This document shows positions 1-54,834 of a DNA stretch of 54,834 nt, one piece after another; the stretch's first letter is position 1, and each line of letters opens with the position of its first letter. The notes beneath the pieces are model-generated. The model was not told where the DNA came from. It searched no databases and saw only the letters and a list, made by a program, of their open reading frames with translations. This DNA is from Candidatus Zymogenus saltonus (lineage in GTDB: Bacteria > Desulfobacterota > Zymogenia > Zymogenales > Zymogenaceae). A program made the position numbers and the translations under genes. The stretch spans positions 1-54,834 of the forward strand of contig JAFGIX010000017.1 in NCBI GenBank assembly GCA_016929395.1. The letters are read 5' to 3'.

Positions 1-74
1 AAAGAAACGAGATACCAAAGGAAGCCGCCTAAATCGGCGGCCCCGAGAGGACATACTGTACGGAAGGTGCTTGA

Positions 75-308
75 CTTTTACAGTTTAGAGAATGGTGGGC
101 ATATGAATTTCGTAATTTAAGAAATAAAATTGTACATGGAAGTATTGTAAAAAAAGTTGATTTAGTAAATCGAAAAAGAAATTATATCTTCGATTTATCT
201 TTTGGATTTTATTTAGAATGCCTGAAGAAGACTCTAGAAAAAGAAAGAATATATAAATATAATCGAGCAGATAGAGCTTTTTGGGAAAAAACTATCGAAA
301 AAATATAA
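75..308 (+). CDS. C-terminal fragment of a HEPN-like protein
   Basis: The frame from 75 to the TAA at 306-308 is open for 77 codons and has no start codon of its own. It contains Arg-Asn-Lys-Ile-Val-His-Gly, which fits the RX4-6H motif of HEPN domains, often found in RNases of toxin and defence systems. A TGA at 72-74 blocks this frame upstream, while frame 1 is open from base 1 to 120. The gene is therefore either frameshifted near 75 or a remnant. The stretch is much richer in A and T than the genes that follow, which suggests transfer. The HEPN assignment rests on one short motif and is tentative. Confidence 0.35.
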   Translation, partial: LLQFREWWAYEFRNLRNKIVHGSIVKKVDLVNRKRNYIFDLSFGFYLECLKKTLEKERIYKYNRADRAFWEKTIEKI

Positions 309-313
309 AGAAA

Positions 314-341
314 AAAACGGCGGGCACTAACCCACCGTTTT
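314..341. terminator. Bidirectional terminator between convergent genes
   Basis: An 11-base stem (AAAACGGCGGG against CCCACCGTTTT, one C-A mismatch, 6-nt loop) lies between the left fragment on plus and the thiolase on minus. A and T runs on the two sides provide U-tracts for both directions. Confidence 0.75.
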
Positions 342-361
342 AAAAAATGGTTATAGCTTCT

Positions 362-1546
362 TTACATCTCCACGATAATCGCCGCGCCCTGGCCGCCGCC
401 GATGCATAAAGTTGCAAGCCCCCTCTTAGCATTCCTCTCCTTCATGGCGTAGAGGAGTGTGGTGAGTATCCTCGCCCCGGAGGCGCCGATCGGGTGGCCC
501 AGGGCAATGGCCCCGCCCTTAACGTTGATTATGTCCTTCATCCCCTCCATGCCGAGGTCCTTTATGACCGCCAGGGACTGGGACGCGAAGGCCTCGTTCG
601 CCTCGATGAGGTCCATGTCCTCGATCTTGAGCCCCGCCTTCTCCAACGCCTTCCTCGTGGCCGGGATCGGGCCGGTCCCCATGATGGACGGATCCACGCC
701 GTGGGAGGCGTACGATACGATCTTGGCCATCGGGGTGATGTTGAGCTCCTTTGCCTTTTCCGCGCTCATGACGATGAGGGCGGCCGCCCCGTCGTTTATT
801 CCGGAGGCGTTTCCGGCCGTTACCGTGCCGTCCTTTTTGAAGGCGGGCTTTAGTTTCTGAAGTCCATCCATTGTCGAGCCAAGGCGGGGGTGTTCATCGG
901 TGTCGAAGATTTTCGGATCGCCCTTCTTCTGGGGGATCTCCACCGGCACGATCTCGTCCTTGAACTTGCCCTCCTTTATCGCCCTTTCAGCCCTAAGCTG
1001 GCTTTCGAGGCCGAACTCGTCCTGCTCCTCTCTCGTCAGCTTCCACTGCTCCGCAATGTTCTCCGCGGTTATCCCCATGTGATAGCCGTTGAATATCTCC
1101 CAGAGCCCGTCGTGTATCATGATGTCCACAATGTCGCCGTCGCCCATGCGGTAGCCCCAGCGGGCGTTTCTCAGGGCGAAGGGGGCGTCGGTCATGTTTT
1201 CCGTTCCTCCCGCAAGGACGATCTCGGCGTCTCCCGCCTTGATTACCTGTGCGGCGAGGGATACCGAGCGAAGCCCCGAGGCGCAGACCTTGTTTATTGT
1301 CATGGCCGGGACCTCCTTCGGGATACCGCTTCCCATCGCGACCTGTCTGGCGACGTTCTGTCCCTGGCCGGCCTGCAGGACGCAGCCGAAGATCACCTCG
1401 TCGATATCGGCGGGACTTATCCCCGCCCTTTTAATAGCCTCTTTTACGACTATGATCCCGATCTTTATCGCTCCCTGATCTTTGAGGCCGCCCCCGAAAG
1501 ATCCCACTGGGGTTCGGACGGCCGAGACTATTACAATATCTCTCAT
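362..1546 (-). CDS. Acetyl-CoA C-acetyltransferase (thiolase)
   Basis: A 394-residue thiolase of normal family length. The nucleophilic Cys88 sits in Val-Cys-Ala-Ser-Gly. The C-terminal half has Asn-Glu-Ala-Phe, Gly-His-Pro-Ile-Gly-Ala-Ser-Gly and the second catalytic Cys in Cys-Ile-Gly-Gly-Gly-Gln-Gly. It should cleave acetoacetyl-CoA or a longer 3-ketoacyl-CoA into acetyl-CoA, or run in reverse, in the cytoplasm. A purine-rich ribosome site (GGGAGG) precedes the ATG. It is separated from the acyl-CoA dehydrogenase upstream by a terminator and a 340-base gap, so it is probably its own transcription unit, ending at the 314-341 hairpin. Substrate chain length cannot be read from sequence. Confidence 0.93.
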
Positions 1547-1621
1547 AAAAGACCTCCCTTTTTCAATTCAGCTCCTTGATTAAACAATTTTGTTCACTCT
1601 ATACTATATCGAAATATTTTT

Positions 1622-1656
1622 TTGATTAAATATCAAGGTAATTTGATTAAGTCAAA
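1622..1656. promoter_or_regulatory. Paired inverted-repeat operators upstream of thiolase
   Basis: Two 15-base inverted repeats, TTGATTAAATATCAA (1622-1636) and TTTGATTAAGTCAAA (1642-1656), have centres 20 bp apart, about two helix turns. A third related site starts at 1576. On the minus strand the second repeat covers a TTGACT -35-like hexamer, with TATTTA 17 bases further on. The arrangement suits a dimeric repressor of the thiolase. The rest of 1547-1884 holds the terminator at 1703-1730 and nothing else I can recognise. Confidence 0.45.
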
Positions 1657-1702
1657 CTAAAAAACTATTTGCCGATATGATCCCATACTCCCCAATATTA
1701 AA

Positions 1703-1730
1703 ATGAGGGGGAGATACACCCCCCCCTCAT
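1703..1730 (-). terminator. Terminator after the acyl-CoA dehydrogenase
   Basis: A perfect 9-bp stem (ATGAGGGGG/CCCCCTCAT) with a 10-nt loop, followed on the minus strand by TTTAATATT. It lies about 155 bases after the dehydrogenase stop. Confidence 0.6.
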
Positions 1731-1884
1731 CTCCTCTTTTGATATGTAAGGACGATCTTCATCCCCCTTCCACGACCTTGAGCCCACTCCCGCCGTTACT
1801 ATTGACCGACGGCCCCCTTACAAATTAAAACCCGTTTGCCCGTTTGATATGTTGACCGGTTGACCGAAGCAGGGTGGCCGACTA

Positions 1885-3036
1885 TCAGAGCCCCAGGTGC
1901 CTCGATATAACTATCCTCTGAACCTCGCTTGTCCCCTCGCCGATCTCAAGGAGCTTCTGGTCACGGAAGAACCTCTCGACCGGATACTCCTTCATCAGCC
2001 CGTATCCGCCGTGAATCTGAACGGCCTCGGTGGCGACCCTTCTCATAACCTCGCTGCAGTAGAGCTTGGCCATTGCGGCGAGCTTGCTGAAGTCCTTTCC
2101 CTCTTCTCTCAGCCAGCATGCCTTGTAGAGCATGTTCCTCGCGGCCTCGATTTCCATCGCCATATCTGCAAGCTTGAAGGCGTTGATCTGGAATTTCCCA
2201 ATCGGCTGGCCGAACTGCTCCCTCTCCTTTGCGTATTTAAGGGCCTCCTCGAAGGCGCCCTGGGCGCCGCCTAAGCCCATCGCGGCGATGGAGAGCCTTC
2301 CGCCGTCGAGCGTCGAGAGCATCTGCTTGAATCCCTCGCCCTTGTTTCCGAGGAGGTTTTCCTTTGGGACGGTAACGTCGTCGAAGTAGAGCTCTCCGGT
2401 GTCGGACGCCCTCCACATCATCTTGTTGGTCATCTTGACCTTTTTGAAGCCGGGCGTGTCCGATGGGACGAGGATGCAGGAGATCTCCTTTTTGCCGTGG
2501 GGCGTTGTTCCGGTAACGGTCTGGACGATGGTTACGCCGGCCATCTCGGACGTGGAGTTCGTTATGAATATCTTGGAGCCGTTGATGACCCAATTGCCGT
2601 CCTTGAGGACGGCGCTGGTCTTCGATGCCCCGGCGTCCGATCCCGCGTTAGGCTCCGTCAGTCCGAATGAAGCCAGAATCTCGCCGCCGCAGAGCTGCGG
2701 GAGCCAATCCTTTTTTTGCTTTTCGTTTCCGAAGTAGTAGATTGGGCCGATCCCGAGGGAGTTGCCCGCCGCCACGGTGGCGGCCTGTGAGCCATCCACC
2801 CGGGCGAGCTCCTCTACGGCTATGATATAGGAAATATACCCCGCATTAGAGCCGCCGTATTTCTCCGAGACGAACATCCCGAACAGCCCGAGCTCCGCCA
2901 TCTGTTTTGTGATCTCTATCGAGAAATGGCCCTTTTCGTCGAGCTCCTCGGCCTTAGGCTTTATTACCTCTTGGGCAAATTCCCTGACCGTGTTTCTGAG
3001 GATATTTTGTTCTTCTGAAAGTTCGTAATTTAGCAT
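1885..3036 (-). CDS. Acyl-CoA dehydrogenase
   Basis: 383 residues, typical of the FAD-dependent acyl-CoA dehydrogenase family that forms trans-2-enoyl-CoA and passes electrons to ETF. Visible family signatures are Phe-Gly-Leu-Thr-Glu-Pro-Asn-Ala-Gly-Ser-Asp around residue 125, the His-Gly-Gly-Tyr-Gly segment near 345, and the C-terminal Gly-Glu-Gly-Thr-Ser-Glu-Val-Gln-Arg signature. It follows the DUF35 gene by 24 bases, so a thiolase-fold/DUF35/dehydrogenase operon is likely. With the mutase genes upstream, butyryl-CoA or a branched acyl-CoA is a reasonable substrate guess. No ETF genes are in the window. Confidence 0.92.
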   Translation of the reverse strand: MLNYELSEEQNILRNTVREFAQEVIKPKAEELDEKGHFSIEITKQMAELGLFGMFVSEKYGGSNAGYISYIIAVEELARVDGSQAATVAAGNSLGIGPIYYFGNEKQKKDWLPQLCGGEILASFGLTEPNAGSDAGASKTSAVLKDGNWVINGSKIFITNSTSEMAGVTIVQTVTGTTPHGKKEISCILVPSDTPGFKKVKMTNKMMWRASDTGELYFDDVTVPKENLLGNKGEGFKQMLSTLDGGRLSIAAMGLGGAQGAFEEALKYAKEREQFGQPIGKFQINAFKLADMAMEIEAARNMLYKACWLREEGKDFSKLAAMAKLYCSEVMRRVATEAVQIHGGYGLMKEYPVERFFRDQKLLEIGEGTSEVQRIVISRHLGL

Positions 3037-3060
3037 GATTATCTATCTCAAATCTGTTTG

Positions 3061-3687
3061 CTATGCAGGCTCATACCACATAAGGAGCATCGGATGAATC
3101 ACCGGCTCTTTAGTGTAGACCACCTTTACCGGCATCCCCGTCTTTATCTTCGTCCTTTCCGTTCCCCAGTTTCTCAGCTGGTGCGTAAAGAGGCTGTCCG
3201 CCCCGTCCATCTTGACCATGGCGAGCACGTAGGGGGTCTCGACATCCATGAAGCCCGGAACGAACTCGCTCACCGAGAAGCTGACGAGGGTTCCGGTGCC
3301 GGGAAGCTCCTTCCATTTGCATATCTCGAGACAATCGGGACACACGGGCCTGGGGATTGCCCAGACAAAGCCGCACTTGGGGCACTCGGTCGCGAAAAAC
3401 TTCTTGTTTTCCAGCTCGATGAAGAACTTGGAGTACTTGCCCAGGCTGTGTCTGTAGGTTATTTCCATATTCCACTCGATCCGCATGATCTCGCGGAAGT
3501 CCTTCCACGGGTCCTGATCCTCCCTGTTGATCGGATTGTAGCTCAGTTTTGGGCCGATAGGATCGTCCGCCGTGAAGACCTGTAGTTTGGTTTTGACCAT
3601 CCCCCTATCCTTCGGATCGATGTCTTCTATCTTTGGAAGCTTAGGGTAAAGGGTCTTTTCGGGATCTTGAAAAACGTTCTTTGCCAT
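3061..3687 (-). CDS. DUF35-type Zn-ribbon/OB-fold acyl-CoA-binding protein
   Basis: 208 residues. A Zn-ribbon in the middle (Cys-Pro-Lys-Cys and Cys-Pro-Asp-Cys, about residues 97-120) is followed by an OB-fold with the usual Gly-Thr-Gly-Thr-Leu-Val-Ser-Phe-Ser start. In DUF35 families these proteins pair with a thiolase-fold partner and help channel CoA intermediates. Here the partner is the gene 18 bases upstream. A strong ribosome site (GAGAGGAG) precedes the ATG. The N-terminal 90 residues before the ribbon are longer than in minimal DUF35 proteins. Confidence 0.85.
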   Translation of the reverse strand: MAKNVFQDPEKTLYPKLPKIEDIDPKDRGMVKTKLQVFTADDPIGPKLSYNPINREDQDPWKDFREIMRIEWNMEITYRHSLGKYSKFFIELENKKFFATECPKCGFVWAIPRPVCPDCLEICKWKELPGTGTLVSFSVSEFVPGFMDVETPYVLAMVKMDGADSLFTHQLRNWGTERTKIKTGMPVKVVYTKEPVIHPMLLMWYEPA

Positions 3688-3705
3688 CTTATTATCTCCT
3701 CTCTT

Positions 3706-4917
3706 TTAGTCGACACGACGGAAAATGTTGACCGCCACGTAAGTTCCCGTGCCGCCGTGGGAGTCCATCCCCCCCTGGCCGTTGGTGAGCTTGACCTGAC
3801 GCTGGGGGTGGGCCTCTTCCCTTAACTGGGTGAGTACTTCTATGCCCTGATTTATCCCCGTGGCGCCCACCGGGTGTCCCATGCCGATAAGGCCACCGGA
3901 GGTGTTTATCGGAATCTCGCCGCCGATGTCGAAGTAGCCCTCCTCGTAGAGCTTTCCGCTCTGACCGTATCCGCAGAGTCTCAAATCCTCACAGCTTACA
4001 AGCTCAACGCCGGAGTAGGCGTCGTGGACCTCGAAGCAGTCAAGCTCCTTGGCCGGGTTTTTGATGCCCGCCATCTTGTAGGCCTGCTCGGAGGCGAACT
4101 TCTTCGCCCTGAAGTGGGTGATGCCTGGATACGGGAACGGCCTGTCGGCAAGGCGCATGTAGTCGGTCCCGGAGCCGGTGCCCACAAGCTCGATCCTCGG
4201 CTTTCTGTACCACGATGTGGAGTGCGTCTTTGCCCATTCCTCGGTGGCAAAGATAAGACAGGACGCGCCATCCGAGAGGAGACAGTTGTCCAGAATCTTA
4301 TAGGGTGAAGTGATAAGGGGCGAGTTCATCACGTCGTCCACAGTGATCTTCATGGGGCTCTGGGCGTACTCGTTGTACATCGCGTTTCTGTGGTTCTTTA
4401 CGCTGGCCAGCGCAAACTGCTCCTCCTTGGTGCCGTACTTTTCCATATGGGAAAGCATCATCAGCGCGTAGTATGCGATGTAGAATCCCGCCACCTGAAC
4501 CTCCCAGTCGGTGTCGGACGCCAGGGCGATGAACTGCTGGGCAACGTCCGACGGGACGTGGCGTCCCATGTTCTCCGACCCGTACACTATCATGGAATCG
4601 CAGAGGCCCGCCTTGATGTAGGCGTAGGCGTTCCTGATGGCGAGTCCCCCCGTGCCGCCGCCGCCCTCGACCCTGACGTTCGGCTTCGGGCACATGCCGA
4701 TGCAGTCGTGAAAGATCGCCCCCTGTTTCAACTGCTTGTCGAAGTGGTCGGAGAAGTAGCTCGTGGTTGCGTGTTCGATGTCGGCTATCTCTACTCCCGC
4801 GTCTTTAACGGCTTCCATGGCCGCCTCGACAACCCAGTCCCTGATATTGCCGTCCGGGCGCTCGGCGGCCATCTTGGAAATACCGCCGCCCAGAACGAAA
4901 ACCCTTCTGTCGCTCAT
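3706..4917 (-). CDS. SCP-x/lipid-transfer-type thiolase-fold protein lacking the nucleophilic cysteine
   Basis: 403 residues of thiolase fold, of the class that partners DUF35 proteins. The C-terminal Gly-His-Pro-Val-Gly-Ala-Thr-Gly and Val-His-Asp-Ala-Tyr-Ser motifs are present. The segment that normally reads Glu-Ala-Ala-Cys-Ala-Ser-Gly-Gly reads Glu-Gly-Gly-Gly-Gly-Thr-Gly-Gly at residues 84-91, so Gly87 replaces the catalytic Cys. Ordinary Claisen chemistry through an acyl-cysteine is therefore unlikely unless another residue takes over. It begins the operon with the DUF35 protein and acyl-CoA dehydrogenase, behind an AGAGGAGG ribosome site. Confidence 0.85.
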   Translation of the reverse strand: MSDRRVFVLGGGISKMAAERPDGNIRDWVVEAAMEAVKDAGVEIADIEHATTSYFSDHFDKQLKQGAIFHDCIGMCPKPNVRVEGGGGTGGLAIRNAYAYIKAGLCDSMIVYGSENMGRHVPSDVAQQFIALASDTDWEVQVAGFYIAYYALMMLSHMEKYGTKEEQFALASVKNHRNAMYNEYAQSPMKITVDDVMNSPLITSPYKILDNCLLSDGASCLIFATEEWAKTHSTSWYRKPRIELVGTGSGTDYMRLADRPFPYPGITHFRAKKFASEQAYKMAGIKNPAKELDCFEVHDAYSGVELVSCEDLRLCGYGQSGKLYEEGYFDIGGEIPINTSGGLIGMGHPVGATGINQGIEVLTQLREEAHPQRQVKLTNGQGGMDSHGGTGTYVAVNIFRRVD

Positions 4918-5278
4918 AAAAATCCTCCTCTAATAGAACTTCTGTTTTTCCTAATCATCTTATAACTGTATCTCTCAGTCATTTCGAGTTGCGCGATGAG
5001 AAATAATTCAGCGTTGAAAAAGACCAAAGCATTACTCGCCTCGCCCTAAACGACTGGGAAACCGTCTTAAGGCCCGGTTCCCCTCCCTCCCCCCTTCCTT
5101 TCCCCATTCCCCACTCCCGGCCCTTAATTTCCGCATATTAACAAATTCCGGGATCGACCTCATACTGTGGATTTCAAGGCCCCAATATATTGAGCAAGTA
5201 TTTTATCAGTGCCCATAACTAAATGATATAACTATAACTGTCCAATTGACGCCCTTTTGTCTTTGGGGCCTTCAGGTT
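4918..5278. other. Intergenic region with a 10-bp inverted repeat
   Basis: No gene is visible. A perfect inverted repeat, AAGGCCCCAA (5176-5185) and TTGGGGCCTT (5263-5272), encloses 77 bases just after the icmB stop. GGGAAACCG...CGGTTCCC near 5060-5088 can also fold with one bulged base. The stretch 5090-5130 is C-rich on plus, so G-rich on the coding strand. I see no convincing promoter for the 4917 gene. Confidence 0.35.
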
Positions 5279-5686
5279 TCATCCCCTGGGCCTTACGTTT
5301 CCCCTTATCCACTCGACTATCTTGTCCGTATCGTCGCCGGGTGTGAAGATCGCGCCGACACCCATCTCCTTCAGCTTCATAATATCGTCGTCCGGGATTA
5401 TCCCGCCGCCGAAGACCGTGATGTCGTCGGCGCCCTCCTCCTTCAAGAGCCTGATCACCTCGGAAAAGAGGTGATTGTGTGCGCCGGAGAGGATCGAGAG
5501 CCCCACGCCGTCCACGTCCTCCTGCACTGCGGCGGAGACTATCATCTCCGGGGTCTGGTGAAGGCCGGTGTAGATCACCTCCATCCCGGCGTCCCGAAGG
5601 GCCCTGGCGACCACCTTGACGCCCCTGTCGTGCCCGTCGAGGCCCGGTTTCCCTATTAATATCCTGAGTTTTCTATCATCTTTCAA
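5279..5686 (-). CDS. icmB: Acyl-CoA mutase small subunit, B12-binding (IcmB-like)
   Basis: 135 residues, almost entirely a cobalamin-binding Rossmann domain. The DxHxxG motif is Asp17-Gly-His19-Asp-Arg-Gly22, with His19 the expected lower cobalt ligand. Ser-Ile-Leu near residue 79 and a Gly-Gly-Gly near 103 complete the B12 site. Stand-alone small subunits of about 136 residues are typical of IcmB, whereas most methylmalonyl-CoA mutases carry this domain fused. It should assemble with the 566-residue large subunit encoded just upstream. The start is TTG at 5686, eight bases after AGGAGG; an ATG three codons' worth closer is followed at once by TAA. Confidence 0.88.
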
Positions 5687-5700
5687 TTACATGACCTCCT
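5684..5700 (-). promoter_or_regulatory. Ribosome site with in-frame ATG-TAA start-stop before the TTG start of icmB
   Basis: On the minus strand the order is AGGAGG (5700-5695), TC, ATG (5692-5690), TAA (5689-5687), TTG (5686-5684), all in one frame. The ATG is only 2 bases from the ribosome site and encodes nothing but a stop. The TTG has an 8-base spacing. A ribosome held at the start-stop could dampen IcmB synthesis. Confidence 0.6.
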
Positions 5701-5705
5701 GAAAA

Positions 5706-5731
5706 AAACGGCGGATTTTTCTCCACCGTTT
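5706..5731 (-). terminator. Intrinsic terminator between mutase subunit genes
   Basis: A 10-base stem (AAACGGTGGA against TCCGCCGTTT, one mismatch) overlaps the icmA stop codon and is followed on the minus strand by seven T, then directly by the icmB ribosome site. It should reduce icmB transcript relative to icmA. Confidence 0.7.
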
Positions 5732-7430
5732 ATATATACCCCGGATCTTTGTACTCCCCGAAGACCTCCTTTAGGGTGCCGGTCATCTCCTGAAGGGTGG
5801 CGTAGGCCTTTACGGATTCGAGGATGTGGGGCATGACGTTTTCCGTTCCCTCGGCGGCCTTCTTGAGCTTTGCCAGCTCCTCCTTTACCTTTGCGTTGTC
5901 CCGCTTTTTTATAACCTCGTTCAGGCGCTGTTTCTGCTCCCTCTCCACCGATTCGTCTATCACGAGGGTGTCTATCTCGCTATCTTCTTCCATGACGTAT
6001 TTGTTGACGCCCACCATGATCTTTTCTCCCCTCTCCAGCTGCCTCTGATAGTGGTATGCGGCGTCCGCTATCTCTCTTTGGGGGAAACCGTTCTCTATGG
6101 CGGAGATTATCCCGCCCATCTCGTCGATCTTGTTTATGTAGTCAAAGGCCTGCTCTTCCATCCTGTTGGTCAGCGCCTCTACAAAGTACGAACCGCCGAG
6201 GGGATCGGTGGTGTTTGTGACTCCGCTCTCGTCGGCTATTATCTGCTGCGTTCTCAGGGCGATGGTTACGGCTTCCTCGGTGGGGAGAGAGAGGGTCTCG
6301 TCAAGCGAGTTTGTATGTAGCGACTGGGTTCCCCCCATGACCGCCGCCAGGGCCTGGATCGTTGTCCTGATTATATTATTCATCGGCTGCTGAGCGGCCA
6401 GCGAGCATCCTGCGGTCTGGGTGTGGAAGCGAAGCATCATCGACCTGGGGTCTTTTGGATTGAAGCGCTCCTTCATGATCTTCGCCCACATCCTCCTGGC
6501 AGCCCTGAACTTTGCCACCTCCTCGAAGAAGTCGTTGTGGGAGTTGAAGAAGTATGAGAGCCTTGGGGCGAACTCGTCGACGGTAAGGCCGGCCTTGAGG
6601 GCGGCGTTGACGTAGCCTATCCCGTCGGCCAGGGTGAAGGCCAGTTCCTGGACGGCGGTGGAGCCCGCCTCCCGGATGTGGTAGCCGGAGATCGATATCG
6701 TGTTCCAGCGGGGCACCTTGTCCTTGGCAAAGGCCAACAGGTCGGTTATGATCCTCATCGACTCCCTGGGCGGGAATATCCAAGATTTCTGGGCGATGTA
6801 CTCCTTCAGGATGTCGTTCTGTATCGTCCCCCCGATCTTGCTTGACGAGATCCCCTGCTTTTCCGCCACGGCGATATACATGCAAAGGAGAATAGAGGCG
6901 GGGGCGTTTGTGGTCATGGACGTTGTGACCTTGTCCAGAGGGATGCCGTTAAAGAGATCTTCCATGTCGGCCAGGGTATCTATCGCGACGCCGCACTTTC
7001 CCACCTCCCCCATCGAGCGGGTGTCCGAGGAGCATATCCCCATGATTGTGGGCATATGAAATGCGACGGACAGCCCCGTGGTTCCGTGGGAGAGGAGGTA
7101 TTTGTACCGTTCGTTGGTCTCCTTTGCCGTGGAGAAGCCGGCAAATTGGCGCATCGTCCAGAGGCGCCCCCTGTACATCGTCGGATACACCCCCCTCGTG
7201 AAGGGGTACTCCCCCGGGAATCCGAGGTCCCGCAGGTAGTCGAAATCGGGAAGGTCCCAGGGGCCGTAGAGCCGATCTATCTCGGCGTCGCTTACCGTTG
7301 TGAATCTTTCGGGCCTTTCGGGATTTTTTTGAACGAATTTGTTCAAGACTTCCTCTTCCCAGCGGGCCTTCTCCCGGGCGATTACATTGGGATCGCCCTT
7401 TTCCTTGTCCTCTTTTTTGTTTACCGCCAT
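5730..7430 (-). CDS. icmA: Adenosylcobalamin-dependent acyl-CoA mutase large subunit, isobutyryl-CoA mutase type
   Basis: 566 residues, the length of IcmA, with no fused B12 domain. It is plainly in the methylmalonyl-CoA mutase family (Arg-Gly-Val-Tyr-Pro-Thr-Met-Tyr at 79-86, Ile-Ser-Gly-Tyr-His251). The two substrate-selecting positions differ from methylmalonyl-CoA mutase. Tyr89 there (Arg-Gln-Tyr-Ala-Gly-Phe) is Phe96 here, and Arg207 there is Gln214 here (Glu-Tyr-Ile-Ala-Gln-Lys). From memory of the family, IcmA has Phe80 and Gln198; both are offset by the same 16 residues. Loss of the Arg that holds the substrate carboxylate argues for isobutyryl/n-butyryl-CoA. The ribosome site is GGGAGG. 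CobO upstream would make its cofactor. Confidence 0.85.
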
Positions 7431-7641
7431 AATGTCCTCCCGACCAACAGAAGGTGATATTTATTGGATACCGTTAATTTTACCCCTATATTTTAAAACG
7501 CCATAATATATATTGTATATTGTGTTCCCTATATGCCGTCCACCAACAATTTGCACGACCCCCGGCCATCCACTTGTCCCCCGGCCGTTCACTATAAACG
7601 AATCCCGATCTTCCCCCCTGACATCTTTCCCGGCCCCGAGA

Positions 7642-8175
7642 CTATCTCTCTATCCCCACTCTCGCCTCGACCCCGGCGTTATAGGGGTGTTTTACCTCTA
7701 CCATCTCGGTTACGAGGTCGGCCATCTCGATTATCTCTTTCGGGGCGTATCTCCCCGTGAGGATAAGCTCGACTTCGGGGGGCTTTTTATTGATAAGCTC
7801 CAAGACATCATCGAGCCTTATCAGGCCGAAGTCGAGGGCGACGTTGATCTCGTCTAGGACAACGAGGTCATAGTCGCCGCTCGTTATCAGCTCTTTCGCG
7901 AGCTTCAACGCCTTCTCCGCCATCTCTATGTCGATTTGGGCGGGATTCTTCTTATCGACGAAGTCGGGTCGTCCCATCTGCCTTATGGTGATCGTCTCCG
8001 GCATCTTTTCGGCCGCTCCGAGCTCGCCGTAGTAGATATCGCCCTTCATAAACTGCACTATATAGGTCTTCAGGCCGTGGCCGCTTGCCCGAAACGCAAG
8101 GCCCAGCGCCGCCGTTGTCTTTCCCTTTCCGTTACCGGTGTATACCTGGACAAGCCCACGCCTTGGCTTTTTCAT
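7642..8175 (-). CDS. cobO: Cob(I)yrinic acid a,c-diamide/cobalamin adenosyltransferase
   Basis: 177 residues of the CobA/CobO/BtuR family, which transfers the adenosyl group of ATP to cob(I)alamin. The P-loop Gly-Asn-Gly-Lys-Gly-Lys-Thr-Thr lies at residues 14-21, Val-Leu-Asp-Glu-Ile-Asn near 107-112 and Leu-Thr-Gly-Arg near 140. Its ATG overlaps the merR stop (ATGA), so the two are translationally coupled. The mutase gene follows after about 210 bases, which supports a role in supplying adenosylcobalamin to that enzyme. Confidence 0.92.
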   Translation of the reverse strand: MKKPRRGLVQVYTGNGKGKTTAALGLAFRASGHGLKTYIVQFMKGDIYYGELGAAEKMPETITIRQMGRPDFVDKKNPAQIDIEMAEKALKLAKELITSGDYDLVVLDEINVALDFGLIRLDDVLELINKKPPEVELILTGRYAPKEIIEMADLVTEMVEVKHPYNAGVEARVGIER

Positions 8176-8612
8176 TCCCCTTCCTTTTCGAGCTTCTCGC
8201 GCATTCTCTGCTGGAATTCCTCGACCTCGGTTTTTAAGAGCTTCAATTCTTCTATCCTGTGATCGATCTCCCTACTGTGGTAGTCGAAGAGCTCGATGAT
8301 GCGGGGGAACACCTTGGAGTTCTTCCTGTGGATCTTGTAGATGGCGTTGAGCTCCTGCATCTCGGCGAGGGTCAGGCCCAGCAGCTTGAGTTTTTTGATG
8401 AACCTCAGCCTCCTGAAGTCGCTCTCCGAGTAGATCCTTTTTCCTCCCTCCTTCCTCTTTACCTGATCCATGAGGCCGATCTCCTCGTAGTAGCGAATAG
8501 TCCTGGGGGAGATGTCGAGCCTCTCGGAGAGCTCGCTTATCGACATGTGGTTGTTTTTCGACTCCTCGTCGCCGCCCTCTTTTATAACACCGGCCGCAGA
8601 TTTTTCGGCCAT
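8172..8612 (-). CDS. MerR-family transcriptional regulator
   Basis: 146 residues. A disordered N-terminal tail of about 22 residues precedes a MerR winged helix (Ser-Ile-Ser-Glu-Leu-Ser-Glu-Arg-Leu...Thr-Ile-Arg-Tyr-Tyr-Glu-Glu-Ile-Gly-Leu), then a long C-terminal dimerisation coiled coil (about residues 95-146) with no metal-binding cysteines. It is the first gene of a merR-cobO-icmA-icmB series and probably regulates it. An alternative start is Met23. The ligand is unknown; an acyl-CoA or fatty-acid signal would suit the context. Confidence 0.88.
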   Translation of the reverse strand: MAEKSAAGVIKEGGDEESKNNHMSISELSERLDISPRTIRYYEEIGLMDQVKRKEGGKRIYSESDFRRLRFIKKLKLLGLTLAEMQELNAIYKIHRKNSKVFPRIIELFDYHSREIDHRIEELKLLKTEVEEFQQRMREKLEKEGE

Positions 8613-8855
8613 CTATAAGGTCCCCTTTCTGATCCTTTAATGCTAAAAACTCTCTTATTGTTCCGCGGGGATTTTTTAAAATTAGTAAAACTTGGGCAAT
8701 CCGTCCATCGCCCGTTATCACTGTAGATACCGCCCCCCTCTTTTAACGGCCTCTTCCCTTATACAGGCACGCTTTCCCGTCCCCCTCCCAAATAGTGTTT
8801 GTCCCACTTTACCGGCAGCGTTCACCCCCCCTCGGCCCCCCCCTTTTACAGCCTC

Positions 8856-9167
8856 TTCCGTGTGCGGGAGTAATTTCCCGACCCCCTCTTCCCAAAGTTC
8901 GCGCGAAAGTATTTTCGCCCCCTTCTTGTGTGGGAGAAATTTCCCTGCCAACCTTGACCTAATCCGTGCGAAAATCTTGCCTCCCTCTTTGCCCCTGCTC
9001 CCCCCCGCCCCGCAGTTAATTATTTCCCCGATCCCCCACTTCCCAATCATCGCGAAGATCTTTTCGCTCCCCCTTTGTGCAAGGATATTTTCCCGATCCC
9101 CCCGTTCCGCAGTTAATTATTTTCCGACCCCCTCTCCTTGTGCGGGAACAATTTCCCGACCCCCCCT
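8856..9167. repeat. Array of about nine degenerate C-rich inverted-repeat units
   Basis: Units of about 25-30 bases recur every 30-45 bases. Each has a short imperfect palindrome followed by a C5-C6 run. The first (8864-8886) and last (9141-9166) match at nearly every base: GCGGGA, three variable bases, then ATTTCCCGACCCCC. The units near 9009-9037 and 9106-9132 share CCGCAGTTAATTATTT. GCGAAA...TTTCGC at 8903-8918 is a perfect stem. Spacers are neither unique nor even, so it is not CRISPR. The rest of 8613-9414 is pyrimidine-rich on plus and holds no gene I can support. Confidence 0.6.
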
Positions 9168-9414
9168 CCCTGCCACGTTACGTAAACTGGCAAACACATG
9201 TAAGGTATTTATCAAGAAAGGGTGGTGTTGTCAAGAAAAAAGTTGATTGACTCTTCAATCAACTTCCTTTTTTGTAGGCGACGGGGTGTTGTTTTTTCGA
9301 TTTATGAGCCGCATCCGACGGACAAAATCCTTTATATTATTTGTGATCGGTGATATGGTGTTGGGAGAGGATGATGTTTTCTTTGGCCATAGATATTTAT
9401 TTGAAAGGCTGTAT

Positions 9415-9621
9415 ATGGATTTGGATTACAAGCTGATCATAGTCGCCCTGGGCCTTATGTTCATCATTGAGGGGATTCCCTATTTTGCCTTTCCCCATCT
9501 CGTAAAGCGTTTGATGATTGAGGCGCTGAAGCTCCCCGACAGGGTGCTTCGGATATTCGGATTTATCGCCCTCGTATTGGGCCTTTTATTTATCTATTTG
9601 GGCAGCAGGGTGCTGGGTTAG
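9415..9621 (+). CDS. DUF2065 (YjeT-like) small membrane protein
   Basis: 68 residues with two hydrophobic segments (about 6-24 and 47-66) around a short polar stretch containing Pro-His-Leu-Val-Lys-Arg. The Leu-Gly-Leu-Met-Phe-Ile-Ile-Glu-Gly start and Arg-Ile-Phe-Gly-Phe turn fit DUF2065. The open frame extends upstream to 9247, but that part is not protein-like and the family is about 60 residues long, so I chose the ATG at 9415. Its function is unknown; it would be an inner-membrane protein. It stands alone, divergent from merR. Confidence 0.7.
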   Translation: MDLDYKLIIVALGLMFIIEGIPYFAFPHLVKRLMIEALKLPDRVLRIFGFIALVLGLLFIYLGSRVLG

Positions 9622-9798
9622 GGGGCGATATTGCAGTATTTGGTTTGTCATGATTGATGGATGCCACAAATATCAAACAATCACCTTGACATTTCCTTGA
9701 AAATGTGCTTTTATCAATAAGTTTACTGTATTATCGTCGGATTTTTAAGGGTAAGCGTTGAGGGGACGGGGAAGAGGGCGGTTTGGAGAGTTCTGACT

Positions 9799-10950
9799 TT
9801 GACTTCTGCCTTTGAATATGGATATGATCTTCCCGATGGGATGATAGCCCAGGTGCCCGCCGAGACTAGGGGGGGATCGAGGCTGATGGTGCTGGACAGG
9901 CAAGGGAGGAGCGGGGTGGGTCATTATTCGTTTTCGGATATAGGGAAGTTTCTTAAGAAAGGGGACCTCGTTGTCGTCAACGACAGCCGGGTCGTGCCGG
10001 CGGTTGTTCACGGCCGGAAGGTCACGGGGGGTAGGGTGAGGCTGTTGTTTCTCGGCGATGGGGGTAACGGTCTGGGGAAGGGTGAGAAGAGTTATCGTGG
10101 CTACCGCTGTTTGATCTACGGGAAGAGGGTGAGGAGAGGGACTAAGCTGCTGCTGCCGGGCGGGGCCGAGGTGGTCGTGCTGGGTAGGGGGGAGGAAGAG
10201 GGAGGGGACGGCTTTGGCGGGGGGTATTGGGTGTCTCTTGCGGGGGGGGTCGGGGAGGACAGGGGGGCTTTGTTTGAATATCTCGAAAGGTGGGGGAGGA
10301 CGCCCCTGCCGCCCTATATAAAGCGATCCGGCAACGGAGCGGGAGGTGAGGGGAAAGTTGGGAGCGATGATATAGAGGAGCTGGACCGCAGGCGTTACCA
10401 GACGGTGTACGCCGGGCCGCCCGGATCGGTGGCGGCGCCCACGGCGGGGCTCCACTTCGACGAGGGGGCCATCGCGGAATTGGAGGGGCAAGGGGTCGAG
10501 TTTGCGAAGATCACCCTCCACGTGGGCCTGGGGACGTTTCTCCCCATAAGGTCTTCAAGGCTGGAAGACCACGTCATGCACGGGGAGGAATACGAGATAA
10601 GCTGCGGGACGGCCGAGGCCGTAAACAGGGCGAGGGCGGAGGGGCGGAGGGTCGTCGCCGTAGGCACGACGACCGTAAGGGGGCTGGAGAGTGCTGTTAA
10701 TGAGAATGGGGAGGTTAAGGCAGGGAGGGATGTGACGTCGCTGTTCATAACGCCGGGTTACAGGTTCAGGGTCGTGGACGTTCTTCTGACTAATTTTCAC
10801 CTACCCCGGTCGACCTTGGTCGTTCTGGTCTCCGTATTTTGCGAGGCCCCTGGAGTCTCGGGAAGCGAGATGATCCTAAGGGCCTACAGGGAAGCGATAG
10901 AGAAAGGGTACAGGTTCTACAGCTACGGCGACGCGATGCTGATCATCTAA
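9799..10950 (+). CDS. queA: S-adenosylmethionine:tRNA ribosyltransferase-isomerase
   Basis: 383 residues. QueA transfers and rearranges the ribosyl group of SAM onto preQ1-tRNA to form epoxyqueuosine. Family segments seen are Tyr-Asp-Leu-Pro...Ile-Ala-Gln near the start, Val-Val-Asn-Asp-Ser-Arg-Val near 58-64, Ala-Pro-Thr-Ala-Gly-Leu-His-Phe near 213-220, and Asn-Phe-His-Leu-Pro-Arg-Ser-Thr near 335. It starts at TTG. It is somewhat longer than usual because of a glycine-rich insertion encoded by G-runs near 10060-10260. It precedes tgt, its pathway partner. Confidence 0.95.
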   Translation: MTSAFEYGYDLPDGMIAQVPAETRGGSRLMVLDRQGRSGVGHYSFSDIGKFLKKGDLVVVNDSRVVPAVVHGRKVTGGRVRLLFLGDGGNGLGKGEKSYRGYRCLIYGKRVRRGTKLLLPGGAEVVVLGRGEEEGGDGFGGGYWVSLAGGVGEDRGALFEYLERWGRTPLPPYIKRSGNGAGGEGKVGSDDIEELDRRRYQTVYAGPPGSVAAPTAGLHFDEGAIAELEGQGVEFAKITLHVGLGTFLPIRSSRLEDHVMHGEEYEISCGTAEAVNRARAEGRRVVAVGTTTVRGLESAVNENGEVKAGRDVTSLFITPGYRFRVVDVLLTNFHLPRSTLVVLVSVFCEAPGVSGSEMILRAYREAIEKGYRFYSYGDAMLII

Positions 10951-12450
<1,500 letters not shown>

Positions 12451-12780
12451 ATGGTACCCTTGGAAATTTTTTTCGCCCTTGCACAGAAGGAGGGGGCTGA
12501 GGGCGGGAACGCCCTTATCCAGTTCGCGCCGATAATACTCATCTTTGTTGTCTTCTATTTCCTCCTCATCAGGCCGCAGCAGAAACGCCAGAAGGAGCAT
12601 CAGGGCATGGTAAACGAGCTGAAAAAGGGAGACAACGTCATCACCGCGGGGGGAATCCACGGAACCGTAACTGGGGTTGCTGATAATATCGCCACGGTCG
12701 AGATCGCCAACAACATCAGGATAAAGGTCACGAAGTCGTCGATAGCGGCGGTAAAGAAGGAGGGGCAGCCCATAAACTGA
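12451..12780 (+). CDS. yajC: Sec translocase accessory protein YajC
   Basis: 109 residues with one transmembrane segment (about residues 25-45) ending in Leu-Leu-Ile-Arg-Pro-Gln-Gln-Lys-Arg, the YajC signature. A basic cytoplasmic domain with Leu-Lys-Lys-Gly-Asp-Asn-Val-Ile-Thr-Ala-Gly-Gly follows. It belongs to the SecDF-YajC inner-membrane complex that assists SecYEG. It starts immediately after the tgt stop. About 270 bases separate it from secD, more than in most genomes, and I see nothing defined in that gap. Confidence 0.95.
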   Translation: MVPLEIFFALAQKEGAEGGNALIQFAPIILIFVVFYFLLIRPQQKRQKEHQGMVNELKKGDNVITAGGIHGTVTGVADNIATVEIANNIRIKVTKSSIAAVKKEGQPIN

Positions 12781-13054
12781 TAGGCCGATTTCAGCGGCGG
12801 GGGCGTCATGGGCCGAGGGAGAAAGGGAATTATTTCATTCCGCCGTCTGTTTCGTCCAACTCGTCGCTTGGTATATAGGAAGCAACTGGAAAGGTCAAAC
12901 CTCTTCAGCAATGGAAAAAGGAGATATCTATTTGCTGAATGTTGATGTCACCAAAATATTAGTATTGTAATATCGCGGGTGATATTAGGGGCAATTTTTC
13001 AAATCGATAATCGGGACTGATCTGTCGATGGAAGATTCCCCTCAGGAGTAAAAG

Positions 13055-14680
13055 ATGATAAAGGATTTGAATATCAGGATTGCGATTATTGTCGTGGTGG
13101 TCTTGGTATCCGTCGTGTACCTGACCCCCACCTTCTTCTTTGATGGGGGCGGGAAGGTGCCCGATTTCTGGAAGAAGGCCAAGATACTCCCCACGAAGAC
13201 CCTGAACCGGGGGCTCGACCTCGAGGGGGGGATGCACATGCTTCTCGGCGTCGACCTGGAGGAATCGCTGATCAACACGATGGACAGGATGACCGTCGAG
13301 ATAAAGACTTATCTCGACAAGGAAGAGATCCCGTACCGTCACGTGGAGAGACACGGAACGGACGGCATCCGCATCGTGCTGACAGACCCGGAAAAACAGG
13401 ACGACCTGAAGGCGTATATCAACAAGACCTACAGGTTCTTCGAGATTGTCGAGACCTCCACGCTGGGGGGTGAATTCGAGGTAACCTATAAATACAGGGA
13501 GAAGGATCTTCTGGCCTTCAAGGACAGGACGGTGGACCAGACCCTGGAGACTATCAGAAACAGGGTGGACGAGCTGGGCCTGGCCGAACCGGAGATCGTG
13601 CGGCAGGGTGACTACGACATCCTCGTTCAGCTTCCGGGCCTGGCCGACGCCGAAAAGGCCAAGTCCCTTATCAAGAAGGTGGCGCTTCTGGAGTTCAAGC
13701 TGGTGGATGATAAGAACGACCTCGCCGAAGCCTTGAAGGGAAACGTGCCGGAGGGATCGGAGATCTTGTATCAAAAGATAAAAGACAGGGACACGGGGGA
13801 GCTGCTGGAGACCAAACCCTACCTAATCGAAAAGAAGACCCTTATGACCGGAGAGGTGATCACCGACGCGAACATCAGCATAAGCTCATCGGGGAGGGGG
13901 TATCCCCACGTGGCGATGAATTTCGATTCGAGGGGGGAGGCACTCTTTGAGAAAATATCCGGCGACAACGTGGGGAGGAACCTCGCCATCATCCTGGACA
14001 ACTCCGTCTATTCCGCCCCGGTAATTAAGACGAAGATCTCGGGCGGTTCCGCCATCATCGAAGGGAGCTTCACCAAAGAGGAGGCGAGCGAGCTGGCGAT
14101 TGTCTTGAGGGCCGGCGCCCTCCCCGCAAAGATCACAGTACACGAGGAGAGGACCGTGGGTCCCTCCCTGGGGGAGGACTCGATAAGAAAGGGCTTTATG
14201 GCGACTTTGATCGGCAGCGCCCTCGTTATCATAGCCATGGTCCTCTACTACGGGGCCTCCGGGCTTGTGGCCGACCTGGCGCTGTTTTTAAACATGATAA
14301 TAATCCTGGCCGTTATGAGCGCCCTCCAGGCGACGCTGACCCTTCCCGGAATCGCGGGAATTGCCCTTACCATCGGCATGGCAGTGGACGCAAACGTACT
14401 CGTCTTCGAGAGGGTCAGGGAGGAGCTGAGGCTCGGAAAGACCCCGAGGGCCGCGCTGGAGGGGGGCTATTCCAAGGCCTTCCTCACGATTATGGACGCC
14501 AACGTGACGACCCTCATCGCGGCGCTGGTCCTGTTTCAGTTCGGGACGGGGCCGGTAAAGGGGTTTGCGGTAACCTTGAGCATCGGTATCCTTACAAGCC
14601 TCTTTACCGCCATATTCGTTTCGAGAACCATATTCGATTTGGTAACTTCCCGCTTCAGGATTAAGAGACTGAGCGTATAG
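13055..14680 (+). CDS. secD: Protein translocase subunit SecD
   Basis: 541 residues. An N-terminal transmembrane segment (about 7-25) is followed by Gly-Leu-Asp-Leu-Glu-Gly-Gly-Met-His near 53, the large periplasmic P1 domain, and five clustered membrane segments from about residue 385. SecD uses the proton gradient to complete protein export. The ATG is preceded by CAGGAG. It is 12 bases upstream of secF with a good ribosome site between them. Confidence 0.96.
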   Translation: MIKDLNIRIAIIVVVVLVSVVYLTPTFFFDGGGKVPDFWKKAKILPTKTLNRGLDLEGGMHMLLGVDLEESLINTMDRMTVEIKTYLDKEEIPYRHVERHGTDGIRIVLTDPEKQDDLKAYINKTYRFFEIVETSTLGGEFEVTYKYREKDLLAFKDRTVDQTLETIRNRVDELGLAEPEIVRQGDYDILVQLPGLADAEKAKSLIKKVALLEFKLVDDKNDLAEALKGNVPEGSEILYQKIKDRDTGELLETKPYLIEKKTLMTGEVITDANISISSSGRGYPHVAMNFDSRGEALFEKISGDNVGRNLAIILDNSVYSAPVIKTKISGGSAIIEGSFTKEEASELAIVLRAGALPAKITVHEERTVGPSLGEDSIRKGFMATLIGSALVIIAMVLYYGASGLVADLALFLNMIIILAVMSALQATLTLPGIAGIALTIGMAVDANVLVFERVREELRLGKTPRAALEGGYSKAFLTIMDANVTTLIAALVLFQFGTGPVKGFAVTLSIGILTSLFTAIFVSRTIFDLVTSRFRIKRLSV

Positions 14681-14692
14681 AGGAGGAACAAA

Positions 14693-15631
14693 ATGGAACT
14701 GATAAAGCCGGGAACCAAGATAGATTTCATCGGAAAAAGAAGATATGCGTACCTCTTCTCTCTGATCCTGATTGCTGTCAGCGTAGGCTCCCTAATTCTT
14801 CACGGAGGGCCGAACTACGGAATAGATTTCGCCGGAGGAAGCCTCATTCAAGTCAAATTCAACAAGGCGGTGGGCATTAAGGATGTGAAGAACGTCCTTT
14901 TAAAGATGGGGCTTAAAGAAGCCATAGTCCAGAACTTCAAGGAAGGGGAGGAAAACGAGTATATCATTCGCGTCGTGAGGACCGAGATGGATATCACCAC
15001 CCTCTCTGAAAAGGTGAAGGAGAATATGGACAAAAAATTCGGGTTCGGCTCAGTGGATCTGCGCCGGGTGGAGATGGTCGGCCCCAAGGTGGGGGAAGAC
15101 CTGAAGAAGAAGGGGCTCTACGCCGTCCTTCTCGCCGTTGTCGGGATACTCATATACGTTTCGGTGAGATTTGAGTTTAGATACGCCCTGGGGGCCGTCA
15201 TTGCGTTGGTCCACGATGCCACTATCACCCTGGGGGCGTTCTCCATCCTCAACCTCGAAGTCTCCCTTCCCATTGTGGCGGCGATCCTCACGGTAATAGG
15301 GTATTCGATCAACGACACGATCGTCGTCTTCGACAGGGTCAGGGAAAACATGAGAAAGGCGAGGAAGACACCGGAGGACGAGGTGATGAATGAGAGCATA
15401 AACGAGACCCTCTCTAGGACCATCATGACTTCGGGCATGACTCTCCTAGCGGTCTTGGCCCTCTACTTTTTTGGCGGCGGCGTTATTCACGATTTTGCCT
15501 TTGCCCTGATCGTGGGAATCGTAATAGGTACTTACTCAACAATATACATTGCATCCCCGGTGGTCTTGATATGGAACAAACTGTTTCCGCAGAAAAGCCC
15601 GCTCCAAAAAGGGAGGCGAAAGAGGAGATAG
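14693..15631 (+). CDS. secF: Protein translocase subunit SecF
   Basis: 312 residues with the SecF pattern: an N-terminal membrane segment, Tyr-Gly-Ile-Asp-Phe-Ala-Gly-Gly near residue 43, and a five-segment membrane domain containing Gly-Tyr-Ser-Ile-Asn-Asp-Thr-Ile-Val-Val-Phe-Asp-Arg near 205. It forms the SecDF complex with the preceding gene. An AGGAGG ribosome site precedes the ATG. Its C-terminal tail is rich in Lys and Arg and is overlapped for 61 bases by the following glycosyltransferase gene. Confidence 0.96.
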   Translation: MELIKPGTKIDFIGKRRYAYLFSLILIAVSVGSLILHGGPNYGIDFAGGSLIQVKFNKAVGIKDVKNVLLKMGLKEAIVQNFKEGEENEYIIRVVRTEMDITTLSEKVKENMDKKFGFGSVDLRRVEMVGPKVGEDLKKKGLYAVLLAVVGILIYVSVRFEFRYALGAVIALVHDATITLGAFSILNLEVSLPIVAAILTVIGYSINDTIVVFDRVRENMRKARKTPEDEVMNESINETLSRTIMTSGMTLLAVLALYFFGGGVIHDFAFALIVGIVIGTYSTIYIASPVVLIWNKLFPQKSPLQKGRRKRR

Positions 15632-16302
15632 CGGCTCTTATTCCGGCCTACAACTCGGAGGACACCGTTGGAAGGGTCGTTGACGGAATAAAAGAATATG
15701 TTCCTCACGTCGTTGTCGTGAACGACGGCTCGACGGACAAGACCGAAGAGGCCGCCGCAGAATCCGGCGCCGTTGTGGTAAATCACAAGGCCCGCCGGGG
15801 AAAGGGGGAGGCTCTAAAGACGGGATTCGCAGCGCTGATGGAGGGGGGTTACGGGGCGATCCTCACCATGGACGCCGACCTCCAGCACGATCCAGGGGAT
15901 ATTCCCCCATTGATCGAAAAATATCGGGAGGGAGGCTTCGGGATCGTCATCGGATCGAGGATGGCGTCGAAAAAGGATATCCCGAGATACCGCCTTGTTC
16001 CTAACCTCGTCGGAAACTTTTTCCTCTCGAACGCCTCGGGAAGAGATATCGAGGACAGCCAATCCGGAATGCGCATATATTCGGCGAGGCTCTTGAAGGC
16101 GATAAATCTCACCACCTCCAAATACGATACCGAGGCCGAGGCGATAATAAAGGGAGGAAAGGCGGGTTTCGACTTCGCCTTCGTGCCGATCAAGGCAATC
16201 TACGCCGAGGACCAAAAAACCTATTTCAGGCCCGTTGTTGACACATACCTCATATCCATAGTTTATCTCAGAAGTCTTTTTTGGAAGCGTGGAACGGCCT
16301 AA
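15571..16302 (+). CDS. Family 2 glycosyltransferase (polyprenyl-phosphate sugar synthase-like)
   Basis: 243 residues of GT-A fold. Motifs are Ala-Leu-Ile-Pro-Ala-Tyr-Asn-Ser, Asn-Asp-Gly-Ser-Thr-Asp (near 51), Gly-Lys-Gly-Glu-Ala (near 75) and Asp-Ala-Asp-Leu-Gln-His (near 100), as in dolichyl-phosphate mannosyltransferases. No transmembrane tail is present. The ATG lies inside the end of secF in another frame, so the two are probably transcribed together. The role may be sugar activation for envelope glycans; donor and acceptor are unknown. Confidence 0.88.
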   Translation: MEQTVSAEKPAPKREAKEEIAALIPAYNSEDTVGRVVDGIKEYVPHVVVVNDGSTDKTEEAAAESGAVVVNHKARRGKGEALKTGFAALMEGGYGAILTMDADLQHDPGDIPPLIEKYREGGFGIVIGSRMASKKDIPRYRLVPNLVGNFFLSNASGRDIEDSQSGMRIYSARLLKAINLTTSKYDTEAEAIIKGGKAGFDFAFVPIKAIYAEDQKTYFRPVVDTYLISIVYLRSLFWKRGTA

Positions 16303-16339
16303 AATATAATAATAATTGTTCTTAAATAAGTATTTTTCC

Positions 16340-16368
16340 TTGACCGTAGTCCCAAATCGTAATAAAAT
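16340..16368 (+). promoter_or_regulatory. Sigma70-type promoter of the radical SAM gene
   Basis: TTGACC (16340-16345), 17-base spacer, TAAAAT (16363-16368). Transcription would begin near 16375, about 24 bases before the ATG. Confidence 0.7.
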
Positions 16369-16398
16369 CGGGAATAACTACAGAGGTTGATTTCTGAC

Positions 16399-17751
16399 AT
16401 GTCAATTTACGATGAAATAAGAAGGTTCGTTCTCGTTCAGACCATCCACCACGGGATAGGTGTTCTGTCCAAGTTCTCCGACAGGGGTCTTATAAACACC
16501 ACCTACTGGATGGAGAAGATCACGAAGAGGGATCACTATAAAAGGGCCATAAGGAGGATAAGGGAGCTTTTCGAGAGCGGTCATCCGAGCTTTATCGTCT
16601 TAAAGAAGGTCCTTAAGGAGACGCACCCCCGCCACAGGAAGCGTCTGGTCAAGGCCTTCATAATAAACCAGCTCTTGATCGGGAGCAACCGCAGAAAGGA
16701 GTTTTCCGAGACCCCAGGGGGCTTCTATCCCCCCGGCCTTATGGTCCTCTCCCCCACGATGAGGTGCAATCTCAACTGCTTCGGCTGTTACGCCGGCAGT
16801 TACGACAGGAGCGAGGAGCTGTCTTTCAAGACCCTCGACCGGATCCTCAACGAGGGGAAGGAGATCGGAATGTTCTTCGCCGTTGTGTCGGGCGGGGAGC
16901 CTTTCTTCAGAAAGGACCTGATGGACCTCTTTGAAAAGCACCACGACGTCGCCTTTCAGGTCTACACCCACGGGGGGCTCCTTGATAAGGACCTCGTCAA
17001 GAGGATAGCGAGGGCGGGAAACATCCTTCCCGCCATAAGCATCGAGGGCTTCGAGGAGGAGACCGACAAAAGAAGGGGGAAGGGACACTACAAAAAGGTC
17101 ATGGAAGCGATGAGGCTCTTGAGGGAGGAGGGGGTCCTGTTCGGCTTTTCCTCGACCCAGACCAGGCTAAACGCCTCCTTCATAACGAGCGAGCCCTTCA
17201 TAGACCACATGATCGATGTGGGATGTACCGTGGGGTGGTACTTCTCTTACATCCCGATCGGGAGGGAGCCGAACCTCGAGCTCGTCCCCACCCCAGAGCA
17301 GAGGGACAACCTAAGGAGGTGGGTGCTCCACGTAAGGAACACCAAGCCGATCCTCGCGGCCGACTTCTGGAACGACGGGCCGGTCGTGGGGGGTTGTATC
17401 GCCGCCGGCAGAAAATACTTCCACATAAACTCCAAGGGGGACGTGGAGCCCTGTGTCTTCGCCCACATCGCCAGCCACAACATTAACAACACGACCCTGA
17501 AGGAGGCCCTGAACTGCGACCTCTTCAAGTTCATCAGGGAAACCCAGAGAAATAACCCAAACCTCTTAAGACCCTGCATGATTATAGACCATCCCGAGGT
17601 ATTAAGGGAGGCCTCTTCAATGGACGGGGTATACTTTACGCACAAGGGTGCCGATAATATCGTATCGGAGATAGCTGATTTTCTGGACAGCTACGCCCTG
17701 GAATACGCCGAATTCGCCGAGAAGGCATGGGAGGGGTATGATCACCCATAA
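16399..17751 (+). CDS. Radical SAM protein with SPASM-like C-terminus
   Basis: 450 residues. The radical SAM cluster is Cys123-x3-Cys127-x2-Cys130 (Met-Arg-Cys-Asn-Leu-Asn-Cys-Phe-Gly-Cys), followed by Gly-Gly-Glu-Pro near residue 169. The C-terminal half has scattered cysteines (Gly-Gly-Cys-Ile-Ala-Ala-Gly, Val-Glu-Pro-Cys-Val-Phe-Ala-His, Arg-Pro-Cys-Met) like an auxiliary-cluster domain. The N-terminal 110 residues are a helical extension. I chose ATG 16399 over the TTG at 16387. It has its own promoter and no obvious partner gene, so the substrate is unknown. Confidence 0.85.
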   Translation: MSIYDEIRRFVLVQTIHHGIGVLSKFSDRGLINTTYWMEKITKRDHYKRAIRRIRELFESGHPSFIVLKKVLKETHPRHRKRLVKAFIINQLLIGSNRRKEFSETPGGFYPPGLMVLSPTMRCNLNCFGCYAGSYDRSEELSFKTLDRILNEGKEIGMFFAVVSGGEPFFRKDLMDLFEKHHDVAFQVYTHGGLLDKDLVKRIARAGNILPAISIEGFEEETDKRRGKGHYKKVMEAMRLLREEGVLFGFSSTQTRLNASFITSEPFIDHMIDVGCTVGWYFSYIPIGREPNLELVPTPEQRDNLRRWVLHVRNTKPILAADFWNDGPVVGGCIAAGRKYFHINSKGDVEPCVFAHIASHNINNTTLKEALNCDLFKFIRETQRNNPNLLRPCMIIDHPEVLREASSMDGVYFTHKGADNIVSEIADFLDSYALEYAEFAEKAWEGYDHP

Positions 17752-18078
17752 ATCACTGGGCAAGGTGGGGGTTGGGAATGATTGTTGGGGGAGTTGGGTG
17801 ATAATTGGGGGGCTGGGCGATAATTATGATTTGGGGGTCAGGGGGAGGATGATGGTTGGAGGATTGGGAGGTGGCAAGGAGAGATGATTGGGGGATGACG
17901 TTTTAGGGAGTGAAGATTGGGGGGCGGGGGGGATGGGAGTTGATGGGAGTCGCTGTTTAGGTATAGCGGGAATGAAATTAAATTTTAACCGATAAACCAT
18001 ACAACTTTTCTAAATATGCTAAAGGGGGATCGTCTCCTCCTATTTATTTTGTTCTTTTAACGGAGATATTTTCTAAAT
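17752..18078 (+). other. G-tract intergenic region
   Basis: From 17760 to 17945 the plus strand repeats blocks such as GGGGGTTGGGAATGATTG and GGGGGGCTGGGCGATAATT. From 17960 it turns AT-rich, and it leads into the lipoprotein gene without a clear promoter. No gene is visible. Confidence 0.5.
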
Positions 18079-18954
18079 ATGAGCATTTTTTCTGAGTCGG
18101 GCCTTGGGCCCGTCGAGTTGTCTTTGATAAAGGGCGGTGAAAGAAAGGCCCGGGGTTTTCGGGCTTTTATTTTATTTACAGTACTCGCCCTCTTTTTCAC
18201 CTCGTGCACCCTCAAGGTGGCTAAACCCACATCCGATATTCCGCCGTATCTGAGCGCGGAGGAGATGCTTGAGGCCCTGAAAACCGCCGGGGCAAAGGTC
18301 GAAAATATAAAGGGTGTAATGACAATCCGTGTCCTGAACGCGGAGGGCAAATCGGAAAACAGCATGAGCGGGTATGTGGCCTTCGCCCCTCCGGACAAGA
18401 TGAGCTTTTCATACGTGGGCCCTCTGGGGATGATATTTTTTGCGGCAGTCAGAAACGGGGACAAGGTGATCTTCTATCTCCCCCAGCAGGGAAGGGCCTA
18501 TGTGGGGAGTGTAAGCGAGATGAAGGCGGGGCCGCTGAACAACACCCTTCTTATAACACCGTTTTCGATCCCAAAGGGCGAGATCTTTTTCGTCGAGCAC
18601 CAGGGTGCCGTAAGCACTATCTACGGGCTCGAGAGGGTTGAGGAGAGGTGGGAGATCTCCGAGAAGCTGGTTGTGGACAGGGAAAAGATGAGACCCATGG
18701 AGAGGCTGTTTTTCATGGACGGGGTGGAGGCGGTTCGGATCACATATCTCGAATATGCCGAGATCGACGGTGTTCCCGTCCCAACCCTCGTTTCCATAAA
18801 AAATACGGGAGGGAGTGAAAAGGAGGGCGAGATCAAGATCGGCCTAAAGAATGTCGAGCTGAACAAGACGCTGAACCCAGAGGTCTTTGACACAGAGGTC
18901 GGAGAGGGGTGGATTGTGGACGGGATCGGCAATTTTGTCATCCCGAAATTTTAA
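18079..18954 (+). CDS. Outer-membrane lipoprotein, LolB/DUF4292-like
   Basis: 291 residues. A charged N-terminal stretch precedes a hydrophobic segment and the lipobox Phe-Phe-Thr-Ser-Cys at about residues 39-43. The mature part shows a helix (Ala-Glu-Glu-Met-Leu-Glu-Ala-Leu) and then strands typical of LolA/LolB-like folds, including Ile-Lys-Gly-Val-Met-Thr-Ile-Arg-Val. A role in lipoprotein or lipid handling at the outer membrane is an inference, supported by lolA 1.6 kb downstream. The translation start is uncertain; the 30 residues before the hydrophobic segment may not all be real. Confidence 0.65.
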   Translation: MSIFSESGLGPVELSLIKGGERKARGFRAFILFTVLALFFTSCTLKVAKPTSDIPPYLSAEEMLEALKTAGAKVENIKGVMTIRVLNAEGKSENSMSGYVAFAPPDKMSFSYVGPLGMIFFAAVRNGDKVIFYLPQQGRAYVGSVSEMKAGPLNNTLLITPFSIPKGEIFFVEHQGAVSTIYGLERVEERWEISEKLVVDREKMRPMERLFFMDGVEAVRITYLEYAEIDGVPVPTLVSIKNTGGSEKEGEIKIGLKNVELNKTLNPEVFDTEVGEGWIVDGIGNFVIPKF

Positions 18955-19242
18955 GAAGCATCTAAACGGGTACGTCGGGGGATGAAATTAGCCTCTCTTC
19001 TTCTGCCGTGGCCGCAAAAATCCAAGGGTTGGGAGGCCGCTCTTTACCATCGGCGGTTAAAAAATACCAAAATGTGTAACCAAGAAGGCCGCACATCTTT
19101 TCCATTTACGATACGGCGCGGGTAAGCACGCACGGAACGACGGCGGCCTACTTTTTAAAGTTTTTGGCTTGAATTTTTTATAAAAATCCATTATTTTGAC
19201 ACTAATATAGGAATTTCAAAACTTTGGATCAGGAGAGATATT

Positions 19243-19692
19243 ATGAAATTAAAGAAGATTTTGCTTTTACTGTTTATACTGTCGATCGCCCTCGTTACGG
19301 CCGTTAACGCTTATGCGCAGCGGACGGCGTCCCAGACCCATACCTTCGCTCTGGAGAAGTGGATTACGATCAATCTGAGCGTTGAGGGCATTTCGGTAAA
19401 GGAGCTCAGGTTTTTCAACGATACCAAGACCACCGGGGGCACCTTCGGGATAAACCCGACAAGCGGGCCTTACATGAATTTCGTTGTCTACAACGATGCG
19501 TACCACGAGGTGGACTACGGTATAGCCGTTGCGCTCTTCGACAAAAAGAACAATCTGATTACGGCCGAGTCGTATACGCACCCCGGCGAAATCGACGCCG
19601 GAGAGAGACATGAGGGGACAATCATCTTCGGCCCCGTCAACAGGAGATACCACGAGGCTTCCTATTTTAAAATAGCCCTGGAGATCTACTGA
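19243..19692 (+). CDS. Secreted protein of unknown function
   Basis: 149 residues with a clear signal peptide (Lys-Lys-Ile then a hydrophobic core, cleavage expected after Ala-Tyr-Ala near residue 25). The rest is a single beta-rich domain with no cysteine and no motif I recognise. An AGGAGAGAT ribosome site precedes the ATG. It sits between two envelope genes and is probably periplasmic. A weak TTGAAT-17-TATTTT promoter can be drawn near 19170-19198. The rest of the 290-base gap upstream shows nothing defined. Confidence 0.7.
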   Translation: MKLKKILLLLFILSIALVTAVNAYAQRTASQTHTFALEKWITINLSVEGISVKELRFFNDTKTTGGTFGINPTSGPYMNFVVYNDAYHEVDYGIAVALFDKKNNLITAESYTHPGEIDAGERHEGTIIFGPVNRRYHEASYFKIALEIY

Positions 19693-19732
19693 TTTTTAGG
19701 TTGAGAAACCACTATTTAAATTAGTTCCTATC

Positions 19733-20530
19733 TTGTTTTATATAGCTATTCTCATAATAGGGACGGCGGCATTTGTCCTGTTTGTCTTGCTCCCGGCCCC
19801 AATGACCCTTTTCCATGTCGTTGGGGCTGTGTTCCTTTTCATCCTCCTTGCCTGGTTTTCCCTGTCGATATTTGTGGTTCAGGTCCCATTCTTTTATCGG
19901 GCCTTGACCGGGGGAGACAGGGGCCGGCCCCGTGTAGCGCTCACGTTCGACGACGGCCCCCACCCGAAATTCACGCCGATGGTCCTTGATGTCTTGAAAG
20001 AGTACAATGTGAGGGCGACCTTCTTCCTGGTGGGGGAAAAGGTCATAGAAAATCCGGATACGGTTAAGAGAATAGTCGGCGAGGGCCATTGTATCGGGAA
20101 TCACTCGATGTCCCACGTACATCTTCTGGGCCTTATGAGGACGGCAAGGCAGATGAAGGAAATCGAGGGGTGCCGGAGGGCGATTACGGACACGGCGGGG
20201 ACTTCGTTCCCTTGGTACCGTCCGCCAATGGGATACAAGACGCCGTCCACCTTCTGGGCGGCGAAGAGACTCGGCCTTGCCGTCGTGGGATGGCACATCA
20301 AGGGTTGGGACACGTTCTACACCGACCCGGAGAAGATCGCCTCTTCCGTGCTTAAAAGGGTCAGAAACGGATCGATCATCCTCCTCCACGACTCTTCCAC
20401 TCTGAGAGAAAGGCCCATCGATCGATCGCCGACCGTCGACGCCCTTCCCGATATTCTGTCGGGATTGAAGGAGAGGGGTCTCAGGCCGGTGACTCTGGAC
20501 GGGCTCTTCGATACGGGAGAAGAAAAATGA
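19733..20530 (+). CDS. Polysaccharide deacetylase (NodB-type), membrane-anchored
   Basis: 265 residues. Two N-terminal hydrophobic segments (about 1-20 and 24-50) anchor a NodB domain. Thr-Phe-Asp73-Asp74-Gly-Pro-His-Pro carries the catalytic Asp pair. The zinc histidines are in Gly-Asn-His124-Ser-Met-Ser-His128; Arg-Pro-Pro-Met-Gly near 165 and Leu-His-Asp-Ser near 219 complete the set. It likely removes acetyl groups from an envelope glycan. The start is TTG 19733 without a good ribosome site. The stop overlaps the lolA ATG by 4 bases. Confidence 0.85.
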   Translation: MFYIAILIIGTAAFVLFVLLPAPMTLFHVVGAVFLFILLAWFSLSIFVVQVPFFYRALTGGDRGRPRVALTFDDGPHPKFTPMVLDVLKEYNVRATFFLVGEKVIENPDTVKRIVGEGHCIGNHSMSHVHLLGLMRTARQMKEIEGCRRAITDTAGTSFPWYRPPMGYKTPSTFWAAKRLGLAVVGWHIKGWDTFYTDPEKIASSVLKRVRNGSIILLHDSSTLRERPIDRSPTVDALPDILSGLKERGLRPVTLDGLFDTGEEK

Positions 20531-21195
20531 AGAAGATCTTGGTTTCTGTCCTTTTGCTCCTTTTCGCAGCCGCTCCCGCGGCCGCGGGCAATACCGATGA
20601 GGTCGACGACCTCTTAAAGGGGATGGAGGCGTTCTGGGCTGAGGTGGATACGATGGTCTGCAATTTCACCCAGAAAAAGAGGCTCCCCCTCTTCGATGCC
20701 GAGATAGTATCAAAGGGGAGTTTCGCCTACAAGAGGCCGGGGACGATGATATGGCGCTACGATCCCCCCGAGGAGACCGTGATGGCCGTAAAGCCGGGGG
20801 TCGTTACGATCTACTTCAAGGAAAACAACAGGGCAAAGGTAATTCACCTGGGTAAGGACGAGAATTACCCCCAGGCTATGACCTTCGGCCTCGGCGGGAC
20901 GGCGGATCAAAAGGGACTTAAGGAGAAGTTTGACGTGGCCTTGACGAAGGCGGGGGACAAAAGAACGCTAACGCTGATTCCCAAGGAAAGAGGGGGGGGC
21001 GATCGATTTGAAAAGATCGTCATTACCATAAGGAAGGACTTTACCCCCATATCCACTGTAATCCACTTCTCCGCCGAAGATGTTACAGCCTTCGATTTTA
21101 AGAACGTTGTGATAAACGGCCCTGTGGATAAAAAGACCTTCAAACTGGTGCTCCCGAAGGGGGTTGTGGTCGAGGAGGTCGGCTCGGGCAAGTGA
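20527..21195 (+). CDS. lolA: Outer-membrane lipoprotein carrier protein LolA
   Basis: 222 residues. The signal peptide ends near Ala-Ala-Ala-Gly at about residue 22. The mature domain has the LolA pattern: Phe-Thr-Gln-Lys-Lys-Arg, Gly-Ser-Phe-Ala-Tyr-Lys-Arg-Pro-Gly-Thr-Met-Ile-Trp-Arg-Tyr, and a Leu-Ile-Pro strand near 150. LolA ferries lipoproteins through the periplasm to the outer membrane. It is coupled to the deacetylase by an ATGA overlap. Confidence 0.85.
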   Translation: MKKILVSVLLLLFAAAPAAAGNTDEVDDLLKGMEAFWAEVDTMVCNFTQKKRLPLFDAEIVSKGSFAYKRPGTMIWRYDPPEETVMAVKPGVVTIYFKENNRAKVIHLGKDENYPQAMTFGLGGTADQKGLKEKFDVALTKAGDKRTLTLIPKERGGGDRFEKIVITIRKDFTPISTVIHFSAEDVTAFDFKNVVINGPVDKKTFKLVLPKGVVVEEVGSGK

Positions 21196-21440
21196 GATGT
21201 AAATGGTTCTACAGGATATTCGATATTGAACTCCTCCATGCGTTGATTCCCCTTCACTTTTTTAGTGAAAGCCTCTTTCTTCGCCTCCCTTAAAACCTGT
21301 TCCGATCATATTTAGATTGTTTGAGTAGAGAAAGCCCCGTCTTTTCGTTTTTTTTTGCCCGATTTCACTTTTTCTGTTCACGTTTACCCCCTTTTTTTCG
21401 GAAATGAGACTTTTTTAGACAGGTTTTGCCCAAAAAGGTG

Positions 21441-21469
21441 TTGACATAATTGGATATTTTATATATAAT
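21441..21469 (+). promoter_or_regulatory. Perfect sigma70 consensus promoter
   Basis: TTGACA (21441-21446), exactly 17 bases, TATAAT (21464-21469): both hexamers match consensus in full. Transcription should begin near 21476, 40 bases before the ATG. The rest of the gap 21196-21516 has a small hairpin (TTCACT/AGTGAA near 21256-21273) followed by U-rich sequence, possibly the lolA terminator. Confidence 0.85.
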
Positions 21470-21516
21470 TCTATAAAATTTATGTATAAATTTTACGTAA
21501 AATAAAGGGAGGAGGA

Positions 21517-22512
21517 ATGATGAGGGTAAAAACATTTCTGATCGCTGTCGCTGTCTTGATTATTTTTGCCCCGATTTCTTACGCCTGGGACAACGAGGTG
21601 CACACGCAGATGGTAAAAGACGCTATAGCGCTGTGTCCCAAGGAGCTGAAAACTTTCCTCAAGCAGCATATAGACTCTGCGATATACGGCTCCCTGGAAC
21701 TGAACATCACCCTTTCAAGTCCCACCGCCTATGGGTACAATTACAGGAAGAGCTACTACGTTCCGGAAGGGGAGAGGGGAACGGCCCCAGACGAGGCGAA
21801 GCTCGTATCTAATTCGGTTATTGAGCTTCTGTCAAAAAGGTCTCCCGATGAAGACCTCGTAGCCCGTCGTATGGGCCTGGCATCTTCCTATATAGCGGAC
21901 TCCATTCAGCCGAAGAGGTACATCGGGGTCGCCCCCGATTACCCCCTCGATTATATCGTCAACGAGAAGAGGCTGACCGTTACCTACAACGGACACAACG
22001 CGGTCGAAGATTTCTCCGAGGATCTGAAAACTCTCGTAAGGGGCACCTGGGACAAGGAGCTTACGGACGAGCAATATTACGACCTCGCGGTCAATTACAT
22101 CGTGGACGCATGGGTGACGATCTGGGAAAAGGCCGGCCTTCCCCCCGGCGAGATTGTCGCCACGGGGTCACAAATAAGGCCGATTCCGAAAGAGGTCAGG
22201 GAGGCGAATAAGGAGCCTTTGAAACCGGCCACATATTTCGACCTCAAGAATCTCGAAAAGGCAAATATTTACAAAGATACTGATTTGAAGAAGTATGAGA
22301 AGGAGGAGGGATTTAAGGTCGATATGGAGGGTGAGGGGAAGGTAGAGGGGGAGGAGGAGACGGTAATGAAGCCTCCTGAAAAGACAGTAGGAGAGGAGGA
22401 AGGGACGGGCGAAACCGGGACCAGTGAAGAAACCGTGGAAACCGAGACCGATACGGGAACAGAGACCGAGACGGAAACGGAGACCGGCACGGAAACGGAG
22501 CCCGTCGACTGA
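21517..22512 (+). CDS. Secreted zinc-dependent phospholipase C/S1-P1 nuclease-fold protein
   Basis: 331 residues. The signal peptide ends at Ser-Tyr-Ala (about residue 23), so the mature chain starts with Trp24 and soon has Glu-Val-His. An N-terminal Trp and nearby His are zinc ligands in this fold. A second helical block has Ala-Ser-Ser-Tyr-Ile-Ala-Asp-Ser near 125 and His near 150. The last 70 residues are low-complexity, dominated by Glu-Thr repeats, and probably disordered. The gene has a full-consensus promoter and a GGAGGAGG ribosome site, so it is likely well expressed. The substrate is not known. Confidence 0.65.
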   Translation: MMRVKTFLIAVAVLIIFAPISYAWDNEVHTQMVKDAIALCPKELKTFLKQHIDSAIYGSLELNITLSSPTAYGYNYRKSYYVPEGERGTAPDEAKLVSNSVIELLSKRSPDEDLVARRMGLASSYIADSIQPKRYIGVAPDYPLDYIVNEKRLTVTYNGHNAVEDFSEDLKTLVRGTWDKELTDEQYYDLAVNYIVDAWVTIWEKAGLPPGEIVATGSQIRPIPKEVREANKEPLKPATYFDLKNLEKANIYKDTDLKKYEKEEGFKVDMEGEGKVEGEEETVMKPPEKTVGEEEGTGETGTSEETVETETDTGTETETETETGTETEPVD

Positions 22513-22639
22513 TACATGTCAATGCTAGAAAGCCTTAAATAGATTTACCCGGTATCGGATCAGCCGGAAGAGGGACGGGATTTTTTATTGTGCGTCCTGA
22601 AAATCCCGATTATTCCAAAACTTAAAAGGGATATTCGAT

Positions 22640-23110
22640 ATGCGTAAAATAGCCTCGATCATTTTTGCCCTATCCATACTTTTATCCTCATTGACCTTTT
22701 CAGCGGCCGAGGAAGGGACGAAGGGGACCGGCGACAAAACCTATTACGACGAGGTCGTGAGGATATTGGGAGTTCTCAGCGATACCTACGAGAGGGAGGA
22801 CATTTCCTCCTTTATGAACAAGGTTTCCAAGGATTACGATGGAGACTATCTCGCTTTAGAGGAGGATGTCACCAACGAATTCGACAAATACGACAATTTC
22901 ACAATAAACATCAAAGTGGACAGGGTTTCTTCAAGCGAGGATAAGGGCCTTGTTTTCGCCGATACCCATTGGGACAAGCGTCGGGTAGGAGTCGATGAAG
23001 GCAAGGAGTCTGTCAGTCACGGAACAACGCAGTTCATTTTCAAGAAGGATCCGGAAGGGAAATTTCTCCTCAACGGGATGACGGGGAGGGCCGTTTTCGG
23101 AGAGCATTAA
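22640..23110 (+). CDS. Small secreted protein, possibly NTF2-like
   Basis: 156 residues with a signal peptide (cleavage near Ser-Ala-Ala, about residue 23). The mature part starts with helices (Tyr-Tyr-Asp-Glu-Val-Val-Arg-Ile-Leu, Ser-Phe-Met-Asn-Lys-Val-Ser) followed by strands, the order expected of a SnoaL/NTF2-like fold. No catalytic motif is evident. It follows the phospholipase-like gene by 127 bases and is ended by a strong terminator. Confidence 0.6.
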   Translation: MRKIASIIFALSILLSSLTFSAAEEGTKGTGDKTYYDEVVRILGVLSDTYEREDISSFMNKVSKDYDGDYLALEEDVTNEFDKYDNFTINIKVDRVSSSEDKGLVFADTHWDKRRVGVDEGKESVSHGTTQFIFKKDPEGKFLLNGMTGRAVFGEH

Positions 23111-23135
23111 GGCCGAACTTGAGGGCTATAAACAA

Positions 23136-23167
23136 AAAAGCCGCCCTTTATGACGGGGGCGGCTTTT
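23136..23167. terminator. Bidirectional terminator
   Basis: A perfect 11-bp stem (AAAAGCCGCCC/GGGCGGCTTTT, 10-nt loop) lies between the convergent secreted-protein and corrinoid-protein genes. Confidence 0.85.
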
Positions 23168-23216
23168 GTTGCTTTCGGGACTGAATTCCGAGGCATCAAG
23201 CGATTGTCGTCTCTCG

Positions 23217-23855
23217 CTATTTCAGAAGCGACTTCACCAATTCAACTCCAGACTGGGCGTCCTCCCCGTAGCCGTCCGCGCCTATCTCATCCGAGTATTT
23301 TTTGTTCAACGGGGCGCCGCCCACGATTATCTTGTACTTGTCCCTCACTCCCCCCTCGGAAAAGACGTCGATGACCTCCTTCATGGCGGGCATCGTGGTG
23401 GTGAGCATGGCCGACATCCCGATGATGTCAGGATTGACCTCCTCCGCCTTTTCGAGAAACTTTTCCGGGCTCACGTCCACCCCGAGATCGACTATGTCAA
23501 AGCCATTCCCCTGGAGGAGTGCGGCGAGGATCTTCTTGCCTATGTCGTGGATGTCCCCGGCAACGGTCCCCAGCATTATCTTTCCCCTGGTGCTGTATTC
23601 CCCCTCCTTCAGGTTCGGCTCCAGCAGCCTGTAGGAGTTCTCGTAGGCCTTGACGCAGAGGAGCACGTCCGGGAGGAAATACTCCCCCTCGCTGAAGAGC
23701 TCTCCCACCTCGTCGAGGGCCGGGACAAGGGAGTTATTTAAAATATCGACAGCGGCTATCTCCAAATCGAGCGCCCTTTTCGTCAACACCTCCGTGTCGT
23801 CGAAGTTCATCTCAATTACCGCATCTTTCAACTGATCAAGGATTTTGTCTTTCAT
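23217..23855 (-). CDS. Methyltransferase corrinoid protein (MtbC/MttC type)
   Basis: 212 residues. The N-terminal four-helix cap (about 1-85) and C-terminal Rossmann B12 domain match the family that carries a methyl group between two methyltransferases. The DxHxxG motif is Asp101-Ile-His103-Asp-Ile-Gly106. The Ser-Ala-Met-Leu and Gly-Gly-Ala segments that cradle the B12 tail follow. Its likely partner is the MttB-family gene 650 bases upstream in the same direction. No methylcobamide:tetrahydrofolate methyltransferase is in the window. Confidence 0.9.
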   Translation of the reverse strand: MKDKILDQLKDAVIEMNFDDTEVLTKRALDLEIAAVDILNNSLVPALDEVGELFSEGEYFLPDVLLCVKAYENSYRLLEPNLKEGEYSTRGKIMLGTVAGDIHDIGKKILAALLQGNGFDIVDLGVDVSPEKFLEKAEEVNPDIIGMSAMLTTTMPAMKEVIDVFSEGGVRDKYKIIVGGAPLNKKYSDEIGADGYGEDAQSGVELVKSLLK

Positions 23856-23906
23856 CTGAAGCTCCCTATAATATCTTAACTCTAAAGTTGAGTGATTTGT
23901 TATGCA

Positions 23907-24275
23907 CTATTCCTCGAATTCTTCGCATTCCAATTTAAAACTTGGTGTATGCACTAAAATCAATATAGCTTCGCTCGAATTCGTATTCATGTAACTAAAA
24001 CGTTTCCCTTTCGGGATGATGCATACATCACCGGAAGAAAGGTTATTGGACTCTTCATTTACGGTGAAATTCACCTTTCCTTTAACAACATAATAGTACT
24101 TGTCTGACCGATTCGACCAGGAAAGTTTGTGACTGACACCGGTAGGAACAGTAATCTCAGCAAAAGAGGAGCTATTCTCTTGTCCTGCTGTATAATCAAT
24201 TATCTTGAGCTTGTCGAATTCGATCGGTTTTATTGCTTCGTGTTTAATAATCATATCCTTTCCATTGTAAAACAT
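23907..24275 (-). CDS. Cupin-domain protein
   Basis: About 123 residues; three Met codons (24326, 24275, 24254) could be the start and I favour 24275. A single cupin barrel is suggested by Lys-Tyr-Tyr-Tyr-Val-Val-Lys-Gly-Lys-Val, Leu-Ser-Ser-Gly-Asp-Val-Cys-Ile-Ile-Pro-Lys-Gly and a final strand with Val-His-Thr. The usual first metal-binding His pair is not obvious. It lies between the corrinoid protein and the methyltransferase, so it may act in the same pathway or bind its substrate. The base composition is more AT-rich than its neighbours. Confidence 0.6.
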   Translation of the reverse strand: MFYNGKDMIIKHEAIKPIEFDKLKIIDYTAGQENSSSFAEITVPTGVSHKLSWSNRSDKYYYVVKGKVNFTVNEESNNLSSGDVCIIPKGKRFSYMNTNSSEAILILVHTPSFKLECEEFEE

Positions 24276-24507
24276 TGCGAATCGCCTCATTCTCATCCCC
24301 GTCTGAACCTTCCCTCCTCTTCTCATGTTGACCTGGAGACAGAAAAACCTTTCAAGTCCTTTGTTACGATTTCTCTCGGCCCGGCTTTCTTAAAAAAAGG
24401 TTCTCAAGCGACCGCGACCGTCTTCACCGATACGGCGACAAACTCAAAGCCGCCCTTTTACCATCCTCCCCTTTCAACCTGACAAGCTCTTCGGGAGTTG
24501 TGAGCCT

Positions 24508-25971
24508 TTAGACTTCCCACTCGGCGGCGTAGAATTCATCCAGCGACCGGTTCTTTACCATCTCGCAGTAGTCATCGAGCTCCTTTTTGAGCTTCGGGTC
24601 GATGTCCCTCGGCTTATGCTTTTCGAGGATATTGAGCGCCTTTTCCCTGGCCATGTCGATCATATTGACCTTCCCCTCCTTCTCCCAGATGTCCCTCTTC
24701 TCTATGCTCGCGAGCTTCGGGATGAAGTGCTCCTTCCTGAAGTTCTGCTGGGTGTGTCTCTCGGAGATGTAATTTCCGTCCGGCCCGACACTCCTGATTA
24801 CGTCCATGGCAAGGGTGTTGTCGTCGACGTCGATCCCCCTTAATGCCCTCTTCACCGTCCCTATAAGCTCGTCGTCGACCACCGAGATTTCGTGGGAGCC
24901 GCCGGTGGTCGATTCGATGGTGCCCACGCACGTGATGTAGTTCGCGCCCGACATCGCCGCGAGCATGATCGACCTGACCCTCTCGACCCCGCACTGGATG
25001 TCGAGGGTCTTCGATTCGGTGGCTCCCGCCACCACCCTGCACGGGATGTCGAGGTGATGGGCGAGCTGGGCGCTGGCGGCGCTGATCATGCCGGTCTCGA
25101 CGGCGCCCAAATAGACGGTGCCCCGCCTCATCTCCGCAATCGTCGAGACGCTCCCGTAGAGGACCGGATTTCCGGGATTGACGACCTGCGTCATGACGAT
25201 GTGGGAGAGAATCTCGGCGTTGTGCTGGGTCAGAAGCCCCGCAAGGCTTGCGGGCGCCGTGGTTCCGGCCATCGCCTCGGGAGACGGGATTACCGGCTGG
25301 CCGTGCTCCGCGAGTATCATCATCCCCTCGACCTGGATCTGGGAGGTGGAAAGGGGGCTTTGGATGCTCACGATGGAGATGAAGGGATGCTTCTTCTTGA
25401 TCGCCTCCTTTCCCCCCATGACGATTGCCGTCATCTCCATCATGTCGGTGGTGGGCATCACGCCGTATGCCCCCATCCCGAAGGACTTGGTGCAGTTTTC
25501 GGCCCATCCCCTTATCGTCTCCGAGTGGATTGTCTGCATAGGAATGTCGTGGGGCCAGTAGTCCATCTGATTGGAGACTATGTTGTCGAGATAGTCGAAG
25601 AGTATGACGTGATCGATGGTGTCCTTAAGGGTGGTCGGGCGGTACTCCCCGGTCTTGAGGTCGTACATCCCTATGGCCGTGCCGAGCCCGCCGAATATCT
25701 GGGTGTCGGGATTCACCACCCACTCGTTATCGGGGTCCGCCCCGCAGACCACAAACTCCCTTGGCACCTTCTTCAGGTAGTCCTCCACAACGCCCTGGGG
25801 AAACTTTACAATCTTTGTGGCCTCGTCGACCTTGCAGCCCGCGTCGGCGAGCATCTGCCTCATCTTCTTGACCTCGACCTTGATTCCCACCTCCTCCATC
25901 AATTCAAAGGAGAGTCCGTGAATCCGCTTGACCTCGTCCTCGCTGAGGACCTGAAATTTCGTGCTCTTCAT
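24508..25971 (-). CDS. MttB-family corrinoid-dependent methyltransferase, non-pyrrolysine
   Basis: 487 residues, full length for the trimethylamine methyltransferase superfamily. There is no in-frame amber codon, so it is not a pyrrolysine MttB. It belongs with homologues such as MtgB that demethylate quaternary amines (glycine betaine and others). The region Gly-Ala-Thr-Glu-Ser-Lys-Thr-Leu-Asp-Ile-Gln near residue 325 matches the barrel segment that carries pyrrolysine in true MttB. It should methylate the Co(I) corrinoid protein encoded downstream. Substrate identity (betaine, carnitine, proline betaine or other) cannot be read here. Confidence 0.88.
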   Translation of the reverse strand: MKSTKFQVLSEDEVKRIHGLSFELMEEVGIKVEVKKMRQMLADAGCKVDEATKIVKFPQGVVEDYLKKVPREFVVCGADPDNEWVVNPDTQIFGGLGTAIGMYDLKTGEYRPTTLKDTIDHVILFDYLDNIVSNQMDYWPHDIPMQTIHSETIRGWAENCTKSFGMGAYGVMPTTDMMEMTAIVMGGKEAIKKKHPFISIVSIQSPLSTSQIQVEGMMILAEHGQPVIPSPEAMAGTTAPASLAGLLTQHNAEILSHIVMTQVVNPGNPVLYGSVSTIAEMRRGTVYLGAVETGMISAASAQLAHHLDIPCRVVAGATESKTLDIQCGVERVRSIMLAAMSGANYITCVGTIESTTGGSHEISVVDDELIGTVKRALRGIDVDDNTLAMDVIRSVGPDGNYISERHTQQNFRKEHFIPKLASIEKRDIWEKEGKVNMIDMAREKALNILEKHKPRDIDPKLKKELDDYCEMVKNRSLDEFYAAEWEV

Positions 25972-26089
25972 ATATTGACTCCATGGCTTTCTATATATTG
26001 AACCGTTTTATGCCGTCTTTTTCCCGTTTGCCTCAATATAGTGACCCGATATAGGATGTCATTGCCCCCTTTTTTTACAGCATGATACA

Positions 26090-27601
26090 TCATAAATCGA
26101 ATTTGTCTAATCCTTTTTTCCTCAGAAGCGCCTTTTTTGCGACGTACCGGATGTGTCCCAGGGTGGCCTTGAGGAGCCGCAGCCGATCGAACCGGTTTTC
26201 TTTCAGCATCACTTTGAACGTCTTCCACTGTTTCGGATTCTTGTAAAAGCTCTTCAAGAGATCGTTGTATCCCTTGACAAGGCTCTCCCTGTCGATCGTA
26301 TCGGGCCAGAACACGAAGTTCATGGCGTTCATCTTCTCCCAGTCCTCGTCGAAAGCCCCGTATTTCTCGATATCCTCGTAGGCCTCGCACCCCGGATAGG
26401 GGGTGTACTTCGAGGCGTTTATGAGGGCAAACGGGAGGTCGGATATAAAATCCTTGGTTCGCTCTATACTCTCTCTCGTCTCCCCCGGGGCGCCCACGAT
26501 GAAGAGCCCCTTTACATATATCCCGGCCTCCGTGGTCATCGAGACCGCGCGGGCGGCCGTCTCGGGCGACAGCGTCTTCTCCATCGATTCAAGGAGGGTC
26601 GGGTCGGCCGTCTCGATCCCGTAGTTTATCATAAAGGCCCCGGCCCTCTTCATCAGCCTTAATAGCTCTGGCGTTACGAGGTCTGTCCTTGCGTCGGAGT
26701 TCCAGGTGATCGGAAACGGAAGCCTCAAGATCTCCTCTAAAAGCCCAGTCAGATGATCCCTGTCCACGGTGAAGTTGTCGTCGTAGAAAATGATGTGATC
26801 TATCCCGTGATCGACCTTAAGGCGCCTTATCATATCTATGATGTACTCGACGCTGTGATGGCGGTACCTGTTCCCGAAGACGGCGCGGTCGCAGAAGGTG
26901 CACGAAAAGGGGCATCCCCGGGACGTCACGAGGGTTGCCGCGAGTCTCCTCGGCGAGTGAAATATCGGCGGAGAGTAGAGTCGGGGAAAGCCCGGAAGGA
27001 GCTCGAAGGGTGGCGGAGGGATGGTGTCGAGGTCTTTGATCAGCGGCGGTCGCTCGTTGATCCTTATATCTTTTCCGTCCCTGTAGATTACTCCGGCGAT
27101 TTTCTTCGCCTCGGCGTTCAACCCCCCGTTGACGAGCGATTTGAAGAGGGACGCTATGGAGTCCTCCCCCTCCCCCATAAGGGCGCAGTCGAAGGCCGGA
27201 AACCGGGTGAGGGTCTTTTCCGGGACGGCGGTGACGTGGGGCCCGCCCAAGACCGTGACCAGGTCGGGAAAGGTTTTCTTCAACCCCTTTGCGACCTCGT
27301 GGGCGAGGCCTACCGTGGAGGTGTATCCGGTAAGGCCGAGGACCTTGGGCGACCAGCGGCGGACACGATCGACGGTCTCGGCGGCGTCGAGTCCCAACGC
27401 CTGGGCATCCAGAACCCTAACGTCTATCCCCTCTTTCAGGAGGACGCCGGCGATATAGAGTATCCCGAGCTGGGGAAGTGAGTTCAGGATCGGGAGGCGG
27501 TACCTCGTCTCCTTGTTGACGACCCCGGCCGGGGGATTTACGAGGACCACCCTTTCCCTCCGGTCGGGACTTTCAGCGCTTTTTCCTGCTCGACCGCCCA
27601 T
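26090..27601 (-). CDS. B12-binding-domain radical SAM protein
   Basis: 503 residues. An N-terminal Rossmann domain (about 15-165) with Leu-Gly-Gly-Pro-His near 118-122 is of the B12-binding type. It is followed by a radical SAM core with Cys230-x3-Cys234-x2-Cys237 and a C-terminal helical part. Such proteins typically methylate unactivated carbon or build lipids and secondary metabolites. The DxHxxG His motif is absent, as is common in this class. It lies about 120 bases upstream of the methyltransferase gene in the same direction, but a functional link is only inferred. Confidence 0.85.
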   Translation of the reverse strand: MGGRAGKSAESPDRRERVVLVNPPAGVVNKETRYRLPILNSLPQLGILYIAGVLLKEGIDVRVLDAQALGLDAAETVDRVRRWSPKVLGLTGYTSTVGLAHEVAKGLKKTFPDLVTVLGGPHVTAVPEKTLTRFPAFDCALMGEGEDSIASLFKSLVNGGLNAEAKKIAGVIYRDGKDIRINERPPLIKDLDTIPPPPFELLPGFPRLYSPPIFHSPRRLAATLVTSRGCPFSCTFCDRAVFGNRYRHHSVEYIIDMIRRLKVDHGIDHIIFYDDNFTVDRDHLTGLLEEILRLPFPITWNSDARTDLVTPELLRLMKRAGAFMINYGIETADPTLLESMEKTLSPETAARAVSMTTEAGIYVKGLFIVGAPGETRESIERTKDFISDLPFALINASKYTPYPGCEAYEDIEKYGAFDEDWEKMNAMNFVFWPDTIDRESLVKGYNDLLKSFYKNPKQWKTFKVMLKENRFDRLRLLKATLGHIRYVAKKALLRKKGLDKFDL

Positions 27602-28098
27602 TTTGTTTCTGCCTAAACCTCTTTATAAAAACGGTTGTTGAGCTTTTGATGGAAGGAGGATGGCTCGAGTGTTAAATGAAAAACCCCCACCTCCTCCCCC
27701 GCCCCGATTACCCTATTACCGCCGCCCCCTTCAGCGTTGCGGATGCCGTTAACGGCCTACCTTCTGCCGCCTCGATGGAATCCCCCGCCTCCGCACTGCC
27801 AAAACGATCTCTTTTCTCCCGGCCTCTTTCCGTTTACAAGCTTCCCTTCCGTATGCAGGAGGGATTTTGTGATCCTTTCCTCCAATCGTAATAAAACAAG
27901 GCCTTCGGGATTTTATCGGAGGGTCTTGGTGTCTCTGGGAGTATAACACATTTGTGACATTTTTAGAACATATTCGATTCTTTTTATCCCGAATGAAAAA
28001 AATGGAACCGGAAAAAATACCTTGAATATTGAGGGTGTATACTATAAAATCATAAAAATGTTGTTTGGATGTAAAGTATTTTTAGGATTTGGTGGGAT
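27602..28098. other. Divergent intergenic region ahead of ilvB
   Basis: No gene is visible. The half nearest the radical SAM gene (27650-27800) is C-rich on plus, so G-rich on that gene's own strand. The half nearest ilvB is AT-rich and holds the promoter listed separately. I looked for a leader peptide with runs of Leu, Val or Ile codons or a T-box and did not find one. Confidence 0.4.
28022..28050 (+). promoter_or_regulatory. Promoter of the acetolactate synthase operon
   Basis: TTGAAT (28022-28027), 17-base spacer, TAAAAT (28045-28050). This places the start about 40 bases before the ilvB ATG. Confidence 0.6.
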
Positions 28099-29736
28099 AT
28101 GGCTAAGATGAAGGGGGCGGACATTCTCCTTAAAGGGCTGTTGGACCAGGGGGTAAGGGTTCTTTTCGGTTATCCGGGAGCGGCGACTCTCCCCATTTAC
28201 GACAGGATGGACGACTATCCCATCCGCCACATACTAGTGCGCCACGAGCAGGCGGCGGCCCACATGGCCGACGGCTACGCCCGGGCGTCCGGGGAGGTGG
28301 GGGTGTGCCTGGCAACGAGCGGCCCAGGGGCAACAAACCTCGTCACGGGAATAGCCACGGCCTATCTCGATTCCTCCCCGATAGTCGCCATCACCGGGCA
28401 GGTGGAGAGGCGCTTTATCGGCACCGACGCCTTCCAGGAGGTGGACATCGTCGGAATAACCATCCCCATAACAAAGCACAACCAGCATATTCTGACGGCG
28501 GCCGAGATCACCCCGGCGCTGAAGACGGCGTTTCTCCTGGCCAAGAGCGGGAGACCCGGCCCGGTCCTCCTCGATATACCGAAGGACGTCATGCTGGAGG
28601 AGGCGGAATACGACCCCGACGTCGACGTTACGCTGGAGGGATACAACCCCATTATCGCCGGCCACGGCGGCCAGATCAAAAAAGCGGCAACCCTTCTGGC
28701 ATCGGCCAAGAATCCGGTAATCGTGGCGGGGGGCGGGGTTATCCGCTCCGGGGCGACAGACCAGCTCATTGAGCTTGCCGAACTCCTCGGCGCGCCGGTC
28801 ATGACCACCCTCATGGGAAAGTCGGCCGTGCCCCAGTCCTTCAAATACCACCTTGGGATGATAGGGATGCATGGCGCCAAGGTAGCGGTGGATACCCTTA
28901 AATCGGCGGATGTCATCTTTGCCGTGGGCGCCCGATTCGGGGACAGGGCGGTCTTGTCATATGAGAAATTCACCGACCTCGCCAAGTTCATCCAAATAGA
29001 TATCGACCCCGCCGAGATAGAAAAGACCGTTAAGGTGGATATCCCGATAGTGGGCGACGCAAAGAACGTGCTCACGGAGCTGATCAAAAGGCTTAAGGAG
29101 GACGGGTCGGTTACGGAGAGAAAGAAGAAAAAGCCGGTGAGAAATCTTGAGACATACGACAGCGACAACGGCATGAGCATCCCCGCAATAGTCGAGATCC
29201 TCTCGGAGATGGGGGGCGATTTCATCGTGGCCACTGACGTAGGCAGACACCAGATCTGGGCCGCCAAGTACTACAACAGTCCAGGGCTCGACAGGGGGGG
29301 GTTCATCACGTCCGGTGGTTTGGGGACGATGGGCTTCGGCTTTCCCGCCTCCATGGGGGCCAAGATGGCGCGCCCGGAAAAGAAGGTCGTCCTCATCACG
29401 GGGGACGGGAGCTTTATGATGAACATTCAGGAGCTCGCCACCTCCTCCCACTACAACATCCCGGTGGTCGTAATAATAATGAACGATCATCACCTGGGGA
29501 TGATCCGCCAGGTTCAGGACATCTTCTACGACGGGAAGTATATGGAGTGCGAGTTCCCCCCCAACGTGGAGTTCGTCGATGTGGCCAGGGGCATGGGACT
29601 TGACGGGGTGAAGGTTACCGATATTAAGGACGTCAGGGGGGCGATAGAAAAGGGGCTTGAGTCGGACTCGACGTTTGTGATAGATTGTATAATCGAGTCC
29701 CAGGAGAACATCCCCTATCAGTCTTACGACAACTGA
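28099..29736 (+). CDS. ilvB: Acetolactate synthase large (catalytic) subunit
   Basis: 545 residues, ThDP-dependent. The catalytic Glu is in Val-Arg-His-Glu-Gln-Ala-Ala-Ala-His near residue 50. The ThDP/Mg site is Gly-Asp-Gly-Ser-Phe-Met-Met-Asn with the trailing Asn near 460. Val-Gly-Ala-Arg-Phe-Gly-Asp-Arg near 280 is the FAD-binding middle domain. It condenses two pyruvates, or pyruvate and 2-ketobutyrate, in the first common step of branched-chain amino acid synthesis. It is followed by two small-subunit genes. Confidence 0.95.
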   Translation: MAKMKGADILLKGLLDQGVRVLFGYPGAATLPIYDRMDDYPIRHILVRHEQAAAHMADGYARASGEVGVCLATSGPGATNLVTGIATAYLDSSPIVAITGQVERRFIGTDAFQEVDIVGITIPITKHNQHILTAAEITPALKTAFLLAKSGRPGPVLLDIPKDVMLEEAEYDPDVDVTLEGYNPIIAGHGGQIKKAATLLASAKNPVIVAGGGVIRSGATDQLIELAELLGAPVMTTLMGKSAVPQSFKYHLGMIGMHGAKVAVDTLKSADVIFAVGARFGDRAVLSYEKFTDLAKFIQIDIDPAEIEKTVKVDIPIVGDAKNVLTELIKRLKEDGSVTERKKKKPVRNLETYDSDNGMSIPAIVEILSEMGGDFIVATDVGRHQIWAAKYYNSPGLDRGGFITSGGLGTMGFGFPASMGAKMARPEKKVVLITGDGSFMMNIQELATSSHYNIPVVVIIMNDHHLGMIRQVQDIFYDGKYMECEFPPNVEFVDVARGMGLDGVKVTDIKDVRGAIEKGLESDSTFVIDCIIESQENIPYQSYDN

Positions 29737-29791
29737 TCGGGCTTAATCGTTTGGTTCTTTTAGGTTTTTTTAGGGGCATAAGGGCAACGCC

Positions 29792-30289
29792 GTGCAGAAG
29801 ATAATCTCGATATTGGTGGAGGACAAGCCGGGCGTTTTGATGCGCATCGCCGGACTCTTCTTCAGGAGGGGCTTCAACATCGAGGCCCTCTCAGTGGGGA
29901 GCACCGAGATACCCGGCAAGAGCCGCTTTACCATCACCGTGGACGGCGACGAAGCCGTCCTGGAACAGGTGAGAAAGCAGGTGCAGAAGCTTCTCAACGT
30001 CCACAGGACGGCGGAGCACGACCACAAGAACTCCCAGCTTCGGGAGTACGCCCTTATCAAGATAAACTTCTCAAAGAAGATAAAGACGGAGGTACTGCAC
30101 CTCGTCGAGTTCTTCGGGGGGAGGGTGATAGACATCTACGACGATGTGGCGATCATCGAGATAGCGGAGGAGGAGTCGAGGATCGACATGCTCTTCGAGC
30201 GGCTGGAGCCCTACGAGATAATCGAGTCCCTGCGCACGGGGAAGGTCAGCATGTTCAGGGGAAAGAGGTCGATTAATCCCCAGAGGTAA
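29792..30289 (+). CDS. ilvN: Acetolactate synthase small (regulatory) subunit, first copy
   Basis: 165 residues from a GTG start. An N-terminal ACT domain (Ile-Ser-Ile-Leu-Val-Glu-Asp-Lys-Pro-Gly-Val-Leu...Arg-Gly-Phe-Asn-Ile-Glu) is followed by the C-terminal ALS small-subunit domain. It activates IlvB and confers valine feedback. It is 55 bases after ilvB. The presence of a second small subunit downstream is unusual. Confidence 0.93.
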   Translation: MQKIISILVEDKPGVLMRIAGLFFRRGFNIEALSVGSTEIPGKSRFTITVDGDEAVLEQVRKQVQKLLNVHRTAEHDHKNSQLREYALIKINFSKKIKTEVLHLVEFFGGRVIDIYDDVAIIEIAEEESRIDMLFERLEPYEIIESLRTGKVSMFRGKRSINPQR

Positions 30290-30332
30290 GGGGGGATCTC
30301 GGCGGGTGGGGGTTGGGAAGATTTTTTATGCA

Positions 30333-30376
30333 GGGGGGGTTGGGGGGTTGGGGGGTTGGGGGGTCGGGGGGTCGGG
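30333..30376 (+). repeat. 8-base G6TT/G6TC tandem array between two small-subunit genes
   Basis: Runs of 7, 6, 6, 6, 6 and 3 G are separated by TT, TT, TT, TC and TC, a telomere-like array on the coding strand able to form stacked G-quadruplexes in DNA or RNA. G-rich units with ATTTTTTAT linkers continue to about 30440. Nothing else is visible in 30290-30572. Confidence 0.8.
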
Positions 30377-30572
30377 CATTTTTTATGTAGGAAGGGTCGG
30401 GTATTTTTTATATAGGGGGGGTTGGGCATTTTTGTGGATGAGGCAGATCGAGCAGGGAGGTAGATTGGATGAGGAGGCGGATCGAAGGGGAGGGAGGGGG
30501 ATGTCGGATTTTTTATAAGTTTGTTTAAAGCGTAAACACAAAAATACAAACAATATTTCCAGGTCTTAAGTC

Positions 30573-31127
30573 ATGGAGAAGAAACTTGAGAGGGTTTTGA
30601 GGATATATCCGAAGGAGGAGGAGCAGGAGTTTACCATCTTCATCATCTGCGAGAATAAGCCCGGGGTGACCGCAAACGTCAGCAACCTCATCAGCAGGAG
30701 GGGATTCAACATCACCTCATTTATCGGCGCCAGCACCCAGACCGAGGACGTCTACAAGATCATCATCAAGCTTATGGCCACCCCCACGGGACTCAAGGGA
30801 ATCGTAAAGCAGATAGCGAAATTGATCAACATCATAGAGGTAAGGGACTCCCTGAAGGAGGAGTTTCTGGAGTACGAGATGCTTCTTGTGAAGCTCAAGT
30901 ACTCGGTCGAAAAGCACGGGGACATCCTACAGGTCGTCAACCATTACCACGGCGAGATAGTCGACCTTCACGACGACAAGATAACCATCGCCTTTAACGG
31001 CACACCCGAGAAGGTGGAGACGATCTTCGCCCTGATCAAGCCCTTCGGTTGTCTCGATGTGGTCAAGTCGGGGATAGCGGTGATGAGGAAATACGAAAAT
31101 AACGAGTCAAGTATTCACTCCGACTGA
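30573..31127 (+). CDS. Second acetolactate synthase small-subunit-like ACT protein
   Basis: 184 residues. After a 20-residue charged start comes an ACT domain (Phe-Ile-Ile-Cys-Glu-Asn-Lys-Pro-Gly-Val-Thr-Ala-Asn...Arg-Gly-Phe-Asn-Ile-Thr) and a C-terminal domain like that of IlvN. It is clearly paralogous to the preceding gene but diverged. It may pair with IlvB under different conditions or form mixed regulatory dimers. The linker between the ACT motif and the C-domain retains the expected length. Confidence 0.85.
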   Translation: MEKKLERVLRIYPKEEEQEFTIFIICENKPGVTANVSNLISRRGFNITSFIGASTQTEDVYKIIIKLMATPTGLKGIVKQIAKLINIIEVRDSLKEEFLEYEMLLVKLKYSVEKHGDILQVVNHYHGEIVDLHDDKITIAFNGTPEKVETIFALIKPFGCLDVVKSGIAVMRKYENNESSIHSD

Positions 31128-31192
31128 TTTATTAGGCCTTTGTTCGGTTAAAATATTGGTTTGATTTATTAACTTTTTTAAGAGGGGATTGA

Positions 31193-32881
31193 ATGGAAAC
31201 AAAAATGTGGCACAAGTCTTATGCAGAGGGCGTTCAAAAGAGCATCAAGTACGAAAAACTCACTATATCGCAGGCCCTGACGAGATCTGCCGAGAATTAT
31301 CCAAATGTGGTGGCCCTGAACTACATGGGCAACAAGATTACTTACAAGAAGCTGAACGCCATGGTAAATCAGTTTGCCAGGGCGCTGTTGGACCTTGGAG
31401 TCAAAAAGGGTGACAAGATCGCAGTTTGTCTTCCGAACCTTCCCCAGACGGTCATAACCAACATGGCAATCTGGCGGGTCGGGGCAGTGGCGGTTCAGAA
31501 CAACCCCCTCTACACGGAGAGGGAACTCACCTATCAGCTCAACGACTCCGACTCCAGGATGATAATCACGATGGCCCTTCTGGTTCCCAGGATTGAAAAG
31601 ATAAAGGGGGACACCAAGATCGAGAAGACTATAGCCTGTCATATAAACTCATATCTGCCGTTTCCCAAAAAGCAGCTCTTTCCCTACGTCAGAAAGGCTA
31701 TGTACAGAAAGATCACGCCCACCGACGACCTCCTGGTCTTCAAGGACGTGATAAAGAAATACTCCCCGGCGCCCCTCGAGGACAAGAGCAAGTGGGAAGA
31801 GCTGTCGACGCTCCTATACACTGGAGGTACCACCGGGGTAAGCAAGGGGGTCATGCTCTCTCACGAGAACATAAGCGTAAACGTCCAGCAGCTTCTCGGG
31901 TGGTTTCCAGATATAGGCCCAGGCGATGTAAAAATGGTGGGTACGTTCCCGATCTTTCACACGGCTGGTTTCACGGCGATCCAGAACCTGAACATATGGC
32001 AGGCATGGGAGCATATTATGATCCCAAGGCCGGAACCTAAGGCGATTATCGATCTTCTGAAATCGGAGAAGCCGAACTGGCTCCCCGGCGTGCCTACGAT
32101 CTTCGTGGGTCTCCTGAACGAGCCGGAATTCAGGAATATGGACCTCACCTTTATCGACGGATTCATATCCGGAGCGGCGCCCCTGGCGACGGATACCATA
32201 AACGACCTCAAGGCGCTGACCGGAGCGACAATCTGCGAGGTCTACGGCCTTACGGAGACGGCGCCGCTGGCCACGGCCGGCCCCTGGGGCGGGAAGCTCA
32301 AACCCGGCACCGTGGGAGTCCCCGTCGCCGACACGGACATCAAGGTCGTCGATATCGAGAAGGGGAAGAAGGAGATGAAGATAGGGGAGCCGGGGGAGGT
32401 CATCATCAAGGGACCGCAGGTCATGATGGGATATTACAAGAAGCCCAAGGAGACGGCTGAGGTCATGAAGGACGGCTGGTTTTACAGCGGAGATATCGGA
32501 ACCTTCGACGAAGACGGATACCTCACAATAGTGGACAGGAAGAAGGACATGATAATCGCCGGCGGATACAATATCTACCCGCTGGAGATCGACGATATAC
32601 TCTTCGACCACCCAAAGATCATGGAGGCGTGCACGGTGGGCGTTCCCCACGGATACCGCGGCGAGACAGTAAAGGCCTTCATCGTGGTTAAGGGGGGCGA
32701 GACCCTGACGGAGGAGGAAGTAACGAAATATTGCAAGGAAAAGATGGCCGCCTACAAGGTCCCGAAGATAATCGAGTTTGTCGATGCCCTTCCCAAATCC
32801 GCGGTGGGCAAAATCCTGAGAAAGGAGCTGAGGGCACGGGAGCTTGAGAAGGCAAAGAAGGAGAAGGAAGGGGGAAAATAG
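31193..32881 (+). CDS. AMP-forming acyl-CoA synthetase (fatty-acid CoA ligase)
   Basis: 562 residues of the ANL superfamily. The phosphate loop Tyr-Thr-Gly-Gly-Thr-Thr-Gly-Val-Ser-Lys-Gly lies near residues 206-216 and Val-Tyr-Gly-Leu-Thr-Glu near 350. The Asp of Tyr-Ser-Gly-Asp-Ile-Gly near 433, Asp-Arg-Lys-Lys-Asp near 450 and the C-terminal Lys of Pro-Lys-Ser-Ala-Val-Gly-Lys near 543 are all in place. It activates a carboxylic acid to its CoA ester, which could feed the acyl-CoA enzymes at the left of the window. Ribosome site AGAGGGGA. Confidence 0.93.
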   Translation: METKMWHKSYAEGVQKSIKYEKLTISQALTRSAENYPNVVALNYMGNKITYKKLNAMVNQFARALLDLGVKKGDKIAVCLPNLPQTVITNMAIWRVGAVAVQNNPLYTERELTYQLNDSDSRMIITMALLVPRIEKIKGDTKIEKTIACHINSYLPFPKKQLFPYVRKAMYRKITPTDDLLVFKDVIKKYSPAPLEDKSKWEELSTLLYTGGTTGVSKGVMLSHENISVNVQQLLGWFPDIGPGDVKMVGTFPIFHTAGFTAIQNLNIWQAWEHIMIPRPEPKAIIDLLKSEKPNWLPGVPTIFVGLLNEPEFRNMDLTFIDGFISGAAPLATDTINDLKALTGATICEVYGLTETAPLATAGPWGGKLKPGTVGVPVADTDIKVVDIEKGKKEMKIGEPGEVIIKGPQVMMGYYKKPKETAEVMKDGWFYSGDIGTFDEDGYLTIVDRKKDMIIAGGYNIYPLEIDDILFDHPKIMEACTVGVPHGYRGETVKAFIVVKGGETLTEEEVTKYCKEKMAAYKVPKIIEFVDALPKSAVGKILRKELRARELEKAKKEKEGGK

Positions 32882-33216
32882 TCCCATCTTAATACGATTT
32901 TGAGTGCGGGGCGGCTGGTTGTAAGGCTGGTGAATTGGTAGGCCGGCTGGAGGATTGTTGTGAAGGCTCTCACGATTTGTAATTGTTAGAGCGGCCGGTC
33001 GGGTGGTTGGTTGATAGCGTGTCGAAACAACCGATGAGGGTGAGAGGGGCCGGTTGAAGGATTGGTGTTTATAAGGGGTAAGGGAGTGGGGGGGGTCCTT
33101 AAATCCTCATCCTATTAAAAATGATAGAAACAGTTAAGGGAGACGGCGTCTTATAACAAGGGCCGTCCCCCATTTTTTTGTCGACAAGGGCTAAATTTCA
33201 ATTCCGGTCTTTTTCA
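32882..33216. other. Convergent intergenic region, G-rich on plus, with terminator
   Basis: From 32900 to 33095 the plus strand is rich in GGCTGG, GGTTGG and G-runs, without any gene. The region ends in the terminator at 33138-33179. Confidence 0.45.
33138..33179 (+). terminator. Terminator after the acyl-CoA synthetase
   Basis: A 10-base stem (GGGAGACGGC against GCCGTCCCCC, one mismatch) with a 14-nt loop, followed by A and seven T. Confidence 0.75.
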
Positions 33217-34359
33217 TCAATGGTGGTGGTGGTCGTGGTCACCCTCACAGTGGATATGCTCAACGGAGCAGGTGGAGTCGCAGCTTCCCTTCCTCCTCGC
33301 GTACTTGTTATATACGGCGATAATGAGGAGGATGGCCGAGACGGCGGCAAGCACGGCCTTGACCGGCTCGCCGATGAACTCCGACGCCTTCCCGGCGTAG
33401 GCCCCGGGAGTCACGCCCAGGGCGGAGTATAGCCGGTCGGTCAAGAGCCCCATCGACACCGCCACGACCGATATAGTCGCAAGGTAGATAGCGGCGGAGC
33501 GCTTCCCCAGCGTCCCCGCCACCACCGACAGGGAGGCGAGGTTCGTGGCCGGCCCGGCGAGGAGAAACACCAGCGCCGCCCCCGGGCTTACGCCGGAGAG
33601 GATCAGGGCCGCCGCAATGGGGGTCGAGGCCGTGGCGCAGATATACATCGGAATCCCCGCAAGGAGCATTATCAGCATAGAGTGCAATCCCCCGCCAAGG
33701 TATCTCTCCATCAGCCGCTCCGGGGCGAGGTAGGTTATCGCCCCGGCAAGAACCACGCCGATGACAAACCAGAGGGCAAAGTCCTCGAACAGCTCGCCGA
33801 AGGAGTATTTTACCGCAGCGGTGAGCTTCTCGAAGAGGGTGTGGTGGCTCCTGTGGATTTCTATGGGACAGTTTATCCCGTCGCAGCAGCCGTCCACCTT
33901 GCATGTGATGTCGATCTTTTTCGGATCGGTCTCGGGTTCCTCTCCCGAGGTCAGGTTGTCGGCGATCCCGGCTATGGTTGCGGATATGAAGGCCGAGATC
34001 GGCCTTATTACCGTCATCAGGGGATCGATCAGGGCGTAGGTCACCGCGATCGAGTCGACCCCAGACTCAGGAGTGGAGATTAGAAAAGATAAGGTGGCCC
34101 CACGGGTGGCCCCCTGCTTTCTCAACGATACGGCCGCCGGCAGCACCCCGCAGGAGCATAGGGGTACCGGGATTCCGAATATCGAAGCCAGAAGGACCGA
34201 CCTCACCTTGCCCTTCCCGAAGTGCCTGTAGATCGTCTCGGGATTCAGGAAGATGTAGATCAGTCCCGCAAAGAGGGAGCCGAAAAGGACGTAGGGGGCG
34301 GCCTCCTTCAGTATCCACCAGGAGGCCTTCATGATTCCCGACAACATTTCTACAATCAT
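33217..34359 (-). CDS. DUF318/ArsP-type permease with His-rich tail (SO_0444-like metal efflux)
   Basis: 380 residues with about eight to ten membrane segments in two repeats. The first repeat has Pro-Val-Pro-Leu-Cys-Ser-Cys-Gly-Val-Leu-Pro (near 60), a thiol motif of this permease family. A central cytoplasmic loop has Cys-Lys-Val-Asp-Gly-Cys-Cys-Asp-Gly-Ile-Asn-Cys. The tail ends Cys-Ser-Val-Glu-His-Ile-His-Cys then Gly-Asp-His-Asp and four His. The thiol and histidine clusters suggest Cu/Zn or arsenical handling. Tandem palindromes over its promoter suggest metal-responsive repression. Confidence 0.8.
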   Translation of the reverse strand: MIVEMLSGIMKASWWILKEAAPYVLFGSLFAGLIYIFLNPETIYRHFGKGKVRSVLLASIFGIPVPLCSCGVLPAAVSLRKQGATRGATLSFLISTPESGVDSIAVTYALIDPLMTVIRPISAFISATIAGIADNLTSGEEPETDPKKIDITCKVDGCCDGINCPIEIHRSHHTLFEKLTAAVKYSFGELFEDFALWFVIGVVLAGAITYLAPERLMERYLGGGLHSMLIMLLAGIPMYICATASTPIAAALILSGVSPGAALVFLLAGPATNLASLSVVAGTLGKRSAAIYLATISVVAVSMGLLTDRLYSALGVTPGAYAGKASEFIGEPVKAVLAAVSAILLIIAVYNKYARRKGSCDSTCSVEHIHCEGDHDHHHH

Positions 34360-34457
34360 AATATTCCCCCCATCTTTTAGCCCCCCGAATTAGGCACAAT
34401 TCTTTTTTGGATATTGTGTAAATACAATATGCTAAACATTAGGCGTATCTAAAATTG

Positions 34458-34517
34458 TTAGCTAATATTCTATAAGTCTAATATATATAGTTTAGCCTAA
34501 CTTCGTTGACATGTCAA
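34458..34517 (-). promoter_or_regulatory. Promoter with palindromic operators of the permease gene
   Basis: On the minus strand TTGACA (34517-34512), 17 bases, TAAACT (34494-34489). TTAGGCTAA (34500-34492) overlaps the -10 and TTAGCTAA (34465-34458) lies just downstream, a usual place for an ArsR-type repressor. TTGACATGTCAA at 34506-34517 is itself palindromic. Nothing defined is seen between 34518 and 34796. Confidence 0.5.
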
Positions 34518-34796
34518 GACTTTTTTAGAAGAGGGATAAAAAATCGGTTTTTGGAATTTCCTTTGAAGTTTAATCTTATAGGAGATTTCCTGTAAATCTT
34601 GCTTGAGATGCAGGCTTCTCTTCTACTTGGATAGGATTGAGCGCTCGGTCGGGTGGAAATCGGTTAAGATTCTTTTTCCTCAACCGGACGACATTGAAAA
34701 ATAAGATCGATTAGGTCAATTGGTCAATTCCCGGACAAATCGGAAAACCGTTCTCAAATAGCCGGATCAAATTTCCAGCTTTTTGCCGGTCTCTTT

Positions 34797-35684
34797 TTAA
34801 TCTCCCTTTTTTACCTCGTAGTCCGTCAATATGAGCCCGACAAAATCGACACTCTCGCGCTTGTACCCCTCCTTCTTTGCAACTATGTCGAGCCCCATTG
34901 TCGTTAGATCTTCCAGCTGGGGAAAGACGACCGTTTTTTCCCTCTTGTCCACCGATTTTATGTAGTGTTTGCAGGAGTCGCAGACGTAGACACGGTGTAT
35001 CTCGTCGTTTTTTGCAAAGAAGTATTGGAGTTTTTTCTGGTCTTCCTCGCCGCAGTGGACGCAGACCAGCCGGGGGAAGTTCCAGCTCTGGGAACAGCGG
35101 CCGCAGTACAGGAAAAGCCTGTTTTCTTCCCCCTCGATCGCAGAGATGTTGGGGGGCGCGCCGCATATGGGGCAGTAGGATTTGCCCCAGGAGTCGAGTG
35201 CTTTTTTTGGCGGATCGGCCAGCTTGACGCCGTTGATCAGCGGCAGAAGAGTCTCGCCGGCGGCGAAAAGTATCACGGGCCTAAGGTGCGAAAAATCTTT
35301 GGGGAAGTCGTATTGACCCATCAACACCCCCTCGAGGAGCTCTCTGAACAATTCCTCTCTCTCGAACAGGGCGTTGACTGCAGACGCAAAATCGCTGTTC
35401 CTCGTCAAGAGGATTTCCACTATATTTTTAAACCTCTTAAACAATGTGCCGAGGTCTTTGGGGAGAGTCCTTTTATCGATGGCCGGAAAGCCCTCCTTGA
35501 GTTTGTCCCAGCTTATGCTTTTTCCGTTTACCGGTATGGTGTCACAAGAGAGCTCCGAGAGCTTCAAAAACAGATCCAGAACCTCGACTATCTCCGGGTG
35601 TTTCTCCTTCGACTTTTCTATGGCTCTCCTTTCCTCTCTATTCATATTCATTTTCTCTTTGCTGTTTGTGTCTTTTTCCTTCAT
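34797..35684 (-). CDS. fdhE: Formate dehydrogenase accessory protein FdhE
   Basis: About 295 residues from the Met at 35684; the frame opens at 35738, but that part overlaps the hairpin at 35724-35757. FdhE proteins carry two rubredoxin-like iron sites, here Cys-Pro-Ile-Cys, Cys-Gly-Arg-Cys, Cys-Val-His-Cys and Cys-Asp-Ser-Cys in the C-terminal half. In E. coli FdhE is required for formate dehydrogenase maturation. It lies directly downstream of fdhABC, which supports the call although the N-terminal half is diverged. Confidence 0.82.
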   Translation of the reverse strand: MKEKDTNSKEKMNMNREERRAIEKSKEKHPEIVEVLDLFLKLSELSCDTIPVNGKSISWDKLKEGFPAIDKRTLPKDLGTLFKRFKNIVEILLTRNSDFASAVNALFEREELFRELLEGVLMGQYDFPKDFSHLRPVILFAAGETLLPLINGVKLADPPKKALDSWGKSYCPICGAPPNISAIEGEENRLFLYCGRCSQSWNFPRLVCVHCGEEDQKKLQYFFAKNDEIHRVYVCDSCKHYIKSVDKREKTVVFPQLEDLTTMGLDIVAKKEGYKRESVDFVGLILTDYEVKKGD

Positions 35685-35723
35685 GATTGATTGTGTCCGT
35701 TTTTTATCTGCTTTATAGAATAA

Positions 35724-35757
35724 AATAGAGGGCGGCAAAAAAACCGCCCTCTATTTG
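35724..35757 (-). terminator. Strong hairpin between fdhC and fdhE
   Basis: A perfect 13-bp stem (AAATAGAGGGCGG/CCGCCCTCTATTT, 8-nt loop) followed on minus by TTTTATT. It probably attenuates transcription into fdhE, so that the maturation factor is made at a lower level than the enzyme. Confidence 0.75.
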
Positions 35758-35774
35758 TGTTGTTGTTTTTTTAC

Positions 35775-36398
35775 CTAAACAGTCTTGCTCTTTCCCTTCT
35801 TTTTATACCAGCCCGTCATGTGGGTCTTTGCCCATGCTTCCGTCACCTTGCCGTCGAGCATGGCGTCGACCGATCCCGTGGTCCCGATGGTTCCCAGGTA
35901 GATATGAGTCATGGCAAAGCCTCCAATAACCATGACACCGAAGGCGTGGAAAACCATCACCCAGCGCAGGAAGGCGGAGCTCAAGTGTCCCGCTCCCAGC
36001 CAGAGGATGAATCCCGTAACGACCATTACGAGGCCGTAGACCGCAACGGTGATGAAGAAGAGTTTCTGACCCGCGTTGTACTTGTAGGGCTCGGGGATCT
36101 TGGCGTCCCAGAGGTACCCGCCGGCGGCCTTGAGCCAGACGATGTCGTCGCTGTTCAGCGAGCCGGCGTCCTTCTTCCAGATGGTTATCGCCCAGATGAG
36201 GGAGACGGTGAAAAACAATCCTAAAATCCCGTGGATGGCGATGACCGCTCTGTATCCGCCGAAGATAGATGCCAGGGGCTCGAAAGACCTGAAGGCCATC
36301 ATCAGCCCCGTCGCAACCAGCAGGAGACATGAAACGGCAAGCACCCAGTGAACGACCCTTTCTGTGGGTGTTGTAACTATTACTTTTTTTCCAGCCAT
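35775..36398 (-). CDS. fdhC: Formate dehydrogenase cytochrome b (gamma) subunit
   Basis: 207 residues with four membrane segments, starting Thr-Pro-Thr-Glu-Arg-Val-Val-His-Trp-Val as in FdnI/FdoI-type di-heme cytochromes b. His residues in segments 1, 2 and 4 (His17, a His near 55 and two near 150-165) are candidate heme ligands. It would pass electrons from the periplasmic FdhAB to the quinone pool. It begins one base after the fdhB stop. Confidence 0.9.
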   Translation of the reverse strand: MAGKKVIVTTPTERVVHWVLAVSCLLLVATGLMMAFRSFEPLASIFGGYRAVIAIHGILGLFFTVSLIWAITIWKKDAGSLNSDDIVWLKAAGGYLWDAKIPEPYKYNAGQKLFFITVAVYGLVMVVTGFILWLGAGHLSSAFLRWVMVFHAFGVMVIGGFAMTHIYLGTIGTTGSVDAMLDGKVTEAWAKTHMTGWYKKKGKSKTV

Positions 36399-36399
36399 G

Positions 36400-37209
36400 C
36401 TAACCCTCCTCTCCTTTGGGCCGCTTCGGGCCTTTGATTACGTAATGGAGCAGAGCCGCGCCGATTACCGCGCCCATTGTGAAGAGTCCGAGGGGCTTGG
36501 CGACGTTCTTCCACAGCTTGACGGAGAGGGGCACGCTCGGCGATTTGACCAGTCTGTCGTAGTGCCCTTCCTTTTCCGTAAGGACGTACATGACATGGGT
36601 TCCCCCGACGTACTTGTCGCCGTAAAGGGATGCGTCTTCGTATCCCATCGCCACAAGCTCCTTCACCCTCTCGTTGCCCTTCTTGATCATCTCCTCTTTG
36701 GTGCCCCAGGAAAGGGTGCCGGTGGGACAGGCCTTTACGCAGGCCGGAACGAGGTTGTTCGTTATCCTGTCCTCGCAGAGGGTACACTTATAGGTCTTCT
36801 CGGATTCCCTGTCGTACCTCGGGATGTTGAAGGGACACGCGATGGTGCAGTATTTACATCCTATGCAGAGGTCCTGGTTGAGCCTCACGGCGCCCATCTC
36901 CCCGTAACTCAGGGCGCCCGTGGGGCAGACCCTTACGCAGGAGGCGTCGGTGCAGTGCATGCAGCCGTCTTTTCTGAAAATCCACTCTAAATCGCCGTTT
37001 TCCTTTACCCCTTCCTGAAAGCGGATAAGGGTCCACGTGTTGTGCTGGAGGTCCTGGGGGTTCTGGTAGCTTCCCACGTTTTTCGTCTGGACCGCGGGCT
37101 GGGAGTTCCAGTTTTTACAGGCCACCTGACAGCTCCTGCACCCCGTGCACTTCGAGAGGTCAATGAGCTTTGCCATCTCGTCTCGCATTATTGATTTTGT
37201 CGCTGCCAT
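36400..37209 (-). CDS. fdhB: Formate dehydrogenase iron-sulfur (beta) subunit
   Basis: 269 residues. Four ferredoxin-type cysteine groups are visible: Cys-Thr-Gly-Cys-Arg-Ser-Cys, Cys-Met-His-Cys-Thr-Asp-Ala-Ser-Cys, Cys-Ile-Gly-Cys-Lys-Tyr-Cys and Cys-Thr-Leu-Cys, each with distal Cys-Pro partners, enough for four [4Fe-4S] clusters. A C-terminal membrane helix (about 238-258) anchors it, as in FdnH. It starts at the base next to the fdhA stop. Confidence 0.93.
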   Translation of the reverse strand: MAATKSIMRDEMAKLIDLSKCTGCRSCQVACKNWNSQPAVQTKNVGSYQNPQDLQHNTWTLIRFQEGVKENGDLEWIFRKDGCMHCTDASCVRVCPTGALSYGEMGAVRLNQDLCIGCKYCTIACPFNIPRYDRESEKTYKCTLCEDRITNNLVPACVKACPTGTLSWGTKEEMIKKGNERVKELVAMGYEDASLYGDKYVGGTHVMYVLTEKEGHYDRLVKSPSVPLSVKLWKNVAKPLGLFTMGAVIGAALLHYVIKGPKRPKGEEG

Positions 37210-40200
37210 TTACGCCCCACCTCCTTTCGCCTTTTCTACGTTGACAAGAAACGCCTTGGTCTCCGGTATCCCCGTGTTCGGATCACCGATTCCCGCCGTT
37301 AACAGGTTTGCCGCATCGCCGAAGGTGAAGACCTCCGGCACCGGCGCATATGAATCGCCGTTCTGACCTTTTTCCGTGGTTCTCCACCCGAAGTGCCAGG
37401 GAATGCCGACCTGATGGAGTTCGTTGCCCTGAACCTTCATCGGCTTGAATCTCTTCGTAACGATCGCCACCGCCGTAAGCTCGCCCCTGGCGGACGATAC
37501 CTTTACAAGGTCTCCGTTTTTGATCCTCTTGAGCTTTGCCAGCTCCTCCGACATCTCCACGAAATTAGAGGGCTGCATCTCCGCGAGCCACGGCTGCCAG
37601 CGCGTCATGACGCCCGTCTGCCAATGCTCCGAAACCCTGTACGTTGTGGCGATTATGGGGTAGTTCGGATCACAGACTTTGGCGTATACATCCTTGTCGG
37701 AGTCGTAGATGTGAACCGTGGGATTCATAAGCTGATCAGGATTTATCAAGTTCTTCTCCACCGGGCACTCCAGCGGCTCGTAGTGGGTCGGGAAAGGACC
37801 CTCCGCCAGGCCGGGGCCGAATATCGATGCAACTCCGTCAGGCTTCATGATGAAGGGGAGCTTTGTTCCCTCCGAATTCATCGGAGGCCATCCGCCGTCC
37901 GGAACGTCCCCCACCCACTTGGTGATAGGGCCGGTCCACCTGATGACCGGTTTTAAGGGCGCCCACGGGTTGCCGTTCAGGTCAACGGATGCGCGGTTGT
38001 AGATGATCCTGCGGTTGACGGGCCAGCACCAGGCCCATTCTGAGTAAAGCCCGATGCCCGATTTGTCGACGCCGTTTCGCCTTGCGGCCATGTTCCCCTT
38101 GACGGTGTACGAGTTGCAGTAGAGCCAATTTCCGCTGGAGGTGGAGCCGTCGTCCTGTAAAAATGCGAAGGACGGGACGAGGTCCCCCTTCTTGAATATG
38201 GTGCCGTCTATTACCTTGTCCTTAAGGAAGTAGCCGTTAATCTCTTTTGCGACTTCGTGGATGTCGACTTCCTTGATCTTGCCGTCGATCCCCTTCTTGC
38301 CGTAATCCCATGTCAGCAGGGTGAAGGCCTCCTTGAGAACGGAGTTGCTTGCCTCCATCTTCTCCTTGATCTTGTAGTAGAGCTCCGTAATGATCTCGCT
38401 GTCGGGAAGCGCTATTCCGGGGGGATTTACCGCCTTGTAGCGCCACTGCATCCAGCGGCCGGAGTTGGTGATGCTTCCCTCCTTCTCAACGGAGCCTGCG
38501 CAGGGAAGCATGAAGACCTCGGTGTTGATTTTAGCGGGGTCCATCCCCGGGCCCTTCCAGAAGGAGCCGGTCTCGTTGTCGAAGATGTTGACGTTGACAA
38601 GCCAGTCCAGCTTGGCAAGCGCGGCACGAACCTTGTTGGAGTCGGCGCCGGAGCAGGCGGGGTTCATACCCCAGGCTAATAGTCCCTTGATATTATCCTT
38701 GTAGATCTGATCCCATATTTCCAGCCACGAGTAGTTGGCGCCGGGATCGAGCTTCGGAAGATAGAGATAGGCCTGTTCCGGGGTGACGTTGAGTCCGTAG
38801 TGGGCCGTCATCAGGCTTGTGATATACTTCGGATAGTTGGTCCACCAGCTTGCGCTAAGCGGGTCATTAGAGGTTACGCTTGCCACCTTTGCCTTCTTGT
38901 AGTCGTCAAGGGTGGGCCAGCCGGTATTCGGCGTTGTCAAATATCCGGGAAGGATGTGAAACAACAGACATTGGTCGGTGGAGCCCTGCACGTTCGACTC
39001 CCCGCGCAGCGCATTCACGCCTCCGCCGGCGATTCCCATGTTGCCCAGGAGGAGCTGGATTATCGCCATGGTCCTGATGTTCTGAACGCCCACGGTATGC
39101 TGGGTCCAGCCCATCGCGTACATGATGGTTCCCGCCTTGTCCTTGACGCCCGTCTCCGAGTAGATCTCGTAGATCTCCTTGAGCTTTTCCACTGGGGTTC
39201 CTGTAATCGAGGATACGGTCTCCATGTCGTAGCGGTCATACTCCTTTTTTAGAAGCTGAAACACGCACATCGGATTGGATAGGGTCTTGTCCCTGACCGG
39301 TACGCCGCGGCCGTCCTTAACGAAGCTCCACGTGGACTTGTCGTACTTGTTTCCGTTGAGTCCTGAAAACACGCCCTTGTTTTCCGCCGGAAGCTTAAAA
39401 TCCGAATTCACGATAAAAGCGGCGTTTGTGTACTCGGAAAGATACTCGACGAAGTGCTTCTTGTTTTCGATGATGTACTTGATCATCCCGCCCAAAAAGG
39501 CGATGTCGGTGCCCGACCTTAACGGCGCATAGTTGTCGGCCTTCGCCGAAGTCCTCGTGAATCTCGGGTCAACGGAAAGGATGGTCGCACCCTTCTCCTT
39601 TGCGCGGGTTACCCACTTGAAGGAGATGGGGTGGTTTTCGGCAGCGTTGCTGCCCATAATTAAGATACAATCACTGTTTCCGATGTCGATCCAGTGATTT
39701 GTCATTGCGCCTCTTCCAAACGACTCTGCCAGAGCCGCTACCGTGGCGCTGTGTCAGATACGAGCCTGATGCTCTATATACACCAGGCCCAATCCCCTAA
39801 GAAATTTTTGGTAAAGGTAACACTCTTCATTGTCCATGGCGGCGCTGCCGATCGAAGCGATCCCGAGGGTGCGGTTCACGGTCTGGCCCGATTCGTTTTT
39901 CTCGGTGAATGTCTTCTCGCGGGTCTTGACCACCCTCTCGGCGATCATGTCGATGGCGTCCTCCCAGGACAGCTCCTTCCACTCCTTTGCCCCGGGCGCG
40001 CGATAAAGGGGCACCTTCAGGCGGGCTTCGTTCACGGCCATCTGGTACAATGCGGAGCCCTTTGAGCAAAGGGAACCTTCATTGATGGGATGATCCGGAT
40101 CGCCCTCGGTGTATACGACCTTACCGTTCCTTACGTGAACGATAATTCCGCAGCCCACCGCGCAATAGGGGCAGATGGTGGTTGTCTCCCGGGCGTACTG

Positions 40201-40311
40201 TATCTTGAGAGGGGTGGCTAATGCTTCAACACCGGAGATGTTGATGCCGAGACCCGTTCCCAAGGCAGTCGCCCCGGAGAGCTTAAGAAAAGTTCTTCTG
40301 GTAACTTCCAT
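37210..40311 (-). CDS. fdhA: Formate dehydrogenase catalytic subunit, selenocysteine-containing, Tat-exported
   Basis: 1033 residues when the in-frame TGA at 39754-39756 is read as selenocysteine 186. The junction reads Glu-His-Gln-Ala-Arg-Ile-Sec-His-Ser-Ala-Thr-Val, the invariant FDH-N/FDH-O active site. The N-terminus is a twin-arginine signal (Thr-Arg-Arg-Thr-Phe-Leu-Lys-Leu). A [4Fe-4S] site (Cys-Pro-Tyr-Cys-Ala-Val-Gly-Cys...Cys-Ser-Lys) follows near residues 45-80, then the bis-MGD domains. The metal may be Mo or W. Ordinary gene calling splits this into two pieces (39754-40311 and 37210-39705). It heads fdhABC-fdhE behind a long structured leader. Confidence 0.95.
39714..39756 (-). 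promoter_or_regulatory. SECIS element and UGA(Sec) codon of fdhA
   Basis: Bacterial SECIS elements lie directly after the UGA. Here the bases after TGA start CACAGCGCCACGG, close to E. coli fdhF (CACGGCCCATCGG), and a G-rich apical region GCGGCTCTGGC falls at the expected 17-20 bases. The loop is a weaker match to GGUCU than the one in the 44.4 kb gene. The call rests mainly on the protein family. Confidence 0.75.
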
Positions 40312-40423
40312 AGCTCTCCTTTCTCCCTATTGGGTGTTTAGGGTAAACAGGTTTTTTTACAAAAAAAACTAAATGAAAATCTTAAGCTGTGTCCTTAAAA
40401 ATCCTCTTTGAAAAATTCACCCC

Positions 40424-40453
40424 AAAAAAAAAGGAAGAAACGTCTCTTCTTCC
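40424..40453 (-). terminator. Intrinsic terminator inside the fdhA leader
   Basis: Stem GGAAGAA (40453-40447 on minus)/TTCTTCC (40439-40433), 7-nt loop, followed by nine T on the minus strand. It ends about 112 bases before the fdhA ATG, so transcripts must read through it. Confidence 0.8.
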
Positions 40454-40614
40454 CATCCGGTGAGCATCAAGGATATAATCCTTGACGCCCCCTGATGATC
40501 AAGAGGACATCTCTTCCTTTGCACAATGGCGGGGTGATCGATTGCTCGGTCACCCTCAAGCGGCCCATTCATCCCCGGGGGACGATTGGACTCGGAAGTG
40601 AATATTTCAAACTA
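40454..40614 (-). ncRNA. Structured fdhA leader, candidate molybdenum/tungsten cofactor riboswitch
   Basis: Between the promoter and the leader terminator the minus-strand RNA folds into several stems. GGGUGA...UCACCC (40555-40536) encloses CGA-GCAA-UCG, a GNRA tetraloop hairpin. UCAAGGAU-UAU-AUCCUUGA (40485-40467) is a perfect 8-bp stem. AAGAG...CUCUU (40515-40501) is a third. A promoter, a compact multistem domain with a GNRA loop, then a terminator, upstream of a Mo/W enzyme, is the layout of Moco/Tuco riboswitches. I could not confirm the conserved core by eye; a protein-bound leader is the alternative. Confidence 0.45.
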
Positions 40615-40621
40615 TTCTAAA

Positions 40622-40650
40622 AATATATACGAGAGGGGTCTCATTGTCAA
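40622..40650 (-). promoter_or_regulatory. fdhA promoter
   Basis: On minus: TTGACA (40650-40645), exactly 17 bases, TATATT (40627-40622). The start near 40615 gives a leader of about 300 bases. Confidence 0.8.
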
Positions 40651-40686
40651 GCTTTTTTATCCAAAAAAACTTTGGGTAATCGGGCC

Positions 40687-40720
40687 GAAAAAAACCCCGG
40701 GATCACCGGGGCCTTTTTTA
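40687..40720 (-). terminator. Terminator after aor
   Basis: Perfect CCCCGG-GATCA-CCGGGG hairpin with eight T next to the stem on the minus strand and six T after CC on plus. Confidence 0.85.
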
Positions 40721-40748
40721 AAATTCACTTTTTAGAAACGATTTTTCT

Positions 40749-42713
40749 CTACAGGCTCAGCTCATCGAGGCCGAGCTCCTTGATCTTGTCCTTGGTCGGT
40801 CCTCCCGTAACGTCGTCCCAGCTCATAACCTCGAACAGCCCCTTTTGGAGCGCGTCCATATCGAGGGTGACGTTCTTGTGGGGGCCCTTTTTCATCGGTG
40901 GATTCCCGAAGCCTCGGCCGTGCATCTTTGTGTCCTTGGCCTTGATTCCCTCCCTGACGTTGAACGCCTTTCTGAGGCTCAATATCCTCTCTCCGATCTT
41001 GAAATACTCGTTCGGGGAGAACTTCCAGCCCGTGGCGGCATTGATGTAATCGATCACAGGGACGGGGCCGGTCAGGGGGCCGAACTCGCAGACTCCGGCG
41101 CCGTTGATTATCTGCATGTAGAACGTTGTGGCAGCATAGAGGTTTACACCCTTCATATCCTTTCCCTTGGCCTCCTTTATCATCCTTTTGGCTTCAGGGA
41201 AGATCTTCTTGACGCCCCAGAGCTGTCCGTAGAGGAAGCTGGAGATGGTGTGGCGGCCCGGTGTGGGCTCGCACTGGTACGCCATGGCGTATCCCTTGTC
41301 GAGGCGCCCGTCGTGCATCGGGAGCTCCTGCCCGCCGGCGTGGACGGCGTACTTGTAGGAATCGCCCCCAATCTCTTCGGAGGCTTTCTTTACGCCGTCG
41401 GCGAGAAGATCTCCGATATTTTTACGCTCTATTATCATCTCGACGAGCTTTTTGATCTCTTCACTCTTCCCCCAGCCGAGCTTCAATCCGCCGGTCATCT
41501 TCTCGTCGATTATTCCGTTCTCGAAGCACTCGATGGCGAAGGCCACCGCCCCGCCCGTCGAGATCGTATCGATCCCGGCGCGGTTGCACATCTCGTTTAT
41601 CTCGACGATCGATTCGAGATCGTCGTTTAGAATCAGGCTCCCGAAGGCGGAGAGGGTCTCGTATTCCGGCTTGTGTCCCTCCGTCCCCTTGAACTTGCCG
41701 AAGTCGATGTCGAATATCCCGCCGCAGCCCAGGGGGCACGCCTGACAGTGATACTTCTTCTTTTCGTACTTGATTACTTCTTCCTCGGAGAGCTTGGAGC
41801 TCTTGGAGTCAAGCGGAAAGTCGGAGTAGCCGACGCCCCCCCAGTTCTTGACGGGGCTGTCCCCCACCTCGGAAGAATAGGCGGTAAGGGCGGAGGTGCC
41901 GTACTTTTTAAACATGAGCCTTACCGTGGAGGGCTGGGTCGGAACATGCAATCCCGTCCTTCCGATGAGCTTTCCGAAGGGCTGAAGGAACTTGACCGAG
42001 ATCTTATCGGGCGGGCCCACCCTCTTGAATTTCTTCATGAATTTTTCCGTGATCTTCTTCATCGCGGCCGGGTCGGCGACAGGAATCTTTCCCGTTCCCT
42101 TTACCGAGAAGGCCTTCAGCTTCTTGGAGCCCATGACCGATCCGAGGCCCGAGCGGGCGGCTATCCTGCCGGAGTCGTTGACGATGCCGGAGATAAGAGA
42201 CACCTTTTCGCCCGCCATCCCGATGGAGGCTATCTGGACCTTTTTGTCGTTTAGATCCTTCTTGATGGCCTCTTCGGTCTCAACCGTGTCCTTTCCCCAG
42301 AGGTGCTTTGCGCTCTTGAACTCCACTCCGTCGTTTGTAAGGTGAACCCATACCGGCTCTTTTGAGCTTCCCGTAAAGAAGACGGCGTCGTAGCCCGCCT
42401 TTTTGATCTCGTGGGAAAAGAAGCCCCCGGAGTTTGCGTCGCCCCAGCCGCCGGTCAAGGGGGATTTCCCCACGACCATGTATCGGCCCGAGAACATCGC
42501 GCCGGTTCCCGTGAGCAACCCGGAGCAAAAGCCGAGATGGGCCTCCGGTGAGAGGGGATCCGTCCCGGGCTTCTGCCTCTGGGTGATCACCGCCGCCCCG
42601 AGTCCGTAGCCCGAGAGATACTTCTTGTAAAAGGCATCTCCCGGCTCGACCGTTTCATATGTCTTCTTGCTCAGGTCGCAAACGAGATACCTTCCTATAT
42701 ATCCACCTGGCAT
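40749..42713 (-). CDS. aor: Tungsten-dependent aldehyde:ferredoxin oxidoreductase
   Basis: 654 residues, a usual AOR length. The [4Fe-4S] ligands are in Cys-Gln-Ala-Cys-Pro-Leu-Gly-Cys near residues 322-329 and Cys-Glu-Phe-Gly near 541. An N-terminal Gly-Ala-Met-Phe-Ser-Gly-Arg-Tyr lies near 70-77, and Glu-Thr-Leu near 350 is in the pterin region. It oxidises aldehydes to acids with ferredoxin, or reduces acids. The ribosome site GGGAGG is strong. The neighbouring formate dehydrogenase shares the need for a tungsto- or molybdopterin cofactor. Confidence 0.94.
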   Translation of the reverse strand: MPGGYIGRYLVCDLSKKTYETVEPGDAFYKKYLSGYGLGAAVITQRQKPGTDPLSPEAHLGFCSGLLTGTGAMFSGRYMVVGKSPLTGGWGDANSGGFFSHEIKKAGYDAVFFTGSSKEPVWVHLTNDGVEFKSAKHLWGKDTVETEEAIKKDLNDKKVQIASIGMAGEKVSLISGIVNDSGRIAARSGLGSVMGSKKLKAFSVKGTGKIPVADPAAMKKITEKFMKKFKRVGPPDKISVKFLQPFGKLIGRTGLHVPTQPSTVRLMFKKYGTSALTAYSSEVGDSPVKNWGGVGYSDFPLDSKSSKLSEEEVIKYEKKKYHCQACPLGCGGIFDIDFGKFKGTEGHKPEYETLSAFGSLILNDDLESIVEINEMCNRAGIDTISTGGAVAFAIECFENGIIDEKMTGGLKLGWGKSEEIKKLVEMIIERKNIGDLLADGVKKASEEIGGDSYKYAVHAGGQELPMHDGRLDKGYAMAYQCEPTPGRHTISSFLYGQLWGVKKIFPEAKRMIKEAKGKDMKGVNLYAATTFYMQIINGAGVCEFGPLTGPVPVIDYINAATGWKFSPNEYFKIGERILSLRKAFNVREGIKAKDTKMHGRGFGNPPMKKGPHKNVTLDMDALQKGLFEVMSWDDVTGGPTKDKIKELGLDELSL

Positions 42714-42978
42714 AATTTCCTCCCTTATTAACTTAATATTTAATTGGACCGTAGTTAAAACAAAAACATTCTATAACCACTGGTGTTTGAATTGCAATAC
42801 TTTTTTACACATTGGTCGATGCGTAATACGTTTTTCAGTAAAAAATACTATTACAATATATTATCGGGAGCCAACCGAGAAATAAATTTGAAAAGACTTT
42901 CCCGACCCCCCGAACCCCCGACCCCCCGCTCCCTCCTTTGCCTGTCTCAATTTGACCAACGGCGACCGTCACTTACGG

Positions 42979-44601
42979 CTACCGCTTCTCCTTAGGGCAT
43001 TTTATTGTCTTCATATCCGTCGAGTAGACGAAATTGTCGTCGTTCTCGATGTCGTGGCACGTGACGCAGTCCTTTTCGGTCGGCGTCTTCTTCATATTAA
43101 CCTTTGTGTCAAGGACGTGGCGGCTTCCGGGGCCGTGACACGCCTCGCACTGGACGCCAATGAGCTCCCCTGCGGTGTAGAGGTTGGTGAATCCCCCCGG
43201 CATTCTGTAACCGGTGGTGTGGCAAGAGAAGCACTCCGGCTCGAACTGTCTTTTATTCTCCCTCAAGGTATCGAACGCACCGGGGTGCCGGGTCTTTTTG
43301 ACGAAATCGGCGATGGAAGGATGACAGGTGCCGCACATTTTGGCCCCAACGTAGTGGGGATCCTGGGCGAGGTCCGTCGGGCTCCTCTTTCCCTTCTTCA
43401 GCATATCTTCCTGAAATTTCCCCTTCTCTTCGATCAATTTATCCTTGTATTCGTTGTCGATCTTCTTTACTTCGGGGTCGTCGGCAAGGTTATCCCCGAG
43501 GCTGACGAGGGAGGCCTTTACGGTATTTTTGTGATCCTTTTTGTTTTCCTTCTCAAGCTCCTTGATCTTCTCTTTTATGTCGTCGAGCTCATCCTTTATG
43601 ATTTTCAGCCCATCATCGACGTTCTTCCCCTCCTCCTTTTTCTTTTTAAAGTCTTTGTACACGTTTTCGAGCTGCTGCCTCCTCATGGTCAGCTTCTGGT
43701 ATTGGAAGTTTGTTATTTCGCTCTTCCCCTCCAAGTAGAGATCGTAGGGCAGGGAAGAATCGTTGATCTGGATGTCGAGACGACCCACGTATTTGCCCCT
43801 GGAGTATATCTGGGAGATAAGGGTGCCGCCGACCTTAATAGGCTGGTAGAGATTTGTCACAGGGTTATGGCCCGTCAATATAAGATCTATCTCGTCGAAC
43901 CTTCCCGCAATCTCTTTTGCCCTCTCGAATCCGGTGGGACAGAGGACTATTATGAAATCCGACTTCCTCTTGAGCTCCTTGATGACCCCCTTCAGGGCGA
44001 CGAACTCGTTGTCGACGTAGATCCCCATCTGTTTCTGTTTTTCGCTGGTGAGTATATCCCTGCCGATAACTGACGTTATCCCCACGTTGAAGCCGGAGAG
44101 CTTGACGACGGTATAGGGAGTGAAGACGGGTTTACCCCCCTCTTTGTTCAAGATGTTTGCGGAAAGGAATGGGAAGTCCGCCATCGATTCGAGCTCCTTT
44201 AGATAATCGACTCCGAAGGAGAGATCGAACTCCCCTATCGACAATGCGGTCCAGTCCATCGCATTGTAGATCTCGATGATATTTTTCCCATGAAGGGAGA
44301 GCCTGTAATCGGGACCCTTGCCGTAATACTTCTGTCTGAAGAGGAGGTTGCCGGCGTCCAGGAGCAGGAGATCGGTTGCCTCTCTCCTTACCTGCTTTAT
44401 GTATGTCGCTTTCCTGGCAAGACCGCCAATCTGGTTTGACCGTCACCCGCAGGGCTCGGTCTCTCCCAGGACGTCGTTGGAGTAGACGATGGTGAAATTG
44501 GCCTCGTGTTTTGTCAACTTTGAGCAGTGGGTTACGCCGAAAAGGGCCAGAAGAATTGCGACGACAACGATAACGTCTTTTCTGATGGCGGCAAGATTCA
44601 T
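42979..44601 (-). CDS. Metallophosphatase/tetraheme cytochrome c lipoprotein, probable selenoprotein (UGA at codon 53)
   Basis: Reading through TGA 44443-44445 gives 540 residues. The start ATG 44601 has AAGGAGG upstream. Residues 1-27 are a lipoprotein signal ending Val-Thr-His-Cys. The metallophosphatase/5'-nucleotidase-like domain begins Ile-Val-Tyr-Ser-Asn-Asp and has Glu-Pro-Cys-Gly-Sec53-Arg-Ser-Asn-Gln-Ile-Gly-Gly-Leu-Ala-Arg-Lys, where relatives have Cys-Gly-Cys. Leu-Asp-Ala-Gly-Asn and Thr-Gly-His-Asn-Pro motifs follow. A coiled coil spans about 300-360. Four CxxCH hemes lie at 423, 457, 485 and 512. The alternative is a nonsense-mutated gene, but 486 codons after the TGA remain intact. 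Confidence 0.8.
44405..44445 (-). promoter_or_regulatory. Putative SECIS hairpin after UGA codon 53
   Basis: On minus, 14 bases after TGA, TGGC-GGTCTT-GCCA forms a 4-bp stem with a GGUCUU loop; CC and GG outside it can pair around a 4-base bulge that contains a U. The GGUCU loop starts 18 bases after the UGA, the spacing I count in E. coli fdhF, whose loop is AGGUCU. Confidence 0.65.
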
Positions 44602-44638
44602 ATAAATATTTATCCTCCTTAAATAGATTATTTTTTAC

Positions 44639-44667
44639 ATAATATAAGACATTATCGGTTCTGTCAA
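44639..44667 (-). promoter_or_regulatory. Promoter of the metallophosphatase/cytochrome gene
   Basis: On minus: TTGACA (44667-44662), exactly 17 bases, TATTAT (44644-44639). An intact promoter and ribosome site argue against a decayed gene. Confidence 0.75.
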
Positions 44668-44715
44668 CGATAAAGAAAATTCCATCCTTAAAATCTGCCG
44701 GTTTGAACCGATTCC

Positions 44716-44744
44716 TTGACAGGTGGAGAGATCAAAAGTAAAAT
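44716..44744 (+). promoter_or_regulatory. Promoter for a probably leaderless glycosyltransferase mRNA
   Basis: TTGACA (44716-44721), exactly 17 bases, TAAAAT (44739-44744). The ATG is at 44751, just 6 bases after the -10, where transcription itself should start. No ribosome site precedes it. Confidence 0.65.
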
Positions 44745-44750
44745 CTTAAG

Positions 44751-45638
44751 ATGAATATAGACAATGGAGAAAAGGACAAAGGTTCGCCGATTGCCGTCAG
44801 CGTAATAATCCCGACGTACAATCGAATCCGTTCTCTCGAAGATGCGATAAAGAGCGTCCACTCCCAGACGTACGGAGATTTCGAGCTGATCATCGTAGAC
44901 GACGGCTCCACGGACGGGACGGATCGATTAATCGAGAAATCGGCTCCCGATGCGGTCTACATAAGGCAGGAAAACCGGGGGGTGAGCTCCGCGAGAAACC
45001 GTGGAATTTTGGCCTCCCGGGGAAAATACATCGCGTTTCTCGATTCCGACGACAGGTGGCTTGACGAAAAGCTCTCCTTGCAGGTTAAGGCGATGGATGA
45101 GGGGCATCTCGTCTCCCATACCGAGGAGATATGGATAAGAAACGGGGTCAGGGTAAATCCAGGGGCAAGACACAGGAAGCACTCGGGAAACGTCTTTGTA
45201 AAATCGCTCCCCCTGGTAATCATCAGTCTCTCTTCCGTAATTATAAGGAGGGAGGTCTTCGACGACGTGGGCCTCTTCGACGAGAAGCTCCTGGCCGCGG
45301 AAGACTACGACATGTGGCTCAGGATTACGGCGCGCTACCCGGTTCACTTCATTGAAAGGCCCCTGATCGTAAAGACGGGTGGACACAGGGATCAGCTGTC
45401 GCGGAGGTACTGGGGGCTCGACATGCTGAGGATCTACGCCCTCGAGAAGATCCTTCGATCCGGCGTCCTCGACGGGGATGAAAGGCAGGGGGACAGGATC
45501 GCCGTCATGGAGGAGATCGTCAAGAAGGCGAAGATAGTGGGCGGGGGGGCGAAAAAGAGGGGGAACATCGAGGGAGAGATCTATTTCAAGAACAAGGCGA
45601 GGGAATATGAAGAGAAGATCCAATCAAGCCCTAAATAG
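44751..45638 (+). CDS. Family 2 glycosyltransferase
   Basis: 295 residues, GT-A fold. Motifs are Val-Ile-Ile-Pro-Thr-Tyr-Asn-Arg, Val-Asp-Asp-Gly-Ser-Thr-Asp-Gly (near 51), Ala-Arg-Asn-Arg-Gly (near 82), the metal-binding Asp-Ser-Asp-Asp (near 99) and Ala-Glu-Asp-Tyr-Asp-Met-Trp-Leu (near 184), the typical GT2 C-terminal acidic motif. No membrane segment is present. It is the first gene of a plus-strand series, and the next gene starts inside its last 32 bases. The sugar and acceptor are unknown. Confidence 0.9.
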   Translation: MNIDNGEKDKGSPIAVSVIIPTYNRIRSLEDAIKSVHSQTYGDFELIIVDDGSTDGTDRLIEKSAPDAVYIRQENRGVSSARNRGILASRGKYIAFLDSDDRWLDEKLSLQVKAMDEGHLVSHTEEIWIRNGVRVNPGARHRKHSGNVFVKSLPLVIISLSSVIIRREVFDDVGLFDEKLLAAEDYDMWLRITARYPVHFIERPLIVKTGGHRDQLSRRYWGLDMLRIYALEKILRSGVLDGDERQGDRIAVMEEIVKKAKIVGGGAKKRGNIEGEIYFKNKAREYEEKIQSSPK

Positions 45639-46614
45639 TGCGGTGGTTGTAGACGTTTCGATTAAGAAGATTGACCTCGGCGACAGGCGCTACGCCGTTT
45701 CTTTCGACCCGGATTCGCTCGATCAAATGCCTGCCCTTGTCGATTCGATCGCGGCCTTCGGGATCGTAAGCCCGGCGAGGCTCATCAAAGAGGAGGACGG
45801 TCGTTGCGTCCCCGTCTCCGGGTGGAGGAGGCTCTTCGCGGCGGAGAGGCTTGGTCTTGAGACTGTCCCGGCGCTGGTATACGACCGAGGGCTTTCCGAC
45901 GCCGATGCGATGATCCTTGCCCTTATGGACAACTTCCCGGCAAGGGAGTACACGGCTGCCGAGGCCTCGACAATCGTCTCCCGGCTGATCAACGATTTCG
46001 GTTTGGGGGAGGAGGAAGTTCTCGAGGAGTTCTTCGACCTGATTCACCTTCCGAAGTCGAGAAACGTGCTCAGAGACCTCCTTGCAATAAATGACCTCTC
46101 ACGCGAAATAAAGGGGCTCTGCCACGCGAGGCGCTACCCCTTAAAGCCGATTGTGAGCTGGTGCGGGTTTGACGAGGGCGATAGGGGTGCTCTCTTGACG
46201 CTGGTCTCGGCCGCTCCGTTCGGCTCCGGGGTGGTCACGGAGCTTCTGGGCTCTGTCACGGATATCGTGAAGCGGGATCGAATCACGGTCGATGAAATTT
46301 TAGAGGATACCGCGATAAAAAAGGTAATTGCGGACGAGGGTGTGCCGTCGGGCATGAGGGGGGAGAGGATAAGGGAGAGGATTCGCGAAATAAGGTACCC
46401 CATACACTCCGGACTCAACAGGAGATTCGATGACGCCGTGACGAGACTGGGCCTTCCCTGCGGGGCCGGTATATCCCACCCCCCCCACTTCGAGGCGGAT
46501 TACCTCGAGCTTAAGTTTCGCTTCAAAGACAGCCGGGATATAAAGAGGCTGGGGGAGTTCCTGACGTCAGAATCGGAGTCGGAGGAGATTAAAGATCTCC
46601 TCGAAATGGTGTAG
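45607..46614 (+). CDS. ParB/Spo0J N-terminal-like domain protein
   Basis: 335 residues. Residues 17-110 resemble the ParB/Srx CTPase-type domain (Ile-Lys-Lys-Ile-Asp-Leu...Ser-Ile-Ala-Ala-Phe-Gly-Ile-Val-Ser-Pro, Val-Ser-Gly-Trp-Arg-Arg-Leu-Phe-Ala-Ala). A HTH-like helical stretch follows (Tyr-Thr-Ala-Ala-Glu-Ala-Ser...Leu-Pro-Lys-Ser). The C-terminal half is unassigned. There is no parA next to it. The next gene, a spore-photoproduct-lyase-like enzyme, begins 3 bases after the stop, so the two are likely partners. A GTG at 45643 is another possible start. Confidence 0.75.
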   Translation: MKRRSNQALNSAVVVDVSIKKIDLGDRRYAVSFDPDSLDQMPALVDSIAAFGIVSPARLIKEEDGRCVPVSGWRRLFAAERLGLETVPALVYDRGLSDADAMILALMDNFPAREYTAAEASTIVSRLINDFGLGEEEVLEEFFDLIHLPKSRNVLRDLLAINDLSREIKGLCHARRYPLKPIVSWCGFDEGDRGALLTLVSAAPFGSGVVTELLGSVTDIVKRDRITVDEILEDTAIKKVIADEGVPSGMRGERIRERIREIRYPIHSGLNRRFDDAVTRLGLPCGAGISHPPHFEADYLELKFRFKDSRDIKRLGEFLTSESESEEIKDLLEMV

Positions 46615-46616
46615 TC

Positions 46617-47717
46617 TTGTACGGGTTTGAAAATATCTACGTAGAGGAGGGGGCGAGGGGGTTCCCCCTGACGGAGAGGGTATTGGGCCGGCTCGGCAGT
46701 GAGGCTGTGGTCGTCTCCGATTTTCGCGACATCCCCAAGGCGGGGGAGGGGAAAAAGAGCCTCGTCCTCGCACTGCATAAGGGGCGGATCGTCAAGAACT
46801 GCCCCGGTACCGTTAACCACATCTGCTGCGGCTACCACGTGATAAACCAGGTCCTGGGGTGCGACGTAGACTGCACCTACTGCATTTTGAATTGTTACAT
46901 CAACGCCCCGGGCGTCGTTATCAACGTGAACCTCGACGACACGATTTCCGAGCTCGACAGGGTCCTCGATGGTAAAAGGAAATATATCTATCGGGTCGGG
47001 ACTGGGGAGCTGACCGACAGCTTCTACCTCGAAGACCTCACTGGGCTGGCGGCCGGATTCGTCCAATATTTCGCCGATAAAAAAAACGTCCTCTTCGAGC
47101 TCAAGACGAAGAAGACCGATATAGATGGAGTCCTTGACCTTGACCACAGAGGGAGGACGATCATCTCCTGGTCTCTCAACGCCGGTCCCGTGGCCGGGTC
47201 GGAGGAGGCGGGGGCGGCCCCGATCATGGAGAGGCTTAAGGCCGCCGGGCGCGCCCAAAGGAGGGGCTACTACATCGGGTTTCACTTCGACCCGATCGTT
47301 CACTACGACGGCTGGGAGTCCGGGTACGATGAGACGGCCCGGGCGATCTTCGACTTCGTCGATCCCAAAAAGATATTGTGGATAAGCCTCGGCACCTTTC
47401 GCTCGCCGCCCCACCTCTTCGAGATCATCAGGAGACGCCACCCTAAAAGCGCCATAGTCACCGGGGAGTCCTTCCCGGGGGACGACGGCAAGCTGCGATA
47501 CATAAAGCCTTTGAGGGTCGAGATGTACCGGAGGCTCCTGAAATCCCTCAAGAGATACGGCGGGGACGACCTCTTCGTCTACCTCTGCATGGAGAGGAGG
47601 GACGTCTGGGAGAAGGTCTACGGCGGAGCATTTGAGATTCCCAAAAATAGCGGCGATCTGGACAGGATGTTTCACGAAAACCTGAAGAGTAAGTGGATTG
47701 CAGATGGCGAGAGTTAA
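46617..47717 (+). CDS. Spore photoproduct lyase-like radical SAM protein
   Basis: 366 residues from a TTG start. The radical SAM cysteines are Cys82-x3-Cys86-x2-Cys89 (Gly-Cys-Asp-Val-Asp-Cys-Thr-Tyr-Cys), the spacing also found in spore photoproduct lyases, with an extra Cys93. Upstream, Cys62-Pro-Gly-Thr and Cys70-Cys71-Gly-Tyr are further conserved-looking cysteines. His-Phe-Asp-Pro-Ile-Val-His-Tyr near residue 225 is also like SPL. The organism shows no sign of sporulating, so the substrate may be DNA damage or something else. The next gene starts inside its end. Confidence 0.8.
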   Translation: MYGFENIYVEEGARGFPLTERVLGRLGSEAVVVSDFRDIPKAGEGKKSLVLALHKGRIVKNCPGTVNHICCGYHVINQVLGCDVDCTYCILNCYINAPGVVINVNLDDTISELDRVLDGKRKYIYRVGTGELTDSFYLEDLTGLAAGFVQYFADKKNVLFELKTKKTDIDGVLDLDHRGRTIISWSLNAGPVAGSEEAGAAPIMERLKAAGRAQRRGYYIGFHFDPIVHYDGWESGYDETARAIFDFVDPKKILWISLGTFRSPPHLFEIIRRRHPKSAIVTGESFPGDDGKLRYIKPLRVEMYRRLLKSLKRYGGDDLFVYLCMERRDVWEKVYGGAFEIPKNSGDLDRMFHENLKSKWIADGES

Positions 47718-48078
47718 AATCACCTTCAAGGGCAAGGGAGCCGAAAGTGCCGGGAATATCGAGTCGGTAAAGGTCAAGAGGTCCCTCGTGACCGACATCT
47801 CCCCCGACTCGGAGGAGTGGGAGGCGATATGCAACCGCTGCGGGAAATGCTGCTTCGACAAGCTGGTGGACGAGGACGACAACCTGGTCGCCACATCCCC
47901 CTGCGCATATCTCGACGGCGAGACGGGGCTCTGCACCGTGTACGAAAAGCGCTTTGAAATGGAGGCGGACTGCCTGAAACTGACGCCGGACAACATACTG
48001 GAGTTCGACTGGCTCCCGGACGATTGCGGCTATATAAAGCATTTCAAGCTCCGGGAGAAAAAAGAGGCAAAAAGGTGA
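47704..48078 (+). CDS. Cysteine-cluster protein (YkgJ/YcgN-like)
   Basis: 124 residues from ATG 47704 (a TTG two codons earlier is possible). It carries Cys-Asn-Arg-Cys-Gly-Lys-Cys-Cys near 45-52, then Cys-Ala-Tyr-Leu, Cys-Thr-Val-Tyr-Glu-Lys-Arg and Asp-Cys-Leu/Asp-Cys-Gly: the CxxCxxCC plus three Cys pattern of the family, thought to bind zinc or Fe-S. Its function is unknown. It overlaps the SPL-like gene by 14 bases and is followed by hypA. Confidence 0.85.
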   Translation: MARVKITFKGKGAESAGNIESVKVKRSLVTDISPDSEEWEAICNRCGKCCFDKLVDEDDNLVATSPCAYLDGETGLCTVYEKRFEMEADCLKLTPDNILEFDWLPDDCGYIKHFKLREKKEAKR

Positions 48079-48201
48079 TATTATTTGAGACGACCCACCC
48101 CTTTTCTGGTATAATTCCCCTTCGGATATTTGTGTCGAAAGACGGACAACGGCGGGATATTGAGTTTCGATCAAATCTCTCAATATATGCTGGAGCATAG
48201 A

Positions 48202-48549
48202 ATGCACGAGCTCCCCGTTACAGAGGAGATACTTAAGATCGCGGTGAGGCACGCCGAGAGGAACGGCGCGAGAAGGATCATCAGCATCAACCTCGCCATC
48301 GGCGACCTGTCGGACCTGATAGACGATTGGGTCCAGCGCTATTTCGATTATCTCTCCAAGGACTCCATAGCGGACGGGGCGAAGCTCGATATCGAGCGGG
48401 TGCCGATCACGGTCATGTGCGGTAAATGCGACAAGCCCTTCGAGGTGGACAAGAAGGAGATGAACTTCAACTGCCCCGTCTGCGGCGAGAAAGGGACGGA
48501 GCTGCTCAAGGGGCGCGAGTTCACGGTGAAGAGTATTGAGATTGAGTGA
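48202..48549 (+). CDS. hypA: Hydrogenase nickel metallochaperone HypA
   Basis: 115 residues. The true start is taken as ATG 48202 because HypA begins Met-His-Glu, with His2 the nickel ligand; the open frame extends 24 codons further upstream. Zinc ligands are Cys-Gly-Lys-Cys and Cys-Pro-Val-Cys near 74-77 and 91-94. It delivers nickel to [NiFe]-hydrogenase together with HypB, whose gene is separated from it by mrr. No hydrogenase structural gene is in the window. Confidence 0.93.
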   Translation: MHELPVTEEILKIAVRHAERNGARRIISINLAIGDLSDLIDDWVQRYFDYLSKDSIADGAKLDIERVPITVMCGKCDKPFEVDKKEMNFNCPVCGEKGTELLKGREFTVKSIEIE

Positions 48550-48596
48550 GGAACTATATAAACCTATTTTAGTAAAAAGAATTTGAGGTTTTTATT

Positions 48597-49427
48597 ATGT
48601 CCGTTCCACTATATCATGAAATGTTCAATCCATTGTTACAGGCACTTCACGAACTTGGAGGCTCCGCCACGATTTCAGAGCTCGAAGAAAAGACTGTAGA
48701 GATAATGAACCTGTCTGAAGATGATATTAGTGAGATACACAGCGAAAGCAGAACTGAATTCAGCTATCGATTGGCATGGGCCAGATCATATCTTAAAAAG
48801 TACAATCTAATTGAAAATTCATCGAGAGGTGTTTGGTCTTTAACGACTGAAGGGTGGAGAATTAAGAGTGTAGATAGCGATAAAGTTATAAAAGCATATA
48901 GGTACTATCTTAGAAAAGATAAAGTAGATATTAAAGAAGAGATTGATGAAGAGATTGAAACTACATGGCAGAACGAGTTAATAGATATAGTAAAAAAAAT
49001 GAAACCGGAAGCTTTTGAAAGATTGTGCCAAAGGCTGTTAAGAGAGTCTGGTTTTACAAACGTAGAGGTCACTAAAAGGAGCGGAGATGGTGGTATAGAT
49101 GGTCAGGGGGTTTTAAAAATTGGAGGCCTGCTTTCATTTAATGTTATTTTTCAGTCCAAAAGATATAAAGGAAGTGTGCCACCTTCCGTGGTTAGGGATT
49201 TTAGAGGGGCAATGGTTGGGCGAGCCGATAAAGGTCTTATAATTACTACGGGGACGTTTACAAGAGAAGCCAAACTTGAGGCTAAAAGAGATGGTGCTCC
49301 TCTTATTGACCTAATAGATGGAGAGGAGTTGGTAGAGAAACTGAAAGAACTTTCCATTGGGGTAAAGGTAGAGGAAAGAATCGAGGAAGATGTAATTATT
49401 AACAAAGAATGGTTTAAAAATCTATAG
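48597..49427 (+). CDS. mrr: Mrr-type restriction endonuclease
   Basis: 276 residues. An N-terminal winged-helix domain (about 1-95, Mrr_N) precedes a PD-(D/E)xK nuclease with Gly-Gly-Ile-Asp168-Gly-Gln and Phe-Gln186-Ser-Lys188, the catalytic D...QxK pattern of Mrr. Such enzymes cut DNA carrying foreign methylation. The gene is distinctly more AT-rich than hypA and hypB on either side, while those two are normally adjacent, so it looks acquired. It is in the same direction and 25 bases upstream of hypB, so hypB expression may depend on it. Confidence 0.88.
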   Translation: MSVPLYHEMFNPLLQALHELGGSATISELEEKTVEIMNLSEDDISEIHSESRTEFSYRLAWARSYLKKYNLIENSSRGVWSLTTEGWRIKSVDSDKVIKAYRYYLRKDKVDIKEEIDEEIETTWQNELIDIVKKMKPEAFERLCQRLLRESGFTNVEVTKRSGDGGIDGQGVLKIGGLLSFNVIFQSKRYKGSVPPSVVRDFRGAMVGRADKGLIITTGTFTREAKLEAKRDGAPLIDLIDGEELVEKLKELSIGVKVEERIEEDVIINKEWFKNL

Positions 49428-49452
49428 AATTTCCGTTCAAAAGGAGAACAAT

Positions 49453-50121
49453 ATGGCGGTCAAGCTGGTAGTTATCAAGGAGGACATCTTAAAGGACAAC
49501 AACGAGATGTCCGCGATGCTGAGAGACAAGTTCAAGAAAAACAAGACCCTTGTAATGAACCTCATGTCGTCGCCCGGCGCGGGGAAGACCTCGGTCATCC
49601 TGGAGACGCTCGGGCGCCTCGGCGAAGAGATCAAATCCGCGGTGATCGAGGGTGACGTGACATCCACCGTGGACGCCGAAAAGCTGGACGCCGTGGGCGT
49701 CCCGACGCTCCAGATAAACACGGGCGGGTCGTGCCACATCGACTCGGCCATGATAGAGCAGGCCATCGTGGACTTCGACGTAGACCCCTACGATTTCATC
49801 ATCGTGGAGAACGTGGGAAACCTCGTCTGCCCCGCCGAGTTCGAGGTGGGAGAGGACATCCGGGTGATGATTCTCTCGGTGCCTGAAGGTCACGACAAGC
49901 CTAAGAAATACCCCCTCATGTTCACCGAGACGGAGGCCTGCCTCCTGAACAAGATCGACCTCCTCCCCTACACCGATTTCGACATGGACGAGTTCAAGGA
50001 CACGGTAAAGAGCCTGAACCCGAAAAGCACGATATTTCCCGTCTCGATGAAGACAAAGGAGGGGATCGACGATTGGGTAAAGTGGCTCAAGGGGAAGATC
50101 GAGGAGAAGATGGGCGGCTGA
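49453..50121 (+). CDS. hypB: Hydrogenase nickel incorporation GTPase HypB
   Basis: 222 residues. The P-loop is Ser-Ser-Pro-Gly-Ala-Gly-Lys-Thr-Ser near 37-45. The metal site at the dimer interface uses Asn-Thr-Gly-Gly-Ser-Cys-His near 95-101, and Asn-Lys-Ile-Asp near 168 is the guanine-specificity motif. A short N-terminus without a His-rich stretch means no nickel storage. Ribosome site AAAGGAG. Confidence 0.94.
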   Translation: MAVKLVVIKEDILKDNNEMSAMLRDKFKKNKTLVMNLMSSPGAGKTSVILETLGRLGEEIKSAVIEGDVTSTVDAEKLDAVGVPTLQINTGGSCHIDSAMIEQAIVDFDVDPYDFIIVENVGNLVCPAEFEVGEDIRVMILSVPEGHDKPKKYPLMFTETEACLLNKIDLLPYTDFDMDEFKDTVKSLNPKSTIFPVSMKTKEGIDDWVKWLKGKIEEKMGG

Positions 50122-50187
50122 TCCCCGCGGATTGACGATTTGTTTAGTTTTGATAATCAGCAGTATTGGACCTGTTTTTATTAAATA

Positions 50188-51750
50188 GTGGAGCGGATGA
50201 AGGATAATATAGAACAGAAGGGCGGGGGAAGGGGAATCAAGGAAAAGGGGGAGCGTTTTAAGCGGCTTGACAGGATAATCCACCCGAAGTCGTTGGCGAT
50301 AATCGGCGCCACGCCGAATCCCGGAAAATACGGCTGGCTCTACCAGTCGGCCATAACGGCCATCGGCTTTAAGGGAAACCTGTATCCGATAAGCGACAAG
50401 GCGGACGAGATACTGGGCGTCAAGGCCTACCGGTCGCTGTCCGACCTGCCGGAGGTCCCCGACCTCGCAGTCATAGTGATCCCGGCCCCATACGTTCCGG
50501 AGGCGCTTAAGGAAGCGCTTGATGCCGGGATTGCCGGCGCCGTGATAATGTCGGCGGGCTTCAGCGAGGAGGGGGAGGAAGGGGCGGCGCTGGAGGATGA
50601 GATAAGGTCGATCGCCGACGGGAGAATCCGGGTGATCGGACCCAACTGCTTCGGCACCTATTCCCCGAAGGTTGGGGTCACCATCATCCCGGGGTCGGGA
50701 TTTTCCACCGAGCCCGGGCCGGTCGGTTTTTTCGCCCAGAGCGGAGGACTCACCGCCGACCTCTGCCAGCTCGCCAAAGGAAGCGGTGTTCGGTTTTCCG
50801 CCGCGGTAAGCTACGGAAACGGAGTCGACGTAAACGAGGTCGACCTCCTCGAATATTTCGCCGAGGACAAAGACACCAAGGTCATCGCGGCGTACCTCGA
50901 GGGGGTGCTTGACGGGGAGAGGTTCTTCGAGCTCCTGAGAGATGTGACCCCCAAAAAGCCGGTGATAATCTGGAAGGGGGGAATGACGGAGGCGGGAGGC
51001 AGGGCGGTCATGAGCCACACGGCCTCGATGGGGGGAAGCAGGATGGTTTGGGACGCGATCTTCAGGCAGACCGGCGCGGTCAGGGCCTCGGGACTAGAGG
51101 ACATGGTCGATGCGATGTCCGCCTTCTGCAATATTTATCCCCGAAGTTATCCCATGAGCAACTCCGGTGGGGGAGGCAACATCGCCATGATGGGGGGCGG
51201 CGGGGCGTTATGCGTCGAGGCGGCCGACCTCGCCGAGGATATGGGCCTTGACATACCGACTTTCCCGGCCAATGTCCAGGATGAGATCAGGAAAAATCTC
51301 CCGCCAAAGGGAAGCAATCCCAAAAATCCGGTCGACACGGGAAATCCGATGATACCGCCTGCTGTAATGACCGGTTTTCTCGAAACGGCGGCAAGAGTGG
51401 ATGGAATCGACTACCTTATTCTCATCCAGATACTATTTCACATTCAGATGCTGTTCAAGAAGCTGTCCGGAGACGACTCCACCCCCCTCTCTAACTTCGC
51501 CTTCTACCCGGAGCTCTCCAAGGGGGTGAAAGGGGTCATCGAGAAATACGGAAAGCCGGTGGTCTGCGTTCTCCCCAGGACGAGCACGACCGAAAGCGAC
51601 GAGGATATGGAGCTCGAGCTGGAGTGGAGAAGGGCAAGGAGTGCGTTTATCGACGCCGGCGCCGCGGTCTTCCCGACGATGGAGAGGGCCATGACAGCAA
51701 TATCGAGGGTGGCCCGATACAGGAGCTGCCTCGGGGCGAAGGGGAGATAG
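50188..51750 (+). CDS. ADP-forming acyl-CoA synthetase, alpha-type subunit
   Basis: 520 residues. Domain order is CoA-binding (Ile-Ile-Gly-Ala-Thr-Pro-Asn-Pro-Gly-Lys near 38), succinyl-CoA-ligase-like flavodoxin fold (Ile-Gly-Pro-Asn-Cys near 150; Gln-Ser-Gly-Gly near 184), and a C-terminal third domain. The phosphohistidine is likely His277 in Ser-His-Thr-Ala-Ser-Met-Gly-Gly. The ATP-grasp beta domain is missing and not encoded next door, so a beta subunit must lie elsewhere. It makes ATP from acyl-CoA, or the reverse. Start GTG 50188 or ATG 50197. Confidence 0.85.
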   Translation: MERMKDNIEQKGGGRGIKEKGERFKRLDRIIHPKSLAIIGATPNPGKYGWLYQSAITAIGFKGNLYPISDKADEILGVKAYRSLSDLPEVPDLAVIVIPAPYVPEALKEALDAGIAGAVIMSAGFSEEGEEGAALEDEIRSIADGRIRVIGPNCFGTYSPKVGVTIIPGSGFSTEPGPVGFFAQSGGLTADLCQLAKGSGVRFSAAVSYGNGVDVNEVDLLEYFAEDKDTKVIAAYLEGVLDGERFFELLRDVTPKKPVIIWKGGMTEAGGRAVMSHTASMGGSRMVWDAIFRQTGAVRASGLEDMVDAMSAFCNIYPRSYPMSNSGGGGNIAMMGGGGALCVEAADLAEDMGLDIPTFPANVQDEIRKNLPPKGSNPKNPVDTGNPMIPPAVMTGFLETAARVDGIDYLILIQILFHIQMLFKKLSGDDSTPLSNFAFYPELSKGVKGVIEKYGKPVVCVLPRTSTTESDEDMELELEWRRARSAFIDAGAAVFPTMERAMTAISRVARYRSCLGAKGR

Positions 51751-51761
51751 GGAACCTGTAA

Positions 51762-52064
51762 ATGGCAAAGGAGCCGAAAGAGAGGGAGGAAACAATAAGG
51801 CGCGACATAATCCGTCTTATGATGGAGGGGCCGGTCACCCCCTACGACATCTCCGGCGAGCTTCGGATCTCGGAGCGGGAGGCGGTCGATCACCTTTCTC
51901 ACGCCCTCGTAAGCGCAAAGAGGAAGTACAGGGTAGAGGTGACCCCGGCATTCTGCAAGTCGTGCGGATTTGAGTTCAGCGACAGGAAAAAGGTGAAGAG
52001 GCCCTCCAGGTGCCCAAAATGCAAGGAGGGGAGGGTGGAATCCGCCCGCTATCATATCAAATGA
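51762..52064 (+). CDS. HTH and Zn-ribbon transcriptional regulator
   Basis: 100 residues. A winged helix (about 10-60, Ile-Ile-Arg-Leu-Met-Met-Glu-Gly-Pro-Val-Thr-Pro-Tyr-Asp-Ile-Ser) is fused to a Zn-ribbon (Cys-Lys-Ser-Cys near 65-68, Cys-Pro-Lys-Cys near 84-87). This matches a small family of predicted archaeal/bacterial regulators (COG3357-like). It follows the acyl-CoA synthetase by 11 bases. Its final AAA-TGA is the first unit of a 12-base tandem repeat. Confidence 0.8.
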   Translation: MAKEPKEREETIRRDIIRLMMEGPVTPYDISGELRISEREAVDHLSHALVSAKRKYRVEVTPAFCKSCGFEFSDRKKVKRPSRCPKCKEGRVESARYHIK

Positions 52065-52166
52065 AGACGCAAATGAAGACGCAAATGAACACGCAAATGA
52101 ACACGCAAATGAATACGCAAATGAACACGCAAATGAACACGCAAATGAACACGCAAGGGAACACGA
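52059..52166 (+). repeat. 12-base tandem repeat (AAATGAACACGC)n
   Basis: Nine contiguous 12-base units. Units 1-2 read AAATGAAGACGC, units 3-8 AAATGAACACGC (unit 5 has one T), and unit 9 is degenerate. The array starts on the last sense codon and stop of the regulator gene. Confidence 0.95.
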
Positions 52167-52186
52167 AAGGGGGAGTGACGTTGTGA
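52061..52186 (+). CDS. Repeat-encoded small open frame, Met-Asn-Thr-Gln repeats
   Basis: The ATG of the first repeat overlaps the regulator's stop as ATGA, the usual form of translational coupling. The frame stays open through the whole array to TGA 52184-52186, giving 41 residues: two Met-Lys-Thr-Gln, six Met-Asn-Thr-Gln, then Gly-Asn-Thr-Lys-Gly-Gly-Val-Thr-Leu. Each unit also offers a fresh ATG. There is no family resemblance, and it may simply be a by-product of the repeat. Confidence 0.3.
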   Translation: MKTQMKTQMNTQMNTQMNTQMNTQMNTQMNTQGNTKGGVTL

Positions 52187-52244
52187 CATGGGTCTCAGCC
52201 CGGTTCGTCCTCTCCCCGGCGGGCCGACGTTGAGTTTCTTTGTA

Positions 52245-52652
52245 TCAAACTTTGCCGTTCTTGAACCAGCCGCCGACAGCGATGAAATTCAATATCAGGC
52301 CGAAGAGGTTGATCCCGACCGCCGCTCCCCATGCCCAGATCGAGCTGTAGAGGGAGGGATCGCTTATCAGGTTGAGGATATGTTTAACCACGCCGCCGTA
52401 GCCGAAGACGAGTAGGGCGATCAGCATGAGAACCCGGTACGTCTTTAGCCACCTCAGGGCGCCGGGAATAAGAAATAGGCCATATACCGCCATGGAGACG
52501 GCGCCGGCGACAGGCTCCGTCGCCGAGAGCCTGGGCCTGCCGGTCAAGACGGCACCGTAGCTTACGGCGTTGTAGCCGATCCCGAGGATCATATAGACGA
52601 GCTGAAGCGTGAGGAGTCCTTTAAGTCTCATGGGTAAAGCTCCTATTACCAT
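52245..52652 (-). CDS. Small integral membrane protein of unknown function
   Basis: About 128-135 residues with four hydrophobic segments; the start is either 52652 or, more likely, the ATG of Met-Arg-Leu-Lys-Gly-Leu-Leu about 20 bases later. No motif is recognised. It stands alone on the minus strand, converging on the regulator operon. Confidence 0.6.
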   Translation of the reverse strand: MVIGALPMRLKGLLTLQLVYMILGIGYNAVSYGAVLTGRPRLSATEPVAGAVSMAVYGLFLIPGALRWLKTYRVLMLIALLVFGYGGVVKHILNLISDPSLYSSIWAWGAAVGINLFGLILNFIAVGGWFKNGKV

Positions 52653-52758
52653 TTTAATATTGAGAAATCCAAGTAACCCAAATCTATCCTTTTTGCCCCG
52701 AATGTCAAGGGAAAAGGGATGCTGTTTTACCGCCCCTGTTTTTTATTGAAATTTCTTC

Positions 52759-52787
52759 TTGACAACTCCTTCCGGTTTATATATAAG
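52759..52787 (+). promoter_or_regulatory. Promoter ahead of the PNPOx-like gene
   Basis: TTGACA (52759-52764), exactly 17 bases, TATAAG (52782-52787). It lies about 140 bases before the gene; nothing structured is obvious in the leader. Confidence 0.65.
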
Positions 52788-52932
52788 GATGTTGTTAGCC
52801 CTGCCTAATATTGTTATATATGTCGAATATAGGGTTTTAGGACGGGCCGACTAGGGTAATATTGAGGACTGAGGGAGCGGGAAAAGTCTTCAGTTGAGTC
52901 TTTTGGTAACGGTCAATAAAAACTTGGTGACC

Positions 52933-53391
52933 ATGAGAAAAAGAGAGAAGCTTGTCTCCGACGTGGGTGAGATCGAGCGGATATTGACGGGGGCGAAGGT
53001 CCTGAGGGTGGCGTTCAGCAAGGATGACAGGCCCTACATAGTCCCCGTGAACTTCGGCTACGAGTCGGGGAGGCTCTTCTTCCACACCGGCTACAGGGGA
53101 AAGAAGATGGAGTTTCTGATGGCGAACCCGGAGGTCTGCTTCGAGGTGGATTCAAAAGTCGAGGTCGTCCCGTCCGATGAGGCGTGCGGATTTTCGTGCA
53201 GATACATGAGCATTGTCGGCTACGGCACAGCGAGGCTCGTAGAGGACGTTGAGGAGAAGATACGGTCTCTCGACATCATCATGGCCCACTACTCGGACAA
53301 AAAATTCGAGTACAAACCTGAGGTTTTAAAGATCACGGCGGTCGTGGAGATTACAATATCCTACATGACCGGAAGGCGCTCGGGATATTGA
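52933..53391 (+). CDS. Pyridoxamine 5'-phosphate oxidase-like flavoprotein (NimA type)
   Basis: 152 residues from ATG 52933. The split-barrel fold is seen in Leu-Arg-Val-Ala-Phe...Tyr-Ile-Val-Pro-Val-Asn-Phe-Gly-Tyr, Leu-Phe-Phe-His-Thr-Gly-Tyr-Arg-Gly-Lys-Lys and Val-Cys-Phe-Glu-Val-Asp, as in the NimA/5-nitroimidazole reductase-like group that binds FMN or a related cofactor. The final strands have Ile-Val-Gly-Tyr-Gly-Thr-Ala. It is followed closely by the MBL-fold gene. Confidence 0.85.
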   Translation: MRKREKLVSDVGEIERILTGAKVLRVAFSKDDRPYIVPVNFGYESGRLFFHTGYRGKKMEFLMANPEVCFEVDSKVEVVPSDEACGFSCRYMSIVGYGTARLVEDVEEKIRSLDIIMAHYSDKKFEYKPEVLKITAVVEITISYMTGRRSGY

Positions 53392-53420
53392 TAGTGATAT
53401 TGATAGGAGGGAGGCAAATC

Positions 53421-54284
53421 ATGTATAAAAAAGATGAAAAACTTGTGAAATCCCTTGCGGGAAAAATCGGCCGAAGGGAGTTCGTCAAGAAGGGCGCCCT
53501 TATCGGCGCGTCATCCGCCGCGGCGCTTCGCATCGCGGGGCGAATCGCACCGGGGGAGGCGCTGGCGGTGGAGACCCCGGAGCTCGACCGCATGAATGTA
53601 AAGTGCCTGAAGGTGGGCTTCACGAACTGCTTTTTTATCCCATGCGACGGCGGCTACATGCAGATCGACGTGGGCTATCCCAATGATTATAAGAAGTATT
53701 TGAAGGGGCTTGGCAGTCTCGGCATCGACATATCGGAGATAAAGTACCTCCTTCTGACCCACCACCACGACGACCACGTCGGGTTTGCCGCCGAGCTCGT
53801 GAAGAACTGCGGAGCGAAGATCATCGTCCACGAGAGGGCGCTGGAGCCGCTGGCCAGGGGCGCCTCCGAGGAGGACATCCGGCCGGTCAACGGGTGTGTG
53901 ACGCTCATCTTTCTGATCTTCTCCTCCTTCCACAAGTTCGTCTTTCCGCCTGTGATTACCACCCCGAAGGATTTCATCGTGAAGGGTGACGACGGCGAAC
54001 TGTTGAGGAAGATCGGGGTGGACGCCGACATCCTGTACACGCCGGGGCACACCGACGACTCGATCTCTGTGGTGATGAAGAACGACGGCGGAGACGAGAT
54101 CGCCTTTGCGGGGGATGTGGCGATGGACCTGTTCAACTTCTGCTGCTGCAAACACAGGCCGATATTCGTGAAGGACATAGAGGAGGTGTACCGAAGCTGG
54201 GATCGGTTCAGGGAGCGGGGCGTGAGGACGATCTACCCGGCCCACGGGGACCCGTTTTCGATGGAGGAGCTTGTGCGGGTGTAG
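53421..54284 (+). CDS. Metallo-beta-lactamase-fold hydrolase with Tat-like signal
   Basis: 287 residues from ATG 53421, chosen for the GGAGGGAGG ribosome site. The N-terminus has Gly-Arg-Arg-Glu-Phe-Val-Lys-Lys-Gly-Ala then an Ala-rich core, so twin-arginine export is likely. The zinc motif is Thr-His-His-His-Asp-Asp-His-Val-Gly near 114-122, with Thr-Pro-Gly-His-Thr-Asp-Asp near 214, an Asp in Ala-Gly-Asp-Val and a final Ala-His-Gly-Asp-Pro. An unusual Cys-Cys-Cys-Lys-His follows the Asp. The substrate is unknown. Confidence 0.85.
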   Translation: MYKKDEKLVKSLAGKIGRREFVKKGALIGASSAAALRIAGRIAPGEALAVETPELDRMNVKCLKVGFTNCFFIPCDGGYMQIDVGYPNDYKKYLKGLGSLGIDISEIKYLLLTHHHDDHVGFAAELVKNCGAKIIVHERALEPLARGASEEDIRPVNGCVTLIFLIFSSFHKFVFPPVITTPKDFIVKGDDGELLRKIGVDADILYTPGHTDDSISVVMKNDGGDEIAFAGDVAMDLFNFCCCKHRPIFVKDIEEVYRSWDRFRERGVRTIYPAHGDPFSMEELVRV

Positions 54285-54368
54285 GGGGAGTTAAAATACT
54301 CATAGATATTTATTATTTAATCGGGTAGATTTATATAAATCTTATCCAATATCCTTTTATTGACTATT

Positions 54369-54834
54369 TTATCTGATCCCTTGTATTTTGACACCTTTTA
54401 ATGGTTTTTCTTGTCGACTAATAAAGTCATGAAGGTCAGTGTAAAAAAAATGGTCTAATGTTTTTATTTGCTCTGACAATAATATGTCTTCAACCATATT
54501 AGGACGGATATCACAATAATAAACACCATCAAGAGGATTCAATTTAATTGAATATCCTTTAAAATGCCCCGGTAAAAAAGTTGAGTTAATTCCATATCTA
54601 TTTTCTTGTTTTGTATTCTTTCTCTGAACATCATTTAAAAAAACAGCAATATGTGGCAAGGCAGTACCAGTTAATTTACTATACAGGAATTTGTCTATAA
54701 AGATTTTATCAATTCTGTCTTTGCTTGATGTTTTTACTGAACCTATTAATTTTAGGGAATTATAAACGATTTTCCACCAAATTAGTTAGATAAGAAACTA
54801 CAATTTCGAATATATCATCATTATAACGGTTATT
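54369..54834 (-). pseudogene. Frameshifted gene fragment, possibly a type II restriction endonuclease
   Basis: The frame ending at 54369 is open back to a TAA at 54786-54788. It has no ATG, only a TTG at 54659 with no ribosome site. The upstream part (54765-54834) continues as plausible coding sequence in another frame that stops near 54762, so a frameshift near 54765-54785 is likely. Lys-Thr-Ser-Ser-Lys-Asp-Arg encoded near 54720-54740 resembles the KTSxK[DE]R part of some PD-(D/E)xK restriction enzymes. The gene runs off the window. It is AT-rich and unlike its neighbours, so probably acquired. Confidence 0.4.

Follow-up and report, generated by a model that had tools for sequence, protein, structure and literature searches.

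A leader RNA of a receptor-less Moco/Tuco riboswitch sub-type, probably a transcriptional ON switch, ahead of a formate dehydrogenase operon in Candidatus Zymogenus saltonus

Our results make it very probable that the leader of the fdhA gene of Candidatus Zymogenus saltonus is a P3-less, presumably tungsten cofactor-sensing Moco/Tuco (Wco) RNA of a receptor-less sub-type with a GC-swapped P5, and that it operates as a transcriptional ON switch. The leader lies in contig JAFGIX010000017.1, of which we analysed a stretch of 54,834 nt (the window). On its minus strand (40650-40424), the gene for a selenocysteine-containing formate dehydrogenase-N (FDH-N) is preceded by a promoter, then a structured leader and lastly a terminator with a U9 tract. 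The sub-type is a structural variant within the known Moco/Tuco class, and a literature search restricted to open-access papers found no description of it or of ON-type Moco/Tuco switches.

Results

The initial annotation of this region had described a near-consensus promoter, a long hairpin capped by a GCAA tetraloop, a perfect 8-bp stem and an intrinsic terminator with nine U, and most of this stood. The sigma-70-type promoter (TTGACA-17-TATATT, 40622-40650, minus strand as are all features below) matches the consensus at 11 of 12 positions and ranks first among 6 in 8 kb; a TTGACA-type promoter occupies the equivalent position ahead of the orthologous leaders in the related genomes G001, G002 and G003. 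The aptamer (40511-40600) contains a short P2 (40563-40591, placed by alignment and pair counts), the P4 hairpin (40532-40555), which is the long hairpin with its GCAA at 40542-40545, and P5 with its loop (40521-40530), in which GC (40530-40529) pairs with GC (40522-40521), canonical RNAs having CC/GG. It is closed by P1, a pairing that the first reading had missed: the 5' strand CUUCC (40594-40598) pairs with GGAAG (40513-40517), a switch strand common to P1 and the 5' arm of the terminator. The terminator hairpin (40433-40520) has an outer stem of AAAGGAAGAGAUGUC with GACGUUUCUUCCUUU, the last U's of GACGUUUCUUCCUUU being part of the U-tract (40424-40432), which begins right after the stem end at 40433. 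The supposed 8-bp stem is the terminator's apical hairpin (40488-40464) and has 11 pairs instead of 8.

The U-tract and the fdhA ATG (40311) are 112 nt apart. The fdhA gene (37210-40311; TIGR01553, 1354 bits) encodes the FDH-N alpha subunit and, in the read-through translation, has an in-frame TGA at codon 186 (Sec186, 39756-39754). It probably forms one operon with the genes for an fdhB-like 4Fe-4S subunit (36400-37209, an ORF with its cysteine motifs) and an fdhC-like cytochrome b subunit (35775-36398, an ORF). Upstream of the leader lies an aldehyde:ferredoxin oxidoreductase (AOR) gene (40749-42713; PF01314 and PF02730), for which a scan of the window with our covariance model R2 (see below) showed no such leader of its own. 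Note that a close relative of this AOR gene in G003 (L111) does carry a sub-type RNA. A terminator-like inverted repeat after the aor gene (40695-40711), also followed by a T run on the minus strand, would separate the aor and fdhA transcription units.

The initial annotation had guessed at a Moco/Tuco riboswitch, and the Rfam models supported this guess. In a narrow scan of 121 nt, the window copy aligned over the full RF01055 model with 35.0 bits (E 2.8e-7), missing the gathering score of 36 by 1 bit. No Rfam family rose above its cut-off in the Rfam scan of the window, and a scan of the 1 kb around the leader returned chance matches only, the RF01055 match emerging from the 121-nt stretch. 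Used as a query against the genome of the window, the leader DNA identified two related leaders that precede an AOR gene in tandem on contig 28; these scored 41.4 and 39.2 bits (GA 36) and align with the window leader without gaps but for two single-base ones. The orthologous leader of G002 reached 54.6 bits. The window leader is placed in RF01055 by homology to its closest homologues, which pass, and not by the cut-off.

The window leader has the P1-P2-P4-P5 architecture around the conserved junction, a GNRA tetraloop on P4 and a location ahead of genes for Mo/W enzymes (fdhA, by TIGR01553; AOR in the paralogue). The conserved core that could not be matched by eye is present (UCCGA...GGG...AAAGGAA), which leaves the fall-back of a new class unneeded, since the leader is a structural sub-type of a known one. 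It shares with the Moco/Tuco riboswitch described by Regulski et al. 2008 (RF01055, PMC2408646) the P1, P2, P4 and P5 layout, the UCCGA and AAAGG core, the GNRA-capped P4, the position ahead of Mo/W genes and, with some members, terminators and tandem copies. It differs from it in lacking the 11-nt receptor in P2, in its GCAA rather than GAAA loop, in P5 (GC/GC, not CC/GG), in the use of the P1 3' strand as terminator arm and in its score 1 bit below gathering. The receptor is common, not universal: it is missing in 6 of 176 published members (PMC2408646). The idea that the leader is bound by a protein, or is a plain attenuator without a small-molecule ligand, would fit a structure followed by a terminator and nothing else; the conserved core letters and the homology, over the full length, to an established class of riboswitches make it extremely unlikely.

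Only a few nucleotides separate P2 and P4 in the window leader, which therefore has no P3. P3-less RNAs (58 of 176 in 2008) were tied to Tuco by Regulski et al. (PMC2408646). As in that group, the host has a tungsten metabolism, with AOR genes and a gene for a TupA-like tungstate-uptake protein after copy C9; the only NCBIfam match of this protein is NF041772 (257 bits, under its 400-bit cut-off). The own genome has three further copies, which are canonical, with GAAA loop and 11-nt receptor, unlike the window leader, and precede the genes for the TupA-like protein, an aldehyde dehydrogenase and a [NiFe] hydrogenase; P3 is absent from every one of them. These P3-less copies, one of them ahead of the TupA-like gene, were counted for the W-cofactor reading. 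Four Moco RNAs with GCAA loops had been noted in 2008 as lacking the receptor (PMC2408646), and there, as here, loss of GAAA accompanies loss of the receptor; compared with them, by description only, we find 69 sub-type RNAs in two phyla, a P5 change and an ON-type platform. The Moco-II motif (RF01713) resembles the leader in name and Mo context and is a different motif, with no match listed in the Rfam scans of the window leader and its paralogues.

We defined the sub-type by its P5, which is GC/GC or, rarely, GU/AC where canonical RNAs have CC/GG, and built R2 from five copies, the window copy included. In the window, R2 gave 91.6 bits for that copy, a member of the model, the next best match having 11.7. 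In all three relatives from its genus and family (G001-G003), fdhA is preceded by an orthologous leader that has a promoter and a terminator using the shared strand; in G001 the second P5 pair is changed from C-G to U-A. R2 searches gave more copies in Desulfobacterota, the window's phylum, and a pattern scan of 84,980 species genomes returned 51 stretches, including Sporomusa, Thermincola and Pelotomaculum, so that the sub-type spans Desulfobacterota and Bacillota. Note that the copies were collected with a model and a pattern built from sub-type members, so that their number is not a census and a P1 of GGAAG is favoured by the way of collecting; neither the model nor the pattern included the downstream terminator. 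L145, probably a chance match in a coding region, was left out.

As far as the alignments show, the sub-type RNAs lack the 11-nt receptor, a reading for which we relied on the alignments because a regular expression for the receptor was too permissive for counting. Their P4 loop is mostly GCAA, GUAA, GGAA, GGGA or GUGA and rarely GAAA (the automatic loop call is incomplete), and one family has lost the GNRA loop. A shortened form, mostly without the GNRA loop, precedes a small Fe-S protein (L103, in tandem, L105, L106, L115, L116, L119 and others). Two distal C-G pairs of P2 (columns 25-26 with 63-64 of alignment A5) are steady, in 39/45 and 43/44 sequences, while most neighbouring pairs vary; these pairs may offer the GNRA loop a simple helical docking site in place of the receptor.

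Covariation among relatives, which had been named as a test, was found in a five-sequence alignment and in wider sets. In the five-sequence MAFFT alignment, which was not fitted to the model but whose structure was written from those same sequences, 7 pairs changed on both sides and 0 of 500 shuffles reached the covariation score. The wider alignments were fitted to the model and hence lean towards it: 19 of 28 pairs changed on both sides in A5 (covariation 0.452, compared to 0.164 after shuffling and no more than 0.113 after sliding), and 24 of 28 in A4 (0.463, against 0.143 shuffled). The whole leader folds at -88.7 kcal/mol, compared to -57.3 +/- 4.1 for dinucleotide shuffles (z = -7.6). 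A chance structure between two genes, for which the missed Rfam cut-off speaks and nothing more, is refuted by this z score, by the RF01055 E value of 2.8e-7, which is independent of R2, and by covariation across two phyla.

The genes after the sub-type RNAs were 36 AOR, 13 FDH, 9 Fe-S partner and 5 MoeA; those after canonical RNAs were 10 MoaA, 4 MoeA, 8 Tup/Mod, 4 hydrogenase and 3 aldehyde dehydrogenase (ALDH). These assignments come from tblastn against references partly taken from the same set, with Pfam/NCBIfam checks on eleven proteins. At the Rfam gathering level, 10 of 45 sub-type copies were reported and 35 missed (5/22 and 5/22 counted by hand, plus the unreported window copy); search filters in long stretches may account for some of the misses, as with the window copy.

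Several arrangements accompany these RNAs. The contig 28 leaders (L007:4097-4390) form a tandem of two sub-type riboswitches before the AOR gene, both complete and with a separate terminator for each, and the same arrangement occurs ahead of Sporomusa AOR genes (L130, L163, L164, L168, L157). Also in Sporomusa, divergent pairs of sub-type leaders (L132, L127, L133) face an AOR gene on one side and moeA on the other. The canonical Tuco-type RNAs before the [NiFe] hydrogenase operon and the aldehyde dehydrogenase gene of the own genome (L043:1632-5037 and L042, contigs 54 and 3) have counterparts in G001, G002 and G003 for the hydrogenase, and in G002 and G003 for the aldehyde dehydrogenase. In G003 (contig 26, L045:4550-5001), a canonical and a sub-type RNA lie back to back, serving divergent hydrogenase and fdhA operons.

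Sub-type RNAs use the AAAGGAAG that closes the aptamer a second time, as the terminator's 5' arm. A helix that starts at the P1 3' strand, runs to a U-tract and has 10 bp or more was present in 64/69 sub-type RNAs, compared to 3/31 canonical ones (Fisher 1.7e-16, which is not a true probability because the sequences are related). As for the chance level, 12% of sub-type cases reach 9 bp with shuffled downstream sequence. This direct helix test replaced, after the first result, a looser fold test that called 13/31 canonical RNAs ON via weak folds. When the window leader was folded at growing lengths, P1 was in the minimum free energy (MFE) structure of the nascent RNA up to 40441, except at one intermediate length (40449). 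P1 was lost once the terminator arm was complete, and in this nascent-chain folding retaining it then costs 7.6 to 16 kcal/mol.

Since the P1 3' strand is the 5' arm of the terminator, ligand binding should block termination, as in an ON switch. In the proposed mechanism, RNA polymerase would make the aptamer first. Bound cofactor would hold P1 (CUUCC/GGAAG) and deny GGAAG to the terminator as its 5' arm, and transcription would proceed into the operon of the selenocysteine-containing formate dehydrogenase. Without cofactor, GGAAG would pair with the later CUUCC, the hairpin would close beside the U9 tract and transcription would stop. The ON logic is harder to see for the five sub-type copies located ahead of moeA, which is a synthesis gene.

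The terminator of canonical moaA and moeA leaders is placed further downstream and often includes a segment complementary to the P5 core, such as CCCGUGUUUGG with CCAAACACGGG. Complementarity of at least 8 bp to the P5 core was present in 15/31 canonical RNAs, compared to 26% in shuffles. This suggests that the canonical moaA and moeA leaders are under OFF control. In the aldehyde dehydrogenase leader of the own genome (L093, contig 3), UUUUCCUUUCCAAACA lies ~70 nt downstream of the aptamer; its complementarity to the P5-P1 strand UGUUUGGAAAGGAGAA extends over ~16 nt, with one G-U, and would give a long alternative helix. It is possible that the canonical RNAs exert OFF control of tungsten-independent replacements of FDH and AOR, namely the [NiFe] hydrogenase and the aldehyde dehydrogenase.

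Published expression data from Sporomusa ovata bear on the direction of the switch. R2 found tandem sub-type leaders before AORs of 579 and 484 aa, which agree in length with Aor1 and Aor2 as published, and a single leader before each of the two AORs on contig 5. The remaining PF01314 gene, the third AOR of contig 1, had no sub-type leader by R2 and, by contig and order, should be aor3. In RT-qPCR with ten-fold tungstate, aor1-2 rose 30.4-fold and aor4 14.3-fold, and aor3 was unchanged (Ammam et al. 2016, PMC4973070, in which the word riboswitch is absent). The aor4 gene is one of the two near-identical contig-5 paralogues, which are not told apart here; both carry the leader. The induction of aor1-2 and aor4 and the flat aor3 fit what ON switches would do. 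Other control also exists, since mop2 and fdhA2 rose with tungstate (3.8-fold and 3.3-fold, PMC4973070) with no leader found: contig 1 had no R2 match beyond the aor1/aor2 leaders, and none of the contig-3 matches inspected lay beside an FDH gene. Two of the contig-3 matches (L174, L179) are R2-like RNAs whose core reads GCGAAGG; they precede genes for large regulators of the sigma-54 type (740 and 695 aa), which are unusual targets for the Moco/Tuco riboswitch family.

That ligand binding favours the terminator instead, making the leader an OFF switch, has in its support that the best-studied member, E. coli moaA, is one (PMC2408646). We consider this very unlikely here, because P1 and the terminator exclude each other through the common GGAAG and because the leader-bearing AOR genes of S. 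ovata rise, not fall, with tungstate. The same two lines, the exclusive P1/terminator design and the tungstate induction of AOR genes, support an ON switch with cofactor-responsive termination in Ca. Z. saltonus.

Discussion

Tuco is our inferred ligand, in preference to Moco or to a precursor. The sub-type may instead, within the same riboswitch family, bind another ligand (Moco, metal-free molybdopterin or a W cofactor free of nucleotide) than the canonical RNAs of its genome, a reading that is unlikely and still deserves some weight. The P5 core pair adjoining the conserved AAAGG differs consistently between the sub-types within the same genomes, as this reading would have it. In the general view, the forms of W cofactor in AOR and FDH differ, yet both share the sub-type. 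Against it, the remaining core is conserved, P3 is missing from both sub-types in the window's genome, and the sub-type-bearing genes of S. ovata respond to tungstate supply. Taken further, the receptor-less GC-P5 RNAs could form a separate class with its own ligand, opposing the canonical class in Ca. Zymogenaceae so that tungsten enzymes are turned on and tungsten-independent replacements (NAD-type aldehyde dehydrogenase, [NiFe] hydrogenase) off, which we regard as quite doubtful.

With the leader read as a tungsten cofactor-sensing ON switch of the Moco/Tuco class, our results suggest that a single cofactor-sensing fold exists in two structural sub-types, which are tied to different genes and opposite logic and at times occur together in a genome. 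Annotation at the Rfam cut-off overlooks most of the sub-type copies tested (35/45). The sub-type ON leader is offered as an explanation of why tungstate strongly induces AOR genes in S. ovata, a gas fermenter whose aor leaders are a short, laboratory-tractable handle on tungsten-cofactor sensing by P3-less RNAs, a question dating from 2008.

Follow-up and report, generated by a model that had tools for sequence, protein, structure and literature searches.

A tetraheme UshA-like protein gene with an in-frame TGA in Candidatus Zymogenus saltonus: selenocysteine decoding and a proposed redox function

Introduction

Does the TGA codon that interrupts a long reading frame on the minus strand of this DNA terminate a gene, or does it encode selenocysteine (Sec), and if so, what might the resulting protein do? 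The frame lies in a stretch of 54,834 nucleotides from Candidatus Zymogenus saltonus, referred to as a whole as the window. A first-pass annotation, made from the letters of the sequence, had proposed a new selenoprotein in which a metallophosphatase with intact motifs was joined to a tetraheme cytochrome.

Gene and reading frame

When the frame from 44601 to 42979 was translated, only one stop was encountered ahead of its end, namely the in-frame TGA within PCG-U. The gene coordinates and the position of this single TGA were thus exact in the first-pass annotation, as was its count of four CxxCH motifs, all of which are located downstream of the TGA in the same frame. From the first ATG 3' of the TGA, 426 codons remain, in line with the anticipated loss of the N-terminal 114 residues in standard gene calling. 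The coordinates of all features are listed in Table 1.

The annotated ribosome binding site and a near-consensus promoter-like site were both found. The promoter-like site is weak evidence, because three such sites were found in the region and 2.2 are expected by chance. The lipobox had been described as intact, but the sequence GVTHC carries His at position −1 and is non-canonical. Its Cys is conserved among close relatives, where the corresponding residues read VTYC, VSYC or IICC. On account of the atypical lipobox, the segment is named here only as an export or anchor segment.

Table 1. Features of the UshA-like selenoprotein locus, in window coordinates.
Feature	Position	Strand	Basis or remark
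Promoter-like site TTGACA-17-TATTAT	44639..44667	minus	11/12 consensus matches
Ribosome binding site AAGGAGG	44614..44620	minus	read from sequence, just 5' of ATG
UshA-like selenoprotein gene	42979..44601	minus	540 codons, Sec = codon 53, then stop; NF041198, 568 bits vs cutoff 275
N-terminal hydrophobic export/anchor segment with Cys26, atypical lipobox GVTHC	44524..44601	minus	sequence; helix 8-24 in model; relatives
Metallophosphatase-fold domain, residues 31-394, most metal ligands degenerate	43420..44511	minus	alignment, model, fold match
PCGU motif, residues 50-53	44443..44454	minus	ranks with best-conserved family sites
In-frame TGA, codon 53, read as selenocysteine	44443..44445	minus	54 TGA + 5 Cys, n = 59 family members
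SECIS-like hairpin, nt 13-30 after UGA; GGUCUU loop nt 19-24	44413..44430	minus	family comparison
Tetraheme c554-like domain, four CxxCH, residues about 411-530	43012..43371	minus	PF13435, PF14522
Aldehyde:ferredoxin oxidoreductase (AOR)-like gene, downstream	40749..42713	minus	candidate functional partner; pairing repeated in relatives

Decoding of the TGA codon

The genome from which the window was taken is 99.6% complete. Profile searches detected selA, selB and selD in it, all above curated cutoffs, and a tRNA-Sec with the anticodon TCA (UCA) was also present, which settles the check for selA, selB and selC that the first-pass annotation had suggested. In the alignment of 59 compared family members, the position of residue 53 was occupied by TGA in 54 and by Cys in five, as expected if the codon is read as Sec and relatives carry Cys in its place. 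Canonical nucleotidases had neither Sec nor Cys at this position, and other nucleotidase-like proteins recovered by the same searches carried unrelated residues. In a quick tree, which contained several long branches and whose inner order is unsafe, the other nucleotidases fell nearly all into one clade, while the Cys forms were scattered among the Sec forms.

The nearest named relative is a Candidatus Zymogenaceae genome. Against the nearest relative, pN/pS was 0.24 both 5' and 3' of the TGA, and purifying selection is estimated to be of like strength on the two sides. Genetic code table 11 reads TGA as a stop, but genuine termination, an error of sequencing or mutation in a pseudogene is an extremely improbable explanation, since the same TGA occurs at 54 separate loci, selection acts on either side of it, the hairpin that follows it is conserved and the full Sec machinery is encoded in the genome; pseudogene and sequencing error were rejected because of the family-wide TGA and the selection on both sides.

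That the TGA of codon 53 specifies Sec and that the protein is a member of the family NF041198 is, as a joint statement, practically certain. Judged by comparison across the family, the UGA is decoded in a SelB-dependent manner, with the hairpin just downstream acting as the putative SECIS.

SECIS-like hairpin

The GGUCUU loop of the window gene starts 18 nt past the UGA, and the GGUCU loop of E. coli fdhF is found at equal spacing, a resemblance already pointed out in the first-pass annotation. When 46 bases of this gene were folded alone, the energy was unremarkable (z = −0.77 relative to shuffles). As the energy of the single hairpin was indistinguishable from that of shuffled sequences, family-wide tests based on synonymous codons were used.

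Among the 54 Sec genes, GGUCU begins exactly 18 nt past the UGA in 43 and 21 nt past it in four others. The loop-forming glycine codon was GGU in 46 of the 54, compared with 9.4 expected from each gene's own usage (p ~3e-27, with relatedness left uncorrected). Measured against synonymous recodings, the Sec genes had the stronger hairpins (mean z of −1.42), which was not so for the five Cys genes (+0.58). One stem pair switches between U-A and G-C through paired synonymous changes, with CTT accompanied by AGG in 10 genes and CTG by CGG in another 10, i.e., in 20 of 23 genes. The significance attributed to the hairpin as SECIS-like comes from this comparison within the family and not from its own folding energy.

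Three Chloroflexota members (L068, L077 and L081) have Sec at the same position without the GGUCU loop; other hairpins are present in them, the best of which have loops beginning 25 nt past the UGA. An Rfam search of the window gave no match.

Other selenoprotein genes in the genome

The window also contains fdhA (37210-40311), which encodes the alpha subunit of formate dehydrogenase-N (1354 bits) and is followed by genes for the beta and gamma subunits. Its frame is interrupted by a single TGA, situated where one would be expected (U186), as had been annotated. A second UshA-like gene was found in the same genome (G000:C22:37522-38316; L002, L140). It lacks hemes, and its frame contains a single TGA, within a PCV-U motif; its scores are below the cutoffs of both NF041198 and NF049981. 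One in-frame TGA is likewise present in selD (G000:C1:10871-11806; L157), so SelD of this genome is probably itself a selenoprotein.

Family membership

The protein matched the NCBIfam family NF041198, "UshA-like (seleno)protein" (UshA_like_PCGU), with 568.4 bits over profile positions 2-519 of 519, and the PCG[U/C] motif that this family is expected to have near the N-terminus is PCGU here. Since the match spans the whole model, membership of the known family extends to the heme part. No defining feature of NF041198 differs in the window protein, which is short of more metal ligands than some other members. The N-terminal stretch of NF049981 (UshA-like (seleno)protein family 2) is related to the window protein, with a score of 63.7 bits, below the cutoff of 140; the published motif of that family is CxxU (PMC13188914), whereas the window protein has CxU. 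The best other curated family was SoxB (TIGR04486; 3e-24), with 85.2 bits against a cutoff of 550.

UshA-like CxU selenoproteins of COG0737 were already included in a study from 2008 (PMC2398784; 76 sequences). UshA-like selenoproteins (COG0737 UshA-like) also appear in PMC9312934, and an UshA-like CxU selenoprotein in PMC13188914. The gene is an ordinary addition to a known, curated and published selenoprotein family, and the description of it as a new selenoprotein does not hold.

Phosphatase-fold domain

An AlphaFold2 model of the window protein was obtained with a mean pLDDT of 84. Its residues 31-394 matched the structures of CD73, UshA and SoxB with Z values of about 32-33 (about 33 for the nucleotidases UshA and CD73, about 32 for SoxB), and the model contains a long helical insert at about residues 294-354. 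The fold is shared with the 5'-nucleotidases, but the window protein has a heme domain where UshA and CD73 keep the C-terminal nucleotidase domain.

The residues of the active site were compared at UshA positions D41, H43, D84, N116, H117, D120, H217, H252 and H254, which we take to be the metal ligands and catalytic residues; the alignment columns were placed by the motifs of canonical nucleotidase sequences. The corresponding residues in the window protein are D43, L45, N85, E124, F125, S128, P222, H245 and V248, so that the two-metal ligands and the catalytic His-Asp dyad of UshA and CD73 are mostly lost from it. Across the 59 family members, N116 was retained in only three and H43 in five, and H117 and D120, which are catalytic, and H254 were not among the common residues, whereas the same positions were retained in 27-44 of 45 other nucleotidases, the range for N116, H43, H117 and D120 being 36-43. 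Cys51, in contrast to these positions, was retained in 54 of the 59.

Some ligands persist, with D or N at positions 41 and 84 and, in about half of the members, H at 217 or 252, so that binding of a single metal is still conceivable for part of the family. As read from the alignment, the catalytic dyad and most of the two-metal ligands are gone family-wide and Cys-X-Sec is the conserved core. The phosphatase-like half thus seems to lack what phosphatase chemistry requires, and the intact phosphatase motifs of the first-pass annotation are refuted.

Heme domain

The multiheme cytochrome profile PF13435 matched the window protein with 52.0 bits against a cutoff of 20.8. The C-terminal four-heme part resembles the cytochrome c554 family covered by this profile, but here it is fused to a phosphatase-fold selenoprotein half. 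The annotated combination of a metallophosphatase fold with a tetraheme domain was thus borne out by the fold match, the profile match and the four CxxCH motifs. Hemes were fused to the UshA-like part in 31 of the 59 family members, the remainder being without hemes. As about half of the members are heme-less and Cys51 is absent in five of 59, both the hemes and the Cys partner are dispensed with in part of the family.

Gene neighbourhood

The AOR-like gene, which lies directly downstream, was also paired with the UshA-like gene in three relatives (G001, G002 and G003). This pairing is restricted to the window's own family, in which AOR is a constant neighbour, and it could be inherited synteny; AOR enzymes are cytoplasmic. 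The window neighbours, a glycosyltransferase and AOR, tell little about function.

A gene for an NrfH/NapC-type multiheme cytochrome adjoins the UshA-like gene in six relatives (L058, L120, L139, L143, L144 and L146), which suggests a link of the tetraheme UshA-like selenoproteins to the quinol pool. This cytochrome, with an NrfH/NapC-like start, has ~740 residues, stands beside tetraheme UshA-like genes and contains 16 CxxCH motifs in the single copy counted. In other relatives, the UshA-like gene adjoins either rhodanese and MauE genes or genes for thioredoxin and DsbD-like proteins, neighbours that point towards chemistry of thiols or sulfane sulfur.

A comparison of neighbourhoods found no single partner common to all family loci. 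A RadA-like neighbour occurred at five loci; since these come from close relatives, the pairing was set aside as likely chance synteny. At window positions 45607-47717 lie a ParB-like gene and, after it, a radical SAM gene resembling that of spore photoproduct lyase, and similar-looking genes in the same order stand beside the G003 copy.

Proposed function and alternatives

We favour, with a probability of roughly 0.55, a reading in which a former nucleotidase fold now serves as a periplasmic redox module, its Cys-Sec pair exchanging electrons with the four hemes. In the exported protein, Cys51-X-Sec53, located in the loop behind what was the first metal-binding motif, would form the new active site. 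Through a selenenylsulfide cycle, the pair may either reduce or oxidise its substrate, conjecturally a disulfide, sulfane sulfur, a peroxide or an oxyanion, and trade electrons with the adjacent hemes, the C-terminal four-heme domain taking the place of the second nucleotidase domain. In several relatives, these hemes would be served by the neighbouring quinol-linked multiheme cytochrome of the NapC/NrfH type.

A SoxB-like sulfur enzyme, in which a thiosulfate or persulfide group would be carried on Sec or Cys while the hemes add or remove electrons, appears unlikely. In its favour, SoxB is the next-best curated family, its fold matches closely, and rhodanese, MauE and thioredoxin genes adjoin some relatives, but the family score is far below the cutoff, and the sulfur-related neighbours occur at heme-less members and one family copy, with none in the window. 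To our knowledge, SoxB contains no heme. Such an enzyme would fall within the redox reading, as the case in which the substrate is a sulfur compound.

A still-active metallophosphatase, with Sec and Cys replacing the lost ligands as a new metal site and the hemes forming a separate domain, is improbable. It would fit the position of the Cys-X-Sec motif after the first metal-binding motif in sequence and the acidic residue or Asn kept at D41/D84 as well as, for about half of the members, a His at 217 or 252, but the positions N116, H117 and D120, required in UshA for phosphoryl transfer, are lost throughout, and Sec is rarely a metal ligand; we know of few cases other than Mo/W or Ni enzymes. 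The first-pass annotation had left two options, a Sec near the binuclear metal site or a Cys-Sec redox pair. Since the phosphatase motifs are lost, the redox pair is the likelier, and Sec acting in a phosphatase with a functional two-metal site the less likely.

A wider version of the Cys-Sec redox reading is conceivable, although we put it forward tentatively: hydrolysis would have been abandoned by the metallophosphatase fold in favour of a Cys-X-Sec oxidoreductase, wired through fused c-type hemes and NapC/NrfH-type partners to the quinone pool, and the protein might be a periplasmic, selenium-dependent respiratory or detoxifying reductase of Desulfobacterota and relatives.

Significance

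As a selenoprotein gene, the locus is routine, and ordinary gene callers would truncate it; its possible importance lies in function. The papers found name the UshA-like family in tables and attribute no function to it. Four features, namely a phosphatase site lost across the family, a conserved Cys-X-Sec, fusion to hemes and a recurring NrfH-like neighbour, add up to a concrete, testable redox hypothesis for this family.
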